Positions 1-64,000 of a stretch of 64,000 nucleotides of DNA are shown here, one piece after another (the stretch's first letter is position 1; every line of letters begins with the position of its first letter). The notes under the pieces are model-generated. The model had not been told where the DNA came from, made no database searches, and worked only from the letters and a program-made list of their open reading frames with translations. The stretch covers positions 2,790,001-2,854,000 of the forward strand of contig NZ_CP055481.1 in NCBI RefSeq assembly GCF_013705725.1, written 5' to 3'. The translations under genes and the position numbers were made by a program. The DNA is from Klebsiella sp. RHBSTW-00484 (GTDB lineage Bacteria > Pseudomonadota > Gammaproteobacteria > Enterobacterales > Enterobacteriaceae).

Positions 1-415
1 CCCGCTCAGAACGCCTGAAGTAAGGCGCCAGCAGCGCAGCCGCGAGAAGAGGGAACAGAAGCTGGCGCAGCGCCAGGACGTCCGAAATCGGAGAAAAGGC
101 AAAGGCTTTTATCGCCAACAGGAGCGTTATCAATAGCCAGATAATGTAATGTTTTGGTACACCTTTGCGCCGCTTGAAAAAGGCGATGGTCAGCCAAAGC
201 GTGTAGTACCACATAGCAATCGAGAACGCTAAGGACGCAATCCACAGGGCAAGGTGCTCGGGACTCATATTACTCAGCAATGTATAAGTCTGGGAAGACA
301 TCAGGGCATGAGTAAAAAGAAGTAGCGACAATGAGGCGCTAAGTAGAGCAACCAGTAGCCATGCCAACGGCGCCAGAAGCCATCCGCCAATACGTTCCAC
401 AGAGTCAGAGGACAT
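1..415 (-). CDS. ydgK: YdgK, DUF2569 inner-membrane protein (3' end outside window)
   Basis: The reverse strand from ATG at 415 reads MSSDSVERIGGWLLAPLAW and continues without a stop through about 138 codons to the window edge. It closely resembles E. coli YdgK, a small DUF2569 membrane protein of unknown function. Hydrophobic segments lie at about residues 12-35, 60-80 and 92-108, with the basic FFKRRKGVPKHYI stretch between the second and third. As in E. coli, it lies downstream of cnu on the same strand (rsxA would follow outside the window). An ERIC repeat now separates cnu from ydgK. The C-terminus is cut by the window edge, probably lacking only a few residues. Confidence 0.85.
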   Translation of the reverse strand, partial: MSSDSVERIGGWLLAPLAWLLVALLSASLSLLLFTHALMSSQTYTLLSNMSPEHLALWIASLAFSIAMWYYTLWLTIAFFKRRKGVPKHYIIWLLITLLLAIKAFAFSPISDVLALRQLLFPLLAAALLAPYFRRSER

Positions 416-440
416 TATTACTCCCGAATTCAAAGCCAGT

Positions 441-568
441 CATACCCGTCATACTTCAAGTTGCTTATGTGTTGGCTACGCTCGCTCACCCCAGTCACAT
501 AGTTATCTATGCTCCTGGGGACTTACTCCCTTGCCGCCTTTAAGCTACTCGAATTATTTAAGGTATAT
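441..568. repeat. ERIC (IRU) repeat 1, between cnu and ydgK
   Basis: The element starts TACCCGTCATACTTCAAGTT and ends CTCGAATTATTTAAGGTATA. Inside are GTTGGCTACGCTCGCTCACC and GCTCCTGGGGACTTACT. These are the hallmarks of the about 127-bp enterobacterial repetitive intergenic consensus. It fills most of the 205-bp gap between two co-directional genes, so it is probably transcribed as part of the cnu-ydgK mRNA. Confidence 0.88.
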
Positions 569-620
569 AAATAAAAGCAGGGCGGGAAGTATAAGCAACT
601 GGCGTGAATGATTACAGTCT

Positions 621-836
621 TTATTGCACGTAGCGCCAGACGGACTTAGGGACTTCACCGATGTTGAACAATTTACCGCCGGAAACCAGCTCCGCCCGGC
701 GATGGTCGGCAGCGCGATACATGTTGACGATCTCTTCGTTATCGGTAAGGGAATAGTTAAGGTGGTCAAAAAGTTTTTCCAGACTTTCCAGCGAACTGAT
801 TTTACGGAATTTTAATAAGTAGTCCTGAACGGTCAT
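621..836 (-). CDS. cnu: Cnu (YdgT), Hha-family nucleoid modulator
   Basis: This 71-aa protein begins [20 protein letters not shown] and ends [10 protein letters not shown], nearly matching E. coli Cnu (71 aa). Members of the Hha/Cnu family bind H-NS and StpA, strengthen silencing of horizontally acquired AT-rich genes, and in E. coli bind an oriC-associated site. The start was set at the conserved MTVQ, because the 23 in-frame codons upstream have no family counterpart. It lies downstream of the GH1 gene on the same strand with a gap of about 220 bp, so it probably has its own promoter. Confidence 0.95.
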
Positions 837-1027
837 TTGCGTATCCATTTTATAATCGGAATAAATAAGTCGAATATTACCAGCTTTCAGTAAACCTGTT
901 CTCAACCAACAAGCCTTTACTTTCTCAGGCTGTAAGGAATTATTTCGGTTGTAAATACTTATGACAAGAACAGACGGCGTTCCCGGCGTAATACAAAGAA
1001 AATTTTAAGAATATTCCAGAACTGAAT

Positions 1028-1047
1028 CAGGCGCCGGAAGGCGCCTG
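1028..1047 (-). terminator. Hairpin after the GH1 gene
   Basis: CAGGCGCC and GGCGCCTG form an 8-bp stem around a GGAA loop, 10 bp past the GH1 stop. There is no long U run on the minus strand, so it may be a 3'-end stabilising stem or a weak terminator. Confidence 0.45.
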
Positions 1048-1057
1048 GGAGAGAAGA

Positions 1058-2428
1058 TTAACGCTGTTCGCCTCGGCTGGCAATAACGTTTTGGTACCAG
1101 AAAAAACTCTTTTTTCGTTTACGCGCCAGGTTTTGCTGGTGATCGACATAGACGAACCCGTACTGCTTTTTATAGCCGTTAAGCCAGCTTAAAAGGTCGA
1201 TAAAGGACCAGGGGTAGTAGCCGCGCACGTCAGCACCGAGCGCCAGCGCATTTTCCAGTGCATTAATATGGCTGCTGAGATAGTCAATGCGCGGGTCGTC
1301 AACGACCTCGCCATCAATAATCGGGTCTATTGCGCCCAGTCCGTTCTCAGTAATATAAATCGGAATATCACCATAGCGCTCTTTAACCATCATGATGCCG
1401 TCGGTTAACCCCTGCGGCCAAATCTCCCAGCCCCATTCGGTATAGGTGCTTTGCGGGTTGCGCACGAAGTAAAAGAGCCCATCAACCCCAGGCTCGCCGC
1501 CGGTCGGCTCTTCAGGAGGCTGCGCCGATACGGTTTCACGGCGATAGTAGTTAAGGCCGATAAAGTCACAACGGTTCTCGCGCAGCAGGGCATCGTCGCC
1601 AGCTGCAAACGCCGGGACGCCCCAGAGCGCTTGGGTTTGTTGTAGCAGCGCTTCAGGGTAGCAGCCTTTTAAGACCGGATCGTAAAGCCAGTGGGTGTGG
1701 ATAGCGTCCGCCATCTCGGTCGCACGCTTATCTTCTTCGCTGTCGGTTAGCGAGGTGTGAGGTTGCAGGACGTTAACGAAGCCAATCTCGCCTTCAACGC
1801 CCATTTCACGAAAAGCTTTGATAGCCAGCGCATGGGCAATAAAGACGTGGTGACAGGCCTGAATGGCGCGCGCCGGGTCATGGACGGCTGGTGGGTGGAG
1901 GCCGTTAATGTAACCGTGGCCAATAAAAACGATGGTTTCGTTAAAGGTGGCCCACAGTTTCACGCGGGAGCCAAAACGTTCGTAACAGAGGCGGGCATAC
2001 TCAGCGAAAGCCTCTGCCGTGCTGCGCGCTTCCCAGCCGCCTTCATCCTGCAATGCCTGCGGCAAATCCCAGTGATAGAGGGTTATCATCGGTTCAATAT
2101 TATGCGCCAGCAGTTCATCAATCAGATCGCTATAAAATTGAATACCCGCTTCGTTAACTTCACCGCGGCCGTTGGGCAGCAGGCGAGGCCATGAAATAGA
2201 GAAGCGATAGCTCTGCAAGCCCATTTCCGCCATGAGAGCGACGTCTTCGCGAAAGCGATGGTAATGATCGACGGCGATATCACCGGTTGTGCCCTGAAAA
2301 GTGGTGCCCGGGAGGTGGGAATAAATATCCCAAATAGAAGGGCCTTTGCCATCGGCATCGTGTCCGCCTTCAACCTGATAAGCTGCGGTAGCGGCGCCCC
2401 ATAAAAAGTGTTGCGGAAATCCGGCCAT
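1058..2428 (-). CDS. GH1 family (6-phospho-)beta-glucosidase
   Basis: This 456-aa glycoside hydrolase family 1 enzyme starts MAGFPQHFLWGAATAAYQVE, the usual GH1 N-terminus. TFNE holds the acid/base Glu and ITENG the nucleophile Glu. Near the C-terminus the SWLNGYKKQYGFVYVD region has Ser where plain beta-glucosidases have Glu, followed by Lys and Tyr; this Ser/Lys/Tyr set is typical of enzymes that bind 6-phospho-glycosides. The likely substrate is therefore a phosphorylated beta-glucoside or galactoside delivered by a PTS, but no PTS gene is adjacent. AAGGAG lies 7 nt before the chosen ATG. The gene interrupts the E. coli order blr-cnu and is preceded by a large operator-like palindrome. Confidence 0.88.
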   Translation of the reverse strand: MAGFPQHFLWGAATAAYQVEGGHDADGKGPSIWDIYSHLPGTTFQGTTGDIAVDHYHRFREDVALMAEMGLQSYRFSISWPRLLPNGRGEVNEAGIQFYSDLIDELLAHNIEPMITLYHWDLPQALQDEGGWEARSTAEAFAEYARLCYERFGSRVKLWATFNETIVFIGHGYINGLHPPAVHDPARAIQACHHVFIAHALAIKAFREMGVEGEIGFVNVLQPHTSLTDSEEDKRATEMADAIHTHWLYDPVLKGCYPEALLQQTQALWGVPAFAAGDDALLRENRCDFIGLNYYRRETVSAQPPEEPTGGEPGVDGLFYFVRNPQSTYTEWGWEIWPQGLTDGIMMVKERYGDIPIYITENGLGAIDPIIDGEVVDDPRIDYLSSHINALENALALGADVRGYYPWSFIDLLSWLNGYKKQYGFVYVDHQQNLARKRKKSFFWYQNVIASRGEQR

Positions 2429-2476
2429 GAAGAAACTCCTTATCGAATGATAAGGTGAGTGTAATGAAAGCATGTG

Positions 2477-2515
2477 CAACTGTGCAACCGGTTTCTGAAA
2501 CCGGTTGCACAGTTG
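2477..2515. promoter_or_regulatory. 18-bp-arm palindrome, LacI/GalR-type double operator candidate
   Basis: CAACTGTGCAACCGGTTT, then CTG, then its perfect reverse complement. Each arm junction contains a TGAAACCGGTTGC or TGCAACCGGTTTC core, which resembles GalR/AscG-type LacI-family operators (AACCGGTT centre). It lies 49 bp upstream of the GH1 start and 17 bp past the blr stop. It could also act as a blr terminator stem, but it has no T tract. Confidence 0.6.
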
Positions 2516-2531
2516 CGAAGCGGGTCACTGT

Positions 2532-2681
2532 TTATTTAGACAGCGGCTTCGTCTGAACAACATCAATAGACGGTGGAGACTGGTAGTTATCAATATGATG
2601 AGCGATAACTAAAAGCAGGGCTGAAACGCCCAAAACAATCCAGCCAATAAGTTCAACAATACGATTAAAAACGTTTTCCAT
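2532..2681 (-). CDS. blr: Blr, small divisome-associated membrane protein
   Basis: This 49-aa protein reads MENVFNRIVELIGWIVLGVS, then a hydrophobic helix (about residues 8-28), then AHHIDNYQ. E. coli Blr (41 aa, MNRLIELTGWIVL, SHIDNYQ) aligns over the helix and the HIDNYQ motif. Blr is a single-pass inner-membrane protein of the division machinery that affects beta-lactam tolerance. The ATG chosen gives a few more N-terminal residues than the E. coli form, and the C-terminus is also longer. It is transcribed away from ydgJ. Confidence 0.85.
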   Translation of the reverse strand: MENVFNRIVELIGWIVLGVSALLLVIAHHIDNYQSPPSIDVVQTKPLSK

Positions 2682-2868
2682 AACTCTAAAGCAAATAATC
2701 AAACCAGGCCGGAATGTTACTAAATGACTGAAGCAACGCAAGCGTTACCTGGCTTCAGTTGCGCAACTGACGTAAAAACGATCAATTATTCCCCCTGCGT
2801 TAGCAAAAATAATGACCTGAGACCTATAGTGAGTATAACGACGTTATTTCTCATTAAAGGAGGGCAAG

Positions 2869-3909
2869 ATGAGTGACGCTATCCGGGTTGGATTAATCGG
2901 TTACGGTTATGCGAGCAAAACCTTTCATGCGCCATTAATTAGCGGCACGCCGGGAATGACGCTGGCGGCGGTATCCAGCAGCGACGAAAGCAAAGTGCTT
3001 GCCGATTGGCCCGTCGTAAAGGTGGTTTCCGATCCGGGACAACTCTTTAGTGACCCAACCCTCGATCTGATTGTGATCCCGACGCCAAACGATACCCATT
3101 TCCCGCTGGCGAAGGCTGCGCTGGAGGCGGGTAAGCATGTGGTCGTTGATAAGCCCTTCACCGTGACGTTGTCACAAGCTCGCGAGCTGGATGTGGTTGC
3201 GAAAAGAGAAGGACGCTTGCTATCGGTGTTTCACAATCGCCGCTGGGACAGCGATTTTCTTACCGTTAAAGCGCTGATTAACGAAGGTCTGCTCGGCGAG
3301 GTGGGTTATTTCGAATCCCATTTTGACCGCTACCGGCCACAGGTACGCAATCGCTGGCGCGAGCAAGGCGGTCCGGGCAGCGGCATCTGGTACGATCTGG
3401 GTCCACATCTTCTTGATCAGGTGGTCAATCTGTTTGGCCTTCCCGTTAGTATGAATGTCGATCTGGCGCAATTACGCCCGGGCTCCCAGTCCACCGACTA
3501 TTTTCATGCTGTTTTGGCCTACCCGCAGCGTCGCGTGGTGCTGCACGGTACGCTGCTGGCGGCGGCGGAAACGGCGCGCTATATCATTCACGGTTCGCGT
3601 GGGAGCTATGTGAAATACGGCCTCGATCCGCAGGAAGAGCGGTTGAAGGGGGGCGATCGTTTGCCACAGGAAGACTGGGGATACGATATGCGCGATGGTT
3701 TACTGACGCGGGTTGAAGGTGAAGAGCGGAGCGAAGAGTCGTGGTTAACGCTGCCGGGCAACTATCCGGCTTACTATGCGGCGATTCGCGATGCCCTTAA
3801 CGGGAGCGGCGATAACCCGGTCCCGGCGGGTCAGGCTATCCAGATAATGGAGTTGATCGAACTCGGTCTGGAATCGGCCAGACATCGGGCGACGTTGTGT
3901 CTGAACTAA
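2869..3909 (+). CDS. ydgJ: YdgJ, Gfo/Idh/MocA-type oxidoreductase
   Basis: This 346-aa protein opens with a Rossmann fold, VGLIGYGYASKTFHAPLI, and has the NAD(P)-proximal VDKPFTVT motif near residue 93, followed by the DLGPHLLDQ segment of the catalytic GFO/IDH/MocA C-terminal domain. It matches E. coli YdgJ, a predicted NAD(P)-dependent sugar or inositol dehydrogenase with an unassigned substrate. AAAGGAGGGC lies just before the ATG. In E. coli it sits between add and blr in the same relative orientation; here a fimbrial operon lies between ydgJ and add. Confidence 0.92.
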   Translation: MSDAIRVGLIGYGYASKTFHAPLISGTPGMTLAAVSSSDESKVLADWPVVKVVSDPGQLFSDPTLDLIVIPTPNDTHFPLAKAALEAGKHVVVDKPFTVTLSQARELDVVAKREGRLLSVFHNRRWDSDFLTVKALINEGLLGEVGYFESHFDRYRPQVRNRWREQGGPGSGIWYDLGPHLLDQVVNLFGLPVSMNVDLAQLRPGSQSTDYFHAVLAYPQRRVVLHGTLLAAAETARYIIHGSRGSYVKYGLDPQEERLKGGDRLPQEDWGYDMRDGLLTRVEGEERSEESWLTLPGNYPAYYAAIRDALNGSGDNPVPAGQAIQIMELIELGLESARHRATLCLN

Positions 3910-3921
3910 TCTTTCTGCAAT

Positions 3922-3950
3922 AACCCGGCAGAATACTCATCTGCCGGGTT
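3922..3950. terminator. Bidirectional terminator between ydgJ and the fimbrial operon
   Basis: AACCCGGCAG, a 9-nt loop, then CTGCCGGGTT. This 10-bp stem lies between the convergent ydgJ stop and the last fimbrial gene, with no long T tract on either side. Confidence 0.7.
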
Positions 3951-3958
3951 AGCCTGGT

Positions 3959-4540
3959 TTAATAATAAGTGATGTTATATGTGAGCGAGGCGTTCATCTT
4001 TCCCGGGACCACCGCACCGCTGCCGGGTACTTTGCGATAAGAGACCCGGTATAGATCGTTTATCAAATCGCCTTTCGTTTGTGCAAACCAGGCAGCATAG
4101 CTATTGCCGGTGTAGTTTGGCCTTTGAATGCCCGAATGAGCGCCATCCCTTGAGTAGTTGGTAATCTGGAAGCCAACATTTTTTGCGCTATCAGGAGTAT
4201 TGGTTGGCATATATAAGCTGCCATCGCTGGAGACATTATCGGTGTGAAACGTGGGATAGCCGGTGTTCTCACCTTCCATAAGGACACAGTCGCGAAAATG
4301 CAGTGATAGCGTCGTTTCACCGGCAATTTCCCCGTCGGCCAGCACTTCAGCAGACACGTCAGGTAACTGGATAACCGGATTCATCGACGGGGTGCCGCCC
4401 GCCACCGAAATGCCGTCAAAGACGCAGGTCGACTGCACGGCTTCTCCTTCGAAGTTGAGAGCACCGTCCCAGGCGATGGCGGAGGAAGAGATAAGGCATG
4501 CCAACAACCCTGAGAATGCGCTCGCGGGTATTCTTTTCAT
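3959..4540 (-). CDS. Fimbrial minor subunit (last gene of operon)
   Basis: This 193-aa protein has a signal peptide (MKRIPASAFSGLLACLISSS, AIA cleavage) and a pilin-type domain. The conserved Cys pair is at STCVFDG and FRDCVLM, and the penultimate-Tyr C-terminus reads SLTYNITYY, the beta-strand a chaperone caps before assembly. It resembles the major subunit closely in layout, with PVIQLP matching the ATINLP position. Being promoter-distal, it is probably a low-abundance or tip-proximal subunit. It is 28 bp from the preceding subunit gene. Confidence 0.85.
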   Translation of the reverse strand: MKRIPASAFSGLLACLISSSAIAWDGALNFEGEAVQSTCVFDGISVAGGTPSMNPVIQLPDVSAEVLADGEIAGETTLSLHFRDCVLMEGENTGYPTFHTDNVSSDGSLYMPTNTPDSAKNVGFQITNYSRDGAHSGIQRPNYTGNSYAAWFAQTKGDLINDLYRVSYRKVPGSGAVVPGKMNASLTYNITYY

Positions 4541-4568
4541 GGGTAAAATTCCTTTTTGAGCCAGGTAA

Positions 4569-5153
4569 TCAAAAATAAGTCACTTCGTAATAAGCCGTGC
4601 TGGTGATGCGCCCGGCGGTAATGGGTTTGGCAGGATCCAGTTTCCGATAGCTTGCGCCGTACATAATGGCGATATCCTCCCGGTCTTCCGATAACGCAAT
4701 TATCGAGCGGCTATCGGTGTAACCATTAAAACTCATGGTTACCCCTGAGCTCGGGGATCCCCATTGTGTTTTTTCATACCAGTGCAAAATCTCAATGCCC
4801 AGATTGCTTGCCCCGTTCGCTGTCGTGTTTGTTAGCCGGTAATCGCCGGAGGTATTATTGGCATAAAACCCGACGACGATATTTTTCAGGGTAGCCGTCG
4901 CTTTGCATCCCTTTAGATAAATATAAAAACGACTGATGTCGCTGGTTCCGTTGGTTAAGCGGGTAGAGACTTTGGGGAGCCGGATGGTGGCATTCGTGGA
5001 GGGCGTTCCGCCTTCTGCTGCCGCGCCTGAAATCTCGCAGGTGCCATCGCTGATTTTGCCCAACACGGTGAGGGAACCCTCGTTTGCCCATGCGAGGGTC
5101 GCGCTCATAAAAAGGAGCGCCCCTGGTAATATCGTCTTCAGTTTTATTCTCAT
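4569..5153 (-). CDS. Fimbrial minor subunit
   Basis: This 194-aa secreted pilin-domain protein has a signal peptide MRIKLKTILPGALLFMSAT, the family signature NEGSLTVLGKISDGTCEISG, a second Cys in YLKGCKA, and the C-terminus TAYYEVTYF. Two ATGs compete. The one at 5153 has AGGGG at a normal 6-nt distance, whereas the ATG at 5159 abuts the Shine-Dalgarno, so 5153 was chosen. It lies between the adhesin-like gene and the last subunit gene and probably links adhesin and shaft; this role is inferred from position. Confidence 0.85.
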   Translation of the reverse strand: MRIKLKTILPGALLFMSATLAWANEGSLTVLGKISDGTCEISGAAAEGGTPSTNATIRLPKVSTRLTNGTSDISRFYIYLKGCKATATLKNIVVGFYANNTSGDYRLTNTTANGASNLGIEILHWYEKTQWGSPSSGVTMSFNGYTDSRSIIALSEDREDIAIMYGASYRKLDPAKPITAGRITSTAYYEVTYF

Positions 5154-5222
5154 TGCCATCCCCTGGTGTATTTCGATGTTATTGTCCGCCAAACAACGGA
5201 CCGTTTATTGACGAGTGAACTT

Positions 5223-6356
5223 TTAGTCGTAGGTCACCCAGATATTGACCTTGCCCTTGATGCCGCCGGTGTAGGGTTTCCCATCGCTGGTAATGGCTGC
5301 GTATTGAACGTATCGAGCCGTCAGGGCGAGGGGGGAGGCGGTACGATAGACAGGGAGGCTATTATTCTGCCCGTTGTTCCCGTATGCTCCCGCGTCCACA
5401 GGAGTACCATCACCGACATGAATACGCTTGCCGTTAAGCAGCATCTCAATCTCCAGCCCCTCAATGCTTTTGCTATCGTCATGCTGATACAGCACGATAT
5501 TCTGCTGCGCCGAGGTCTGCGTGCCGCTGTCTTCAAAGCGCAGGCGCAGGTGCGCCACCTGACCGGTACACTCCAGCTGTAGCTCAAACGGCGTTTGTGC
5601 GCCGCGAGCCGGAAGTTCTTGTTTACTGCGGACCACCCAACGCCCCATCTCCACCTGATACGCTTTTGTTGAGAGCCGACAGGCGGGCGCGATTGGCGTT
5701 ATGCCACCCAGCCCAAGATTCACGCTACTGCTCTGCGCCACGCCGGTATCAAGCCAGAGTTGACTGGTCAGTGGCGATATCGCCGTGCCGTATACCACCT
5801 CCGCGGTTTTCACCAGTTCCGCTTTGGCTGACAAGGTGGCGACTTTCCCGGGGTTAAAAATGTAGCGACCCGCGCTGTCGCTGCTGACCTCCAGGCTGGC
5901 ACAGGCGCTAAGCTGGGACTGGTTTTTCACGATTTCCCCCTGCGCGGTACGAAAGTGCCAGCGGATCCCCACGCCGGGATTAGTGGTCGGCATCAGTTCA
6001 TCGCCGCCCTTCACCGTGAGGCACAGTTGCCGGTTAGAGGGATTATCATGCGCGGCGTCGCGTAGTTGGGGCGTCGAGTTACCGATCCCCGAGCCGACGC
6101 AAGAGAGGGTGTAATCCGGTAAAAAGGTGGCGTAATCCCATGACCAGAGTCGCGTGCCGTACGGCTGAGCATTATCGACAACCAATGGGATGATCTCGGC
6201 AAACGGCAGTCGGTCAGGCGTGTGGTAGAGGCAGGTTGCCGCCTTCTGGCCCGCACGGTCGCCATCAAACCAGTAAACCTCCTCGCTGATGTTGGCGGCG
6301 AGCGCCGGATGCGTGCAGATGAGGCCGCTCAGTATCCCCGCGACCGATCGCTTCAC
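5223..6356 (-). CDS. Two-domain fimbrial tip adhesin (predicted)
   Basis: This 377-aa protein has a signal peptide (VKRSVAGILSGLICTHPALA), an N-terminal region (about residues 22-215) with Cys at 42, 86, 112 and 152, and a C-terminal pilin domain beginning near ACRLSTKAYQVEMGRW with the partner Cys in LECTGQ and the end KVNIWVTYD. Large subunits with an extra N-terminal domain are usually receptor-binding tip proteins. The N-terminal domain is not recognisable to me by family. The GTG start at 6356 overlaps the chaperone TGA as GTGA, giving translational coupling; a longer in-frame extension upstream is less likely because the signal peptide follows this GTG directly. Confidence 0.78.
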   Translation of the reverse strand: MKRSVAGILSGLICTHPALAANISEEVYWFDGDRAGQKAATCLYHTPDRLPFAEIIPLVVDNAQPYGTRLWSWDYATFLPDYTLSCVGSGIGNSTPQLRDAAHDNPSNRQLCLTVKGGDELMPTTNPGVGIRWHFRTAQGEIVKNQSQLSACASLEVSSDSAGRYIFNPGKVATLSAKAELVKTAEVVYGTAISPLTSQLWLDTGVAQSSSVNLGLGGITPIAPACRLSTKAYQVEMGRWVVRSKQELPARGAQTPFELQLECTGQVAHLRLRFEDSGTQTSAQQNIVLYQHDDSKSIEGLEIEMLLNGKRIHVGDGTPVDAGAYGNNGQNNSLPVYRTASPLALTARYVQYAAITSDGKPYTGGIKGKVNIWVTYD

Positions 6357-7087
6357 AGCGCCACCTGCTGGGTTAATTCTTCTCCTGTGCCGCCATAATC
6401 GTGCACTGCGCTCCACGTCAGCGTGGCCTGGCCTCCGGCAAAGGCTGGCGGAACCTCATAGCGCTGACTCCCTTTCGGCGGCGGCATATGGAATTTGTCA
6501 TTGAGCATCACTTCCGCTTTTCCGGCCCGCTTAAGCGCCAGCCTGCCGAAGCTGATGTAGTAGGGGGTAGGGTTGTTGGCGATAAGCCAGGTTTTACCGC
6601 CGCTCTTTTCCACCTGCCATTTCAGCTGTTTGACGGCACTGCGCGCGTCGTCGCCGTTGAGTCCCGTCGGGCGAACGAAAACTTTAATTCGACTACGGAT
6701 CGCCATGACCAGCTTATTCCCGCCGTCGCCGGAAGCTTTTGGCGGGATCTCTTGTACCGCCAGCCAGTAAACGGACTCCCGGTCCTCGGGAATGCCGCCG
6801 GGGATCACCACCAGGCGCAGCTTGCCCTGCTTTTTGCCATCAAGTTGCATCACCGGCGGGGTCAGGACCAGCGGGATGTTATCGTCATTTCCCTGGGTAT
6901 CCTCCAGCCAGGACTGCACCATGTAGGCCTGCGGCGCGTCGTTAATAATATCTACCGGAGTCTCTTTATCCGTTGCGTACGCGACGATACGGGTCAACAT
7001 GGGACGCACGGCGGCCTGTACCGATGGCATCATGCTGGCGACAAGGGCCAGCGGAATTAGTGCTTTGAGGATGTGATTCCCTTTCAT
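6353..7087 (-). CDS. Periplasmic fimbrial chaperone (PapD family, FGS type)
   Basis: This 244-aa protein has a signal peptide (MKGNHILKALIPLALVASMM) and two Ig-like domains. The subunit-anchoring Arg of LTRIVAY and Lys of RIKVFVRP, the two residues that hold the pilin C-terminus in PapD, are both present. The loop before ESVYWLAVQEIPP is short, as in FGS chaperones. It follows the usher gene by 27 bp and overlaps the adhesin gene. The order usher then chaperone is the one found in pi- and kappa-type operons rather than type 1 fimbriae. Confidence 0.93.
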   Translation of the reverse strand: MKGNHILKALIPLALVASMMPSVQAAVRPMLTRIVAYATDKETPVDIINDAPQAYMVQSWLEDTQGNDDNIPLVLTPPVMQLDGKKQGKLRLVVIPGGIPEDRESVYWLAVQEIPPKASGDGGNKLVMAIRSRIKVFVRPTGLNGDDARSAVKQLKWQVEKSGGKTWLIANNPTPYYISFGRLALKRAGKAEVMLNDKFHMPPPKGSQRYEVPPAFAGGQATLTWSAVHDYGGTGEELTQQVAL

Positions 7088-7114
7088 GGTCTTTTCCTTG
7101 TGATAAGTACGATA

Positions 7115-9685
7115 TTACTGACACTGGACGGCGACTTTCTGATACCAGTTATTGGGCTCCAGTTGCGCTCCGCTCGCTACAGGTAGCAGGAAATAGCAGC
7201 GCTGGGCGGGCGTTTCTCCCCACTGCACGCGCAGTTTTTGCTCGCGGTCGGCGGCGATGCCGCTGAGATAAGCCAGGCCTTTATTCCCGACGATCCCTGC
7301 TTCATCTTTTTCACCTTCGACGTAAATCAGCGCGCCAAGGGGGATGGATTTACTACTGCGGATCTCAACCATTGCCCGACGACCGATACGGGTGGCGAAA
7401 TGCAGCAGAACGGCGGCCCCCTGGGTCGGGACAATCTTGCGGGAAGACTCTTTCAGCTCCACGCCTTCGGTTTTGCTGGTATCCAGAGTCAGCGTGTTGT
7501 AGCGGTATGGCGTCATATATGAGAGCACCGTACGCCCCCAGCGATCGGTATTGGTGCTGCTGTTTCCGCTCACCTGAATGCCTTTTGCATCAGGCGTTTC
7601 GATAATGCCGATGGTATCGCCCAGCATCGGGGCGAGCAGGATGCCGCCGGAATAGAGCACCAGGCCGCCGCTCATGCCTGCGGAGAATTGCATGACGTCG
7701 TCGCTGTGCCCGATGGAACCGTTGAAGGCACCGAGGCTTGAGCCGTAACCGAGGGAGAGCGATTCGCTGGTGCCGCCGCCCGGATCGCGTTGAAGATTGG
7801 CGGAATAAGTCAGGGCGTTGTCCAGCGCGTTGCCGGAATAGCCCAGCGTCTGGCTATACTGGTTATCCCGGTTGCGTGTCATTCCGTAATTGAGCGAACC
7901 CGCGTTGTGCTGGCGTTTTCCCCAGTCAAAAGGGATGCTGACGTTCAGGTTGAGCTGGTTGTCTTTGCTCTGATCGCTTTTCGTCCAGCTCCAGGTCAGG
8001 GAGACGCTGGCCGGGCCTATTTGCGTGCCGCCACCGGCGGTGAGGGTGCTGTTTTTCTCCGAGGTGTGGTAGTAGCGGTCCTGGCTTAGGGCAAAATAGA
8101 GGTTACCCCAGGTGTTCAACTCCTGATTGAGATTGATCTCCGTTCGGCTACGACGGCGACGGTTCCAGCCTTCCTCACCGTAGTCGTAGCCATTCACCTC
8201 CTCATGGTGATATCTCTCCATGTAATCGCTGAAGTCCATAAAACCCTGGGAATGATACTGGTAGCCTGCAACCTGAAGATTAGTGTCAGTGGACTCGAAA
8301 TAGCGGGCATAAAGCACCCGTAGCGCGGAACCGTTTTTTTGGGCCTCGTTTTGCCAGGTTTCGCGATAGCGGGCTCCTGCCAGCTCCAGCGAAAAAGCGC
8401 CGATAGCACCGATGTTCCATGCCGCACCCGCCGACAGCGACTGGTAGTCCTCCGCGACCAGCGCGGTGGAGAGTAACGTCAGATGTTCAAAACCGTACTC
8501 CAGGCTGCCGAAACCCAGCCAGGGTTCACCTTCGGCATGACTATTTTGTCGATATTGGCCCGCTGCCGCGCTATAGCGCAGCGCACCGGGGCGGATCATG
8601 GTAGGGAGCGTGGAATAGGGCACCCGGAACACTTGTCGGCTACCATCAGCCTCTTCAATCGTCACTTCTAGGTCAGCACCCGAACGCGCGCTGGAAAGGT
8701 CGTCAATGGCAAAGGCTCCCGGAGTGACCGTGGTGCTGTAAATCGTTGAGTTTTGCTGACGGATGGTTACTTTTGCATTGGTACGAGCGATGCCACGGAT
8801 AACCGGGGAGAAATCAAACTGATTATCGAGCATCATGCGTTCGGTGGTCGCCAGCGTCACGCCGCGCAAGGGAATATTATTGAGAATCGCACTGCGTGAC
8901 TGAGTAAAAATATCGCCGATGGAAATATGGCCGCGGGCGGCGGCAATGCCCCGATTGAGATAGAGGCTATCGTGATTGGTTTCCCAGCCGTTATCTTCAT
9001 TTTTACTGAAGGAGTCAGTACTAAACAGCCGCCAGGGACCGGCTCCGCCCGTGCTGTTCAGGCTAATCCATGCGCTGCGGCTGATTTTGTCATCGCTCTC
9101 GCCAGCATCTTTAAGCTGTGATTGGTATAAGTAGCCGCTGTAGCTGGTGCGTAGATTCGCAACGCCATCATCCCATTCTTTAGGCGAAAGCATCGCGGAA
9201 TCGATGCGCTTAACTGCTTCCTGAGGTACCTGAAGAGATAATGTTTGCAGGCTATTATCGTAGCTGACGGTCGCGGCTGGAATGCGGGTGGTAATGTCTT
9301 CGCACTGGCTGGCGGTCAGCGTTGCCGGGTCGATTTCCCCGTCAGCATCTGCGGGGAGTCGCCAGCCGTTGTACTGTTCGGTGCGTATCCCCAATTGTTG
9401 CAGAAACGCGGTGGAAAGGCAGGGGACAGCCGTTTTGTTTTGTCTGTCTTCAACAAACAAAATTGAATAACGATCTATAAAGCGATCGTTCAGGGTGAAA
9501 TCGACGGTTTTCAGGCCTGGCGTTACCGCATTGTGATAGAGAAAAACTTCGGCTGTTGCTCCGCGCTTATCTTTACGCAAAAACTGGGTCTCATATTCAC
9601 TGCCGATGGCCAGCGCGTGGTGAACAGGCGCAAAGAGTGCGCTGAGAACAAAGCCAGCCGAGAGCTGTTTTCCGTAACCTGTCAC
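7115..9685 (-). CDS. Outer-membrane fimbrial usher (PapC/FimD family)
   Basis: This 856-aa protein has a signal peptide ending HHALA, an N-terminal chaperone-binding domain (SEYETQFL onward, with a Cys pair), a 24-strand barrel with a central plug, and C-terminal domains ending in RCYFLLPV and VAVQCQ. It exports and polymerises subunits across the outer membrane. The start is GTG at 9685, with AAGGA 7 nt upstream. An ATG 5 nt earlier runs straight into TGA, so GTG is the only good start. The reading frame is intact, so the operon appears functional. Confidence 0.93.
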   Translation of the reverse strand: MTGYGKQLSAGFVLSALFAPVHHALAIGSEYETQFLRKDKRGATAEVFLYHNAVTPGLKTVDFTLNDRFIDRYSILFVEDRQNKTAVPCLSTAFLQQLGIRTEQYNGWRLPADADGEIDPATLTASQCEDITTRIPAATVSYDNSLQTLSLQVPQEAVKRIDSAMLSPKEWDDGVANLRTSYSGYLYQSQLKDAGESDDKISRSAWISLNSTGGAGPWRLFSTDSFSKNEDNGWETNHDSLYLNRGIAAARGHISIGDIFTQSRSAILNNIPLRGVTLATTERMMLDNQFDFSPVIRGIARTNAKVTIRQQNSTIYSTTVTPGAFAIDDLSSARSGADLEVTIEEADGSRQVFRVPYSTLPTMIRPGALRYSAAAGQYRQNSHAEGEPWLGFGSLEYGFEHLTLLSTALVAEDYQSLSAGAAWNIGAIGAFSLELAGARYRETWQNEAQKNGSALRVLYARYFESTDTNLQVAGYQYHSQGFMDFSDYMERYHHEEVNGYDYGEEGWNRRRRSRTEINLNQELNTWGNLYFALSQDRYYHTSEKNSTLTAGGGTQIGPASVSLTWSWTKSDQSKDNQLNLNVSIPFDWGKRQHNAGSLNYGMTRNRDNQYSQTLGYSGNALDNALTYSANLQRDPGGGTSESLSLGYGSSLGAFNGSIGHSDDVMQFSAGMSGGLVLYSGGILLAPMLGDTIGIIETPDAKGIQVSGNSSTNTDRWGRTVLSYMTPYRYNTLTLDTSKTEGVELKESSRKIVPTQGAAVLLHFATRIGRRAMVEIRSSKSIPLGALIYVEGEKDEAGIVGNKGLAYLSGIAADREQKLRVQWGETPAQRCYFLLPVASGAQLEPNNWYQKVAVQCQ

Positions 9686-9734
9686 GCCATTTCCTTAACT
9701 ATTTTGTGTTGTTGTCGTGTTTTACGCCGCCTGA

Positions 9735-10310
9735 TTACTGGTATTCCATCTCGTAATCGACAAAGGTAGAAAACGCGCCGGGCGTGGCTGTTTCGCCATA
9801 TGCGGTATGGGCGGAAGCGATAAAACCGAGCCGTATGGTGCCGTCCTCACTGCCGCTCAGCGCTGGCAGGTTGAACCATGCTGTTGCCGATCGACCCTGA
9901 CCTACCGGCAGACTCTGGTTGCTGTTGTTGGTCACGCTGCGCTCATACAGCATGATGACCTTCCCCTGAGCGCCGCCGCTGATGGCATTGCGTAGATAAC
10001 CGCTGCTGTCGGCGTAGGGGCTGGTTAAACGGACGCGGATATTTTGCCGTTGAGCCGCTGCGTAGCAGTTTTTGATATGGATTTGGAACCAGCGAAAGCT
10101 GGTGGCGGAATTTGAGTATTCAGAAAGATTAGTCAGAGTGATGACTGGATTAAGTACCGGCTGAGCAGTGCTAATTTCGCTATCGGAAATGACGCCTAAC
10201 ACGTTGCAGGTGCTGTCGGTAATCGCGCCGGAAAGGGTCAATGAACCCTCGGTAGCCTGCAATAAAGGAGACGACAGAATTAAAGTTAGAGCCAGCAATT
10301 TTATTTTCAT
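9735..10310 (-). CDS. Fimbrial subunit (second gene, possible terminator or minor pilin)
   Basis: This 191-aa secreted pilin-domain protein has signal peptide MKIKLLALTLILSSPLLQA, then TEGSLTLSGAITDSTCNVLG, a second Cys at HIKNCYAA, and the C-terminus FVDYEMEYQ. Its place between the major pilin and the usher is that of PapH/MrpB-type anchors that stop elongation, which suggests the same role. The sequence alone does not prove this. A hairpin separates it from the major subunit gene. Confidence 0.82.
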   Translation of the reverse strand: MKIKLLALTLILSSPLLQATEGSLTLSGAITDSTCNVLGVISDSEISTAQPVLNPVITLTNLSEYSNSATSFRWFQIHIKNCYAAAQRQNIRVRLTSPYADSSGYLRNAISGGAQGKVIMLYERSVTNNSNQSLPVGQGRSATAWFNLPALSGSEDGTIRLGFIASAHTAYGETATPGAFSTFVDYEMEYQ

Positions 10311-10337
10311 ATCAGCGATAACCTGGCGGTGGATAAC

Positions 10338-10358
10338 CTCCCGACCAGTGGCCGGGAG
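10338..10358 (-). promoter_or_regulatory. Intercistronic hairpin after the major pilin gene
   Basis: CTCCCG and CGGGAG form a 6-bp stem with a 9-nt loop just past the major subunit stop. No U run follows on the minus strand. Stems in this position in fimbrial operons protect the abundant pilin transcript or partly terminate it. Confidence 0.5.
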
Positions 10359-10364
10359 ATAAAA

Positions 10365-10937
10365 TCAAAAATAAGATATTTCGTAGTTAATGGTGTTATA
10401 AACCGCGCCAGCGGTGACCGCAGCGCCGCTATTGACGACGGAATAAGAGGCCTGATATTTCATGGTCACATCGCCAGAAGTTGTTGGCAGTGCTGCGCCC
10501 GGATCCAGATTGGTCCCGCCGTTGACGTCAATGGCCGCGCCTGTTTCTGTCTGAAGAATGACCCCAATATTGCCTGCAGCGGCGCTGTTACCATTCGCAC
10601 CTGCGACGATCACGCCGTTGCTGACGGTATCAGCGGTGGTGAACAGGGCGCGCACGTTTTGCAAGCTGGTGGTTGCCAGACAACCGGTCAGCAGGATCTC
10701 AAAGTTGGTGGTGCCCGCGATGTTGGTGCCGCTGTCGAAAGCCGATGTTGGCAGCGTTGGCAGGTTAATCGTCGCAGCGGTGGAGTGAGTCCGGCCGGTT
10801 TGCGCCGCCCCGGCGACAACGCAGGTTGAGGCGGTGATGGTTCCGTTAAAGGTGATGGTACCGTCCGATGCCTGAACCAACGGAGAGGCCAGCATCAGCG
10901 CCGTAGTACCGGCAATCAATGTTGTCTGGATATTCAT
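10365..10937 (-). CDS. Major fimbrial subunit (first gene of operon)
   Basis: This 190-aa protein has signal peptide MNIQTTLIAGTTALMLASPL and cleavage at VQA, a first Cys in TASTCVVAG, a second in LTGCLATT, and a C-terminus ending NTINYEISYF. It is small, Ala/Thr/Gly rich and promoter-proximal, as a shaft pilin should be. ATG at 10937 lies 10 nt from AAGGA; an in-frame GTG at 10946 is only 1 nt from it and so is less likely. The operon lies between add and ydgJ, where E. coli has no genes. Confidence 0.88.
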   Translation of the reverse strand: MNIQTTLIAGTTALMLASPLVQASDGTITFNGTITASTCVVAGAAQTGRTHSTAATINLPTLPTSAFDSGTNIAGTTNFEILLTGCLATTSLQNVRALFTTADTVSNGVIVAGANGNSAAAGNIGVILQTETGAAIDVNGGTNLDPGAALPTTSGDVTMKYQASYSVVNSGAAVTAGAVYNTINYEISYF

Positions 10938-11306
10938 AAAATTCACGTCCTTTGAAGTAATAATACTCCCGCCATAGACTCGAATTGGCAGTCACATTGC
11001 GCGTCTCGAGTTATTTAGGGGTTCATGTAACGTAAGCATTTTTTAAAACACATACGGATAACAATAATTAATATTAATTGGATGTGCTCAGCCTTTTATT
11101 AGTTGAACATTTAAAAGGTTTTGCTATATTATTATGATGTGGCCCGTTTTGTGTTTCAGGATAATAAAGTGTCAAAAATAACAATTCAAGAGAATTGTTT
11201 ATTACAGGTTCCTGTTAATTAATATCCTGTTGAGTTTGTTTTTGTGTGTTTTACAGTTATTTATTGTTGTGGTAAAAATTGAGCTAATTAACTCGATATA
11301 AAGAAA
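10938..11306 (-). promoter_or_regulatory. AT-rich leader and promoter region of the fimbrial operon
   Basis: This stretch of about 370 bp without genes is markedly AT-rich compared with its neighbours and contains an inverted repeat, CAATTC-AAGA-GAATTG, near 11183. It must hold the fimbrial promoter. I see no invertible switch (no paired long repeats) and no recombinase gene nearby. AT-rich pilin leaders are typical H-NS targets; that is inference here. A remnant of an ERIC end (CTCGAGTTATTTAGGG) lies near 11006. Confidence 0.5.
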
Positions 11307-11307
11307 T

Positions 11308-11325
11308 CCCCGCGTTGACGCGGGG
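11308..11325 (-). terminator. add terminator
   Basis: CCCCGCG-TTGA-CGCGGGG lies just past the add stop. On the minus strand it is followed by ATTTCTTT, a U-rich tail. Confidence 0.72.
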
Positions 11326-11333
11326 GGTAAATA

Positions 11334-12338
11334 TTATGAAGCCTGTTGTACGCGTGCAATCAATGCTGTTTTTTCCTGTGGGCTTAAAAAAGCGAGTTCC
11401 AGACCATTCACCTGCGCCTGACGAATTTGTTCGCGGCTCAGTCCCGCAGCCGGAGCCGCGACGGTGTATTCGTGGATAATATCAACGCCCTGTACGGCCG
11501 GGTCATCAGTGTTAATGCAGGCCAGCACGCCGTGTTCCAGGAACGTTTTCAGCGGATGCTGGGCCAGTGAGGGTACGGTACTGGTCTGGATATTTGACGT
11601 CAGGCAGGACTCAATACCGATCCGCTGTGCGGCAAGATAATCCATCAGCGCCAGATCTTGTACCGCTTTTACGCCGTGACCGATACGTTCCGCGCCCAGC
11701 TCACGAATCGCCTGCCAGATGCTTTCCGGGCCTGCGGCTTCTCCCGCGTGCACGGTAATGCGCCAACCCGCATCGCGGGCGCGGCTGAAGTGGTCCATAA
11801 ACAGATTGCCAGGAAAACCGAGTTCATCTCCGGCGAGGTCGAGAGCAGTAATGCCGTCGCGGTGGGCAAGCAGGGCTTCCAGTTCCTCGTTACACGCCGT
11901 CTCACCAAAGGTGCGGCTCAGAATTCCGATCAGACGCGCTTCAACGTTAAAATCGCGGCTGCCTTCTTTCACGCCAGCGATGACCGCTTCTACCACGCCT
12001 GCAACCGGCAATTGGTGTGTCATTGCCATATAGCGCGGGGAGAAGCGCAGTTCAACATAGTGCAGACCATTTCGCGCGGCATCTTCGAGGTTTTCGTAAG
12101 CGACGCGGCGGCAGGCTTCCAGCGAGGCCAGCACTTTCACGCCCCAATCCAGCTTAGAGAGAAAACTCACCAGGTCAGGTTCATTGCTGGTGACCTGTAC
12201 GTGCGGGCGCAGGGTATCAAGAGTGTTTGCCGGAAGAGAAAGATTGAACTGACGGCCAAGATCGAGAATAGTTTGGGCCCGGATATTGCCATCAAGGTGG
12301 CGGTGAATGTCGGTTAGTGGCAAAGTTGAATCAATCAT
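11334..12338 (-). CDS. add: Adenosine deaminase
   Basis: This 334-aa enzyme converts adenosine and deoxyadenosine to inosine forms in purine salvage. Zinc and catalytic motifs are all present: HRHLDGN near the N-terminus, HAGEAAG, RIGHGV and NTDDPAV. Length and sequence match E. coli Add (333 aa). In E. coli it follows malY; here the NlpA-like, yedEF, ydfZ and CorA-like genes lie between malY and add. Confidence 0.95.
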
Positions 12339-12610
12339 GGTCGCACTCTTTTTTTAGTTAAAGTGCGCACTATTGTACATCAGAGCGATAAACGGTTAAA
12401 AGCTCTGAAAAATACCGAATAAATCAATGGAAAAGAGAAAAAGCGGGGAGGATTACCCTTTTTAGCGCATGGGCGACGGTAGCGTTCATAGCAAAACGCT
12501 ATTAATCATAGTGAAACAGTCTTTAATTTTGCCAGCGAGATTTTTTATAGTCTCCGGCACTAGTTTTCCTGCAATGAGTGGCAGGCTATTTTAAAAAGGA
12601 CCCTGGGAAT

Positions 12611-13426
12611 ATGGTTTTCACGTTAAAAAAAATCACGGTATCGCTGGCTGTGGCAAGCGCACTGTTGCTGAGTGGCTGCAAACCTTCTGAGCAGGACCCC
12701 AATCACGTCAAAGTGGGGATTAGCGCGGGCGTTGACCAGGAAGTGTGGGCGGTGGCGCAAAAAGTCGCAAAAGAGAAATACAATCTCGATGTTGAAGTCG
12801 TGACGTTTAATGATTTCGTTCTTCCCAACGAGGCGCTCAACAACGGCGACCTGGATGCTAATGCCTTCCAGCACAAGCCCTATCTGGATAAACAGATTCA
12901 GGAGCGCGGTTACAAACTGGTTGAAGTGGGGACGACGTTTGTTTATCCGATAGCCGCCTACTCGAAGAAAATCAATTCGGTCGCCCAGTTGCAAGATGGC
13001 GCACAGGTCGCGGTGCCGAATGACCCGACCAACCTTGGACGTGCGCTGCTTCTGCTGCAAAAACAGGGGCTGATTACGCTTAAAGATGGCGTCGGGCTGT
13101 TGCCGACCTCGCTGGATATTATCAGCAACCCGAAAAATCTGAAGATTGTTGAAATTGAGGCCCCGCAGCTAACCCGCGCGCTGGACGACCAGCAAATAAC
13201 GATGGCGATCATCAATACCACCTTCTCAAGCCAGGTGGGGTTGTCACCGTCGCGCAATGGCCTGTTTGTCGAAAGCAAAGACTCGCCTTACGTCAACATC
13301 TTCGCCAGCCGCATCGAAAACAAAGACAGTGAAAAGGTGAAAAACCTGGTAAAAGCCTATCAAAGCGATGAAGTCGCCGCTGCGGCGGAGGAGCTTTATA
13401 AAGGTGATGCGGTGAAAGGCTGGTAA
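12611..13426 (+). CDS. NlpA/MetQ-family substrate-binding lipoprotein
   Basis: This 271-aa protein is a lipoprotein: the signal peptide ends in the lipobox LLLSGC. The mature part is a type-2 periplasmic binding fold with VAVPNDPTNLGRALLLLQ, the signature of the MetQ/NlpA family, and the C-terminus GDAVKGW. MetQ delivers methionine to MetNI; NlpA is a homologue without its own transporter. No ABC genes are adjacent, so this looks like an orphan NlpA-type protein whose ligand cannot be told from sequence. A longer in-frame start exists, but the charged MVFTLKK before the hydrophobic core favours ATG 12611. Confidence 0.85.
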   Translation: MVFTLKKITVSLAVASALLLSGCKPSEQDPNHVKVGISAGVDQEVWAVAQKVAKEKYNLDVEVVTFNDFVLPNEALNNGDLDANAFQHKPYLDKQIQERGYKLVEVGTTFVYPIAAYSKKINSVAQLQDGAQVAVPNDPTNLGRALLLLQKQGLITLKDGVGLLPTSLDIISNPKNLKIVEIEAPQLTRALDDQQITMAIINTTFSSQVGLSPSRNGLFVESKDSPYVNIFASRIENKDSEKVKNLVKAYQSDEVAAAAEELYKGDAVKGW

Positions 13427-13438
13427 TCCTGTGAAATA

Positions 13439-13475
13439 CCCGGCCCGGTAAGGCGTCAGACGCCGCCGGGCCTGT
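13439..13475. repeat. REP palindromic element
   Basis: CCCGGTAAGGCGTCAGACGC then CGCCGGG is a typical enterobacterial REP stem with GGCGTC/GACGCC arms. It lies between the convergent NlpA-like and yedF genes and probably marks their transcript ends. Confidence 0.75.
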
Positions 13476-13485
13476 TGGCTCGCGC

Positions 13486-13719
13486 CTATTTTTGAATTAA
13501 ATAACGAATGGTTGGCCCATCCTGCTGGATATCAAGCACGGTGTAGCCATGATTTTTCGCATCCAGCGGGATATTGTTAATCGACTGCGGACAGTCGCTG
13601 ACCACTTCCAGAATTTCGCCTTTCTTTAACGAAGGCAGAGCTTCCAGAGTGGCGATTGCCGGATAGGGGCAGGGTTCGCCAACCATATCGAGGCGATAAT
13701 CAGGAACGATAGTTTTCAT
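13486..13719 (-). CDS. yedF: YedF, TusA/SirA-family sulfur or selenium carrier
   Basis: This 77-aa protein carries the CPxP motif in GEPCPYPAIATLEAL, the reactive Cys of TusA-family persulfide carriers. It matches E. coli YedF. The start overlaps the yedE stop as ATGA, so the two are translationally coupled. YedE/YedF pairs are repeatedly found with selenium-utilisation genes, and ydfZ, a selenium-associated protein gene, is nearby. The function remains inferred. Confidence 0.9.
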   Translation of the reverse strand: MKTIVPDYRLDMVGEPCPYPAIATLEALPSLKKGEILEVVSDCPQSINNIPLDAKNHGYTVLDIQQDGPTIRYLIQK

Positions 13720-14927
13720 GCTGTCTCCTTAATGGACGCGGCGGCGAGGGACTTGCGGCGGAAAAAGTGTTTCTCCCAGGCGATGACCAAAATGAGCGCG
13801 ATAAGCAGCAAAAGATAGGTCACCAGCAGGCCGCCGAAGGGGCCAAATGTCGCTAACAGATTGATTTTATCCCAGTTGGTTGCCAGCACCGGTGAGAGCC
13901 CATCCCAGTAATAAGCAAGGATAGTTGAGCCAATAACGTTGCCCAATCCGACCCACCAGAAATGCACCTGTCCCTCAACAGCACGGTACATCCAGCCGGT
14001 TTCACAGCCGCCCGCCAGCACGATGCCGAAGCCAAACAGCAGGCCGCCGATGACCGCATTAGGGCCTGCCCACATAATTTTCGGCTCCATGCCAAGCTGC
14101 ACGTAGCTAAAAATCCCAATAGCGCTGGCGGCCATACCGAAAATAATCGCCTTCGCCATATTGGTACGCCCGGTGATCCACATATCGCGGAAAGCGGAAG
14201 TAAAGCAGATCTGTGCACGTTCAATCAGCAGGCCAAATCCAACGCCGAACAGCATGGCCAGACCGAGCTTAGGTTGATTCGCAGCCGTCAGCAGTCCCCA
14301 GGCGATCATGGCGAAAAATACCAGCATCCCAAGGCGGAAACGACGTCGCGCCTGATCTGGCTTTTGCGTTAAAGGCGACGCGCTAGAGACCTTTTGCATC
14401 TTCACCGGAATGCGAAAAATAGGTAGCAAGGTAAAGCGCGCGCCGAACCAGGTGCCGATAGCGGTAGCGATGGCAAAGAACCAGGCATGCAGAGAAAACT
14501 GCGGAATGCCGGTGAAGAATGCCGCCAGATTACAACCCATCGCCAGACGCGCGCCGAAACCGGCGATGATCCCTCCGGCGATGGCCTGGAGAATACGAAC
14601 CCGGCTGCGCGGGAAGCGTAGCTTAACGTTGTTGGCCCACAGCGCCGCAGCGAAGCAGCCGCCGAACATGCCGATAATCATCATGCCGTCGATGCGGGTT
14701 AACGGTGTTCCCTCAAGATGAATCAGTTTGTAGTAGCCCCACTGTTCGCTGTGTACGCCGACCAGTTGCAGTAACTGTCCGCCCCAGCGAGTAAATTCGC
14801 CGGTGACCGCCCAGAAGGTACCGGTAATACCGAAGTAGTAGGTAGAGAGAATGCCGGCGGCGATAACTGCGGGAACGGGTGACCAGAACTTAATCAGCCA
14901 CGCTTGTTTGAATTGTTGCCATGTCAT
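13716..14927 (-). CDS. yedE: YedE, selenium-metabolism-associated membrane protein
   Basis: This 403-aa polytopic membrane protein belongs to the YeeE/YedE (sulfur transport) family. Two related halves each carry a Cys motif, ARLAMGCNLAAFFTG and VLAGGCETGWMYRAVEG; such Cys residues line the thiosulfate pore in the YeeE relative. It is proposed to move a selenium or sulfur species into the cell. The start was set at MTWQQFKQAW because the longer reading frame upstream runs into an ERIC repeat. It is the first gene of yedE-yedF. Confidence 0.88.
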   Translation of the reverse strand: MTWQQFKQAWLIKFWSPVPAVIAAGILSTYYFGITGTFWAVTGEFTRWGGQLLQLVGVHSEQWGYYKLIHLEGTPLTRIDGMMIIGMFGGCFAAALWANNVKLRFPRSRVRILQAIAGGIIAGFGARLAMGCNLAAFFTGIPQFSLHAWFFAIATAIGTWFGARFTLLPIFRIPVKMQKVSSASPLTQKPDQARRRFRLGMLVFFAMIAWGLLTAANQPKLGLAMLFGVGFGLLIERAQICFTSAFRDMWITGRTNMAKAIIFGMAASAIGIFSYVQLGMEPKIMWAGPNAVIGGLLFGFGIVLAGGCETGWMYRAVEGQVHFWWVGLGNVIGSTILAYYWDGLSPVLATNWDKINLLATFGPFGGLLVTYLLLLIALILVIAWEKHFFRRKSLAAASIKETA

Positions 14928-14953
14928 GAAAATGCCTCTGAACTCAGAAGGTT

Positions 14954-15080
14954 TATACCCTAAATAATTCGAGTTGCAGGCAGGCGGCAAGTAAGTGAAT
15001 CCCCGGGAGCTTACTTGAGTAAGTGACAGGGGTGAACGAACGTAGCCAACGAACATGCAACTTGAAGTATGACGGGTATA
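14954..15080. repeat. ERIC repeat 2, upstream of yedE
   Basis: This is a full-length 127-bp ERIC: TATACCCTAAATAATTCGAG, GTGAATCCCCGGGAGCTTAC, AAGTAAGTGACAGGGGTGAA, and the end AACTTGAAGTATGACGGGTA. It lies 27 bp upstream of the yedE start, so it falls within or overlaps the leader or promoter of yedEF. Confidence 0.95.
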
Positions 15081-15254
15081 TTACCCGTATCGGGTTGGAG
15101 AGGCGCAATAATACGCCGTTTGAGCAGTTAAAACTCTCGACGGGATCAAAGTGAGGCGATGATATGAAGGTAAAAGGCCACGCGTTGTGGCCTTTTACAA
15201 GCGGCTATCCACTGCTTTACCGAGGTGATGATGGATTGTCAGCTTATTCTTATA

Positions 15255-15458
15255 TTAATTGAATCCTAGGCGAACGAGACCCAGCGGACAATATAATCCC
15301 TCATGGCCTTCAATTTCCACGCAATCTGAGCGGCGGAGCTGCTCTGCCGTTTTGCCGCTCCCGTGAATGGCCTTAATAACGCCCGTCGCGCCATTGTCGG
15401 CTACCATAACCATGCTGCCTGTCGAGATAGCGTTACGGTTACGATCGTAAGTTTTCAT
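15255..15458 (-). CDS. ydfZ: YdfZ, selenium-associated small protein
   Basis: This 67-aa protein starts MKTYDRNRNAISTGSMVMVA, close to E. coli YdfZ (MTTYDRNRNAITTGSRVMV), and ends PLGLVRLGFN. YdfZ binds selenium post-translationally and contains no selenocysteine codon. Cys residues are in SDCVEIEG and LYCPLG. GGAGGA lies just before the ATG. It is next to yedEF, supporting a selenium theme. An FNR-like box lies upstream. Confidence 0.9.
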   Translation of the reverse strand: MKTYDRNRNAISTGSMVMVADNGATGVIKAIHGSGKTAEQLRRSDCVEIEGHEGLYCPLGLVRLGFN

Positions 15459-15535
15459 TGTTTCCTCCTTTTTAAGTCTATTTTGACGGGATGGTTAAAA
15501 CGGCATTTTAATACACCTACGGAGAAGGATTTTTT

Positions 15536-15549
15536 TTGAGTTTTGTCAA
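15536..15549. promoter_or_regulatory. FNR-like site upstream of ydfZ
   Basis: TTGAGTTTTGTCAA keeps the TTGA-N6-TCAA core of the FNR consensus TTGATNNNNATCAA. It is 78 bp upstream of the ydfZ ATG, which would suit a class II position for a start point near 15501. The rest of the 15459-15765 gap shows no gene. Confidence 0.4.
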
Positions 15550-15765
15550 AATAATGAACGGTTTTTCGCTAAAAATATAATAGGGTGGAATGGTTAAATT
15601 TAAAGTCTGATTATTCATAGGGGGTATGGCGCTGAGCAATAAAGGAGCATTTCATTCACGTTACCGTTTTATGAACGGATTATTACGCTTGTCAGATGCG
15701 CGATAATAGCGAAAGATAACCTTCTTCGGGCTTAATTAGCGCTCACTGAGGATCCTGAGGGATAT

Positions 15766-16794
15766 ATGAGTCAAGACGTCACCAGTAAGATGTTAAAGCC
15801 TGATTTTGATATGGAAGTGTCCGGCTTAGTGCACGGATATGTCTTTCGTGAAGGGAGTTTACCCCTGCGGATCACCTCAAATGAGGTTTGCACCCAATAT
15901 CAACAACTGGATAAGGAAAATGATTTTGTCTGGCTGCATCTGAATCTCAATCATGCGACCGCTGAGAAGTGGCTCAAAAGTCAGTTTGCCGTGGCTGACT
16001 TTTTCTTTGAAGAGATCCGTGGCGGTTCCCACACCACAAGGATTGAACGGCAGGGCGAAAATTTGTATGCCGTTCTGAACGATGTCATTTTTCATCCCAA
16101 GGATACCGACTCGGAAACCTCGACGCTGTGGTTATATTGCAGCCAGAAGCTGGTGGTGACCGCCCGCTATAAGCCGCTGCGCTTTATTGAATGGATGCTC
16201 CCGCGCTTGCAAACCCTCAAAGTGAATTCATCGACCGAACTGCTGGCTTTCTTGCTGGAAGAGCAAGAAGAAGTTCTCGAGCAGGTGGTTCGTCAGGCCA
16301 GCCAGCACGTGGATGTGATTGAAGAACGCTTGCTAAGTAATCATGTCCAGCGTAATCGCGCCGATCTGGCGCGTCTGCGGCGAATGCTGCTGCGCTTTCA
16401 GCGTCTGTTAGCGCCCGAACCGGCGGCGATGTTCCGCTTACTTAACCGTCCTCCGGCGTGGATCGACCGCTCGGTAGTGCAGGAATTTCGCCAGTTCACC
16501 GAAGAGTTTACCGTGGTGCTGAACGATCTTTCTGGATTGATTGAGCGGATCAGCTTGCTTCAGGAGGAGATCAGCGCCAGACAGCTCGAACAAAGCAACC
16601 GCACGCTCTACACCCTGACGGTGATTACCGTGCTTGCGTTGCCAATTAATATCGTCGCGGGCTTTTTTGGTATGAACGTCGGTGGAATACCGCTATCGAC
16701 CAACCATCATGGTTTTATTTGGCTGGTGGTGATTGTCGCCGTATTTACGATTGGGGCTGGATATTTGGCTTTTCGGCGGCGGGATGAGCTCTAA
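15766..16794 (+). CDS. CorA-family divalent-cation transporter (ZntB-like)
   Basis: This 342-aa protein has a long cytoplasmic, charged and helical N-terminal domain (about residues 1-280) and two C-terminal membrane helices. The loop carries FFGMNVGGIP, with the GMN motif that forms the CorA selectivity filter. E. coli ZntB has GVN at this place and is shorter, so this is a related but separate CorA-superfamily member; the ion (Mg, Co, Ni or Zn) is not determinable. AGGATCCTGAGGG precedes the ATG. It is convergent with malY. Confidence 0.85.
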   Translation: MSQDVTSKMLKPDFDMEVSGLVHGYVFREGSLPLRITSNEVCTQYQQLDKENDFVWLHLNLNHATAEKWLKSQFAVADFFFEEIRGGSHTTRIERQGENLYAVLNDVIFHPKDTDSETSTLWLYCSQKLVVTARYKPLRFIEWMLPRLQTLKVNSSTELLAFLLEEQEEVLEQVVRQASQHVDVIEERLLSNHVQRNRADLARLRRMLLRFQRLLAPEPAAMFRLLNRPPAWIDRSVVQEFRQFTEEFTVVLNDLSGLIERISLLQEEISARQLEQSNRTLYTLTVITVLALPINIVAGFFGMNVGGIPLSTNHHGFIWLVVIVAVFTIGAGYLAFRRRDEL

Positions 16795-16800
16795 CGACAG

Positions 16801-16827
16801 CGGTAGCGGGTTGACCGCTACCGTTTT
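16801..16827. terminator. Terminator between the CorA-like gene and malY
   Basis: CGGTAGCGG-GTTGA-CCGCTACCG followed by TTTT is a 9-bp stem and an intrinsic terminator for the plus-strand gene. Confidence 0.8.
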
Positions 16828-16844
16828 CGTCGTTTAACGCGCGG

Positions 16845-18017
16845 TCAGCGCAGCGAACGCAGGGCGGCAATCAGCCCCTGAACGCCTTTTTCTAGCTTCT
16901 CGCGTGGGCAACCCGCGTTCAGGCGCACAAAACCCTTTCCTTCATCACCGTAAGTGTAGCCGGGCATAATGGCCACTTTCTGCTCTTCAATTAACGCTTT
17001 TTGCAAAGCCTGATCATCAACGCCCAGCACACGCAGGTCAATCCACGCCAGATAGGTTGCCTGCGGTGGCTGCCAGCTTAGCTCGGGGAAAGCGAGATTG
17101 AGTTCATGGGCGATGTAGCGCAGGTTTTCTTGCAGATACTCGCGCAGAGCGTCAAGCCAGGCGGCCCCTTCACGATAGGCGGCAACATGGGCGATCAGCG
17201 CCGGGACAGAAGGGGAAGAGAGACCGTCGCGGTTCTTGAGCGCCTGTAAATAGCTTTCACGTGTGGTGCTATCGTCAATTAACCCGTATGCACCGGTAAA
17301 AGCCGGAATATTGAAGCTTTTTGATCCGGAAGTGAACAGCGCCCACGGGCCGCGAGCGACATCGCACCATGGGGTATGCTGATGTTCAGCCCACACCATA
17401 TCCATATGGATCTCGTCGCTGATCACCTTCACGCCATGCTTCTCGCACAGTTGCGCCATGGTTTCCAGCTCTTCGCGGGTCCAGACTTTGCCAGTTGGGT
17501 TTTGGGGACTGCACAGCAGCAGGACCTTATTACGTGGTTGAGCCAGTATCTGCTCAAATTCGGCCATATCACAACGCCATTGGCCGTTGTCGAGCGTTAG
17601 CGGAGCCGGGGCAATGCACCGCTGGTTGCCTTCAATAGTCTTATAAAAAGCGTCATAAGCTGGCGTATGCACCACGATACCGTCGCCAGGCTCGGACCAT
17701 TGGCGAATCATCTCCGCCACCATATAGATAACTGACGGCCCGTAAACAATGGCTTCACGGTTGATTGGACTATGAAAACGGCTGGCGAACCAGTGGCTCA
17801 CCGCGCTAAGGAATTCATCATTTTTCCAGCGGCTATAGCCAAACACGCCGTGCGCCAGACGCTTGCTAACGGCATCCAGAATGCAGGGGGCGGTGGCAAA
17901 ATCCATATCCGAGATAGTAAATGGTAGCAAGTCGGCGGTACCGAAGCGGTCGGCAACGTAATCCCATTGCGTACACCAGGTGCCGTGACGGTCAACCGGC
18001 GTTGAAAAATCAAACAT
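16845..18017 (-). CDS. malY: MalY, PLP-dependent C-S lyase (cystathionine beta-lyase type)
   Basis: This 390-aa protein is nearly collinear with E. coli MalY: it starts MFDFSTPVDRHGTWCTQWDY and has the PLP lysine in SGSKSFNIPA. The enzyme cleaves C-S bonds, and the E. coli protein also binds MalT and represses the maltose regulon. In E. coli malY follows malX and is controlled by malI. Neither is present here; the gene stands alone between ydgA and the CorA-like gene. Confidence 0.93.
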   Translation of the reverse strand: MFDFSTPVDRHGTWCTQWDYVADRFGTADLLPFTISDMDFATAPCILDAVSKRLAHGVFGYSRWKNDEFLSAVSHWFASRFHSPINREAIVYGPSVIYMVAEMIRQWSEPGDGIVVHTPAYDAFYKTIEGNQRCIAPAPLTLDNGQWRCDMAEFEQILAQPRNKVLLLCSPQNPTGKVWTREELETMAQLCEKHGVKVISDEIHMDMVWAEHQHTPWCDVARGPWALFTSGSKSFNIPAFTGAYGLIDDSTTRESYLQALKNRDGLSSPSVPALIAHVAAYREGAAWLDALREYLQENLRYIAHELNLAFPELSWQPPQATYLAWIDLRVLGVDDQALQKALIEEQKVAIMPGYTYGDEGKGFVRLNAGCPREKLEKGVQGLIAALRSLR

Positions 18018-18203
18018 CTGAACTTCCTTAATCAGAGTCTCCCTTCGGTAACGAAGGGGGAGCGGAACTTAAGCCTCAACGGCATTTATCAAATAGCCCT
18101 CTGGATTCGCTTTCAGAGCTGACGGAATCGCCGCAGCATTTTACGCTGATTTACCAGTGATGCAGGTGACGGATTTCTCAAATGCGACAGTGCCAGTAAT
18201 GTG

Positions 18204-18230
18204 AAATAGCCCCTCGTAAAGGGGCTATTT
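18204..18230. terminator. ydgA terminator (bidirectional)
   Basis: AAATAGCCCC, a 7-nt loop, then GGGGCTATTT: a 10-bp stem with A/T flanks on both sides, just past the ydgA stop. Confidence 0.85.
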
Positions 18231-18235
18231 GTTGT

Positions 18236-19795
18236 TTACTGCTGCGGGGCGGCTGGCGGAACCACCGCTTGCGGAGTGGTTTCTTGTGGCAGGGTTTCCT
18301 GCGGTGCCGGTTCCGACACAGCAGGAAGCTCTAAGCCAAACATGCCGGCAAACTCATCCAGCGGCATTTTTTGCCCGTTGAGCGTCACCTGACCGTCAGC
18401 GTACTGCAGGCTGGAGGTGATGGCGTTATCTTCCATGGTGGTGATGCGGAACATCTGGCCCATCGCCGCCAGGCCTTTCACCTGCTGATCAGCCAGTTTG
18501 GCGGCGTCTTCGGGCTGATAGCCTTCAAGCCCGGCAATTTGGGTCATAAAGGCGGTTGCCATATCTACAGGGATCACCAGCTTGCCGTCGAGAGACTTGA
18601 CGCTACGATCCACTTCATCGGCCAGGGTCTGCGGCGGTGTTGTGTTTTGCGACGGGTCTTGCAACAGAATGGAGAAATTGAGCGTCGTTTCGCCTTTCGC
18701 ATTACGCCAGCTCAGCGGTGCGATGGTTAGCGAAGGATTGCCTTTCAGCATCATCGGCAGCGTGCTAAAGAAGGTTTGCGTCAGTGCCTGCTGGTACAGC
18801 TCAGGATCCTGCGCCAACTGCGGATCTGCCATCAGCGCCTGCGTCTCGGTGTTATATTTTTGGCTGAACGCATGGAAAGCCTGGCCATCAATATTATCCA
18901 GCTTCAGGGTTAGCCTGCCGCTACCGATATCCTGATTTTGCAGCTTCAGGCTGTTGACGGTGTAATCCAGCTGGCTATTAATGCCTTTTCCGTCGGCGGT
19001 CAGCGTGGAATTGCCGTCGACTTTCATCCCTTCAAACAGCGCCAGCTCTTTGCCTTCAACGCCAACCGATAACTTCTCCAGAGAGATGGCCTGTTTGCCA
19101 ATGCGCTCGTTGAAGCTGGCCATCTCGGTGGTGCCATCGGTTTTCAGGTTATTAAAGGTGAGCTGAATCTTCTGATTGTACTCGTTAACCGCGTTGATCT
19201 GCCCGCTGCCCGCTTCGCCGCTCAGATTGATGGTTTTACCTTCACGGTCAGAATCCAGTTGGAACTGCCCGCCGCTGAAGGTCACCTTCTCATCGCCTTT
19301 CGCGTAATCCAGTGGATTGAGCACAATCGCGGACTGATTATCGCCGCTGTAGGCGATGCGGGTATCGATGGTAAACGGTGTTTCGCCTTTCGCGATGTCG
19401 AACAGCGCCTTGCTAGCGTCGTTATTGACTAACGTGGTTTTGACGGAGGCCATCGATGGCGCGAGGTTAAAGTTTTTCAGTGAGGCCAGCGGGAAGGGGC
19501 CGTGATCGACGACTTCGTCAAAGGCCAACGATTGTCCGGCAGCAAGCCAGCGGGTCTCTTTACCGGCAATCGGTTTAACCACCAGCTGTAAATGGCTGCT
19601 GAACAGACCGCGTTGGTAGTCCTGATAAGTCAGCTCAACGCCTGCCTGCGGTGCGCTGCTTTGTAACTGAGCATTGGCCTGTTGCACCATATCGGCAATA
19701 CGGCTTTCCAATTGCTTTCCGGTGTACCAGGAGCCGCCGGTCCAGACGACGCCCAACGCGATGATAACTCCTGCGGCGATCAGCGATTTTTTCAT
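18236..19795 (-). CDS. ydgA: YdgA, DUF945 periplasmic/inner-membrane-anchored protein
   Basis: This 519-aa protein has one N-terminal hydrophobic segment (MKKSLIAAGVIIALGVVWTG) that serves as signal or anchor, followed by a long soluble region matching E. coli YdgA (502 aa) throughout, including LVVKPIAGKETRW, LSGEAGSGQINAVNEYNQK and IPVDMATAFMTQ. The C-terminal tail is Pro/Gln/Thr-rich (PAPQETLPQETTPQA) and longer than in E. coli. The biochemical role is unknown. It lies 101 bp downstream of manA, same strand, as in E. coli. Confidence 0.93.
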   Translation of the reverse strand: MKKSLIAAGVIIALGVVWTGGSWYTGKQLESRIADMVQQANAQLQSSAPQAGVELTYQDYQRGLFSSHLQLVVKPIAGKETRWLAAGQSLAFDEVVDHGPFPLASLKNFNLAPSMASVKTTLVNNDASKALFDIAKGETPFTIDTRIAYSGDNQSAIVLNPLDYAKGDEKVTFSGGQFQLDSDREGKTINLSGEAGSGQINAVNEYNQKIQLTFNNLKTDGTTEMASFNERIGKQAISLEKLSVGVEGKELALFEGMKVDGNSTLTADGKGINSQLDYTVNSLKLQNQDIGSGRLTLKLDNIDGQAFHAFSQKYNTETQALMADPQLAQDPELYQQALTQTFFSTLPMMLKGNPSLTIAPLSWRNAKGETTLNFSILLQDPSQNTTPPQTLADEVDRSVKSLDGKLVIPVDMATAFMTQIAGLEGYQPEDAAKLADQQVKGLAAMGQMFRITTMEDNAITSSLQYADGQVTLNGQKMPLDEFAGMFGLELPAVSEPAPQETLPQETTPQAVVPPAAPQQ

Positions 19796-19896
19796 AGCAT
19801 TTGTCCATAAATGAAACCAGGCGGATCGGGCCGCCTGGTTGTGTTGTCATGATGGGTGAAAGTCTAGCAACTGTGGATAAAAAGTTCAGTAACTTA

Positions 19897-21072
19897 CTAG
19901 AGCTTATTGAACACGCGCGCTACGCGACCGGTGCCGCTAACCTGTACTGGCGATTCGTTACAGGCGACAAACGCCGATTCACCCGCGGTCAGCGTCAGGC
20001 TTTGCTCGCCTTTAGTGATAACGGCTTCACCCTCAACGCAGAACAGAATCGCCGCGCTATCCTGGGCGATGGTTGACGCCTGCGCAGACAGGTCGTGCAG
20101 AGAGAAGGCAAAATCATCGACCGGGATCGGGAAATCCAGCTCCGCGCCGTGGGTCACTGGCTGAGTCAGCAGCTCACCCGCAGGTTTGGCTGTAAATTTA
20201 ACGTTAGCGACCAGCTCTGGAATATCAATGTACTTCGGCGTCAGGCCCGCGCGCAGAACGTTGTCCGAGTTAGCCATCACCTCCAGCGCCACGCCCTGCA
20301 GGTAGGCGTGCGGGGTTTCCGCAAACAGGAACATCGCCTCGCCTGGGTTCAGCTTCACTACGTTGAGCAGCAGCGGAGAGAAGAGGCCGCTATCGTCCGG
20401 ATAGAACTCGGCGATCAGGCGAATCGTCTGCCACGGTTCTCCCTGCTCGCTGTCCAGCGCGGCCTGCAAGACGCTTAAGGCGTGCGCTTTCTCATCGCCT
20501 TTCATATTCAGCAGGCTGGCAAACAGCTGGCTCAGATGTTCGCCGTCCGGCTGCGCAAGAAACTGGGCAATGGCCGGATGGGCATCGGCTATCGGCTGCA
20601 GCAGATTGACGATATCGGCAAATTCGCGGAAGGCGTTCATGGCGAGGAACGGGGTCAGGGCAAAAACCAGCTCAGGCTTGTGGTTTGGATCTTTATAGTT
20701 ACGCTCGGCGGCATCAAGCGGGATCCCGGCAGCGTTCTCTTTGGCGAAACCAATTTCGGAGGCCTGTTTGTTCGGATGAACCTGAATAGATAGCGGCTGT
20801 GCGGCACACAAGACTTTAAACAGGAACGGTAGCTCGCCGAAACGCTCTGCCACTTTCGCCCCGAGCAGGGCGGTTTTATCGCCTTCAATCACGTCACGCA
20901 GCGAGCGCGGAGTACCGGCGTTATCCAGAATCTGCGAGCTGCTCTTCGGATGCGCACCCATCCACAGTTCTGCCATCGGCAGGTTGTTCGGGTTGGCGAT
21001 CCCATAAAGTTCGGTTAAGGCGGTATGACTTCCCCAGGCGTAGTTTTGCACTGAGTTGATGAGCTTTTGCAT
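19897..21072 (-). CDS. manA: Mannose-6-phosphate isomerase
   Basis: This 391-aa type I phosphomannose isomerase interconverts mannose-6-P and fructose-6-P with zinc. It has the QVHPNK and HKPELVFALTPF zinc/active-site motifs and ETPHAYLQGVALEVMANSDNVLRAGLTPKYID. It starts at the conserved MQKLINSVQNYAWGS; an in-frame TTG two codons earlier is not needed. It is divergent from fumA, as in E. coli, and supplies fructose-6-P for catabolism or mannose-6-P for polysaccharide synthesis. Confidence 0.96.
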   Translation of the reverse strand: MQKLINSVQNYAWGSHTALTELYGIANPNNLPMAELWMGAHPKSSSQILDNAGTPRSLRDVIEGDKTALLGAKVAERFGELPFLFKVLCAAQPLSIQVHPNKQASEIGFAKENAAGIPLDAAERNYKDPNHKPELVFALTPFLAMNAFREFADIVNLLQPIADAHPAIAQFLAQPDGEHLSQLFASLLNMKGDEKAHALSVLQAALDSEQGEPWQTIRLIAEFYPDDSGLFSPLLLNVVKLNPGEAMFLFAETPHAYLQGVALEVMANSDNVLRAGLTPKYIDIPELVANVKFTAKPAGELLTQPVTHGAELDFPIPVDDFAFSLHDLSAQASTIAQDSAAILFCVEGEAVITKGEQSLTLTAGESAFVACNESPVQVSGTGRVARVFNKL

Positions 21073-21269
21073 TCTCAATCCCTGTTTCCACTTGATAGTA
21101 ATGGCTCTATTAAACCAGCAAACGCCCGATAAGCAACCGGCGCGAAGAAAAAGTCGTCCTGGTCTCAGTTTTTGTTAAGAAATTGTGTAAAATCGATCGG
21201 CTCGCTTTTCTACGGGCAAATGGAGTGTCTGCCTGAAATATAATCAGCCAAGCAGTAAGTGAGAGCACA

Positions 21270-22916
21270 ATGTCGAATAAACCGTTTGTATATCAGGATC
21301 CTTTTCCACTGAAAAAGGACGATACCGAGTACTACCTCCTCAGCAGTGATTACGTCTCCGTCGCCGAATTCGCCGGCCAGGAAGTCCTGAAAGTTGAACC
21401 TCAGGCGCTAACGCTACTGGCACAACACGCTTTCCACGACGCCTCCTTTATGCTTCGCCCGGCTCATCAGCAGCAGGTCGCCGATATCCTCAACGACCCT
21501 GAAGCCAGCGAAAACGATAAATACGTGGCGCTACAGTTCCTGCGTAACTCGGATATCGCCGCTAAAGGCGTGTTGCCGACCTGCCAGGATACCGGCACCG
21601 CGATTATCACCGGCAAAAAAGGTCAACGTGTGTGGACCGGCGGCGGCGATGAAGCGGCGCTGGCGCAGGGGGTCTATAACACCTATATCCAGGATAACCT
21701 GCGTTATTCGCAGAACGCAGCGCTGGATATGTATAAAGAAGTGAACACCGGCACTAACCTGCCTGCGCAAATTGATCTCTACGCCACCGACGGCGAGGAA
21801 TACAAATTCCTCTGCATTGCTAAAGGCGGCGGCTCGGCGAACAAAACCTATCTGTATCAGGAAACCAAGGCGCTGATCACCCCGGCGAAATTGAAAAACT
21901 ATCTCGTCGAGAAGATGCGTACCCTGGGAACCGCTGCCTGTCCGCCGTACCATATTGCCTTTGTCATTGGCGGCACCTCGGCGGAATCTACGCTGAAAAC
22001 CGTTAAGCTGGCCTCAACCAAGTACTACGATGGTTTGCCGACTGAGGGCAACGAGCACGGTCAGGCCTTCCGCGATATTCAACTGGAGCAAGAGTTGCTG
22101 CTGGAAGCGCAGAATCTCGGCCTCGGTGCGCAGTTCGGCGGTAAATACTTCGCTCACGATATTCGCGTCGTACGCCTGCCGCGCCACGGCGCATCCTGCC
22201 CGGTGGGTATGGGGGTTTCCTGCTCGGCGGATCGCAATATCAAAGCGAAGATCAACCGTGAGGGGATCTGGCTGGAGAAACTGGAGAGTAACCCGGGGAA
22301 ATATATTCCCGAGCATCTGCGCCAGGCCGGTGAGGGCGAAGCGGTTAAGGTCAATCTGAATCAGCCGATGAGCGATATTCTGGCACTGCTGTCGCAGTAT
22401 CCGGTGTCGACCCGACTGTCGCTGAGCGGCACTATTATTGTGGCGCGCGATATCGCCCATGCGAAGCTGAAAGAGATTATCGATAACGGCGATGAGCTGC
22501 CGCAGTACGTGAAAGATCACCCGATTTACTACGCGGGCCCGGCGAAAACGCCGGACGGCTACGCTTCCGGCTCCCTCGGCCCAACCACCGCGGGCCGTAT
22601 GGACTCTTACGTTGACCTGCTGCAAGCGCACGGTGCAAGCAAGATCATGCTGGCGAAAGGCAACCGCAGCCAGCAAGTCACCGATGCCTGTCACAAACAC
22701 GGTGGGTTCTATCTTGGCAGCATCGGCGGCCCGGCGGCGGTGCTGGCGCAGCAGAGCATCCGCAGCCTGGAGTGCGTGGCCTACCCGGAGCTGGGGATGG
22801 AAGCTATCTGGAAAATTGAAGTGGAAGACTTCCCGGCGTTTATCCTGGTGGATGACAAAGGCAATGACTTCTTCCAACAGATCCAGAGTTCACAATGCAC
22901 CCGCTGTGTGAAATGA
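21270..22916 (+). CDS. fumA: Class I fumarate hydratase (4Fe-4S)
   Basis: This 548-aa iron-sulfur fumarase converts fumarate to L-malate in the TCA cycle. The three cluster Cys are visible at [17 protein letters not shown] and [11 protein letters not shown]. The frame and length match E. coli FumA. An intrinsic terminator follows directly, and fumC starts 142 bp further on the same strand. The [4Fe-4S] enzyme is oxygen-labile; pairing it with the stable FumC is the usual enterobacterial solution. Confidence 0.95.
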
Positions 22917-22922
22917 TCTCAG

Positions 22923-22945
22923 CCGCCCTTCGGGGCGGTTTTTTT
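22923..22945 (+). terminator. fumA intrinsic terminator
   Basis: CCGCCC-TTCG-GGGCGG followed by TTTTTTT: a strong stem with a UUCG-type loop and U run 6 bp past the fumA stop. Confidence 0.92.
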
Positions 22946-23058
22946 ATGCCGCTTAGCGGCACGAACCACCAAAACAACTTATAAATCTGACCCATACTTA
23001 ACGCTTTAAGCAAGTGAGCTTTGTCGCTATTACACACTTTGAATTCAAGGAGAAAGTA

Positions 23059-24459
23059 ATGACAACGCATCGCAGTGAAAAAGACTCAATGGGTGCTATT
23101 GACGTGCCTGCAGATAAACTATGGGGCGCGCAAACCCAGCGCTCGCTGGAACATTTCCGCATTTCGACGGAAAAAATGCCGGGCGAGCTTATCTATGCGC
23201 TGGCGCTGACCAAACGCGCGGCGGCGAAAGTGAACCACGACCTCGGCCTGCTGGCGGCAGAGAAAGCTGATGCCATTATTCGGGCCGCTGATGAAGTGCT
23301 GGCGGGCAAGCATCCCGACGAGTTTCCGCTGGCCATCTGGCAAACGGGTTCTGGCACCCAGAGTAATATGAATATGAACGAGGTGCTGGCTAACCGTGCC
23401 AGTGAACTGCTCGGCGGCGTGCGGGGAATGGAGCGTAAAGTTCACCCTAACGATGACGTCAATAAAAGCCAAAGTTCCAACGACGTTTTCCCGACGGCGA
23501 TGCACGTGGCGGCGGTTATTGCCCTACGCGTAAAGCTGATCCCCCAGCTTAATGTGCTGAAAAAGACCCTCTACGATAAATCCGTTGCCTTCAACGATAT
23601 CGTCAAAATTGGCCGTACTCATCTACAGGACGCCACGCCGCTGACCCTCGGCCAGGAGATTTCAGGTTGGGTGGCGATGCTTGAACACAACCTCAAACAC
23701 ATCGACTACGGCCTACCGCATCTGGCGGAACTGGCGCTGGGCGGGACGGCGGTCGGAACTGGACTGAACACACATCCGGAATATGCGGTGCGGGTCGCGG
23801 CTGAATTGGCGAGCACCAGCGGTCAACCGTTTGTTACCGCGCCGAATAAATTTGAAGCGCTGGCGACCGTTGATGCGTTGGTGCATGCTCATGGGGCGCT
23901 AAAAGGTCTGGCCGCCTCGCTGATGAAAATCGCCAACGATGTGCGTTGGCTGGCATCCGGTCCTCGCTGCGGGATTGGGGAAATCTCCATTCCGGAAAAT
24001 GAACCGGGATCGTCGATTATGCCGGGTAAGGTCAACCCGACCCAGTGCGAAGCCCTGACCATGCTGTGCTGTCAGGTGATGGGTAACGATGTGGCGGTGA
24101 ATATCGGCGGCGCGTCGGGTAACTTCGAGCTTAACGTTTATCGCCCGATGGTTGTCCACAACTTCCTGCAATCCGTGCGCCTGCTGGCCGACGGTATAGA
24201 GAGCTTTAACGAACACTGTGCGATAGGGATCGAGCCTGAGCGCGAGCGTATCAGCCAATTACTCAATGAGTCGCTGATGCTGGTGACAGCGCTCAACACC
24301 CATATCGGCTATGACAAGGCGGCGGAAATCGCTAAAAAAGCGCATAAAGAGGGGCTCACCCTGAAAGCTTCCGCGCTGGCGCTCGGCTACCTGACGGAAG
24401 CTGAGTTCGATAGCTGGGTGCGGCCTGAAGAGATGGTCGGCAGCATGGCTACTCGCTAG
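23059..24459 (+). CDS. fumC: Class II fumarate hydratase (iron-independent)
   Basis: This 466-aa fumarase belongs to the aspartase/fumarase superfamily. The signature [13 protein letters not shown] and [14 protein letters not shown] are present. It starts at [15 protein letters not shown] with AAGGAG upstream. It is stable in air and replaces FumA under oxidative stress or iron limitation; in E. coli it is a SoxRS target, though no soxbox was identified here. Its 3' end overlaps the convergent tus gene by 11 bp. Confidence 0.96.
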
Positions 24460-25381
24460 CCAGCCACAGGTGCAGCCTCGGGATCAATAACCTGAGCGAC
24501 TGTGCCTGCGGTTTATAGCGGTACTGCACGTTATCGGCATCATAGTTCAGCAATTCCCCCAGGTCCGGCACGCTGACGCCTTTGGTGCCGGATATCAGCG
24601 TAATCAGCGGCCCGGGGCAGGCATATTGCACCTGCTTTTGCTCCCCGGTATACCAGACACGGGCGATGGGCTGCACTTTCACCGGCCGTTTGATCTTAAG
24701 CTTTGCCCGCTGCGGCAGGGCGGCAATATCCTGATACTCCCGTTCCAGCTTGCTTTGCCACTGTTCGCGAGTCCACGGTGGAACCGCGCGCGGCGATTGC
24801 AGGCTTTTCTCCAGCCGCACCAGTACCTGATCGCGGGTCAGGTTTTTAATCACATGCTTATTAGCCCAGCCGAAACGGATGGTGCTCGGGTCACGCAACG
24901 GCGTCAGCGTGCGGTAGGCGCTGAGGGTAATCAGGCCCGGAAGATGGCGATGGACCCACTCGAAGCGCGCGGCGCTGGGGAGTCCGGAATCAATGGTGAC
25001 AATCTTCTCGAAGGTCGCTTTGAGGGCGTTGATATGGGCGATTTGGCGCAATAATTCGGCCTGCTCGTTGATATCAGTTTGCAGACAAATCGCCCCTGGC
25101 AAACGCACGGCAGCCTTACTGCTGCGACTTTCCGACTGCTGCTGGATAAACAGGTGGCTATAGTGGCTGAGCGCCATCTCCAGCGCGGTTTTGCCGGTAT
25201 GCTGAACCACATTGATCGCGTCCAGCGGCTGGTGTTCGGCATTTTTGCTCACCGGCGGTAGCTCAAATACCCGGGCAGCCAGCAGGCGGCAAGTACTCAG
25301 GGACTGCCGCAGCACCAGGAGTTCTCGCTCCAACTGACGAAAGGTGTCATTCAAACGGTCAACAAGGTCATAGCTAGCCAT
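24449..25381 (-). CDS. tus: Tus, replication terminus-binding protein
   Basis: This 310-aa protein matches E. coli Tus (309 aa), including [38 protein letters not shown] and the DNA-contacting [18 protein letters not shown] segment. Tus bound at Ter sites blocks the DnaB helicase in one direction. Start ATG 25381 gives [11 protein letters not shown]; three further in-frame codons lie upstream without a counterpart in E. coli. A Ter site lies 8 bp upstream of this start, so the gene is probably autorepressed as in E. coli. The first third is more diverged than the rest. Confidence 0.95.
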
Positions 25382-25388
25382 ATTTTCC

Positions 25389-25411
25389 ACCTTAGTTACA
25401 ACATACTGGAT
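25389..25411 (-). promoter_or_regulatory. Ter site (TerB-type) at the tus promoter
   Basis: The reverse strand carries AGTATGTTGTAACTAAGG, matching the TerB core AGTATGTTGTAACTAAAG with one difference. It lies immediately upstream of tus, where E. coli has TerB, so it serves both as a fork trap and as the tus operator. Confidence 0.9.
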
Positions 25412-25456
25412 GTTTTTTTAACTATACTCAGGCCTCGGCATCTGCGCAAGGGCTAA

Positions 25457-26758
25457 TCAGGTAGAGGTAAAATCAGGCAACTGGTGGTAGATAGGCCAGC
25501 TAAAACAGAAACTTGCCCCGCCCAATGGACTGGCGTCGCAATGAACCTCTCCGGCCATCGCCAGGGCGATACTGTGCACGATAGCCAGGCCGAGACCGCA
25601 GCCGCCGGTGGCGCGGTCACGGCTGGGGTCGAGGCGGACAAATGGCTCAAAAATCCGCTCCCGTTCATCAGGCGCAATCCCCGGACCATCGTCTTCTACC
25701 CACAACGTCGCACGCGAGCCTTCTAGCGTTAGGCTCACTTGAATCCGTTGATGACTGTAGCGCAGGGCATTGTTGACCAGATTATCCAGCACGCGTTCCA
25801 TCAGACGCATATCCAGCGCGCCATAATTTCCGGGGATGACCTTACTCAGCGTCACCTCGCGCTGTGGGTTAACCATCTGAATGTCTTCAATGTGAGCGCT
25901 GATCCACGCCGGGAAGTTGGGGGTGGTGAGCTTCAGTTCGTTTTGCGGGCGGTCAAGACGGGCGTAGGTCAATAGCTCCTCAATCAAAGCTTCCAGTTGG
26001 CCAATATCGCGGTTTAGCGCCAGCGATTCCGCTTCAGTCAGATTCTCGCTCATCTCCAGGCGATAGCGCAGACGAACCAGCGGCGTGCGCAGTTCATGAG
26101 CGATACCGTCAATCAGCTGTTTCTTGCTGGCAATGAGCGCATTGATGTTATCGGCCATCTGGTTAAACGCCACGCCCAGACGCTCAAAGCTGGACATGCT
26201 GTCAAAATGAATTCGCTCGGTCAGATGTCCTTCACCAAAGCGCTGGGCGGCGGTCTCGATTCGCAGCATGTCCTGCCAGTGGGGGCGCATCCAGATAAAT
26301 ACCGGGAAGGCCAGCGAGATAGCGATAAAAGCCATCAGCGCGATATCCAGTAGCCGCATCTCGTGCAGAAAATAGAGATAGGGCACCGGGCCAACAGAAA
26401 GGACATAGTGGCTGCGCGGTATTCGCTGGATAAAAGTGTACTGGTCATCGAGGGCGACAATATCCCCGGCGCGCAGATGCTGCATCGAATTTTCCGAGAG
26501 CTTAAATTTGCTGATCGGTTCGATATGCAGGTCGAAGGAAAGATTCAGGTCCAGTTCTTTGAGGGTTTTGCTCCAGTCGCGAGGTGGGATCTCCCGCAGC
26601 TCGCTACGCATCAGATACAGCGAGCTTTTCATCAGGTCGTCCAGCGACTGACGGCCTGCGCGCTCGGCGGTGAATTTGTACACCAGACCGACCATCATGG
26701 TCATCACCAGGAAACAAACGAACAGCAGCAGGTAAAACTGCACAAACAGTTTCTTCAT
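25457..26758 (-). CDS. rstB: RstB sensor histidine kinase
   Basis: This 433-aa protein has TM1 near residues 4-26, a periplasmic domain, TM2 near 135-155, HAMP, a HisKA domain with GIAHELRTPLVRLRYRLE (phospho-acceptor His), and a HATPase with N, G1 (VEDDGPGIA) and G2 (GCGLGLAIVHS) boxes. It matches E. coli RstB throughout. It works with RstA in acid and PhoP-linked envelope responses. It lies 15 bp behind rstA on the same strand. Confidence 0.95.
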   Translation of the reverse strand: MKKLFVQFYLLLFVCFLVMTMMVGLVYKFTAERAGRQSLDDLMKSSLYLMRSELREIPPRDWSKTLKELDLNLSFDLHIEPISKFKLSENSMQHLRAGDIVALDDQYTFIQRIPRSHYVLSVGPVPYLYFLHEMRLLDIALMAFIAISLAFPVFIWMRPHWQDMLRIETAAQRFGEGHLTERIHFDSMSSFERLGVAFNQMADNINALIASKKQLIDGIAHELRTPLVRLRYRLEMSENLTEAESLALNRDIGQLEALIEELLTYARLDRPQNELKLTTPNFPAWISAHIEDIQMVNPQREVTLSKVIPGNYGALDMRLMERVLDNLVNNALRYSHQRIQVSLTLEGSRATLWVEDDGPGIAPDERERIFEPFVRLDPSRDRATGGCGLGLAIVHSIALAMAGEVHCDASPLGGASFCFSWPIYHQLPDFTST

Positions 26759-26773
26759 AGCCAGACCCGTAAA

Positions 26774-27490
26774 TTAATTATCCCAGGCGTGCGGGGCGAA
26801 CAGATAGCCTTTATTGCGCACCGTCTTGATGCGATACGGCTCAGTCGCGTTATCGAGAAGCTTTTTGCGCAGCCGTGAGATAGCAACATCAACGCTGCGG
26901 TCCATTCCGTCGTAGGTCACGCCGCGCAGGTTTTTCAGCAGAGCGTCGCGGTCCATAATTTGTCCAGCATGGGTTGCCAGCTCCCACAGTAGATCGAAGT
27001 CTGCCGTGGACAGCGCGATGCTTTCGCCGCTCAACATCACCTGGCGATTGACCGGGTCAATGCTCAGGGATCCAAACGTGATGGCTTTATGCGGCGTGAG
27101 CGAGGAGGGCGCTCCGCCTGCTGGTGTGGTGATATGTTGACGCAGATGCAGGCGCAAACGAGCCAACAGTACGGCGGGTGGAGTGGTTTTCAGAATATAA
27201 TCGCTGGCACCCATTTCGAGCGATAAAATATGGTTCATATCGCTGTCAAGAGAGGTCAGCAGCACGATTGGGCCCTGCCACTGGCCGCGTAAATCCCGGC
27301 ACAGCGTCATACCGTCTTTACCGGGTAACATGATATCCAGTAGCACCAGATCCGGCTTTTCTCGAGCGATGACTTCTTCCGCCCGGTCTCCACGCGGCTC
27401 CACGATGACATCCATATCGTGTTTTCCCAGATAAGCGGCGATGAGCGCACCAACTTCCGGCTCATCCTCAACATAAACGATTTTATTCAT
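26774..27490 (-). CDS. rstA: RstA response regulator (OmpR/PhoB family)
   Basis: This 238-aa protein has a receiver domain (VEDEPEVGALIAAYL; phospho-acceptor Asp in LVLLDIMLPG) and a winged-helix DNA-binding domain (residues about 135-235, DVAISRLRKKL and IKTVRNKGYLF). It is the first gene of rstAB. In E. coli the operon is activated by PhoP; a partial PhoP-box-like sequence lies upstream. Confidence 0.95.
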   Translation of the reverse strand: MNKIVYVEDEPEVGALIAAYLGKHDMDVIVEPRGDRAEEVIAREKPDLVLLDIMLPGKDGMTLCRDLRGQWQGPIVLLTSLDSDMNHILSLEMGASDYILKTTPPAVLLARLRLHLRQHITTPAGGAPSSLTPHKAITFGSLSIDPVNRQVMLSGESIALSTADFDLLWELATHAGQIMDRDALLKNLRGVTYDGMDRSVDVAISRLRKKLLDNATEPYRIKTVRNKGYLFAPHAWDN

Positions 27491-27546
27491 ATTTTATGCG
27501 TATATGTAAAAGGGCTAACATACACTGCGATTAATTTACCTGCCAT

Positions 27547-27562
27547 TACTCTTTTATAAACA
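27547..27562 (-). promoter_or_regulatory. Possible PhoP-box half-sites upstream of rstA
   Basis: On the minus strand TGTTTATAAAAGAGTA holds a perfect first PhoP half (TGTTTA) and a poor second half after 5 nt. The position, about 57-72 bp upstream of the rstA ATG, is plausible. The match is weak. Confidence 0.28.
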
Positions 27563-27617
27563 AATGTTCTTCCGTTATGCTGCGGGTACTTGTTGTTTAA
27601 ATGTTAAGGCAAAAGGA

Positions 27618-27953
27618 ATGGGGTTGTTGATTAAAGCGCTGCTCGGGGCGCTGGTGGTTGTCCTGATCGGCGTACTGTCCAAAACGAAAAATTACTATAT
27701 CGCCGGGTTAATTCCACTCTTTCCTACCTTCGCGCTGATTGCACACTATATCGTCGCCAGCGAACGGGGCATTGAAGCACTGCGGACTACCATTGTGTTC
27801 GGCATGTGGTCAATCATTCCGTACTTTATCTATCTGCTTTCGCTGTGGTATTTCACCGGGGTGATGCGCCTGCCGTTTGCTCTGGCAGGTGCTGTCGTGT
27901 GTTGGAGTCTTTGCGCGTGGCTGTTAATTATCGGCTGGAGCCGCTTTCACTAA
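27618..27953 (+). CDS. ydgC: YdgC, GlpM-family inner-membrane protein
   Basis: This 111-aa, strongly hydrophobic protein has about four membrane helices (residues 4-22, 28-46, 58-78, 84-106) and starts MGLLIKALLGALVVVLIGVL after AAAGGA. It matches E. coli YdgC, a GlpM-like protein; GlpM in Pseudomonas affects alginate and glycerol metabolism, but the role here is unknown. It is divergent from rstA and its end overlaps the convergent folM by 4 bp. Confidence 0.92.
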   Translation: MGLLIKALLGALVVVLIGVLSKTKNYYIAGLIPLFPTFALIAHYIVASERGIEALRTTIVFGMWSIIPYFIYLLSLWYFTGVMRLPFALAGAVVCWSLCAWLLIIGWSRFH

Positions 27954-28675
27954 CGCAGATGACGGCCGCCGTCGACGGCGAATGAGCGGCCAGTCACATA
28001 GCCACTACTGAATAGATATTCGATAAGGTCGATAATCTCTTTTTCGCCCGGGGCAATTTTCATCAGCGATTTGTCCAGCGCCTGTCGACGGTACTCTGCA
28101 TCGTCGCCTTCATTAAACAGGATAAGCGATGGGGCAATGGCGTTGACTTTAATTTCCGGTGCCAGCTTGCGGGCAAACGAGCGGCTCATGTTATCCAGCG
28201 CGGCCTTACTGGCGGCGTAGGCAATATGTTTATCGCTGCCGCGTTCCACGACGTAATCGGTGATGTGAATAATATCGCTGGCAGCATGGCCGTGACCGCT
28301 CAGCAGGCTTTCCAGCGCATGGTTAAGCAGGTAGGGCGCGTTGACGTGAATTTGCATCATGCTGGCAAGCACCGTGGTTAACGCAATTCCCGGCTTTTCC
28401 GCCATCCAGCCGCTGGCGTTATGAATGATGGCTCGCAGACCGCTGCTGGCGTGCGCTTTCACCTCTTCAGCGAAAGCCAGAATGCTTTCGTCGGTGCTGA
28501 AATCCGCATGCAAACAGATAGCCCCGGCGTCACGCAGAGCGTCGATAGCCGGATAGTACGTGCGGTAGCTGATGATAACGGGCTGTTGTTGTGTCAAAAA
28601 ATGGTGGGCCAGGGCGAGGCCAATACGACGACCTCCGCCTGTTATCAGAATCGGGCGAGGCTGGATTTCAGCCAT
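27950..28675 (-). CDS. folM: FolM, dihydromonapterin reductase
   Basis: This 241-aa short-chain dehydrogenase has GGGRRIGLALAHHFL as the NADPH-binding turn (an RR-type glycine motif typical of pteridine reductases), HNASGW, and the YAASK catalytic Tyr/Lys pair. E. coli FolM (240 aa) reduces dihydromonapterin to tetrahydromonapterin and has weak dihydrofolate reductase activity. ATG 28675 has AAGGAGATACCC upstream. It lies 36 bp downstream of ydgI on the same strand. Confidence 0.93.
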   Translation of the reverse strand: MAEIQPRPILITGGGRRIGLALAHHFLTQQQPVIISYRTYYPAIDALRDAGAICLHADFSTDESILAFAEEVKAHASSGLRAIIHNASGWMAEKPGIALTTVLASMMQIHVNAPYLLNHALESLLSGHGHAASDIIHITDYVVERGSDKHIAYAASKAALDNMSRSFARKLAPEIKVNAIAPSLILFNEGDDAEYRRQALDKSLMKIAPGEKEIIDLIEYLFSSGYVTGRSFAVDGGRHLR

Positions 28676-28711
28676 GGGTATCTCCTTTGAGTTCAGCGGT
28701 AGGGCAACCGC

Positions 28712-30094
28712 TTACCCCACCAGCATCCACGTTGCCGGTACGGCGGCAACCAGCAAAAAACCAATTAATGCCAATTCACGGCGTTTGAGCGAGCGATCGT
28801 GCTGGTGTGTACGACGGGCATACAGGAAAACCAGAAGACCCGGGGCGTAAAGTATCACCGACATCAGCAAATGCACAGGGCCGGACGCATATAATAACCA
28901 TAAGCCATAAATGCAGGCTCCGACACCCACAGCCTTATGCAGCGGGCGGGCCGCAATCTTCAGCAGAAACGCGCCAACGAGGAAATAGGGGACCAGAATC
29001 ATCTCGGAAGCGATAGTCAGTAGCGTGTTGTAATCCGATCCGGTGAGCCAGATCAGCACCAGTGAAACCTGCACGCTGATATTGGTGAGCCACAACGAAG
29101 CCGACGGTGCGTTATTTTTATTCTGCCGGGCGAAGAGACGCGGGAACGCTTTATGCGTTGCCGCCAGAAAAGGGACTTCCGCTGCCATAATTGTCCAGCT
29201 CAGATACGCCCCGCAAACTGAGATAATCAGCCCTGCGGCGATAACAATCTCGCCCCATGACCCCATCATTTTGACCATCAACCCGGCCATCGAGGGATTA
29301 CGAATTTCCGCCAGCTCAGCGCGCGGAACCACGCCCAAAGAGAGCAGTGTCACCAGCAGATACACCGCCAGGGCTGACAGCACCGCCAGCAGCGTGGCGC
29401 GTCCTACGTCCTGTTTATTGCGAGCGCGGGCGGAAACCACTACCGCGCCTTCAACGCCGATAAACACCCACAAGGTGATCAGCATGGTGTTTTTCACCTG
29501 CTCCCACACCGGAACGCCTAGCGCCAGGCCGCTAAAATCGAGGCGGAAAGTCTCCAGGCGAAACGCGATGGCGGCCAACGCGACAAACGCGCCCAGCGGC
29601 AATAGCTTAGCGAGCGTTGCGGCCAGGTTGATACCCGCTGCCGTCTGCACCCCGCGCAGAACGAGGAAATGCACTACCCACAGCAGTACGGAAGCCCCCA
29701 CGATTGACTGCCAGGTGTTGCCATCGCCAAACAGGCGCAGTTCTGGGGTATCGGTAAAAAAGCTTAGGGCGGAGAAAACGATAACCAGGTAGGAGACATT
29801 AGCGATAACCGCGCACAGCCAGTAGCCCCATGCAGAGCAGAAGCCAATCAGCTCACCAAAACCTTCGCGGGCGTAGGTAAAAATGCCGCCGTCGAGTTCG
29901 GGGCGAATTCGGGTCAGCAGCAGCATGGCGAAGGCAAGAAACAGAATTCCCACACCGGTAATCGCCCAGCCGATAAGCAGAGCGGAAGGGCTGGCGACGG
30001 CCGCCATGTTCTGCGGCAAACTGAATACACCTGCACCCAGCATCGAGCTGAGCACCAACGCGGTCAGGGCGCTAAGGCCCAGTTTCTTATCCAT
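28712..30094 (-). CDS. ydgI: YdgI, ArcD-like basic amino acid antiporter/permease
   Basis: This 460-aa APC-superfamily transporter has about 12 membrane helices. The N-terminus LSALTALVLSSMLGAGVFSLPQNMA holds the substrate-binding GAGVF turn of basic amino acid/polyamine antiporters. It matches E. coli YdgI, a predicted arginine/ornithine-type antiporter without proven substrate. It lies between ydgH and folM as in E. coli, all on the same strand. Confidence 0.9.
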   Translation of the reverse strand: MDKKLGLSALTALVLSSMLGAGVFSLPQNMAAVASPSALLIGWAITGVGILFLAFAMLLLTRIRPELDGGIFTYAREGFGELIGFCSAWGYWLCAVIANVSYLVIVFSALSFFTDTPELRLFGDGNTWQSIVGASVLLWVVHFLVLRGVQTAAGINLAATLAKLLPLGAFVALAAIAFRLETFRLDFSGLALGVPVWEQVKNTMLITLWVFIGVEGAVVVSARARNKQDVGRATLLAVLSALAVYLLVTLLSLGVVPRAELAEIRNPSMAGLMVKMMGSWGEIVIAAGLIISVCGAYLSWTIMAAEVPFLAATHKAFPRLFARQNKNNAPSASLWLTNISVQVSLVLIWLTGSDYNTLLTIASEMILVPYFLVGAFLLKIAARPLHKAVGVGACIYGLWLLYASGPVHLLMSVILYAPGLLVFLYARRTHQHDRSLKRRELALIGFLLVAAVPATWMLVG

Positions 30095-30230
30095 TGCATT
30101 CCCGAGGTGATAACCATAAAGCTAAGAATATTTATTTTGCGAAATCGCATAAAAATGGAGGATTGCGCTAAGGCGCGGGATTTTACGGAGTGTTTTGTAT
30201 GCATGCAATGGAGAGAAATGAAAAAAAGCA

Positions 30231-30256
30231 AAAAGGCGACAAAGCGTCGCCTTTTT
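30231..30256 (-). terminator. ydgH terminator
   Basis: AAAAGGCGAC and GTCGCCTTTT form a 10-bp stem with a short loop and A/T runs on both sides, 18 bp past the ydgH stop on the minus strand. Confidence 0.88.
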
Positions 30257-30273
30257 GTTCAGTCGGGGAACTG

Positions 30274-31224
30274 TTATTTGTACAGATCGGCGCTGATGGT
30301 GATGTTGCCACCACGTTCCTGCCACTGACGGGTGATGTGATAGTACTTCGCGCCTTTCTTCGCTGCGCGTTTTGCCGTCTGGTAAGAGATTTCAGTCATG
30401 TTACCGTAGTTGCCGGTGAACTTGATGCTGTCATAAGGAACCATTTGTGCGGCAGTGACCTTGTTCACTTCTTCAACTTTAGTACCATCCGGTAGCGTGA
30501 CAGTGTAACGCCCACCTTTAGAGGATTGCGTTTCAAAGAAGCGACCTACGCCAGTACCTGAACCCACGGCTGCGGTGGTAGCAACGCCTGGAATTTCAAC
30601 TTTTTTGGCTGCGTCGCCGCCTTCAGCCAGCGCTGCGCGACCCGCTTCTGAATCCGCAGGAATGGCATCTGCGCTTTGCAGAACACGTTTTTTGGCATCA
30701 GCTTTGTAGATGTAAGCGGTAATACGCTGGTTGCCGCCCTGGTTAGCATCAACCTGACGCACGATAAAGAAGGAGGCTGCGCCTTTGGCTTTCGCCGCTT
30801 TGGTGATGGCGTCGTTAACTTCCGGCTGGCTGCGATAGAAGCCCTGGACGGTGACGGTATCAAACGGTTCCAGCTCAACGGCCTGGTCTTTAGGCAATTC
30901 CATGACGCCGTTGATAATGCGATTTTTTGGCGCGTCGGCCTGCGGGGCGTTTTCTTTATAAAAATCTGCCGTTACGCGCAAATTGCCGCCGCTGCCAAAA
31001 TCAGACGTGTCGACAACATAAAAGGAAGCCGCGCCTTCTTTGTCCGCTTTACGGGAAACGGCCTGCACCGCATCGCCGATGGCGTTAAAACGGCCAGTGA
31101 CCTCTACGCGGTCGTAGGGCTTCAGCGCTGCCGCCTGCTCTGGAGTCAGCTCGGTCGCTGCATGCGCAGACAACGCGGTCGTAGCCAGAAGAGCAGACGC
31201 CAGGAGTGAGTTCTTAAGCTTCAT
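30274..31224 (-). CDS. ydgH: YdgH, triple-DUF1471 (BhsA/YhcN-like) envelope protein
   Basis: This 316-aa periplasmic protein has signal peptide MKLKNSLLASALLATTALSA. It contains three homologous units that each begin with a F/YD-x-V/I motif (YDRVEVTGRF, FDTVTVQGFY, YDSIKFTGNY) and end in DFYK, YIYK and DLYK, i.e. three DUF1471 domains joined by linkers. Single-domain relatives (BhsA, YhcN) respond to stress and act in the envelope; in E. coli YdgH has been linked to phospholipid and cyclic ECA transport. It is divergent from pntA. Confidence 0.92.
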   Translation of the reverse strand: MKLKNSLLASALLATTALSAHAATELTPEQAAALKPYDRVEVTGRFNAIGDAVQAVSRKADKEGAASFYVVDTSDFGSGGNLRVTADFYKENAPQADAPKNRIINGVMELPKDQAVELEPFDTVTVQGFYRSQPEVNDAITKAAKAKGAASFFIVRQVDANQGGNQRITAYIYKADAKKRVLQSADAIPADSEAGRAALAEGGDAAKKVEIPGVATTAAVGSGTGVGRFFETQSSKGGRYTVTLPDGTKVEEVNKVTAAQMVPYDSIKFTGNYGNMTEISYQTAKRAAKKGAKYYHITRQWQERGGNITISADLYK

Positions 31225-33275
<2,051 letters not shown>

Positions 33276-33282
33276 GGGGTAA

Positions 33283-34674
<1,392 letters not shown>

Positions 34675-34708
34675 TGTAAAGCGTTTAATTTAAAACGTTT
34701 ACTTCTTA

Positions 34709-34734
34709 AGCCGTCTCTTCTGAGACGGCTTTTT
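34709..34734 (+). terminator. pntAB terminator
   Basis: AGCCGTCTC-TTCT-GAGACGGCT followed by TTTT: a 9-bp stem and U run 34 bp past the pntB stop. Confidence 0.9.
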
Positions 34735-34823
34735 CATATGCATGATGAAGCCATGAATTGCTCATAAAATAGTCAGTCCGCAGTGTTATACTCAGTTCGT
34801 TTTCCCACCAAACTGAGGATATT

Positions 34824-35012
34824 ATGGATACCGAGTTAACCCCCACGCAATTGGCCATCGAATTTCTGCGTCGTGACCTCACCGTTTTAACCCCTGCGCA
34901 GTACCTGAAAAAGCTAAAACTGCTGGAGCTGGAGTTTGCCGACTTAATGGCGCTCTCATCCATGGAGCTTAAAGAAGAGATCGATCACGCCTGGCGTTTA
35001 GGTATCCACTAA
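34824..35012 (+). CDS. ydiH: YdiH-like small protein
   Basis: This 62-aa, helical, soluble protein contains LTPTQLAIEFLRRDLTVLTP, AQYLKKLKLLELEFADL and LKEEIDHAWRLGIH. It agrees with my recollection of E. coli YdiH (PTQLAIEFLRRDQSNLSPAQYL). No function is known. GAGGATATT precedes the ATG. It stands alone between two terminators and converges on uspE. Confidence 0.7.
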   Translation: MDTELTPTQLAIEFLRRDLTVLTPAQYLKKLKLLELEFADLMALSSMELKEEIDHAWRLGIH

Positions 35013-35082
35013 CGTTTCGTTACCGACATTTGCTGTTGATGACAGGGGCCATAAAGGGCCCTTTATTTTTGCCTTGAACATA

Positions 35083-35115
35083 AAAAAATCCCCCGCGCAG
35101 GCAGGGGATTTTTTT
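35083..35115. terminator. Bidirectional terminator between ydiH and uspE
   Basis: AAAAAAATCCCC and GGGGATTTTTTT form a stem with long A and T runs on either side, so it works in both directions. A second, weaker stem (GGGCC/GGCCC) lies at 35044-35061. Confidence 0.9.
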
Positions 35116-35139
35116 TATTACAGTCTATTTAAGCGCTGG

Positions 35140-36090
35140 CTAATCGTCTTCGTCGTCATCCAGTTCAACCGGCGTCTGGTACTGATCTGGTTTCAGCGCC
35201 AGCAGGTCGCAGCGCAGGTGATCGATAACCTGTTCGGCAGTATTGCCGAGGAAGGCCGCCGATAACCCGGTGCGCCCGATGGTACCCAGCACCACAATCC
35301 CTGCCTGCAGATGCTCAGACAGGTCGGGAATCACCTCTTCAGGTAGACCTTTCTCAACGTGGGTGCGGCTTTCATCAATGCTGAATTTCTGTCGTAACGC
35401 TTTCATCGCCAGCAGATGCTGACCGCGAATGGCGTCGTTATAGATACTGGGGTCAAAATCAGGCAGTTCAATCGCGATATTGATTGGCGTTACCGGATAA
35501 GCGCCCACCAGATGGACCTCGGTATGGTTAACCTGTTCCGCCAGTTCAATTGTTTCTCTTACCAGCTTCTCATTGAGCGCGTTGTGGTAATTCTCTTCGC
35601 TGGCGAGGTTGACCGCCACCAGCGCTTTACCCCCTTCCGGCCATGGCTGATCTTTGACCATCCACACCGGACATGGACATTTGCGCAGCAGATGCCAGTC
35701 TGTCGGGGTGAAAATGACCGCTTCCAGCCGGTCGTGCTGGTGCGCCATCTTCAGGACCAAATCATGCTTATCGCTGATGATTTCCTGAATAATGGCCTCA
35801 AAGGGACGGTTGTGCCATACCACTTTGATGTCGATGGGAATACCGGAATCAATATAAAATTTGGCCTGCTCGCGGATCCAGGCGCTACGCTGGCTGATAA
35901 CGCCCTGGCGCATGGCCGTGCGTTCATCAGGTGACAGCAGGGTGGTCATCTCATAGGAAAAATCATAGATCGGCAAAAAGGCTTTGATGCGTCCACCAAT
36001 CCTTTGGTGCAGATACACCGCACGCCGCAATGCAGGCTGGTCGTCCTGATTGGGGTCAATTACTACCAGCATGTTCTGATACTTTGCCAT
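35140..36090 (-). CDS. uspE: UspE, tandem universal stress protein
   Basis: This 316-aa protein contains two Usp domains in tandem, beginning with [21 protein letters not shown] and, at about residue 160, [18 protein letters not shown]. The second ends with the [21 protein letters not shown] nucleotide-binding motif. It matches E. coli UspE in length. It is a cytoplasmic stress protein that promotes cell aggregation. The start MAKYQNML is conserved and follows AAGGAGACC. Confidence 0.95.
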
Positions 36091-36229
36091 ACAGGGTCTC
36101 CTTACAACTGTAACCACAGTTCGTAATTAAAAAGATAACCTATATGGATGAAATGAAACAGGGGATGTGCCTGGCCAGATCAACAAATTAGAAAAAAATT
36201 CGCGATCTGGCCCAGTAACAGAAGAGTTA

Positions 36230-36982
36230 TCAGGCGACGTTGCGGGCCTGACCGGCAAGTTGTGCCAGCAGGTCGCTATTTTCGATGGTGATATATTTGC
36301 CTTTGACCGCCAGCATACCGCTTTTCTGGAAACGCCCCAGCAGGCGGCTAATAGTTTCCACCGTCAGACCCAGATAGTTACCGATATCGCCACGGGTCAT
36401 GGTCAGGCGGAACTCACGCGGAGAGAAACCACGCTGAGCGAAGCGACGGGAGAGATTATAGATAAAGGCCGCCAGGCGCTCTTCTGCGTTCTTTTTGGAA
36501 AGCAGCAGGATCATGTCCTGATCTCCTTTGATCTCGCCGCTCATCAGACGCATCATCTGCTGGCGCAGATTCGGCATTTTACCGGAAAGATCGTCCAGGG
36601 TTTCGAAAGGAATCTCGCAGACCATTGAGGTTTCCAGCGCCTGAGCAAAGCTCGGGTGATGGCCGGTGCCGATGGCGTCAAAGCCCACCAGATCGCCCGC
36701 AAGGTGAAAACCGGTAATTTGCTCATCACCCTGTTCAGTGATGGTGTAACTCTTGATGGTGCCAGAACGAATTGCATACAGCGATTTCAGCTCATCACCG
36801 GCTTTGAACAAGGTCTGTCCTTTCTGGATAGGCTTTTTCCGCTCGATGATGTTATCAAGCTGATCAAGCTCATGCTCGTTCAGAGTAAAAGGGATGCAAA
36901 GCTGGCTAATGCTGCAATCCTGGCAATGGATTGCACAACCGCCAGACTGAATGCGTCGTATAATTCGCTTTTCCGGGATCAT
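36230..36982 (-). CDS. fnr: FNR, oxygen-responsive global regulator
   Basis: This 250-aa CRP-family regulator has the [4Fe-4S] Cys set C20, C23, C29 (within [10 protein letters not shown]) plus the distal Cys in SMVCEIPF. The dimerisation helix and the helix-turn-helix [12 protein letters not shown] follow, with the DNA-reading Glu and Arg intact. It senses O2 through cluster loss and switches anaerobic gene expression. A probable own binding site lies upstream. The E. coli neighbours uspE and ogt flank it here too. Confidence 0.97.
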
Positions 36983-37002
36983 AAGTCTGCTCAGGCTTTT
37001 AA

Positions 37003-37016
37003 TTGATATTGGTCAA
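37003..37016. promoter_or_regulatory. FNR box in the fnr leader
   Basis: TTGATATTGGTCAA differs from TTGATNNNNATCAA at one base. It is 20 bp upstream of the fnr ATG, the place where FNR represses its own gene in E. coli. Confidence 0.7.
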
Positions 37017-37177
37017 TTTTAACATCTTTTTGGTGAGCAGGTAAGTCTCGAACCTCTGAAACACGTAATATTAAGAGGGTAAATCAATTATCCCTCTTAT
37101 CTGCTTGATTACGAATGAGTTGTCGGAACGTATGAGATTGTAAAATTACCGGAAGATTCCAGAAAAGGCACATACGG

Positions 37178-37693
37178 TCAAAGAAGCAAATATCCCTCGT
37201 GGCGCAATAACCACTCTTTTCGTTGTACGCCGCCAGCGTATCCGGTCATGGTGCCGTTGCGCCCGATCACGCGATGGCAGGGCACCACAATACTGATTGG
37301 GTTGGATCCGTTCGCGGCACCGACCGCGCGCGCAGCACCAGACCGACCCAGCGTTTCCGCGAGCTGGCCGTAGTGCATGACCTGGCCGCAGGGTATGGTG
37401 CGCAGCGCTTTCCAGACTTCACGTTGAAACGGCGTGCCTGCGGTAGCGGTAGGAAGGGTGTCGATAATGCTCAGATCGCCTGCGAAATAGTCGGCGAGCT
37501 TACGGCTTAAATCACCCGGATTTGTGGCGGCAACGCGCTGGTATCCTTCGCGGTGATAGTGCAGATCCAGCAGTTGCTCCATGCGATCGCTATGCTCTTC
37601 CCACTCCACGGCGCGTAGTAGGTATTGCTCGTCGCAAATGATCCACAGCGGCCCCATTGGGGTATCGATTTTATCCTGCAGCAGCGTCAGCAT
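37178..37693 (-). CDS. ogt: Methylated-DNA-protein-cysteine methyltransferase
   Basis: This 171-aa suicide repair protein removes O6-alkyl groups from guanine. It has the acceptor motif [10 protein letters not shown] and the DNA-binding helix with [14 protein letters not shown]. It matches E. coli Ogt (171 aa). It lies downstream of fnr with the same orientation. The abg genes that separate ogt from smrA in E. coli are absent; an ERIC repeat occupies the gap. Confidence 0.95.
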
Positions 37694-37752
37694 CGTTATT
37701 CCTCTTCCCTTGTATTAGGCCAACAAGATACCACGTGGCCCGCGCGGGCAAC

Positions 37753-37889
37753 TATACCCGTCATACTTCAAGTTACATGTGCGTTGGCAATAACTCGGCC
37801 CATCCCTGGTCCTCGCCCCTTCGGGGTCAGCACAAGCGCTGTTCAAGGCACTAGTGCCTTGTCCTGCAACTCGAATTATTTAGGGTATA
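37753..37889. repeat. ERIC-type repeat 3, between ogt and smrA
   Basis: The ends are canonical (TATACCCGTCATACTTCAAG and CTCGAATTATTTAGGGTATA), but the middle is about 10 bp longer than the consensus and differs, with inner stems such as GGCACTAGTGCC. It is a diverged ERIC/IRU copy and fills the roughly 300-bp ogt-smrA gap. Confidence 0.75.
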
Positions 37890-37994
37890 TACCCCCAAAA
37901 GATAAACATCTCTGGCGGCAAAACAACGTAAACGGATTGAGGGCGCAGGGTGTCGCCGCTATAGTAATCCCCGGTGGTAGCTGGAGGAACGCGC

Positions 37995-38558
37995 ATGAAT
38001 CTTGACGACAAATCCCTATTTCTTGGCGCTATGGAGGACGTACAGCCTCTGAAGCGCAATAACGACGTTCACTGGCATCCCGAGCGTAACGCTCGCCCCG
38101 TACAACGGGTAGACACCCTGCAGCTCGATAACTGTCTCACCACCGGCTATCTCGATATTGTGCCGTTAGCCACCGCGCTGGAGTTTAAGCGCGAAGGGCT
38201 GCAATCCGGGGTGCTGGATAAACTGCGACGCGGCAAATATAGCCAGCAGGCGAGCCTGAATCTACTGCGTCAGCCGGTTGAACAGTGCCGACAACTGCTG
38301 TTCGCCTTTGTGGTTCAGGCGCAGAAGGAGGGGCTGCGCAATTTGCTGATCGTTCATGGCAAAGGACGCGATGATAATGCTCACGCCAATATCATTCGCA
38401 GCTATCTGGCGCGCTGGCTGGTGGAGCTCCCGGAGGTTCAGGCCTTTTGTACCGCGTTAGGACACCACGGCGGCAGCGGCGCGTGCTACGTTGCTCTGCG
38501 CAAATCTGCCGAGGCAAAACAGGAAAACTGGGAGCGCCACGCCAAACGCAGCCGCTAG
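37995..38558 (+). CDS. smrA: SmrA, Smr-domain DNA endonuclease
   Basis: This 187-aa protein matches E. coli SmrA (YdaL). The C-terminal half is a Smr domain with NLLIVHGKGRDD and GHHGGSGACYVAL motifs; Smr proteins nick DNA or act on RNA. It starts at MNLDDKSLFLGAMEDV after GGAGGAACGCGC. Its stop shares the CTAG of the convergent pcaR stop (4-bp overlap). Confidence 0.93.
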   Translation: MNLDDKSLFLGAMEDVQPLKRNNDVHWHPERNARPVQRVDTLQLDNCLTTGYLDIVPLATALEFKREGLQSGVLDKLRRGKYSQQASLNLLRQPVEQCRQLLFAFVVQAQKEGLRNLLIVHGKGRDDNAHANIIRSYLARWLVELPEVQAFCTALGHHGGSGACYVALRKSAEAKQENWERHAKRSR

Positions 38559-39382
38559 CGCATCAGTAACGTCAGCTCCCGGGCCGCTTTTTGCAGCTCG
38601 GGCAAAACTCTTTCCAGCATTTCACGCGTTGAAACCTGCCCGGCATGAACGCCGACGTTAAGCGCCGCCTGAATTTGCCCCTGCGGGTTAAACAGCGGCA
38701 CCGCCAGCGAGCGTAGCCCCATTTCCAGCTCCTGATCGTTAAGCGCGTAGCCTTGTTGATGAACGCGTTTAAGTTCAGCGCGCAGTTTCGCCACCGAGTC
38801 GACGGTTTGCGGGGTATAGCGAATCATCGTCACCCGGCCCAGCATATCGTTGAGCTTCTCTTCCGGTTGATGACTCAACAGCACCCGTCCCATCGAGGTC
38901 GCCCACGCGGGAAGGCGGCTACCGATATCCAAATCAATGGTCATAATTCGCGAACTGGAAGCGCGGGCAATATAGAGAATGTCGTCGCCATCAAGCGTCG
39001 CGATAGAGCAGGACTCATTAAGCATTTCGCTTAAATGCTTCAGTACCGGCTGCGCGGATCGCGCCAGCGGCGTGGAGGCAAGCCAGGCGTGTCCCAAAGC
39101 CAGAATCTTCGGGCGCAGCTGGAAATTTTTGCCATCCTCGGCGTAAACAAAACCTAATTTGCTCAGGGTATACAGGCAGCGACGCACCGCCGCACGCGGA
39201 ATACCGGTCTTCTGGCTGATTTGCGAGATGGACAGCAGTGGGCGCTGTGGGGTGAAGGCCTGAATCACTTCCAACCCGCGCGCCAACGAAGCCATAAAGT
39301 TCGGATCGCCCTTAAACGGATCGCTATCGCCCGTCAGTAAATCGTCTGGATGTTTCTCCATTTTCGTCTCCGTATTTGCCAT
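38555..39382 (-). CDS. pcaR: PcaR, IclR-family regulator of the beta-ketoadipate genes
   Basis: This 275-aa IclR-type protein has a winged helix-turn-helix (SISQISQKTGIPRAAVRRCLYTL, residues about 50-75) and an effector domain with RIMTIDLDIGSRLPAWATSMGRV. It closely resembles PcaR/PcaU/PobR regulators, which bind beta-ketoadipate or protocatechuate. It is divergent from pcaI, with three operator-like repeats between them. Confidence 0.9.
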   Translation of the reverse strand: MANTETKMEKHPDDLLTGDSDPFKGDPNFMASLARGLEVIQAFTPQRPLLSISQISQKTGIPRAAVRRCLYTLSKLGFVYAEDGKNFQLRPKILALGHAWLASTPLARSAQPVLKHLSEMLNESCSIATLDGDDILYIARASSSRIMTIDLDIGSRLPAWATSMGRVLLSHQPEEKLNDMLGRVTMIRYTPQTVDSVAKLRAELKRVHQQGYALNDQELEMGLRSLAVPLFNPQGQIQAALNVGVHAGQVSTREMLERVLPELQKAARELTLLMR

Positions 39383-39413
39383 CGATCACATTCTTTCGCT
39401 AAAGATATACGAT

Positions 39414-39428
39414 GTTCGATTATCGCAC
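39414..39428. promoter_or_regulatory. PcaR/PcaU-type operator repeat 1
   Basis: GTTCGATTATCGCAC differs by one base from the GTTCGATAATCGCAC motif known for PcaR/PcaU-type regulators. Confidence 0.75.
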
Positions 39429-39432
39429 CATA

Positions 39433-39447
39433 TTTCGATTATCGCCC
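39433..39447. promoter_or_regulatory. PcaR/PcaU-type operator repeat 2
   Basis: TTTCGATTATCGCCC is a direct copy of repeat 1, 19 bp on, i.e. just under two helical turns. Confidence 0.7.
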
Positions 39448-39497
39448 TTGACCAGCATCGTTAAGCGGGTCACATTTTGTGCGAACAACGAATAAAA

Positions 39498-39512
39498 GTG
39501 CGATTACCGCAC
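39498..39512. promoter_or_regulatory. PcaR/PcaU-type operator repeat 3, next to the pcaI ribosome site
   Basis: GTGCGATTACCGCAC, partly palindromic (GTGCG/CGCAC), lies 16 bp before the pcaI ATG. It is 65 bp downstream of repeat 2. Confidence 0.65.
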
Positions 39513-39528
39513 ATACAGGAGCGACCTG

Positions 39529-40215
39529 ATGATTGATAAAAGCGTGTCGACGCTAAGTGATGCCATCGCTGGGATCCACGACGGGGCGACCATTATGATT
39601 GGCGGTTTTGGCCCCGCCGGTCAGCCGACGTACCTGATAGATGCTCTAATAGAACAGGGGGCTCGTGATTTAACCATCATTAACAATAACGCGGGCAACG
39701 GCGAGGTGGGCCTGGCGGCGTTACTGAAAGCCGGGCGGGTGCGCAAGATGATTTGCTCGTTCCCACGCCAGGTGGACTCACAGATTTTTGATGATCTCTA
39801 TCGCCGCGGCAAAGTGGAGCTGGAGCTGGTACCGCAGGGAAATCTGGCGGCACGCATTCAGGCGGCAGGTGCCGGTCTCGGTGCGGTATTTACTCCTACG
39901 GGTTACGGTACGCCGTTGGCTGAGGGTAAAGAGACCCGCGAGATCGACGGCCGTCATTACGTTCTTGAATATCCCATCAAAGCAGATTTCGCGTTGATTA
40001 AAGCCCATCAGGGCGATCGCTGGGGCAACCTGGTTTATCGCAAAGCGGCGCGCAACTTCGGTCCGATTATGGCGACCGCCGCGCAAACCACCATTGTGGA
40101 AGTCTCACAACTGGTCGCCCTGGGGGACCTCGACCCGGAAAGCGTTATCACGCCGGGAATTTTCGTCCAGCGTGTTTATTCCCTGGAAAACCTGATTGCT
40201 GCCAAAAGCGCCTGA
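39529..40215 (+). CDS. pcaI: 3-oxoadipate CoA-transferase subunit A
   Basis: This 228-aa class I CoA-transferase alpha subunit has IMIGGFGPAGQPTYL and the NNAGNGEVGLAALL segment. With PcaJ it moves CoA from succinyl-CoA to beta-ketoadipate. It is the first gene of pcaIJFBDC, with AGGAGCGACCTG before the ATG. The pcaJ gene starts 10 bp after its stop. Confidence 0.93.
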   Translation: MIDKSVSTLSDAIAGIHDGATIMIGGFGPAGQPTYLIDALIEQGARDLTIINNNAGNGEVGLAALLKAGRVRKMICSFPRQVDSQIFDDLYRRGKVELELVPQGNLAARIQAAGAGLGAVFTPTGYGTPLAEGKETREIDGRHYVLEYPIKADFALIKAHQGDRWGNLVYRKAARNFGPIMATAAQTTIVEVSQLVALGDLDPESVITPGIFVQRVYSLENLIAAKSA

Positions 40216-40225
40216 GGAACCCATT

Positions 40226-40882
40226 ATGCAAAAACTGACTCGCGATGAGATGGCCCAGCGCGTGGCTCGCGATATTCCTGAAGGTGCTTATGTCAATCTG
40301 GGCATCGGCCTGCCGACCCGTATCGCCAACTATCTTCCGGCGGATAAAGAAGTGTTCCTGCACAGCGAAAACGGCCTGCTCGGGATGGGGCCGAAACCGC
40401 AGCCGGGGGAAGAGGACCCGGAGTTGATTAACGCCGGGAAAGAGTATGTGACTCTGCTTCAGGGGGGCTGCTATTTCCACCATGGTGACTCCTTCGCCAT
40501 GATGCGCGGAGGCCATCTGGATATCTGCGTCCTTGGAGCCTATCAGGTCTCCGCCCGCGGCGATCTGGCTAACTGGAGCACCGGGGCGCCCGATGCCATC
40601 CCCGCCGTCGGTGGCGCGATGGATCTGGCTATCGGCGCGCGTCAGGTGTTCGTGATGATGGATCACCTGACTCGCGATGGCGAATGCAAACTTGTCGAAC
40701 GCTGTACCTATCCGCTGACCGGCGTTGGCTGCGTCAGCCGCATCTATACCGATCTGGCGGTGATCGATATCAGTGAGAACGGCCCAGTGGTGCGGGAAAT
40801 CTTTAACGGCCTCTCTTTTGAAGAACTGCAGCGCATCACTCCGGTGACGCTGACTTTCGAGCAACTGGCGGAAAGCGCGTAA
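40226..40882 (+). CDS. pcaJ: 3-oxoadipate CoA-transferase subunit B
   Basis: This 218-aa CoA-transferase beta subunit has the catalytic Glu in HSENGLLGMGP, and GGHLDICVLGAYQVSARGDLANW. It starts at MQKLTRDEMAQRVARDI after GAGGAACCCATT. An upstream in-frame codon would overlap pcaI and lacks conserved sequence. It forms the heterodimeric transferase with PcaI. Confidence 0.93.
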   Translation: MQKLTRDEMAQRVARDIPEGAYVNLGIGLPTRIANYLPADKEVFLHSENGLLGMGPKPQPGEEDPELINAGKEYVTLLQGGCYFHHGDSFAMMRGGHLDICVLGAYQVSARGDLANWSTGAPDAIPAVGGAMDLAIGARQVFVMMDHLTRDGECKLVERCTYPLTGVGCVSRIYTDLAVIDISENGPVVREIFNGLSFEELQRITPVTLTFEQLAESA

Positions 40883-40889
40883 GGAACCT

Positions 40890-42095
40890 ATGATGAATCA
40901 GGCATTTATCTGCGATGCGGTGCGTACGCCGTTCGGTCGTTTTGGCGGTACGCTGGCGACAATGCGCGCTGACGATCTGGCGGCGCTGCCGCTAAAAGCG
41001 CTGCTGGAACGTAACCCAGGCCTTGACCCAGCGCGTATTGATGATGTGATTTACGGCTGCGCCAACCAGGCCGGGGAAGATAACCGCAACGTTGCCCGCA
41101 TGGCGCTGCTGCTGGCCGGGCTGCCGGAAAGCGTGCCGGGCAGTACCGTTAATCGCTTGTGTGGTTCCAGCCTTGATGCGATCGGCATCGCAGCGCGCGC
41201 GATTAAAAGCGGCGAAACTCAACTGATGATTGCCGGTGGTGTCGAAAGCATGTCGCGGGCACCGTTTGTGATGGGCAAGGCGGAAAGCGCCTTTAGCCGA
41301 ACGATGCAGATGGAAGACACCACTATCGGCTGGCGCTTTATCAACTTGCAGATGAAAGCGCTGTATGGCGTTGATTCAATGCCGGAAACTGCCGAAAACG
41401 TGGCGGGCGATTTTGCCGTTTCGCGTGTAGATCAGGATGCGTTTGCGCTGCGTAGCCAGCTGCGCACTGCGGCTGCGCAAGCGGCTGGGCGCTTTGCCGA
41501 TGAGCTGATCGCCGTTTCGGTCCCGCAGCGAAAGGGTGAAGCGCTGCTATTTACCCAGGATGAACACCCGCGCAGCACTAGCGCAGAGGCGCTGGCGAAA
41601 CTACGCGGGGTCGTGCGTGCTGACGGCACGGTCACGGCGGGTAACGCCTCTGGGGTTAACGACGGTGCCTGCGCGTTATTGCTCGCCAGCGAGCAGGCGC
41701 TTACGGCAAATGATTTACAGCCGCTGGCCCGTGTGGTCGGCGTGGCGACGGCGGGGGTTGCGCCGCGGATTATGGGGTTTGGCCCGGCACCGGCGGTGCG
41801 CAAGGTTCTGGCGCAAACCGGCCTGACCCTTGGGCAAATGGACGTCATTGAGCTGAATGAAGCCTTCGCCGCCCAGGCGCTGGCGGTGACGCGCGATCTG
41901 GGGTTGCCTGACGATGCCGCGTACGTAAACCCTAACGGCGGCGCGATTGCGCTGGGCCATCCGCTGGGGGCTTCAGGTGGGCGTCTGGCGATGACTGCGG
42001 CGTATCAGCTGCGGCGAACAGGCGGACGCTATGCGCTGTGCACCATGTGTATCGGCGTCGGTCAGGGGATCGCGCTGATTATTGAACGCGTTTAA
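40890..42095 (+). CDS. pcaF: 3-oxoadipyl-CoA thiolase
   Basis: This 401-aa thiolase cleaves 3-oxoadipyl-CoA into acetyl-CoA and succinyl-CoA. Active-site motifs are VNRLCGSSLDAIG (nucleophile Cys), NPNGGAIALGHPLGASGGR (His) and CTMCIGVGQG (second Cys). The start may be MMNQAF or one codon later. It belongs to the 3-oxoadipyl-CoA clade by its operon position, though paaJ is a close paralogue. Confidence 0.93.
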   Translation: MMNQAFICDAVRTPFGRFGGTLATMRADDLAALPLKALLERNPGLDPARIDDVIYGCANQAGEDNRNVARMALLLAGLPESVPGSTVNRLCGSSLDAIGIAARAIKSGETQLMIAGGVESMSRAPFVMGKAESAFSRTMQMEDTTIGWRFINLQMKALYGVDSMPETAENVAGDFAVSRVDQDAFALRSQLRTAAAQAAGRFADELIAVSVPQRKGEALLFTQDEHPRSTSAEALAKLRGVVRADGTVTAGNASGVNDGACALLLASEQALTANDLQPLARVVGVATAGVAPRIMGFGPAPAVRKVLAQTGLTLGQMDVIELNEAFAAQALAVTRDLGLPDDAAYVNPNGGAIALGHPLGASGGRLAMTAAYQLRRTGGRYALCTMCIGVGQGIALIIERV

Positions 42096-42104
42096 GGAGC
42101 CAGA

Positions 42105-43457
42105 ATGAGTTTGTTGACCCCGATGATGCGCACCAGTCCGCTGACCGCCTGGTTCAGCGATGCGCAGCGGGTGCAGGGTATGCTGGATTTTGAAGCCGCG
42201 CTGGCCCACGCTCAGGCCGAGTGCGGGCTGGTGCCGCAGGCGGCGCTTAACCCGATTATCGAATCATGCCAGCATCAGCAAATTGACTTTGCGGCTTTGG
42301 GACAGGCCGCCGCCAGCGCGGGCAACCTCGCCATCCCGCTGGTAAAACAGCTCACCGCGCGGGTAAAAGCTCAGGACGAATCGGCTGCGCGCTATGTCCA
42401 TTGGGGAGCAACCAGTCAGGACGCAATTGATACCGGCTTGATCCTGCAACTGCGCGGCGCGCTGGCGGAAACGGACGCGCTCTTACAACGCCTGCTCGAT
42501 GCGCTGGCCAGCCAGGCCGAGCGACATCAGCATACGGTGATGCCCGGGCGTACCTGGATGCAGCATGCGCTGCCGGTGACCTTTGGCCTGAAGCTAGCGG
42601 GAACGCTCGACGCGCTGCTGCGCTGGCAGATACGTCTGCGTGAAATGCGATCAAGGATGCTGGTGCTGCAATTTGGCGGTGCCGCCGGCACGCTTGACTC
42701 GCTCAAAGCGCAAGCGCCACAGGTTGCCGCTGCGCTGGCAAAAACGCTCGACCTGAACCTTCCCGATACCCCATGGCACAGCCAGCGCGATCGTCTGTTA
42801 GAAGTGGGGGCGTGGTACGCGGGTGTTTGCGGCACTCTTGGTAAATTCGCCAATGATTTTTCCCTGCTGATGCAAACCGAAGTTGCCGAAGTCTCTGAAC
42901 CGGTCGCCGAAGGTCGCGGCGGTTCATCGACCATGCCGCACAAACGTAATCCCATCTCCTGCGCGGCTATCTTGACAGCCGCTCAACGCACGCCCGGACT
43001 GGTGGCAACGCTGTATGCCGGACAGATTCAGCAGCATGAGCGCGCGCTGGGCGGATGGCAGGCGGAGTGGGAAACGCTGCCGGATCTGATCACCCTCGTC
43101 GGCGGCGCGATGGCGCAAAGCGAAACACTGGTGCGTGAAATGCAGGTGTTTGCGCATAAGATGCGCGCCAACCTTGATATCACCCATGGCCTGATTATGG
43201 CGGAAGCGGTCACCCTGGCGCTGGCGGAGTTTATCGGTAAAGCCGAGGCCCATCATCGGGTTGAGGCCTTGTGTCGTCAGGCGATGGATGAATCTCGTTC
43301 GCTGCTGAGCGTGCTGGATAACGATCCCTTGGTCGGTGAGCATCTTTCCACCAGCCGTTTAACCCAACTGCTGGACCCGGCAACGGCGACCGGCAGCGCT
43401 GAACTCTTCGTGCGTCAGGTGATGGCGCGCTATAAGGAGCAACGTAATGAAGGTTGA
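42105..43457 (+). CDS. pcaB: 3-carboxy-cis,cis-muconate cycloisomerase
   Basis: This 450-aa member of the fumarase/aspartase superfamily has the signature GGSSTMPHKRNPISCA and VHWGATSQDAIDTGL. It closes 3-carboxymuconate to gamma-carboxymuconolactone. Its last 11 bp overlap the pcaD start, so translation is coupled. Confidence 0.92.
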   Translation: MSLLTPMMRTSPLTAWFSDAQRVQGMLDFEAALAHAQAECGLVPQAALNPIIESCQHQQIDFAALGQAAASAGNLAIPLVKQLTARVKAQDESAARYVHWGATSQDAIDTGLILQLRGALAETDALLQRLLDALASQAERHQHTVMPGRTWMQHALPVTFGLKLAGTLDALLRWQIRLREMRSRMLVLQFGGAAGTLDSLKAQAPQVAAALAKTLDLNLPDTPWHSQRDRLLEVGAWYAGVCGTLGKFANDFSLLMQTEVAEVSEPVAEGRGGSSTMPHKRNPISCAAILTAAQRTPGLVATLYAGQIQQHERALGGWQAEWETLPDLITLVGGAMAQSETLVREMQVFAHKMRANLDITHGLIMAEAVTLALAEFIGKAEAHHRVEALCRQAMDESRSLLSVLDNDPLVGEHLSTSRLTQLLDPATATGSAELFVRQVMARYKEQRNEG

Positions 43458-44214
43458 TTATCAGATTGACGGGCCGGACGGTGCGCCGGTCATCGTACTC
43501 TCCAATTCGCTGGGGACCACCCGGGCGATGTGGCAGCCGCAGCTCGCGGCGCTAACTCAGCATTTTCGCGTCCTGCGCTACGATACTCATGGTCATGGTA
43601 AAACCGGCAAAAGCGGAAAGGTAACGCTGGCGCAGCTTGGCGAAGATGTGATTGCGCTGCTCGATCATCTTAATATTGATAAAGCCTGGTTTTGCGGTAT
43701 TTCAATGGGTGGGCTGACCGGACTGTGGCTGGGGCGTTTTGCGCCTGAACGCTTTTATGGCCTGGTCGTCGCCAATACCGCAGCACGAATTGGCGATCAG
43801 TCGGGCTGGCTGTCGCGTGCCCGCGCGGTTCGTCAGGAGGGCATGGACGTTGTGGCTGCCGGATCGGCGGATCGCTGGTTTACCCACGAATTTCGCCAGA
43901 AGACGCCGGAAGTGGTGGAAGCGCTGTGCCATCAACTGACCCATAGCAATGCAGAAGGTTATGCGGACTGCTGCGAGGCGCTGGCGGCGGCCGGCCTTCG
44001 CGCTGAAGTGGCGCAAATTCCGCTACCCGTTTTGATTATTGCCGGGGAAAGTGACCCTGTCACCACGGTGACGGACGCCAACTTCCTGCATCAGCAGATC
44101 CCCGCCTCACAGGTGGTAGTACTGGCAGCTTCTCATTTATCGAATATCGAAGCACCGAAGGCGTTCAGCGCCGCGTTGCTGGGCTTTTTCCAGGGAGAAC
44201 AGCATGGAAGATAA
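43447..44214 (+). CDS. pcaD: 3-oxoadipate enol-lactone hydrolase
   Basis: This 255-aa alpha/beta hydrolase has nucleophile Ser in WFCGISMGGLTG, acid in AGESDPVTTV and His in SHLSNIEAP. It opens the enol-lactone to beta-ketoadipate. It overlaps pcaB and pcaC by 11 bp each. In some bacteria pcaD and pcaC are fused; here they are separate. Confidence 0.92.
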   Translation: MKVDYQIDGPDGAPVIVLSNSLGTTRAMWQPQLAALTQHFRVLRYDTHGHGKTGKSGKVTLAQLGEDVIALLDHLNIDKAWFCGISMGGLTGLWLGRFAPERFYGLVVANTAARIGDQSGWLSRARAVRQEGMDVVAAGSADRWFTHEFRQKTPEVVEALCHQLTHSNAEGYADCCEALAAAGLRAEVAQIPLPVLIIAGESDPVTTVTDANFLHQQIPASQVVVLAASHLSNIEAPKAFSAALLGFFQGEQHGR

Positions 44215-44593
44215 ACAGCGCTATCAGCAGGGAATGGCGGTGCGCCGCAAGGTGCTTGGCGATACCCATGTTGATAAAACCCTGCAAAAACTGACGCCGC
44301 TCAATGAGGAGTTTCAGGATTTTATCACCCGCTACGCCTGGGGTGAGACCTGGACCCGTCCGGGCCTCGATCACCATACCCGCAGCATGATTACCATCGC
44401 GATGCTGATTGCCCTGAACCGCGAAGCTGAGCTGAAAATGCATCTGCGCGCGGCGTTTAATAATGGCGTCACCCGCGATGAGTTAAAAGAGCTGATTATG
44501 CACTCCGCGCTCTACTGCGGCCTGCCCGCAGCTAACGCCACGATGCATCTGGCGCAGCAGGTTTTTGATGAGGTGGATAGCGAGCATAGGTAG
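44204..44593 (+). CDS. pcaC: 4-carboxymuconolactone decarboxylase
   Basis: This 129-aa CMD-family protein has LITRYAWGETWTRPGLDHHT, then ELKMHLRAAFNNGVTRDELKE and AALYCGLPAAN-type active-site sequence (SALYCGLPAANATMHLA). It removes CO2 from gamma-carboxymuconolactone. It is the last gene of the operon. The ring-cleaving pcaGH dioxygenase is not in this window. Confidence 0.92.
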   Translation: MEDKQRYQQGMAVRRKVLGDTHVDKTLQKLTPLNEEFQDFITRYAWGETWTRPGLDHHTRSMITIAMLIALNREAELKMHLRAAFNNGVTRDELKELIMHSALYCGLPAANATMHLAQQVFDEVDSEHR

Positions 44594-44602
44594 TTTCCGA
44601 TT

Positions 44603-44636
44603 CGCTGGCTGCAAGCGTTAAGCATCGCAGCCAGCG
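44603..44636. terminator. Long hairpin past pcaC
   Basis: CGCTGGCTGC and GCAGCCAGCG form a perfect 10-bp stem with a 14-nt loop; there is no U run. It is a transcript-end stem between the convergent pcaC and GH19 genes, and marks the edge of the AT-rich island. Confidence 0.55.
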
Positions 44637-44652
44637 TCGGACGGCAATTTGG

Positions 44653-45384
44653 TTAAAGGTACTTGTGCGTTAAATTAGCAATATCATGCTGATGGTCGGT
44701 GCCATTAATGCAGTGTCTGGCGCCAATAAAATCGACGTGATTATGATTGATATACTCGGTAAGTTTAAATCCGGTAAAAGCCCCGACTTTAAAACCATGA
44801 ACTAATATGAATAATGACGTATTGGGCTCGAGGGCGAGATCTGGGTTTTCAGAAAGATTCAGATCGAGGATTTTTGCATACATTTCATAATTATTTTTCC
44901 ATGTTAGTTGTACGTAGCCCCGGCCGTAGTAGGGATAATATTTAAGATTTTTCTTGCACCAGCTCTCATCAAGCCAGAAAGCCTCCCGAACCGGTTTGAA
45001 TGTTTTTGCCGTTTCCCATTCTACCGTTGCTAAAACATAGGCCATTTGGCTATTAAGCGATAGCCCCATGGCATTACACATCATTTTTATGGCATTAATC
45101 GTACTGTCTTTATCATCCAGCTCATATTTGATGGGCCATACTGCGTTAACTTTTTCTTGAAGACTGTGAACTGAGATAGGGCCAATAAGGTCGGGATTGC
45201 CTTCAATAACGTCTTTCTTGAAATTAGCCCAGGCAGTTTTGGTTTTAGGTCCAATCATCCCGTCGATGTCCCCGACGGGATAACCTATAATAGATAAACA
45301 TCGCTGAATGCTTTTTATTTGAGCATTATCAAGTGCATATAACGGTGTCGGGGAGGTAATTGAATCCAGATTCTCAAATGACAT
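44653..45384 (-). CDS. PG-binding + GH19-type muramidase (putative antibacterial effector)
   Basis: This 243-aa protein lacks a signal peptide. Residues about 18-58 form a PG_binding_1-type domain (DNAQIKSIQRCLSIIGYPVG, IDGMIGPKTKTAWANFKKD). Residues about 110-243 look like a GH19 chitinase/lysozyme fold: Glu in VEWETAKTFKPVREAF (E122/E124/E134), YYGRGYVQLTWKNNYEMYA, and ARHCINGTDHQHDIA. A peptidoglycan hydrolase without its own export signal, encoded beside a secreted small protein, suggests a type VI secretion effector; no secretion genes are nearby, so this would be an orphan. A phage endolysin remnant is the alternative. AGAGGAA precedes the ATG. Codon use and base composition are more AT-rich than in the flanking pca genes. 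Confidence 0.75.
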   Translation of the reverse strand: MSFENLDSITSPTPLYALDNAQIKSIQRCLSIIGYPVGDIDGMIGPKTKTAWANFKKDVIEGNPDLIGPISVHSLQEKVNAVWPIKYELDDKDSTINAIKMMCNAMGLSLNSQMAYVLATVEWETAKTFKPVREAFWLDESWCKKNLKYYPYYGRGYVQLTWKNNYEMYAKILDLNLSENPDLALEPNTSLFILVHGFKVGAFTGFKLTEYINHNHVDFIGARHCINGTDHQHDIANLTHKYL

Positions 45385-45423
45385 TATTTATTCCTCTAGT
45401 TTGAGGGCAGTGGATGCGATCAA

Positions 45424-45789
45424 TTACTGCGAACAGAACACTGGCATAGCGAAACCACCCCCTTTTATAAACCCAGGGGGTTCATTGGGGTCGATAACCA
45501 ATAAAAAATTGTCCTTTTTATTTTTATCATGTGACCACACTAGATTATATCCTGTGTAAATAAGATAGCGACCCTGTTTAGTGAGCGTTGATTTGCCTTG
45601 CCAGCATCCGGTATAGGCGCAGACGGACATATTTTTATTATCAACGCTTATGGATGCAGGGGTGAAAGATGTCGGTGAGGAACAGCTATTTTTATCGCAC
45701 TGGACTTCAATGCTTTTATTTGTACAGTTCCAGCTCGATGAAAATACAGTGAAAGGTAACAGGGAAAAAATTAGCAATAAGTATCGCAT
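45424..45789 (-). CDS. Small secreted six-cysteine protein (putative immunity protein)
   Basis: This 121-aa protein has a clear signal peptide (MRYLLLIFSLLPFTVFSSS). The mature part carries Cys at 22, 31, 36, 57, 62 and 119, enough for three disulfides in the periplasm. No family was recognised. It lies 39 bp upstream of the muramidase gene on the same strand, so the two are probably co-transcribed. A periplasmic partner is what a peptidoglycan-attacking effector needs for self-protection. It could also be an unrelated lysozyme inhibitor. Confidence 0.65.
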   Translation of the reverse strand: MRYLLLIFSLLPFTVFSSSWNCTNKSIEVQCDKNSCSSPTSFTPASISVDNKNMSVCAYTGCWQGKSTLTKQGRYLIYTGYNLVWSHDKNKKDNFLLVIDPNEPPGFIKGGGFAMPVFCSQ

Positions 45790-45851
45790 AATGGTTTCTC
45801 TCTAGATTTGCCATGGAGTAGTCAATCTATATTGCCACCAGTTTATATAAC

Positions 45852-45984
45852 TATACCCTAAATAATTTGACTTGCAGGACAAAACGGTTAACCGTTTTGA
45901 ACTGAGCTTGCGCTGGCTCCTTAAGAGGTGAGACCACTGGCGGACGTAGCCAACGCGTCTATAGCTTGAGGTATGACGGGTATA
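45852..45984. repeat. ERIC-type repeat 4, upstream of the effector-immunity-like pair
   Basis: TATACCCTAAATAATTTGAC opens it and GCTTGAGGTATGACGGGTAT closes it; the inner part (CGGACGTAGCCAACGCG) is diverged, with a perfect AAAACGGTTAACCGTTTT palindrome near 45876-45893. It lies 63 bp upstream of the small secreted protein gene. Confidence 0.78.
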
Positions 45985-46132
45985 TACAACACGATCTGCT
46001 GGCATTACTGATTACACTGTAGTTGGTTTTCATCAGGCTTGAGCAAGATTATTTTAAGACAATAGCCGGTTTTTTTATTCAATAATGAACTAAAACGATG
46101 CCGGGTATTAATCATTGAAGAGGGACGAAAGA

Positions 46133-46192
46133 ATGATAAAAATAGTAGACCCGACAGGTGATAAATACGCTAATAATAAGCAGTGGAATTAA
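46133..46192 (+). CDS. Tiny reading frame, possible gene remnant
   Basis: MIKIVDPTGDKYANNKQWN then stop (19 aa), preceded by GAGGGACGAAAGA. It lies in the otherwise gene-free AT-rich stretch 45985-46240. It may be a truncated N-terminus of a lost gene, a leader peptide or chance. Confidence 0.25.
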   Translation: MIKIVDPTGDKYANNKQWN

Positions 46193-46240
46193 ATTCCCGA
46201 CGGTTTTTCCGCCGGTGGTTGTCTTTGATCGGTATAAGCC

Positions 46241-46960
46241 TTACTGACAGTATTGCTTAAGCAGGTCGTACTGCTCAGCGATCAGATGATAGCGATACAC
46301 CGGACGCCCGGTGGCGCCATAGTGAATGCTGGTATACAGAATGTTAATCTGCGCCAGCCAAATCAGATACTTACGGCAAGATACTCGAGAAATACTTACC
46401 GCTGCCGCCAGTTCGTCGGTGGAAAACTCAATGTCCGGGTGCGCATCAATCCACTGGCAAAGGGTGCGCAGCGTCTGGGAGGTTAAGCCTTTTGGCAGCT
46501 TACGCGCATCGGTAGCTTCCGGCGCGCTGCCGTGCAGCAGCCGATCGACATCTGCTTGTTCGTACCAGGGTTGGCCGGTCATCAGCTTGCGCTTTTCGCG
46601 CCAGGCGGTAAGCGCCTCTTCAAAACGGGGGAACTGGAAGGGTTTGATCAGATAGTCGACTACGCCATAGTGCATAGACGTCTGCACCGTTGTGGCGTCG
46701 GCGGCGGAAGTAATCATAATCACATCGATGGCCCGGCCCGAGGCGCGAATGGTGGGCAGCAGATCCAGGCCGCTATCCTGCTGCATATACACATCCAGCA
46801 GGACCAGGTCTATCTCCAGATCCTTATCGTCAATCATCTCCCTGGCTTTACTCAGCGTTGACGCCGTGCCGCTGCAACGAAAGCCGCTGACGCGCGCTAC
46901 GTACAGGCGATTCAGTTCGGCTACCATGGCATCATCGTCAACAATTAATACATTTATCAC
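46241..46960 (-). CDS. CitB/DcuR-family response regulator
   Basis: This 239-aa protein has a receiver domain (acidic D8-D10, phospho-acceptor D56 in LVLLDVYM, Lys in LIKPFQFPRF) and a C-terminal helix-turn-helix (FSTDELAAAVSISRVSCRKYLIWL) typical of CitB/DpiA/DcuR. Its start overlaps the 3' end of the sensor gene by 4 bp. The partner and neighbouring mqo suggest control of di- or tricarboxylate use; the target genes are not shown by sequence. Confidence 0.88.
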   Translation of the reverse strand: MINVLIVDDDAMVAELNRLYVARVSGFRCSGTASTLSKAREMIDDKDLEIDLVLLDVYMQQDSGLDLLPTIRASGRAIDVIMITSAADATTVQTSMHYGVVDYLIKPFQFPRFEEALTAWREKRKLMTGQPWYEQADVDRLLHGSAPEATDARKLPKGLTSQTLRTLCQWIDAHPDIEFSTDELAAAVSISRVSCRKYLIWLAQINILYTSIHYGATGRPVYRYHLIAEQYDLLKQYCQ

Positions 46961-48576
46961 GCACTTTTCCTCTTACTATCCCAGGGAAGATGAACAAAAA
47001 ATTGGGTAAACACGCCGGGTTCGGACTCGACGGCCAGCGTGCCGCCCAGTTCGTGAAGCTGCTGGCTGGCAAGAAACAGCCCGACGCCGCGATTCTCGCC
47101 TTTGGTGGAGAATCCTTTATTAAAAATATCATCAATAATCGCCTGTGGAATACCGGGGCCATCATCGCTGACTTCGCCGCTCAACCAGCCGTTCTGATAG
47201 TGTAACAGCAGGCTGACTTCGCCCTCGGCCTGGCCGCTCATGGCATCGAGCGCGTTCTCGATTAAATTGCCCAGCACGGTGATCAGCACGGTTACCTGTT
47301 TTTCATTCGGGCTGTCCGGCACCAGGCTCTCTTCGGCAAGCGTGAGGGTAAAACCGCGCTCCCTGGCATGCTGAATTTTGCCGATTAAAAATCCCGCGAC
47401 GACCGGCGATTTAATGCGGTTCTGGATTTCACCAATATCCGCCTGATAAGTGTGGGCGGTGTGCAGCACGTACTCTTCCAGCTTGTCGTAACTCTTTATA
47501 TTCAGCAGGCCGAGAATCACGTGCAGTTTATTCATAAATTCATGTGAGGTGGTGCGCAGGGCGTCAACGTAATTCACCATCCCATCGAGGCGCTGAAGCA
47601 GTTGGCTGACTTCGGTTTTATCACGGAAGGTGCTGATTGCGCCCACTACGTCATCCTGGCTGCGCACCGCAACGGTGTTGCTGATCAGCAGAAGGCCGTT
47701 ACAGCCCAGCTCCCGATCGTAAATGGGTTCTCCGGTTTGCAGCACCTCCTGCAAATCCGCCAGCAGCGGCGTATCGGTGATGTCATTATTAGGGCCGTTA
47801 AACAGGATATCGCGCGCGGCGGGGTTAATCAGCGTGACCTGGCCGTCAGCATCTACCGCCACGACGCCCTCTTTTAACGAGTGCAGCATCGCCTGGCGCT
47901 GCTGAAACTGGTTGGATATCTCCTGCGGCTCCAGGCCCAACAGAACGCGCTTCAGACCGCGAACCAGACTCCAGGTACCAATGGCGCAAACCAGCGCACT
48001 GAACAGCACGGTCAATATTACATCCCGGCGGCTGGTAGCGATTTGCTGATCAACTTTGCTCAGCGAAATGCCAATCGCCACCACGCCAATTTGCCGGTGG
48101 TTATCGTCAAAAACAGGCGTAAAAACCCGCAGCGCCGGGGCCAGTACGCCGTGGTTAACGGCAACGTTCTCTCGACCTTTTAGCGTTGGCAGAATGTCAT
48201 CGCCAATAAAAGGTTGACCGATAATCTGGCTATTGGGGTGCGAATAGCGGATGCCGTCCATATTGGTGACTACGGCAAACAGCAGCCCATTGCGTTTGGT
48301 GGCCGCCAGCGCCAGCGGCTGGATGATATTATTTTGCGGCGATAAGGCCAAACCACGTTTGACTTCGGGGGTATCGGCCAGCGTTCGCGCCACCGCCAGC
48401 GCCGTATCTTTCACACCGTCGCGCGTCGCGCCGCTGATCTGCATAAACCACAGGGTATAGACCAGAAGCAACACTGAACCGATCACGCTGCTAATCATTA
48501 AGGTGACCGCGGTGCTCAGCTTCATACTCATTGAGCGTTTACGGGCGGGCGAAGCCTGCTGCGCTAATTCATTCAT
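46957..48576 (-). CDS. CitA/DcuS-family sensor histidine kinase
   Basis: This 539-aa protein has TM1 at about 24-45, a periplasmic PAS domain (about 46-182, with FAVVTNMDGIRYSHPNSQIIGQ, the CitA/DcuS ligand-site signature), TM2 at about 186-206, a cytoplasmic PAS domain (about 220-325), the phospho-acceptor H345 in TSHEFMNKLHVILGLL, and a HATPase (NLIENALDAM, DDGPGIP, GVGLFLASQ). This family senses citrate, C4-dicarboxylates or related acids. It is divergent from mqo. Confidence 0.9.
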   Translation of the reverse strand: MNELAQQASPARKRSMSMKLSTAVTLMISSVIGSVLLLVYTLWFMQISGATRDGVKDTALAVARTLADTPEVKRGLALSPQNNIIQPLALAATKRNGLLFAVVTNMDGIRYSHPNSQIIGQPFIGDDILPTLKGRENVAVNHGVLAPALRVFTPVFDDNHRQIGVVAIGISLSKVDQQIATSRRDVILTVLFSALVCAIGTWSLVRGLKRVLLGLEPQEISNQFQQRQAMLHSLKEGVVAVDADGQVTLINPAARDILFNGPNNDITDTPLLADLQEVLQTGEPIYDRELGCNGLLLISNTVAVRSQDDVVGAISTFRDKTEVSQLLQRLDGMVNYVDALRTTSHEFMNKLHVILGLLNIKSYDKLEEYVLHTAHTYQADIGEIQNRIKSPVVAGFLIGKIQHARERGFTLTLAEESLVPDSPNEKQVTVLITVLGNLIENALDAMSGQAEGEVSLLLHYQNGWLSGEVSDDGPGIPQAIIDDIFNKGFSTKGENRGVGLFLASQQLHELGGTLAVESEPGVFTQFFVHLPWDSKRKSA

Positions 48577-48964
48577 ACTAACCCCGGTGAATCGCTAATA
48601 AGCGTGTCGCTGAATCAAAGGATCTCTTAAAGCCGTGTAAAAAGCAAAATTGACCGTCAGGAGCCGGTTAAGAGAGTAGGGCAATAGCGAAGCCGCACCG
48701 GAATAATGCCATCTTCCATCATCGAATATCCCTACTGAATTTGTGAGAATTAACGTATTTATAAACAAATATATCCTCCCGGAATGGCGATTCCTGCTGT
48801 TGAATATTTCATTTTTTTAATGGTTATTTTACTTTTTTAAGTTAAAAAACCAGGTTAATAATAATTGGCTATGTGTGCGAAAGTGTAAATGATATTTTAA
48901 AATAAAGTAAAAGTGCGTTAATATGCACCCTCTTATTACACTTGTGCTATGTGATATTTCTATT
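48577..48964. promoter_or_regulatory. Divergent control region between the sensor kinase gene and mqo
   Basis: This stretch of about 390 bp has no gene and is AT-rich on the mqo side (48720-48920). A small inverted repeat GGAAT-GGCG-ATTCC lies at 48781-48794. The promoters of both units must be here; it is the natural place for the response regulator to act. Confidence 0.5.
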
Positions 48965-50620
48965 ATGCCTGCAATTAAAAATACGATTATATCTATGACC
49001 GCATTAGCGATGTTCGTCAGTTCGGCGACATATGCAAATGACGATACCTCGAAAAAAACCGATTTCCTGTTGATTGGCGGCGGCATTATGAGCGCGTCGC
49101 TGGGGACCTGGCTGCACGAATTACAGCCGGAGTGGAAACAGGTGATGGTTGAGAAGTTAGATGGCGTTGCGCTGGAGTCCTCGAACGGCTGGAACAACGC
49201 CGGGACCGGGCACTCCGCTAACATGGAGCTGAACTACACGCCGGAACGCCCGGATGGCTCTATCGACGTCAGCAAAGCGCTGGATATTAACGAGCAGTTT
49301 ATGATCTCCCGTCAGTTCTGGACGGCGCAGGTCAAACGCGGCATTTTGCACGATCCGCATGCATTTATTAATTCCACCCCGCATATGAGTTTCGTCTGGG
49401 GTGATAACGTGGATTATCTGCAAAAACGTTATACCGCCTTGCAGCAAACCACTTTATTCCAGGGGATGAAATTCTCCACCGATCACGCGCAAATAAAGCA
49501 ATGGGCGCCGCTGGTTATGGAAGGTCGCGATCCGCAGCAAAGAGTCGCGGCGACATGGACGCCGGTTGGTACCGACGTTAACTATGGGGAAATAACCCGC
49601 CAGCTGATCGGAAGCCTGAAGAAAAATAACAACTTCACGCTGCAAACTTCGTCTGAAGTGACCGATTTTAAACGTAATGCCGATAATTCATGGCACGTGA
49701 CGATTAAAAACGTGAATAGCGGCGAAGAGCAGGCGATCGATGCCAAGTACGTCTTTATCGGCGCTGGCGGCGGTGCGCTGAAATTACTGCAAAAAACCGG
49801 TATCCCGGAAGCGGATAACTACGCCGGTTTCCCGGTGGGCGGCTCCTTCCTGATGACCGAAAATCCGGCAGTGACCAAAGAGCATCAGCAAAAAGTCTAT
49901 GGTCAGGCCTCGGTGGGCGCACCGCCGATGTCGGTACCGCATCTTGATGCCCGTTTCCTCGACGGCAAGCGCGTGGTGCTGTTTGGGCCATTCGCCACCT
50001 TCTCAACTAAGTTCCTTAAAAACGGCTCGTTCCTGGATCTGCTGAGTACCACCACCACCGATAACGTGCTGCCGATGACTCACGTTGGTCTGGACAACTT
50101 CGACCTGGTGAAATACCTGATTAGCCAGGTTATGTTGAGTGATGATGACCGCTTTGCAGCGTTGAGAGAGTATTACCCTAGCGCACGTAAAGAGGACTGG
50201 AAGCTGATTCAGGCCGGCCAGCGCGTGCAGATCATCAAGAAAGATGCTGAAAAGGGCGGCGTGCTGAAGTTGGGTACGGAAGTGGTGGTCGATCAGCAGA
50301 AAACCATCTCCGCTCTGCTGGGTGCATCGCCGGGCGCTTCTACCGCCGCGCCAATTACCCTGAATGTGATTAAGCAGATGTTCCCGGAGCAGTTTAACTC
50401 CCCGGAATGGCAGAGCCGCATTCGCGATATCGTCCCAAGCTACGGTCAGAAGCTGAACGGCAACGTTGCGCTGACTCAGCAGGTTTGGAATGACACCGCT
50501 GCCGCATTGCAGTTGACCAAACCGCCGGTGATCGAGATGAACGCCGCCGCGCCGGTCATGACCGCAAAACCGGCAGAGCCGAAGGCGGAAGCGTCGCCGC
50601 AGCACGATATGGCACTCTAA
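48965..50620 (+). CDS. mqo: Malate:quinone oxidoreductase
   Basis: This 551-aa FAD enzyme oxidises L-malate to oxaloacetate and passes electrons to quinone. It has the FAD motif [17 protein letters not shown], the family block [21 protein letters not shown], and [20 protein letters not shown]. As in E. coli Mqo there is a signal-like hydrophobic N-terminus ([20 protein letters not shown]). The start is uncertain: ATG 48965 gives a clean leader, while 48923 adds 14 residues; neither has a strong Shine-Dalgarno. The C-terminus is Ala/Pro/Glu rich. Confidence 0.93.
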
Positions 50621-50638
50621 GCCCACGCCTGTGAAATT

Positions 50639-50724
50639 GCCCGGTGGCGGCTAGCGCCTTACCGGGCCTACGGGACGAGTTCGGGTTTTGTAGGTCGGGC
50701 ATGGCGCTAGCCGCCGCCCGACAG
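50639..50724. repeat. Pair of REP elements (BIME) past mqo
   Basis: CCCGGTGGCGGCTAGCGCCT then TACCGGGCCTAC is a REP unit, and GTCGGGCATGGCGCTAGCCG then CCGCCCGAC is a second in opposite orientation, separated by about 20 bp. Their GGCTAGCGCC/GGCGCTAGCC arms are mutually complementary. This is a typical bacterial interspersed mosaic element. Confidence 0.82.
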
Positions 50725-50885
50725 AAAGGCGAGCACGGTAACCCAAATAAGTTGGCGACTCGACTCCCACGATTAATGAATCTCACTCATAACCTCAATC
50801 CCCCTCGCAGGGATTATCCCGCGCGCCTTTCCCGCTAAACTTGCCGCTCTCCTCATCGCAATCCCTCTCCTCAACGGAAATAATA

Positions 50886-52061
50886 ATGACTTCACCGCAA
50901 ACGCGTGCAGCCAGCGGGCCGCTGTTTATTCTGATTCTCAGCGGGCTGATGGCGTTCACCTCGCTCTCGACGGATATCTACCTGCCGGCGATGCCGGTAA
51001 TGGCTGCCGAGTTACAGGGTGATGCTGAAATGACTATCACCGGTTTTCTGATTGGTTTTGCCCTGGCGCAGCTGGTTTGGGGCCCAATTAGCGACCGCCT
51101 CGGACGACGAACGCCGCTGTTTATCGGCATGGTACTGTTTATTATCGGTTCTGCGGGCTGTGCGCTGTCGACTACTATCGATCAAATTGTCTTCTGGCGC
51201 GTCTTCCAGGCGCTGGGAGCCTGCACCGGACCAATGCTGGCGCGGGCGATGGTGCGCGATCTCTTTGCTCGCAGCCGGGCGGCGCAAATGCTTTCAACTT
51301 TAACTATCGTGATGGCTATTGCGCCGATTGCCGGGCCGCTAATCGGCGGGCAGATGATTAAAGTCACCAGTTGGCACGCTATCTTCTGGCTGTTGGCAGT
51401 GATTGGCGCGCTGATGTTTATTGCGCTGCGCTGGCTGCCGGAAACACTGCCGCCGGAACGTCGTCAGCAGGGCTCAATGCTGGGGGCATTTCGCAATTAT
51501 GGTCAGCTGTTGAAAAACGCGACTTTTATGCGCTACACCCTGAGCCTGACCTTTTTCTACGTCGCCGCCTATGCCTTTATTACCGGTTCGCCGGATGTCT
51601 ATATTCGTTACTACGGCGTTGCGCCGCAGCATTACGGCTGGTTGTTCGCGGTGAATATTATTGGGGTTATGGCGATGAGCGTGGTAAACCGCCGTCTGGT
51701 TCAGCGCCACGCCCTGAGCTCGCTGCTGAAAATATCGCTGGCGGTTGCCGCGCTAGCCGTCGTGATACTGGCGACGGGTGTCAGGCTGCATATTGGCGGC
51801 ATTGGTCTGATAGTGGCCAGCGTGTTCCTTTTTTTCTCGATGAACGGCGTGATTGCCGCCACCTCGACCGCCGCGGCGCTGGATGAGGCAGGGGCGTTTG
51901 CTGGTTCGGCCTCAGCGCTGATTGGCTCATTGCAGTACGGCAGCGGGATTATTTCTTCGTTACTGCTGGCGTGGCTGCGTGACGGTACGCCATGGACGAT
52001 GGCGTGGATCATGGCTGCTTTTACCCTTGCCAGCCTGCTGCTGGCCTGGCGAAACCGATAA
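50886..52061 (+). CDS. Bcr/CflA-family MFS drug exporter
   Basis: This 391-aa protein has 12 membrane helices. The first helix ends in LSTDIYLPAMP, the Bcr/CflA (DHA1) hallmark, and the loop 2-3 motif GPISDRLGRRTP is present. It is a proton-driven exporter; the substrate is unknown (bicyclomycin, chloramphenicol or amino acids in relatives). The start was set at MTSPQTRAASGP, since the 15 codons upstream have no helix. It lies 130 bp upstream of mdcR; no functional link is visible. Confidence 0.88.
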   Translation: MTSPQTRAASGPLFILILSGLMAFTSLSTDIYLPAMPVMAAELQGDAEMTITGFLIGFALAQLVWGPISDRLGRRTPLFIGMVLFIIGSAGCALSTTIDQIVFWRVFQALGACTGPMLARAMVRDLFARSRAAQMLSTLTIVMAIAPIAGPLIGGQMIKVTSWHAIFWLLAVIGALMFIALRWLPETLPPERRQQGSMLGAFRNYGQLLKNATFMRYTLSLTFFYVAAYAFITGSPDVYIRYYGVAPQHYGWLFAVNIIGVMAMSVVNRRLVQRHALSSLLKISLAVAALAVVILATGVRLHIGGIGLIVASVFLFFSMNGVIAATSTAAALDEAGAFAGSASALIGSLQYGSGIISSLLLAWLRDGTPWTMAWIMAAFTLASLLLAWRNR

Positions 52062-52191
52062 ATTGCACTAATCGATATCTCTGCGCGTATATCCCGGTTT
52101 CGGCTAATACGTCAATCGTTAATTGCGTTTATACTGTCTTGAAATCACACAAGAAAATGCAAATGAAGACCGAAATGCGGGGCGCAATGCA

Positions 52192-53118
52192 ATGAAAGAC
52201 GACATTAATCAGGAGATCACCTTCCGCAAGCTGTCGGTTTTTATGATGTTTATGGTGAAGGGCAATATCGCCAGAACTGCAGAGGCGATGCAACTGAGCG
52301 GCGTCAGCGTTCATCGGGCGCTGCACACCCTGGAAGAGGGGGTTGGCTGTCCGCTTTTTATCCATAAAGGACGGAATCTGTTACCGCTCCCGGCGGCGTG
52401 GACGCTGCTTGAATACTGCCAGGACGTGATGAGCCTGATGACTCGTGGACTGGAAGCAACGCGCAAAGTGGCTGGCGTCGGACAGGGGCGGCTACGCATC
52501 GGTACGCTTTATTCCCTGACGCTGGAAACCGTACCGCGCATTATTATGGGCATGAAGCTGCGCCGTCCTGAGCTGGAGCTGGATCTCACCATGGGATCCA
52601 ATCAGATGCTGCTGGATATGCTGGAAGATGATGCGCTGGATGCGATTCTGATTGCCACCAACGAAGGTGAGTTCAGCAATTCCGCTTTTGATGTGGTCCC
52701 GCTGTTTGAGGATGATATTTTCCTCGCTGCCCCGGCAACGGAGCAACTGGATACCAGCCAACCTGCCGAGCTGCGCGATTACGCTGAGCGTAAGTTTGTC
52801 TCGCTGGCGGAAGGGTTTGCTACCTATGCGGGCTTTCAGGATGCGTTTCAGGTAGCCGGATTTGAGCCGGAAATCGTTACCCGGGTTAACGATATCTTTT
52901 CAATGATTAGCCTGGTTCAGGCGGGGGTGGGGTTTGCGCTGCTGCCGGGACGCATGAAAAAAGTCTATGAAAACGACGTACAGCTGTTGAAGCTGGCGGA
53001 GCCATATCAGATGCGCCAGCTTATCTCGATTGTCTATTCACATCATCGCGAGCGCGACGCCGACCTGCTGGCGCTGGCGGCAGAAGGGCGCATGTACGCC
53101 CGCAGCCTTAGCCATTAA
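52192..53118 (+). CDS. mdcR: MdcR, LysR-family regulator of malonate use
   Basis: This 308-aa LysR protein has helix-turn-helix at about residues 20-40 (NIARTAEAMQLSGVSVHRALHTLEE) and an effector domain with GRLRIGTLYSLTLETVPRI. It matches the malonate decarboxylase activator MdcR and lies at the end of the mdc operon in opposite orientation, overlapping mdcH by 11 bp. The start MKDDINQEITFRKL was preferred to upstream in-frame codons. Confidence 0.9.
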   Translation: MKDDINQEITFRKLSVFMMFMVKGNIARTAEAMQLSGVSVHRALHTLEEGVGCPLFIHKGRNLLPLPAAWTLLEYCQDVMSLMTRGLEATRKVAGVGQGRLRIGTLYSLTLETVPRIIMGMKLRRPELELDLTMGSNQMLLDMLEDDALDAILIATNEGEFSNSAFDVVPLFEDDIFLAAPATEQLDTSQPAELRDYAERKFVSLAEGFATYAGFQDAFQVAGFEPEIVTRVNDIFSMISLVQAGVGFALLPGRMKKVYENDVQLLKLAEPYQMRQLISIVYSHHRERDADLLALAAEGRMYARSLSH

Positions 53119-54010
53119 GCCGGATAGCCAGGTGACGAGCGACTTCTACGCCGCTGCGTTCCAGCGAAATGCTCTCACCGTGCCAGCCCGCCTGGCGGGT
53201 AAGACAGGTCAGAACGCCGCCCGGCGGCATCTCAATTGCCAGCCGCGCCTCGCGCTCATCGGCGGCAACCATCGCCTCCTGCCAGCGCACGGTGCGCGCC
53301 ATATTCAGCGCCAGATCGTCGGCGATTTTCAGCGGGTCCCAGAGCACGCGCGCCGTGGAGCCGCTCAAATACGCGCAGCGTGGGCGCTTGAGCGTGATGG
53401 CAGAAAAGGCCTTCGCCAGCTCAGCCGCCGGTTTATCCAGTAACGCGCAGTGCGACGGTACGCTGACCGCTAGCCGCTGCGCTTTGCTGGCACCCGCCTT
53501 CAGCGCCAGCTGTGCCACTCGCGCCATCTCCTCGTCGCGCCCGGCAATCACTATCTGCGTTTCGGCGTTAAGGTTGGCGATATAAAGCTCGCTGTCGGCA
53601 ATCAGCTTTTCTACGCGGTCGAGCGTCAGGCCCATAATGGCGGTAAGCCCGTAGCCTTGAGGATAAGCTTGCTCCATTAAATCGCCGCGTAGCGCCACCA
53701 GACGCAGGGCGTCGGCGAAGTCCAGCGCATCGGCAATCACCGCTGCCGGGAAAGCGCCGATCGACAGGCCGCTGACCATGTCCGGGTTTACGCCCTGGCG
53801 CTGAAGCTCCCGCGCCCAGGCAACACCGGTAATTAACAGGCACAACTGCACCGCGCGGGTATGTTGTAACGCGGCGGCGTTATCTAAATTATCGACTTCA
53901 TCGCCAAGCACGGTGCGCGCTTCAGCCAGAATATTCTGGCGATCGGGGATAGCGGCGAGCATACCTTGCCGCTGGTTTCCCTGACCGGGAAAGGTAAAGA
54001 GAATTTTCAT
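53108..54010 (-). CDS. mdcH: MdcH, malonyl-CoA:ACP transacylase of malonate decarboxylase
   Basis: This 300-aa FabD-like protein has FTFPGQGNQRQGM, the nucleophile motif SGLSIGAFPAAV and SVPSHCALLDKPA (catalytic His). It charges the MdcC carrier protein with malonate from malonyl-CoA. The start at MKILFTFPGQ overlaps mdcG by 4 bp. It is the last gene of the mdc operon. Confidence 0.92.
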   Translation of the reverse strand: MKILFTFPGQGNQRQGMLAAIPDRQNILAEARTVLGDEVDNLDNAAALQHTRAVQLCLLITGVAWARELQRQGVNPDMVSGLSIGAFPAAVIADALDFADALRLVALRGDLMEQAYPQGYGLTAIMGLTLDRVEKLIADSELYIANLNAETQIVIAGRDEEMARVAQLALKAGASKAQRLAVSVPSHCALLDKPAAELAKAFSAITLKRPRCAYLSGSTARVLWDPLKIADDLALNMARTVRWQEAMVAADEREARLAIEMPPGGVLTCLTRQAGWHGESISLERSGVEVARHLAIRLNG

Positions 54011-54627
54011 GCTTCCTCCCTGTTCCACGGCGTCTCGGTAAGACGCGCGCCGTGGGACGTCTTCAGCAGAGCGCGGCCATCGCGCAGCCACTCGTTAAGC
54101 GCGAAAGCTCCGGCTGGCGTTTCGACCTGGGTATCCGCCCGGCAGGGCAACTGGGCGACGCGGGCTTGCCATTCGAGCAATGCCTCACGGGTGACAGGCT
54201 GCGGGGCGCGAATGAGTAGATCCAGATCGCTGGTGGCGTGGAGAACGGGAATTTCGGTGGCCAGCGCGTAGCCAGTGCTGCCGGTAATGCCCCAACGCCA
54301 TGGCCAGTCGTGCAGGGTCAGTGAAATAGCCGCCTGTAGCGGCGGCTGAGAGACAAACGGCGAGCGCAGAAGCAGCTGGCGGTCGGCGAGCGTTTCCGGG
54401 CTGATGGTACGAACGATATTCTCCATCCGTACCCAGCCCGCAGCCCGCTGTTCGCGCTTCATGCCGCGCACGCCCACCGGAATGCGGGCGTCGGCATCAA
54501 CGTCGCGTCGGACCACCACCGGCAGGCTGACTCGCCAGTGCTGGGCGACCCAGAGTTCCTCGGTAGCCTCCAGCGCACAGGCTTGATTCAACCAGACTAA
54601 ATCGTGAGGACGCGGCATTGATGACAT
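54007..54627 (-). CDS. mdcG: MdcG, phosphoribosyl-dephospho-CoA transferase
   Basis: This 206-aa nucleotidyltransferase-like protein has the GSTGYALATEIPVLHATSDLD block with acidic DLDLLIR, which fits a metal-dependent transferase. It attaches the dephospho-CoA prosthetic group to MdcC. It starts 2 bp after the mdcF stop and overlaps mdcH. Confidence 0.9.
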   Translation of the reverse strand: MSSMPRPHDLVWLNQACALEATEELWVAQHWRVSLPVVVRRDVDADARIPVGVRGMKREQRAAGWVRMENIVRTISPETLADRQLLLRSPFVSQPPLQAAISLTLHDWPWRWGITGSTGYALATEIPVLHATSDLDLLIRAPQPVTREALLEWQARVAQLPCRADTQVETPAGAFALNEWLRDGRALLKTSHGARLTETPWNREEA

Positions 54628-54629
54628 CG

Positions 54630-55589
54630 TTAGATCCCTGAAGTTAAAGTGATAAACAGCGGCAGCGACAGGATACACAGAACCGAGCTTAACAGCAGCA
54701 CCGCTTCCGCATCCGGCGACTGCACGCCAAAGCGGTTACCGAACACCACGCCGAAGAAACCGGCCGCCAGGGCAATCATCAGAATCGCGGTGATGGCGAT
54801 GGAGCCATGCAGACCGAGTAGCATCACCAGACCCCAGGCGATAAACGGCTGCACCAGCAGTTTGACGATGGTTGACGTCGCGATCAGCGCGTTGAGCTGC
54901 AGTTTACGCGCCGACAGAATCACCCCGGTCAGGAACAGCGCTGCGGCGGTTGCCGCCAGGCCCAGCGGTTTAATGGAGGAGAGCAGCAGATCCGGCATTT
55001 TGATACCGATGGCGGAAAGTACCACCCCCAGCAGCGGGCCCCAGACAATCGGTTTTTTCACCGAACGCCACATCAATACCGGCAGCATCGCCAGCGTTGA
55101 ACCGCTGTTTTCTCCGGCTGCCAGCGCTTTTTCACGTTCCAGAATCAGCAGACAGAACGGCGTCATCAATACCGAACCGCAGGCAATAGACACGGCGACC
55201 GAGAGCGAGGTTGACGCACCTTCACCGAGCACGCTGCCAAGAATCGGCAGGCCGAGCGCGGCGTAGTTAGGCAGCGCCACGGTCAGGGTCAGCACGGCGG
55301 CATCCTGCGGTGAGCGCTTAAAGACGCGGGTAGCGAGGAAGTAGATGGCCGCGTAGGTAATCCACATCGCGCCGGTGAGCACCAGCACCAACGGTGATTG
55401 GGCGACGATGCCGCCCCACGGCGTCTGTACCGTGGCGCTGAACAGCGTCGCGGGCAGGGCGAAATCCATTACGAAAATGTTGAGCAGCGAGACGTTTTTG
55501 TTATCGACCATTTTGGCCTTACCGGCCCAGAAGCCCAGCAGCATGATGACAAAAATCGGCGCAAGAGCATGAATAATCACATAAGTCAT
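54630..55589 (-). CDS. mdcF: MdcF, malonate transporter (AEC family)
   Basis: This 319-aa protein has ten predicted membrane helices in the auxin-efflux-carrier fold (two repeats; LPNYAALGLPILGSVLGEGA holds the broken-helix motif). It matches MdcF-type malonate uptake proteins. It is separated from mdcE by 131 bp containing a hairpin, the largest gap in the operon. Confidence 0.9.
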   Translation of the reverse strand: MTYVIIHALAPIFVIMLLGFWAGKAKMVDNKNVSLLNIFVMDFALPATLFSATVQTPWGGIVAQSPLVLVLTGAMWITYAAIYFLATRVFKRSPQDAAVLTLTVALPNYAALGLPILGSVLGEGASTSLSVAVSIACGSVLMTPFCLLILEREKALAAGENSGSTLAMLPVLMWRSVKKPIVWGPLLGVVLSAIGIKMPDLLLSSIKPLGLAATAAALFLTGVILSARKLQLNALIATSTIVKLLVQPFIAWGLVMLLGLHGSIAITAILMIALAAGFFGVVFGNRFGVQSPDAEAVLLLSSVLCILSLPLFITLTSGI

Positions 55590-55652
55590 AAATCACCTGT
55601 AAATAGAATAGAGTACTGGCGCGATTGTTATAATTTCTAAAAGCAGTCTCTC

Positions 55653-55681
55653 CCCAAAGACACTCGATAAGTGCCTTTGGG
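55653..55681 (-). promoter_or_regulatory. Hairpin between mdcE and mdcF
   Basis: CCCAAAG-A-CACT and AGTG-C-CTTTGGG form an 11-bp stem with one mismatch, 40 bp past the mdcE stop. A weak U-rich stretch follows on the minus strand. It may attenuate transcription or protect the enzyme part of the transcript. Confidence 0.5.
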
Positions 55682-55720
55682 TGGCCGCTTCCGGCAGGTT
55701 TTCTTTTACTTAGGGACTGA

Positions 55721-56521
55721 CTACCAGCTGGCGCGCATGCGTTCGCGCACCTGTTGGGAACTACGGCGGTTCTCCGCACCCAGGCGGCATTTCAGGGTGA
55801 CATCCTGGCGAGCGTCAGCGATGGCGTCGCGCAGGGTGGCGGTGACCAGAGCCAGATCGCGAGCGTCTGGGGCATCCGGATGACTAATATCGAGCAGGGA
55901 GGAGAGCAGGCCGAGCGTTGCGTAGTTGCTGACGTCATAGGCCATCGGCGGAATAGTTGCCGCCAGTTTCTCCAGCGCCTCAACGGTACGCAGGGTGATC
56001 CGCGCGGCAGACTCTTTGCCCATCGCATGAACCAGCACGCCGCTGTCGTTAAAGGCGATCAGGCGGTTGGCCTGGTAGCCGTGGGCCAGAAACGCCCCGG
56101 ACATCGCTTTGCCGACAATCAGGCCAATCACCGGGTGACCAGCAAGACGCGCTTTGGCATAAGCGCCTGCCGCACCGGCCAGCGCCTGATGAATACCGAA
56201 GGCCTCTTCGCGGCGACCATAGGCCTGGCTGGGCACATCGATAACCGCAATGATTGGGCGCTTCACCGGGTTATCCGCATCGGCGTCGATAGTTTCGTTA
56301 ACCACTTTCGCCAGAGTCCAGCCTTCAAGCAGGCCGACTTCGCCCTGAGCGGCGCGCGGGTAGTGGTTATTAGCATCCGGCACCACGGCGATAAAACGCA
56401 CGGACTCGCCGTTAAAATCGGCATCGGCAACCTGTACTGACGGGCACAGACCGCTCATCAGCGGGGCATTCGGTGCCAGTTGGTTTAGCCACAGCGCGGC
56501 GCGATTAGTGAACTGACTCAT
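55721..56521 (-). CDS. mdcE: Malonate decarboxylase gamma subunit
   Basis: This 266-aa carboxyltransferase-like (crotonase fold) subunit has AVIDVPSQAYGRREEAFGIH and IGLIVGKAMSGAFLAHGYQAN. With MdcD it forms the decarboxylase core that acts on malonyl-ACP. Its start overlaps the mdcD stop by 1 bp. Confidence 0.93.
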   Translation of the reverse strand: MSQFTNRAALWLNQLAPNAPLMSGLCPSVQVADADFNGESVRFIAVVPDANNHYPRAAQGEVGLLEGWTLAKVVNETIDADADNPVKRPIIAVIDVPSQAYGRREEAFGIHQALAGAAGAYAKARLAGHPVIGLIVGKAMSGAFLAHGYQANRLIAFNDSGVLVHAMGKESAARITLRTVEALEKLAATIPPMAYDVSNYATLGLLSSLLDISHPDAPDARDLALVTATLRDAIADARQDVTLKCRLGAENRRSSQQVRERMRASW

Positions 56522-57354
56522 TATTTCTCCTCCCGGGCGAATAGCTGTTTGATCTGCGCGGTAGCCGCCTGCTGGCGGGTATCGAAGTGGGTCAAACGGG
56601 TCAGGAAATCATCATATTTGTCGCTGCGATGCTGGGCCGGTACGCCCTGGGCAATCGCCTCGTTCATCGCCGTTTTCACCGCGTTGACGCCGTCACCCAC
56701 CAGCGCATCCACCAGGCCGCTGGCGTAGCGAATTTCGCCGCCGGTCATGCTCCAGATAAACGGACGGTCGCGGGAGTCATACTCTTCAATGCCTGCTTCC
56801 TGTTCAATAACCTGTGGCCCGTTGAGCCCCAGGCGCGCTTCGCGAGTGACAATCAGGTAGCTGCACAGCGCTGCGGCGATGGACATCCCACCGAAGCAGC
56901 CGACGGTGCCGGTGATAATACCGACCACCGGGGTGTAGCGACGCAGGTCGACAATCGCGGCATGAATATCGGCGATAGCGGCAAGGCCCAGGTTGGCCTC
57001 CTGCAGACGCACGCCGCCGGTTTCCAGACACAGCACCGCCTGGGTGGGGATACCGTTGCGGTTATCTTCCGCCGCCAGCTCAAGCGCGGCGGCCATTTTC
57101 GCGCCGGAGACTTCGCCCATGCTGCCGCCCTGGAAGGTGCCTTCGATGGCGATAACGACTGCCGGTTGACCGTTAAGGGTACCTTTCGCCACCACCATGC
57201 CGTCATCGGACTGCGGGACGATACCTTGCGCGCCCAGCCACGGCGACATGATGCCTTCGAACGGGTCGAGCAGCTCGCGATAGCTACCGTCGTCCAGCAG
57301 GATGCGGGCGCGTTCGCGGGCACGTAATTCGATAAAGCTGCGATCGTTACGCAT
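56521..57354 (-). CDS. mdcD: Malonate decarboxylase beta subunit
   Basis: This 277-aa carboxyltransferase-like subunit has IEGTFQGGSMGEVSGAKMAA, LETGGVRLQEANLGLAAIAD and GTVGCFGGMSIAAALCSY oxyanion-hole motifs. It starts at MRNDRSFIELRARERA, overlapping mdcC by 8 bp. It is the decarboxylating partner of MdcE. Confidence 0.93.
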   Translation of the reverse strand: MRNDRSFIELRARERARILLDDGSYRELLDPFEGIMSPWLGAQGIVPQSDDGMVVAKGTLNGQPAVVIAIEGTFQGGSMGEVSGAKMAAALELAAEDNRNGIPTQAVLCLETGGVRLQEANLGLAAIADIHAAIVDLRRYTPVVGIITGTVGCFGGMSIAAALCSYLIVTREARLGLNGPQVIEQEAGIEEYDSRDRPFIWSMTGGEIRYASGLVDALVGDGVNAVKTAMNEAIAQGVPAQHRSDKYDDFLTRLTHFDTRQQAATAQIKQLFAREEK

Positions 57355-57646
57355 GAGCCACCTCCTCAAAAACCTGTTCAATACGGATACGCGCCACGCC
57401 CGGCGTGGCGCCGAAATCGTGGATAACCAACAGCCCGCCGGGCAGGCCGTTAACCAGGTTCAGGCGGTCGAACAGCGCGTTCCAGCGCGCCTGGCTGTTG
57501 TCCACCGAGGTGGTGATTTCTACGTTGAGCGTGTCGCTCTGTCCGGCGGTATAGAGCACTTCCATATCCCCGGAGCCTACAACGCCTGCCAGCGCTTTGC
57601 CGCTAAGGGCGCGGTTGGCAGGAAATGACAATTTAATCTGTTCCAT
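57347..57646 (-). CDS. mdcC: Malonate decarboxylase acyl-carrier protein (delta)
   Basis: This 99-aa protein has its prosthetic-group Ser25 in VVGSGDMEVL, the site known in Klebsiella MdcC. It carries 2'-(5''-phosphoribosyl)-3'-dephospho-CoA as a thiol arm, and swings acetyl and malonyl groups among MdcA, MdcD/E and MdcH. Confidence 0.94.
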   Translation of the reverse strand: MEQIKLSFPANRALSGKALAGVVGSGDMEVLYTAGQSDTLNVEITTSVDNSQARWNALFDRLNLVNGLPGGLLVIHDFGATPGVARIRIEQVFEEVAHA

Positions 57647-57663
57647 AACATCCTCTGAATGCG

Positions 57664-58506
57664 TTAGGCGGAAACCCGGTCGAGAAACAGGGTGGCGGCA
57701 AGCAAGTCCGCAGCGCCACCCGGCGAGGCGTTCTGCGCCAGCATCTGGGCATCAAGTCGCGCCAGAGCGGCTCGGCCCGCAGCTGCCGCACATCCTCCGG
57801 CGGTTAGCACCTCGGCAGCGCCTTGCTGCATGGCGTCAAGTCCCGCCATTCCGGCGCGGGAGAGCACGCAGGTATCGCTGAGCGAAGTCATAATCGCTAT
57901 CAGCGCGTCGAGGCGGGCTTGCTCTTCGCTGGCCCCCTGCGCCCGGCTGCGCAGTAGCTGCGGCAGCGCCAGGGTGGTGATGTGCGGAAAAGCGCACTGC
58001 GCCTCTTCACGCGCACCCGGCACCTGCCAGCGGCGGCTGGCGCGCAGACCTTTACTGAAGGTCTTCGGCGCGCACGCGTCCGGCAAACGGGCGAGGGCGG
58101 CGGCAGTTTCCGCGATTCTCTGTGAATGACCTTTTCCCCCCAGCATGGCCGTTGCGCTGACCAGCAGGCCAAGGGCCCAGATAGCGCCGCGATGGGTGTT
58201 GACCCCCGCCGTCGCCTGCATCATCTGCGCTTCACCTTCACGGCCCAGACGACCAACGGTCTCGCGCAGGGCGATATCAACCGGGCGCAGCCAGCTTTGC
58301 TGCGCCAGCGCGTGAAAAGTCGGTGTCAGGCTGTGGGCTGAGCGTTCCATTAGCGCCAGATTCAGGTCCTGATGCGCTCCGTTGCCACGGCTATCAACCA
58401 GGCCCGGTTTCGGGCTAAGGCGCGCTTCGTCGATCAGGCAGTCGCTGGCGATTTGCGCCAGGCGCTGGGCCCGGGTTTCTGCGAGTTGGGGAGCGAGGTT
58501 TTTCAT
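57664..58506 (-). CDS. mdcB: MdcB, triphosphoribosyl-dephospho-CoA synthase
   Basis: This 280-aa CitG-like protein has EARLSPKPGLVDSRGNGAHQDL and GVNTHRGAIWALGLL. It makes the precursor that MdcG transfers to MdcC. The ATG overlaps the mdcA stop (TAATG), so MKNLAPQLAETR is the start; longer in-frame codons inside mdcA are unlikely. Confidence 0.92.
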   Translation of the reverse strand: MKNLAPQLAETRAQRLAQIASDCLIDEARLSPKPGLVDSRGNGAHQDLNLALMERSAHSLTPTFHALAQQSWLRPVDIALRETVGRLGREGEAQMMQATAGVNTHRGAIWALGLLVSATAMLGGKGHSQRIAETAAALARLPDACAPKTFSKGLRASRRWQVPGAREEAQCAFPHITTLALPQLLRSRAQGASEEQARLDALIAIMTSLSDTCVLSRAGMAGLDAMQQGAAEVLTAGGCAAAAGRAALARLDAQMLAQNASPGGAADLLAATLFLDRVSA

Positions 58507-60161
58507 TACCAGCTCCGGAATTTTGCCGGTGGGTTGTACAGGCCGTCGGACCATTCCACCAGGTCGGCGACGCTGCCAGCAGCAAGCAGGGAGCGGGTGG
58601 CATCGCTACGGCGAATACCGATATCTTCCGGGTAAACGACTTTTCCGCTACGGCGTAAGTCGGCTACGCGTTTGGCGTCAACGCCGAGGCCGATATCGGT
58701 GATCCCGGCCACCGCAGCGACCATCGCCCGGCGCTCCTCAAGACTTTCCGCGCGATAGAGATAAGCGATCCCTTCTTCGGTCAGTACGTGGGTGACGTCA
58801 TCGCCGTAAATCATTACTGGCGCCAGCGGCATTCCGGAGGTTTTCGCCACTTCAATGGCATCCAGTTTTTCTACGAAGGTTGGTTTAACGCCTGCCTGGA
58901 AGGTTTCCACCATCTGCACCACCAGCTTTTTGCCGCGCTGCATTGGGGTCGGTTCGGTCATCATATTCAGCCAGGCCGGGGTGGCGTGACGACGACCGTG
59001 CGGGTCATGGCCCATATTCGGCGCGCCACCGAAGCCGGAAAGACGACCGCGGGTGACGGTTGAGGAGTTGGCGTAGCCATCCACCTGGAGCGTTGAGCCG
59101 ATAAACATATCCACCGCGTACTGGCCTGCCAGCTGGCAGAAGGCGCGGTTGGAGCGCATAGAGCCATCTGCGCCGGTAAAGAACACGTCAGGGCGGGCGC
59201 GGATGTACTCTTCCATCCCCAGTTCGCCGCCGAAGCAGTGCACGCTCTCCACCCAGCCGCTTTCAATGGCCGGGATCAGCGTTGGATGCGGGTTCAGGGT
59301 CCAGTGTTTACAGATTTTGCCCTTCAGGCCGAGCTGCTCGCCGTAGGTGGGCAGCAGCAGTTCGATGGCGGCGGTGTTAAAGCCGATGCCGTGGTTCAGT
59401 GACTGCACCTGATGCTCGGCGTAGATGCCTTTAATCGCCATCATCGCCATCAGAATATGTTCTTGCTTAATCAGGCGTGGATCGCGGGTAAACAGCGGTT
59501 CGATAAAGAACGGTTTGTCGGCGACAACGACGTAGTCAATCCATGAACCGGGGATATCGACGCGCGGCAGGTCGCATTCGTCGTCGACCAGTTCGTTAAC
59601 CTGCGCAATGACGATGCCGTCATGGAAAGCGGCGGCTTCAACCAGCGCCGGAGTATCTTCGGTACTTGCCCCGGTGTAGAGATTACCTTTGCGGTCGGCT
59701 TTGAAACCGGCAATCAGTGCGACGTTCGGCGACAGGTCGACGTACAGGCGGGAATAAAGTTCGATATAGGTGTGGATCGCGCCAATTTCCAGCAGACCAT
59801 CTTCCAGCAGTTGCGAAATGCGCAGGCTTTGGGTGCCGGAGAAGGAGAAATCAAGTTTGCGGGCGATGCCCTTTTCGAAGAGATCCAGATGCTCGCTACG
59901 CCCGACGCTCGGCATAATCATATGCAGGTCGTGGATTTTTTGCGGGTTGACTTCAGCCAGCATCCGCGAGAGGAAATCGGCCTGTTTCTGGTTGTTGCCT
60001 TCCAGCACCACCCGGTCACCGGGAGCCAGCAAATGTTCCAGAACCGCAACCAACTGATCGGTGGGAATGACTTTACCTGAGATCTTAGCCTCGGCCAGTC
60101 GCCGCTGTTTTTCCGTCCGGCGACGGTTCCAGACCCGTCCGGTCGTTTGTTCGGCACTCAT
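58506..60161 (-). CDS. mdcA: Malonate decarboxylase alpha subunit (acetyl-ACP:malonate transferase)
   Basis: This 551-aa CoA-transferase-type protein has VVLEGNNQKQADFLSRMLAE near the start and HSLN-type (QSLNHGIGFNTAAIELLLP) and SSTVTRGRLSGFGGAPNMGH motifs. It exchanges malonate for acetate on the carrier protein, the first step of the cycle. AGGAGGTTAACA precedes the ATG. It is the first gene of the operon. Confidence 0.94.
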   Translation of the reverse strand: MSAEQTTGRVWNRRRTEKQRRLAEAKISGKVIPTDQLVAVLEHLLAPGDRVVLEGNNQKQADFLSRMLAEVNPQKIHDLHMIMPSVGRSEHLDLFEKGIARKLDFSFSGTQSLRISQLLEDGLLEIGAIHTYIELYSRLYVDLSPNVALIAGFKADRKGNLYTGASTEDTPALVEAAAFHDGIVIAQVNELVDDECDLPRVDIPGSWIDYVVVADKPFFIEPLFTRDPRLIKQEHILMAMMAIKGIYAEHQVQSLNHGIGFNTAAIELLLPTYGEQLGLKGKICKHWTLNPHPTLIPAIESGWVESVHCFGGELGMEEYIRARPDVFFTGADGSMRSNRAFCQLAGQYAVDMFIGSTLQVDGYANSSTVTRGRLSGFGGAPNMGHDPHGRRHATPAWLNMMTEPTPMQRGKKLVVQMVETFQAGVKPTFVEKLDAIEVAKTSGMPLAPVMIYGDDVTHVLTEEGIAYLYRAESLEERRAMVAAVAGITDIGLGVDAKRVADLRRSGKVVYPEDIGIRRSDATRSLLAAGSVADLVEWSDGLYNPPAKFRSW

Positions 60162-60253
60162 TGTTAACCTCCTGATTCGACAAATCGTTTTGATTGTCCT
60201 GGTGTGGGAGTAAGTGTGCGTCCCGACGTGGCAGGCATCAATTAAGGCTGGCG

Positions 60254-60285
60254 GCGAATTGTTAGCGTAAGAGTAATAATTGGCG
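60254..60285. promoter_or_regulatory. Candidate LysR-type site upstream of mdcA
   Basis: GCGAATTGTTA, a 9-nt spacer, then TAATAATTGGC is an imperfect inverted repeat about 95-125 bp upstream of the mdcA ATG, the normal distance for MdcR action. The motif was not matched to a known MdcR site. Confidence 0.35.
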
Positions 60286-60365
60286 GGTGAGAGATGTGAT
60301 GGCGATCAATAATGAAGGTGAATGATTGGTCTACGAGCAGGGGGATATATCAATGTGGCTGGGGG

Positions 60366-60402
60366 GCTACGGGTTCACCGCCATCTGCGGACAGGTAGCC
60401 CG
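60366..60402. repeat. Left half of an interrupted REP-like double hairpin
   Basis: GCTACGGGTTCACCGCCATC and TGCGGACAGGTAGCCCG. The same unit occurs uninterrupted at 61881-61946 with few differences. The right half of this copy resumes at 61791 beyond the inserted element. Confidence 0.8.
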
Positions 60403-60474
60403 ATGTGATGGACACCTCCCACCTTACGGCATCAGAACGTGCCAGACTGGAAGTGTTACCTGCAGTCCACAGGA

Positions 60475-60485
60475 GGAGGTGTCCA
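60475..60485 (+). promoter_or_regulatory. Inverted copy of the IS end repeat covering the transposase ribosome site
   Basis: GGAGGTGTCCA is the reverse complement of the left terminal repeat (60408-60420) and includes the GGAGG Shine-Dalgarno of the transposase. A transcript entering from outside could fold the two together and hide the ribosome site. Confidence 0.6.
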
Positions 60486-60487
60486 CC

Positions 60488-61510
60488 ATGAATATTAAAC
60501 GTATCGGTCTTGACCTGGCAAAAAATGTCTTTCAGATCCATGCTGTGGATCACCATGAACATGTCGTCGTGCGGAAATCTCTCCGCCGCGCCCACATGCA
60601 CGCTTATTTCTCTCAGCTGGCTCCCTGCACCATCGGGATTGAAGCCTGCGCATCATCCCACTACTGGTCCCGCGAACTCACCCGCATGGGGCATACCGTG
60701 CGCATTATTCCCCCGAAATTCGTCAAGCCTTACCTCAAAGGCAACAAGAATGATGCCAACGATGCCGAAGCCATCTGTGAAGCCATCAGCCGCCCCGCCA
60801 TGCGCTTCGTCGCGGTTAAGACAGAGCGCCAGCAGACCCTTCAGGCGGAGCATCGCGTGCGGGCCAGAGTGATAAAAAGCCGCACGGCGCTGTGCAACGA
60901 GATACGGGGCTTTCTGGGCGAATTCGGCGTGGTGCTGCCGGTCGGCATCAGCCAGTTGCGTAAGGCGCTGCCGGAGATACTGTCACAGCAGGAGCAGTGG
61001 GATGACCGGTTTATGCGCCTGCTGTGCGAGCTGGCCGAAGAGCTGCGGATGCTGGATGACCGGGTGGCGGGGCATGACCGGCGGCTCGCAGAGGCGGCGC
61101 GGGAAGATATCTGCATCCAGCGGCTGATGAAAATAGAAGGTATCGGCGTGATAACCGCCAGCGCGATGGTGGCGTTGTTGGGTGACGCGACGCAGTTTAA
61201 GAACGGTCGGGAGATGGCGGCTTATGTGGGGCTGGTTCCCCGGCAGCACTCAAGCGGCGGTAAGCAGCAGCTGGGGCATATCAGCAAGCGGGGTGACAGC
61301 TACCTGCGTACGCTGGTCATCCACGGGGCACGGTCAGTTCTGAAGACATGTGCAGGCAAAGAAGACCGGCGGAGCCAGTGGCTGCAGTCGGTGGCGGAAA
61401 GACGGAACCGGAATATCGCGACGGTGGCGCTGGCGAACAAGAATGTGCGGATAGCGTGGGCGGTGATGAGTCGCGGAGAAGATTACCATGGTTCACGGGT
61501 CGCCGGTTAA
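60488..61510 (+). CDS. IS1111-group DEDD transposase/recombinase
   Basis: This 340-aa protein has an N-terminal RuvC-like DEDD domain: Asp in IGLDLAKNVFQ, Glu in IGIEACASS, and Asp-x-x-Asp in KNDANDAEAI. The C-terminal transposase_20 domain has IEGIGVITASAMVALLGDA and VGLVPRQHSSGGKQQLGHIS with the catalytic Ser. The length is normal and the frame is open. It starts at MNIKRIGLDLAK with AGGAGG 12 nt upstream; an in-frame start further upstream would cross the terminal repeat and is rejected. In this family the enzyme works with a bridge RNA. Confidence 0.93.
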   Translation: MNIKRIGLDLAKNVFQIHAVDHHEHVVVRKSLRRAHMHAYFSQLAPCTIGIEACASSHYWSRELTRMGHTVRIIPPKFVKPYLKGNKNDANDAEAICEAISRPAMRFVAVKTERQQTLQAEHRVRARVIKSRTALCNEIRGFLGEFGVVLPVGISQLRKALPEILSQQEQWDDRFMRLLCELAEELRMLDDRVAGHDRRLAEAAREDICIQRLMKIEGIGVITASAMVALLGDATQFKNGREMAAYVGLVPRQHSSGGKQQLGHISKRGDSYLRTLVIHGARSVLKTCAGKEDRRSQWLQSVAERRNRNIATVALANKNVRIAWAVMSRGEDYHGSRVAG

Positions 61511-61595
61511 CCGACACCCCGTGAACCATGCAGTAAAAAGAGCAGTAACCCTGTCGTGAGATTGCGAAGCGATTTAGCGTGATGAGTAACCGGTA

Positions 61596-61740
61596 AGACC
61601 AGCACCTGAGAAATCCGGCCTGTCCGAAGGCTCCCTGCGAAGCAAAGCCGATAGCCCGAAAGGAAGCAGGTGCGCAGAACACATCATGGCCCGGGTACGA
61701 CGGTACCGAAAGAGAGGCCGGATATACGAACGCAACTTAC
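61596..61740 (+). ncRNA. Bridge RNA candidate of the IS1111-group element
   Basis: The region lies 3' of the transposase, where IS1111-group elements encode their bridge RNA. Loop 1 is closed by GCACCTG/CAGGTGC (61602-61608, 61667-61673) with an inner stem GGCT/AGCC. Its flanks hold CCTGTCCG (61619-61626), complementary to the target right side CGGACAGG, and TAGCCCG (61652-61658), identical to the target left side. Loop 2 has an inner stem GGTAC/GTACC. Its flanks hold CACATC (61680-61685), complementary to GATGTG of the left IS end, and ATATACG (61722-61728), identical to the right IS end plus core. All four meet at the CG core. Exact ends are not known. Confidence 0.75.
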
Positions 61741-61790
61741 CCTGGTGACTCACACAAAAAATAGCTTGCATCACGGGAGGTGTCCATATA

Positions 61791-61830
61791 CGGACAGGCG
61801 CGTTGAGCGCCGCCTCCGGGGAGTGTGCCG
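61791..61830. repeat. Right half of the interrupted REP-like unit
   Basis: CGGACAGGCGCGTTGAGCGC then CGCCTCCGGGG. The second hairpin of the unit (GGCGC/GCGCC) begins directly after the IS end. Joined to 60402 it rebuilds the unit. Confidence 0.75.
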
Positions 61831-61849
61831 GAGCTGATGCATCGGCGCG

Positions 61850-61946
61850 GTTTCTTCCCGGCTCGCACTACGTTTAGCCGGGCTACGGGTTCACAGCCGT
61901 CTGCGGACAGGTAGCCCGGACAGATGCGCCAGCATCGCCTCCGGGG
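61850..61946. repeat. Intact REP-like array with an unoccupied copy of the IS target
   Basis: CCCGGCTCGCACTACGTTTA then GCCGGG is a REP-like stem. It is followed by GGCTACGGGTTCACAGCCGT, CTGCGGACAGGTAGCCCGGA and CAGATGCGCCAGCATCGCCT. GGCTAC/GTAGCC closes the first stem and TCCGGGG closes the second. The junction TAGCCCGGACAG is the same as the occupied site except for the base after CAG. Confidence 0.75.
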
Positions 61947-61964
61947 AAAGCGCGTGTAATGTCG

Positions 61965-62999
61965 TTAGTTTTTACTCAAATCACTCAGCAAGAAGGCGAT
62001 ACTTTGCCCGGCGACCGTCTGCTCGAGTGCGATTTTGACGATAATCGTCAGCGGCACCGATAGTAGCATTCCTACCGGTCCCAGCAGCCAGCCCCAGAAA
62101 ATTAACGACAGGAATACCACCAGCGTTGATAACCCCAGTCCACGGCCCATAATGCGCGGTTCGAGGATGTTACCGAACACCAGGTTGATAATCAGATAGC
62201 CCGCCAGAACTACCAGCGCGTCGTACAAACCACCAAACACCAGCACCTGCAAAATCGGCGGGATTGCCGCGAGAACCGAACCAATATTAGGAATGTAATT
62301 CAGCGCGAAAGCTAACAGTCCCCACATAAAGGCAAAACGCACATCGAGCAGCACCAGCATTCCCCATACCACCAGGCCGGTTACCAGGCTGATGGCGGTT
62401 TTTAACACCAGGTAGTGGGAGACGCTATCGAGTGCGCGCTGAATCGCCCCCATGCCTTCCACCGGCCGCGACATCAGCTGTTGCAGCTTGGCGGGTAGCT
62501 GCGGGACTTCCAGCAGCATAAACACCACCGTCAGTAGCAGCAGGAAGATAGAGGACATCGCGTTTGAAAGCTGAGTGAGCAGACTGGTGACCAGAGTCAT
62601 TACTGCGTTAGGGTCAATATATTTATTAAGCTCAACCACCGAAACGGTAAAGCCGAAGCGCTGTAACCACGGCGCAATGGTCTGCATCGGTTCATAGAGA
62701 TAGTTGCGATACTGCGGCAGGGTACGCGCCAGCTCATTGAGAGAAGTCCCCAGCGAAGCCAACAGCACAACGGCAAGCAGGACAATCAGGCCCACCAGCA
62801 GTGAAATGGCCAGCACTCTCGGCACCCGACAGCGCACCATAAGCTGAACCAGTGGGTTAATCACTACCGCCAGAAACAGTGCCAGCACGAAAGGGACGAT
62901 GATATCCGCCGCGAAGCGAATGCCGGTCAGGATGATAACCATCATGCCGAGCATGATGACCATTTTTAAGCCGTTAAGCGTGATGATGGGTTTGGCCAT
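61965..62999 (-). CDS. tqsA: TqsA, AI-2 exporter family membrane protein
   Basis: This 344-aa AI-2E family protein has about seven to eight membrane helices, starts [20 protein letters not shown], and matches E. coli TqsA (344 aa) throughout, e.g. [20 protein letters not shown] and [20 protein letters not shown]. In E. coli TqsA affects export of autoinducer-2 and biofilm formation. An IS5-family copy lies 211 bp upstream; the sequence 63000-63210 still holds room for its promoter. In E. coli the neighbour is pntB; here it is the mdc operon plus IS1111 element. Confidence 0.94.
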
Positions 63000-63210
63000 A
63001 CCGCTCCCTGCGAGAAAAAATGAGCTCTAATGTGTGTTTATTGTAGACGCTGGCAAACCTGGCGTCTCAGCGCTGCCCGTCTCTTTTAAAACGTAAGACC
63101 ACACCGTTAATAAATAATGGGTGGAACGATATCATAATGGCGATTGTTATCAGAAAAAACTAATCAAAATAAAATATCCAAGGTAAAGAACTGCAAAGAC
63201 TTTGAGTTAA
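63000..63210. other. tqsA upstream region up to the IS5 boundary
   Basis: This stretch of about 210 bp has no gene and contains an AT-rich part (63100-63180), likely the tqsA promoter. It ends with TTAA, the 4-bp IS5-type target (YTAR), next to the IS end. Confidence 0.5.

Positions 63211-64000
<790 letters not shown>

Follow-up and report, generated by a model that had tools for sequence, protein, structure and literature searches.

A REP-dwelling IS1111-group insertion sequence with a predicted bridge (seek) RNA, and sister elements whose guides differ with their insertion sites

The window, i.e. the whole stretch of 64,000 nucleotides that was analysed, contains an IS1111-group insertion sequence whose downstream non-coding region probably yields a bridge (seek) RNA reading both a REP target and the element's own joined ends; from sequence comparisons, we put the probability of this reading at about 0.93. 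Its direct basis lies in the anatomy of the element, 27 insertions in one genome, the covariation of four guide segments across relatives, covarying stems, and sister elements whose guides differ with their sites. The features are collected in Table 1.

Table 1. Features of the insertion sequence, its flanks and its predicted RNA, in window positions.
Feature	Position	Strand	Remarks
Whole IS1111-group insertion sequence	60401..61790	+	1390 bp; CG core assigned to left end; bounds common to 27 copies; 7/3 end rule
Left target half TAGCC plus core CG	60396..60402	+	same in 27/27 copies
Left end extension CGATGTG (donor, left-end half)	60401..60407	+	
Left subterminal inverted repeat ATGGACACCTCCC	60408..60420	+	
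Transposase, 340 aa (DEDD_Tnp_IS110 + Transposase_20)	60488..61510	+	intact; PF01548 and PF02371
Downstream non-coding region	61511..61774	+	
Predicted bridge/seek RNA	61592..61745	+	from folds and covariation; length modelled on the long seekRNA (154 nt) of ISEc11
Target-loop stem, 5' arm GCACCTG	61602..61608	+	helix 3, all 8 pairs changed on both sides
Right target guide CCTGTCCG	61619..61626	+	pairs with CGGACAGG
Apical hairpin between the two target guides	61629..61649	+	longer than in most relatives
Left target guide TAGCCCG	61652..61658	+	identical to left flank plus core
Target-loop stem, 3' arm CAGGTGC	61667..61673	+	
Left-end (donor) guide CACATC	61680..61685	+	pairs with GATGTG
Donor-loop inner stem-loop GGCC...GGCC	61688..61719	+	helix 6, 4 pairs, 1 changed on both sides
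Right-end (donor) guide ATATACG	61722..61728	+	identical to right end plus core
Right subterminal inverted repeat GGGAGGTGTCCAT	61775..61787	+	
Right end extension ATA	61788..61790	+	
Right target half CGGACAGG	61791..61798	+	remainder of interrupted REP comes next

The element is a member of the IS1111 group. According to the accessible part of PMC11187229, such elements have subterminal inverted repeats of 11-13 bp with a 7-bp left and a 3-bp right extension, and the window element follows this rule with a perfect 13-bp repeat and the extensions CGATGTG and ATA. The left extension and the right flank begin with the same base in 29 of the 30 elements of a first set of relatives (exception L087) and in 16 of the 21 elements of a second set (exceptions L101, L104, L116, L124 and L125). 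The transposase falls within the 330-350 aa of IS1111 DEDD transposases and carries their GL-P----SG motif as GLVPRQHSSGG at residue 248; its frame is open at 340 aa in all 27 copies of the genome, and it matches the NCBI model NF033542, 'IS110 family RNA-guided transposase', a protein family already called RNA-guided. The longer non-coding region lies downstream of the transposase gene, as in IS1111 elements, compared with 87 bp upstream, and the upstream RNA position of the IS110 group (IS621-like) is not found here. All 27 copies stand in one orientation at a specific site, as expected of the group, and, with one CG counted as part of the left end, no target sequence is duplicated, because the uninterrupted orthologous REPs have a single CG. 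A partial IS5-family transposase gene (NF033581) was also observed on the minus strand at 63358-63978, close to the window's right edge.

The sequence-only reading had proposed a bridge RNA with four guide segments downstream of the transposase, and all four words were found where it had placed them, as were the two flanks that they match (Table 1). When the 266-nt non-coding region was shuffled 100,000 times with its dinucleotides preserved, the two target words turned up together in 15 shuffles, the two donor words in 25 and all four in none, figures that overstate the rarity because the word lengths were picked after the fact; chance as the source of the four matches was set aside. The claim that the guide order is the same in both loops, with the complement first and the identity second, is correct if the donor is taken as the circle junction, in which the right end precedes the left end. 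The segments are complementary to both target strands with the top-strand complement first, as in known bridge/seek RNAs, and the donor-end guides are borne out by covariation in 32 elements, with one core base unmatched; both statements rest on sequence only. The convergence of all segments on CG was claimed too broadly: three of the four contain the full CG, but in the left end CGATGTG, CACATC takes in just the G of the core. The RNA base after CACATC is A where G would be needed for the core C, which is left unread by this segment, and in relatives with a C core the base after the left-end guide is likewise mostly A (exceptions L114 and L129). A CG core instead of CT had also been pointed out; CG is indeed present, but cores already vary, with C or T first and G or A second among the relatives, and modified cores have been tested in IS621 (PMC11208160, accessible text). 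In Rfam 15, no family reached its gathering score over 60300-62000, with two matches below it.

The predicted RNA has a structure that covaries among the relatives. RNAalifold on 15 sequences gave an internal loop with one target guide on each side, between the closing stem GCACCTG/CAGGTGC and a capping hairpin; in the donor domain, only the four-pair GGCC stem beside the guides was recovered. In the structure of the alignment, 94.8% of the cells were paired and 16 of the 26 pairs had changes on both sides; the covariation score of 0.44 fell to 0.13 or less when the partners were slid by 1-3 columns, and none of 500 shuffles scored as high, all counted on the same alignment from which the structure was derived. 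The 154-nt window RNA folds slightly better than its shuffles (z -1.7; 9/200 as good) and the target domain better (z -2.8; 1/200 as good). The starts of the two target guides are 33 nt apart in the window (61619-61658) and in L037, the most divergent copy of the genome, compared with 23-28 nt in 24 of 27 relatives and 24-35 nt in the second set, and this wider spacing arises because the capping hairpin is longer. A conserved GATGG upstream (alignment A1, columns 17-21 with 121-125) can pair with CATC of the left-end guide; this pairing may close a multi-loop or hide the left-end guide until use.

Relatives were sought in several sources. The protein database gave two 99% entries and then relatives at 74-81%, several of them from Klebsiella, Salmonella and Leclercia, and a scan of species representatives with the protein gave 24 relatives (best 57%). 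The plasmid protein search had none at 60% identity or above among the matches listed (at least 5,000). The plasmid DNA search matched 399 records, with 63 covering at least 80% of the element and 16 at 80-90% identity; among the 30 matches listed, 68% identity was seen without an annotated gene under the match. For E. coli DNA, a match was found in 207 of 5,426 genomes, with seven covering at least 80%, all at 60-80% identity; three of these records were fetched (L175, L176 and L177), and no element ends were found in L177. The viral-contig scan yielded one 75% relative, the locus of which ends 12 bases after the match, and two further copies at 53% (L143, L145) were present in a congener.

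The first set comprised 53 relatives, of which 28 had both ends and 27 were used, giving 29 elements together with the window element and L037; its search for ends favoured repeats beginning with ATGG. The second set, fetched afterwards with a slightly wider search range, comprised 27 loci, 21 with ends and 20 used, and includes the near-duplicates L111/L122/L128 and L114/L129. In the 29 elements, the target guides matched their own flanks at a mean of 13.1 of 15 bases versus 10.3 when permuted, the highest of 20,000 permutations reaching 11.3, and in the 20 elements of the second set at 12.8 versus 10.4 (highest permutation 11.5). Own flanks were best or tied best in 25 of the 29 elements and strictly best in 19 (12/20 in the second set), with another element's flanks scoring higher in four; against 300 shuffles of each element's own flanks, 20 of the 29 fell below 0.05 and nine did not. 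A fixed-column alignment of 33 rows, of which 32 were used (L079, with a short flank, was dropped; L116 has masked bases), gave 197 of 224 matched bases for the left target guide (84 expected), 132 of 256 for the right target guide (83 expected), 170 of 224 for the left-end guide (144 expected) and 210 of 224 for the right-end guide (188 expected). The right target guide count is low because many rows are out of register by one base. Each of the four segments lay above all 5,000 permutations in these 32 IS1111 elements, which have mostly different targets, with the caveat that the statistics ignore relatedness and that some elements are near-duplicates or have a common target. The proposed bridge RNA is supported by this joint covariation of all four segments with flanks or ends. 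L102, a 60% relative from another bacterial family, sits at a TAGCC/CG site and has TAGCCCG as its left guide; for its right guide, TTCATCCG, an exact match would read TGCATCCG.

The 27 copies in the window genome comprise 26 at 98.5-100% identity and L037 at 78%. Insertion of other copies at sites unrelated to the guide had been named in advance as what would speak against the guide reading; every one of the 27 was found to have TAGCC followed by CG at its left side and CG at its right side, 26 of them, by eye, in REP-like flanks in which the right flank is half of the palindrome GTAGCCCGGACAGGCGC...GCGCCGCCTCCGGG, with L024 as the exception. Among the 26 window-type sites, all 13 target bases of TAGCC/CGGACAGG were matched in 17, while TAGCCCGGACAG was matched by 21 and TAGCCCGG by 25; the deviating right words are CGGACAGA (four copies), CGGTCAGC (L025), CGGGCAGG (L023), CGAACAGG (L032) and CGGGCAAG (L030), and that of L024 agrees with the guide only in the core and one more base. 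These near-identical copies would form a natural profile of the sites accepted by an IS1111 guide, in which the left half and the core are invariant and the right half is more variable, within a REP background that is itself mostly the same word. L024 (C1, about 5,515,000) breaks a protein-coding gene, the first piece of which matches ImpA_N of type VI secretion, and no Pfam family was matched by the second piece. Two copies, L015 and L031 (C1 69,059-72,029), share one direction and are separated by about 90 bases, and each is enclosed by a pair of target halves of its own. The orthologous intergenic stretch in three congeners (L131, L132 and L133) has REPs without the IS, and TAGCCCGGACAG with a single CG occurs in all three. 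In L131, the REP aligned with the target in the window has the sequence TAGCCGGGACAG, and L132 and L133 each have one REP to which both REPs of the window align; therefore, none of them offers a base-for-base empty site.

On sequence grounds, the best test of the guide reading is given by sister elements with the same ends. The transposases of these sisters are 76-78% identical to that of the window element, and their sites and guides differ together. One such sister, with a 78% identical transposase and unchanged ends, is present in seven copies in a congener (G625). It has TAGCCCG as the left guide, as in the window, and CTTATCCG as the right guide; its sites are TAGCC/CGGATAAG (four copies), CGGGTAAG (two) and CGGACAAG (one). 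In a genome of another genus (G738), the guides are CAGGCCG on the left and TTTATCCG on the right, and the five copies read, out of 29 candidates, lie at CAGGC/CGGATAAG (three), TAGGC/CGGATAAG (one) and CAGGC/CGGATAAC (one), i.e. four of five at CAGGC/CG, with the right guide one outer base off. Across five sister sets, the target loop changes with the site, but the right-end guide does not and is ATATACG throughout; as left-end guide, the window type has CACATC and the other four have AACATC, with one mismatch to GATGTG. In all five sets TTGC starts 25 nt before the right end, a weak -35-like box that may belong to a promoter at the circle junction. A frameshifted sister relic was observed beside 5S rRNA and kgtP, at the same place in two E. 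coli strains (L175, L176). Its right guide CTTATCCA stands beside TGGATAAG, with an 8/8 match only if the linker is 1 nt shorter, and the left guide departs from the flank at one base and from the core at one base; the fixed anchor of the five-set scoring misplaces this relic, resulting in a low score. Sister elements with the same ends thus carry different guides at correspondingly different sites, which supports the bridge/seek-RNA reading.

The guides of the sisters may also follow the REP words of their hosts. Uninterrupted TAGCCCGGACAG words number 111 in the window genome and TAGCCCGGATAAG words 13, compared with three and 25, respectively, in G625, one word having been searched as 12 bases and the other as 13; a REP pattern search at three mismatches was swamped. 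We consider the chances about even that enteric REP-dwelling IS1111 elements keep their ends and nearly all of the donor loop while the target loop is re-tuned, half by half, to the commonest REP word of the host, so that REP evolution would drive the evolution of the bridge RNA. Drift and chance transfer between hosts, without such re-tuning, could also produce the differences within the sister series, and we regard this as a serious contender at somewhat less than even odds. Only three multi-copy elements are available, and the 13 TAGCCCGGATAAG words here and three TAGCCCGGACAG words in the congener make availability skewed, not exclusive; against drift, whichever of the two counted words is more frequent is the one matched by the multi-copy element, in both genomes of the genus. 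L037 (C1 3,811,316-3,812,743) also speaks for drift or transfer, as its guide is not a full fit to its own site and does not suit the host's commoner REP word either. Its right guide GCTGGCCG has two mismatches, so that its own site is matched at 11/13, and it would suit the REP word TAGCCCGGYCAGC, which has 16 occurrences in the genome; in 15 of these, a T would require a G-T pair. The window-type guide fits the L037 site at 13/13, a better fit than its own, and it is possible that L037 was inserted in trans by a window-type RNA.

As to what chooses the REP, the transposase protein itself could recognise the palindrome, with the RNA matches as by-products. Such a view draws on the REP-like flanks of 26 of the 27 copies, on a REP population that mostly carries the target word anyway, and on the evidence for protein-determined REP choice in IS1397 and ISKpn1 that is cited in the accessible part of PMC1525189. 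An attempt to prove guide discrimination from the REP background inside the element's own genome fails, as this background already mostly matches the guide. Therefore, guide choice and REP preference cannot be told apart with the 27 copies alone, but they can with the cross-element data: guides and flanks covary in relatives with other targets, and sisters with 76-78% identical transposases change sites and guides together. L024, inserted in a protein-coding gene at a TAGCCCGG word, where only the left guide, the core and one more base are matched, also speaks against recognition by the protein. Altogether, recognition by the protein appears very improbable. It is scarcely credible that the two target-like words are captured REP fragments without a guide role, which their occurrence in REPs might suggest, because they occupy the two sides of an internal loop that covaries, run in opposite senses, and stand where relatives that have other targets bear words from their own flanks.

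Under the preferred reading of a bridge (seek) RNA, transposition would proceed as follows, with RNA production, binding, the circle and the chemistry expected by analogy with PMC11187229 and PMC11208160. Circle formation would join the element ends, and the transposase and the RNA would be transcribed from a putative promoter at this junction. The RNA would then be bound by the DEDD transposase. In loop 1, CCTGTCCG would pair with the top strand right of the cut and TAGCCCG with the bottom strand left of it, while in loop 2 the left end of the joined circle would be paired by CACATC and its right end by ATATACG. With loop 1 paired to the REP and loop 2 to the joined ends, the circle and the REP would be brought together and recombined at the common CG, in one orientation and without target duplication.

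An RNA-guided element of this kind is already known, and the sequence-only reading, which treated bridge RNAs as established for IS621 of the IS110 family, overstated the novelty: guide RNAs of IS1111 elements were demonstrated experimentally in 2024 as seekRNAs with the same guide order, including that of the REP-targeting ISPa11 (PMC11187229, accessible text). Going by the published description of ISEc11, ISKpn4, ISPst6 and ISPa11 there, the window element shares with them the downstream non-coding region, the subterminal repeats, the 7/3 ends and a top-strand complement placed before the bottom-strand match, and differs from them in its target word TAGCC/CGGACAGG. It further differs in that four segments were tested by covariation and 26 near-identical copies are present in one genome, whereas its RNA is predicted. 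The IS621 bridge RNA is alike in having two loops, for target and donor, and a REP target; as far as the accessible text of PMC11208160 goes, it differs by its CT core and its target ATCAGGCCTAC, and the IS110 group by an RNA usually upstream of the transposase gene and a reversed guide order. ISPpu9, ISPpu10 and ISPa11 are also REP-associated in all copies (7/7, 7/7 and 6/6, accessible text of PMC1525189), but live in Pseudomonas hosts, and the comparison covers their REP association. The natural redirection between ISEc11 and ISXne4, with 72% identical transposases and different target words in RNA and flank (PMC11187229, accessible text), resembles the present series, in which, by comparison, several sisters all keep to REPs and are distinguished by the REP variant. 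By title or abstract start, no literature on guides adapted to host REPs was found among the open-access matches listed, with subscription papers and most preprints outside this scope. What is new here, as judged from sequence, is a natural series of predicted REP-matched guides.

This series compares guide and site while the ends stay the same and the protein has changed by about a quarter, and it provides natural guide pairs for testing the reprogramming of compact RNA-guided recombinases. With it, one could test whether the guides of resident elements are selected by the repeat families of the host.
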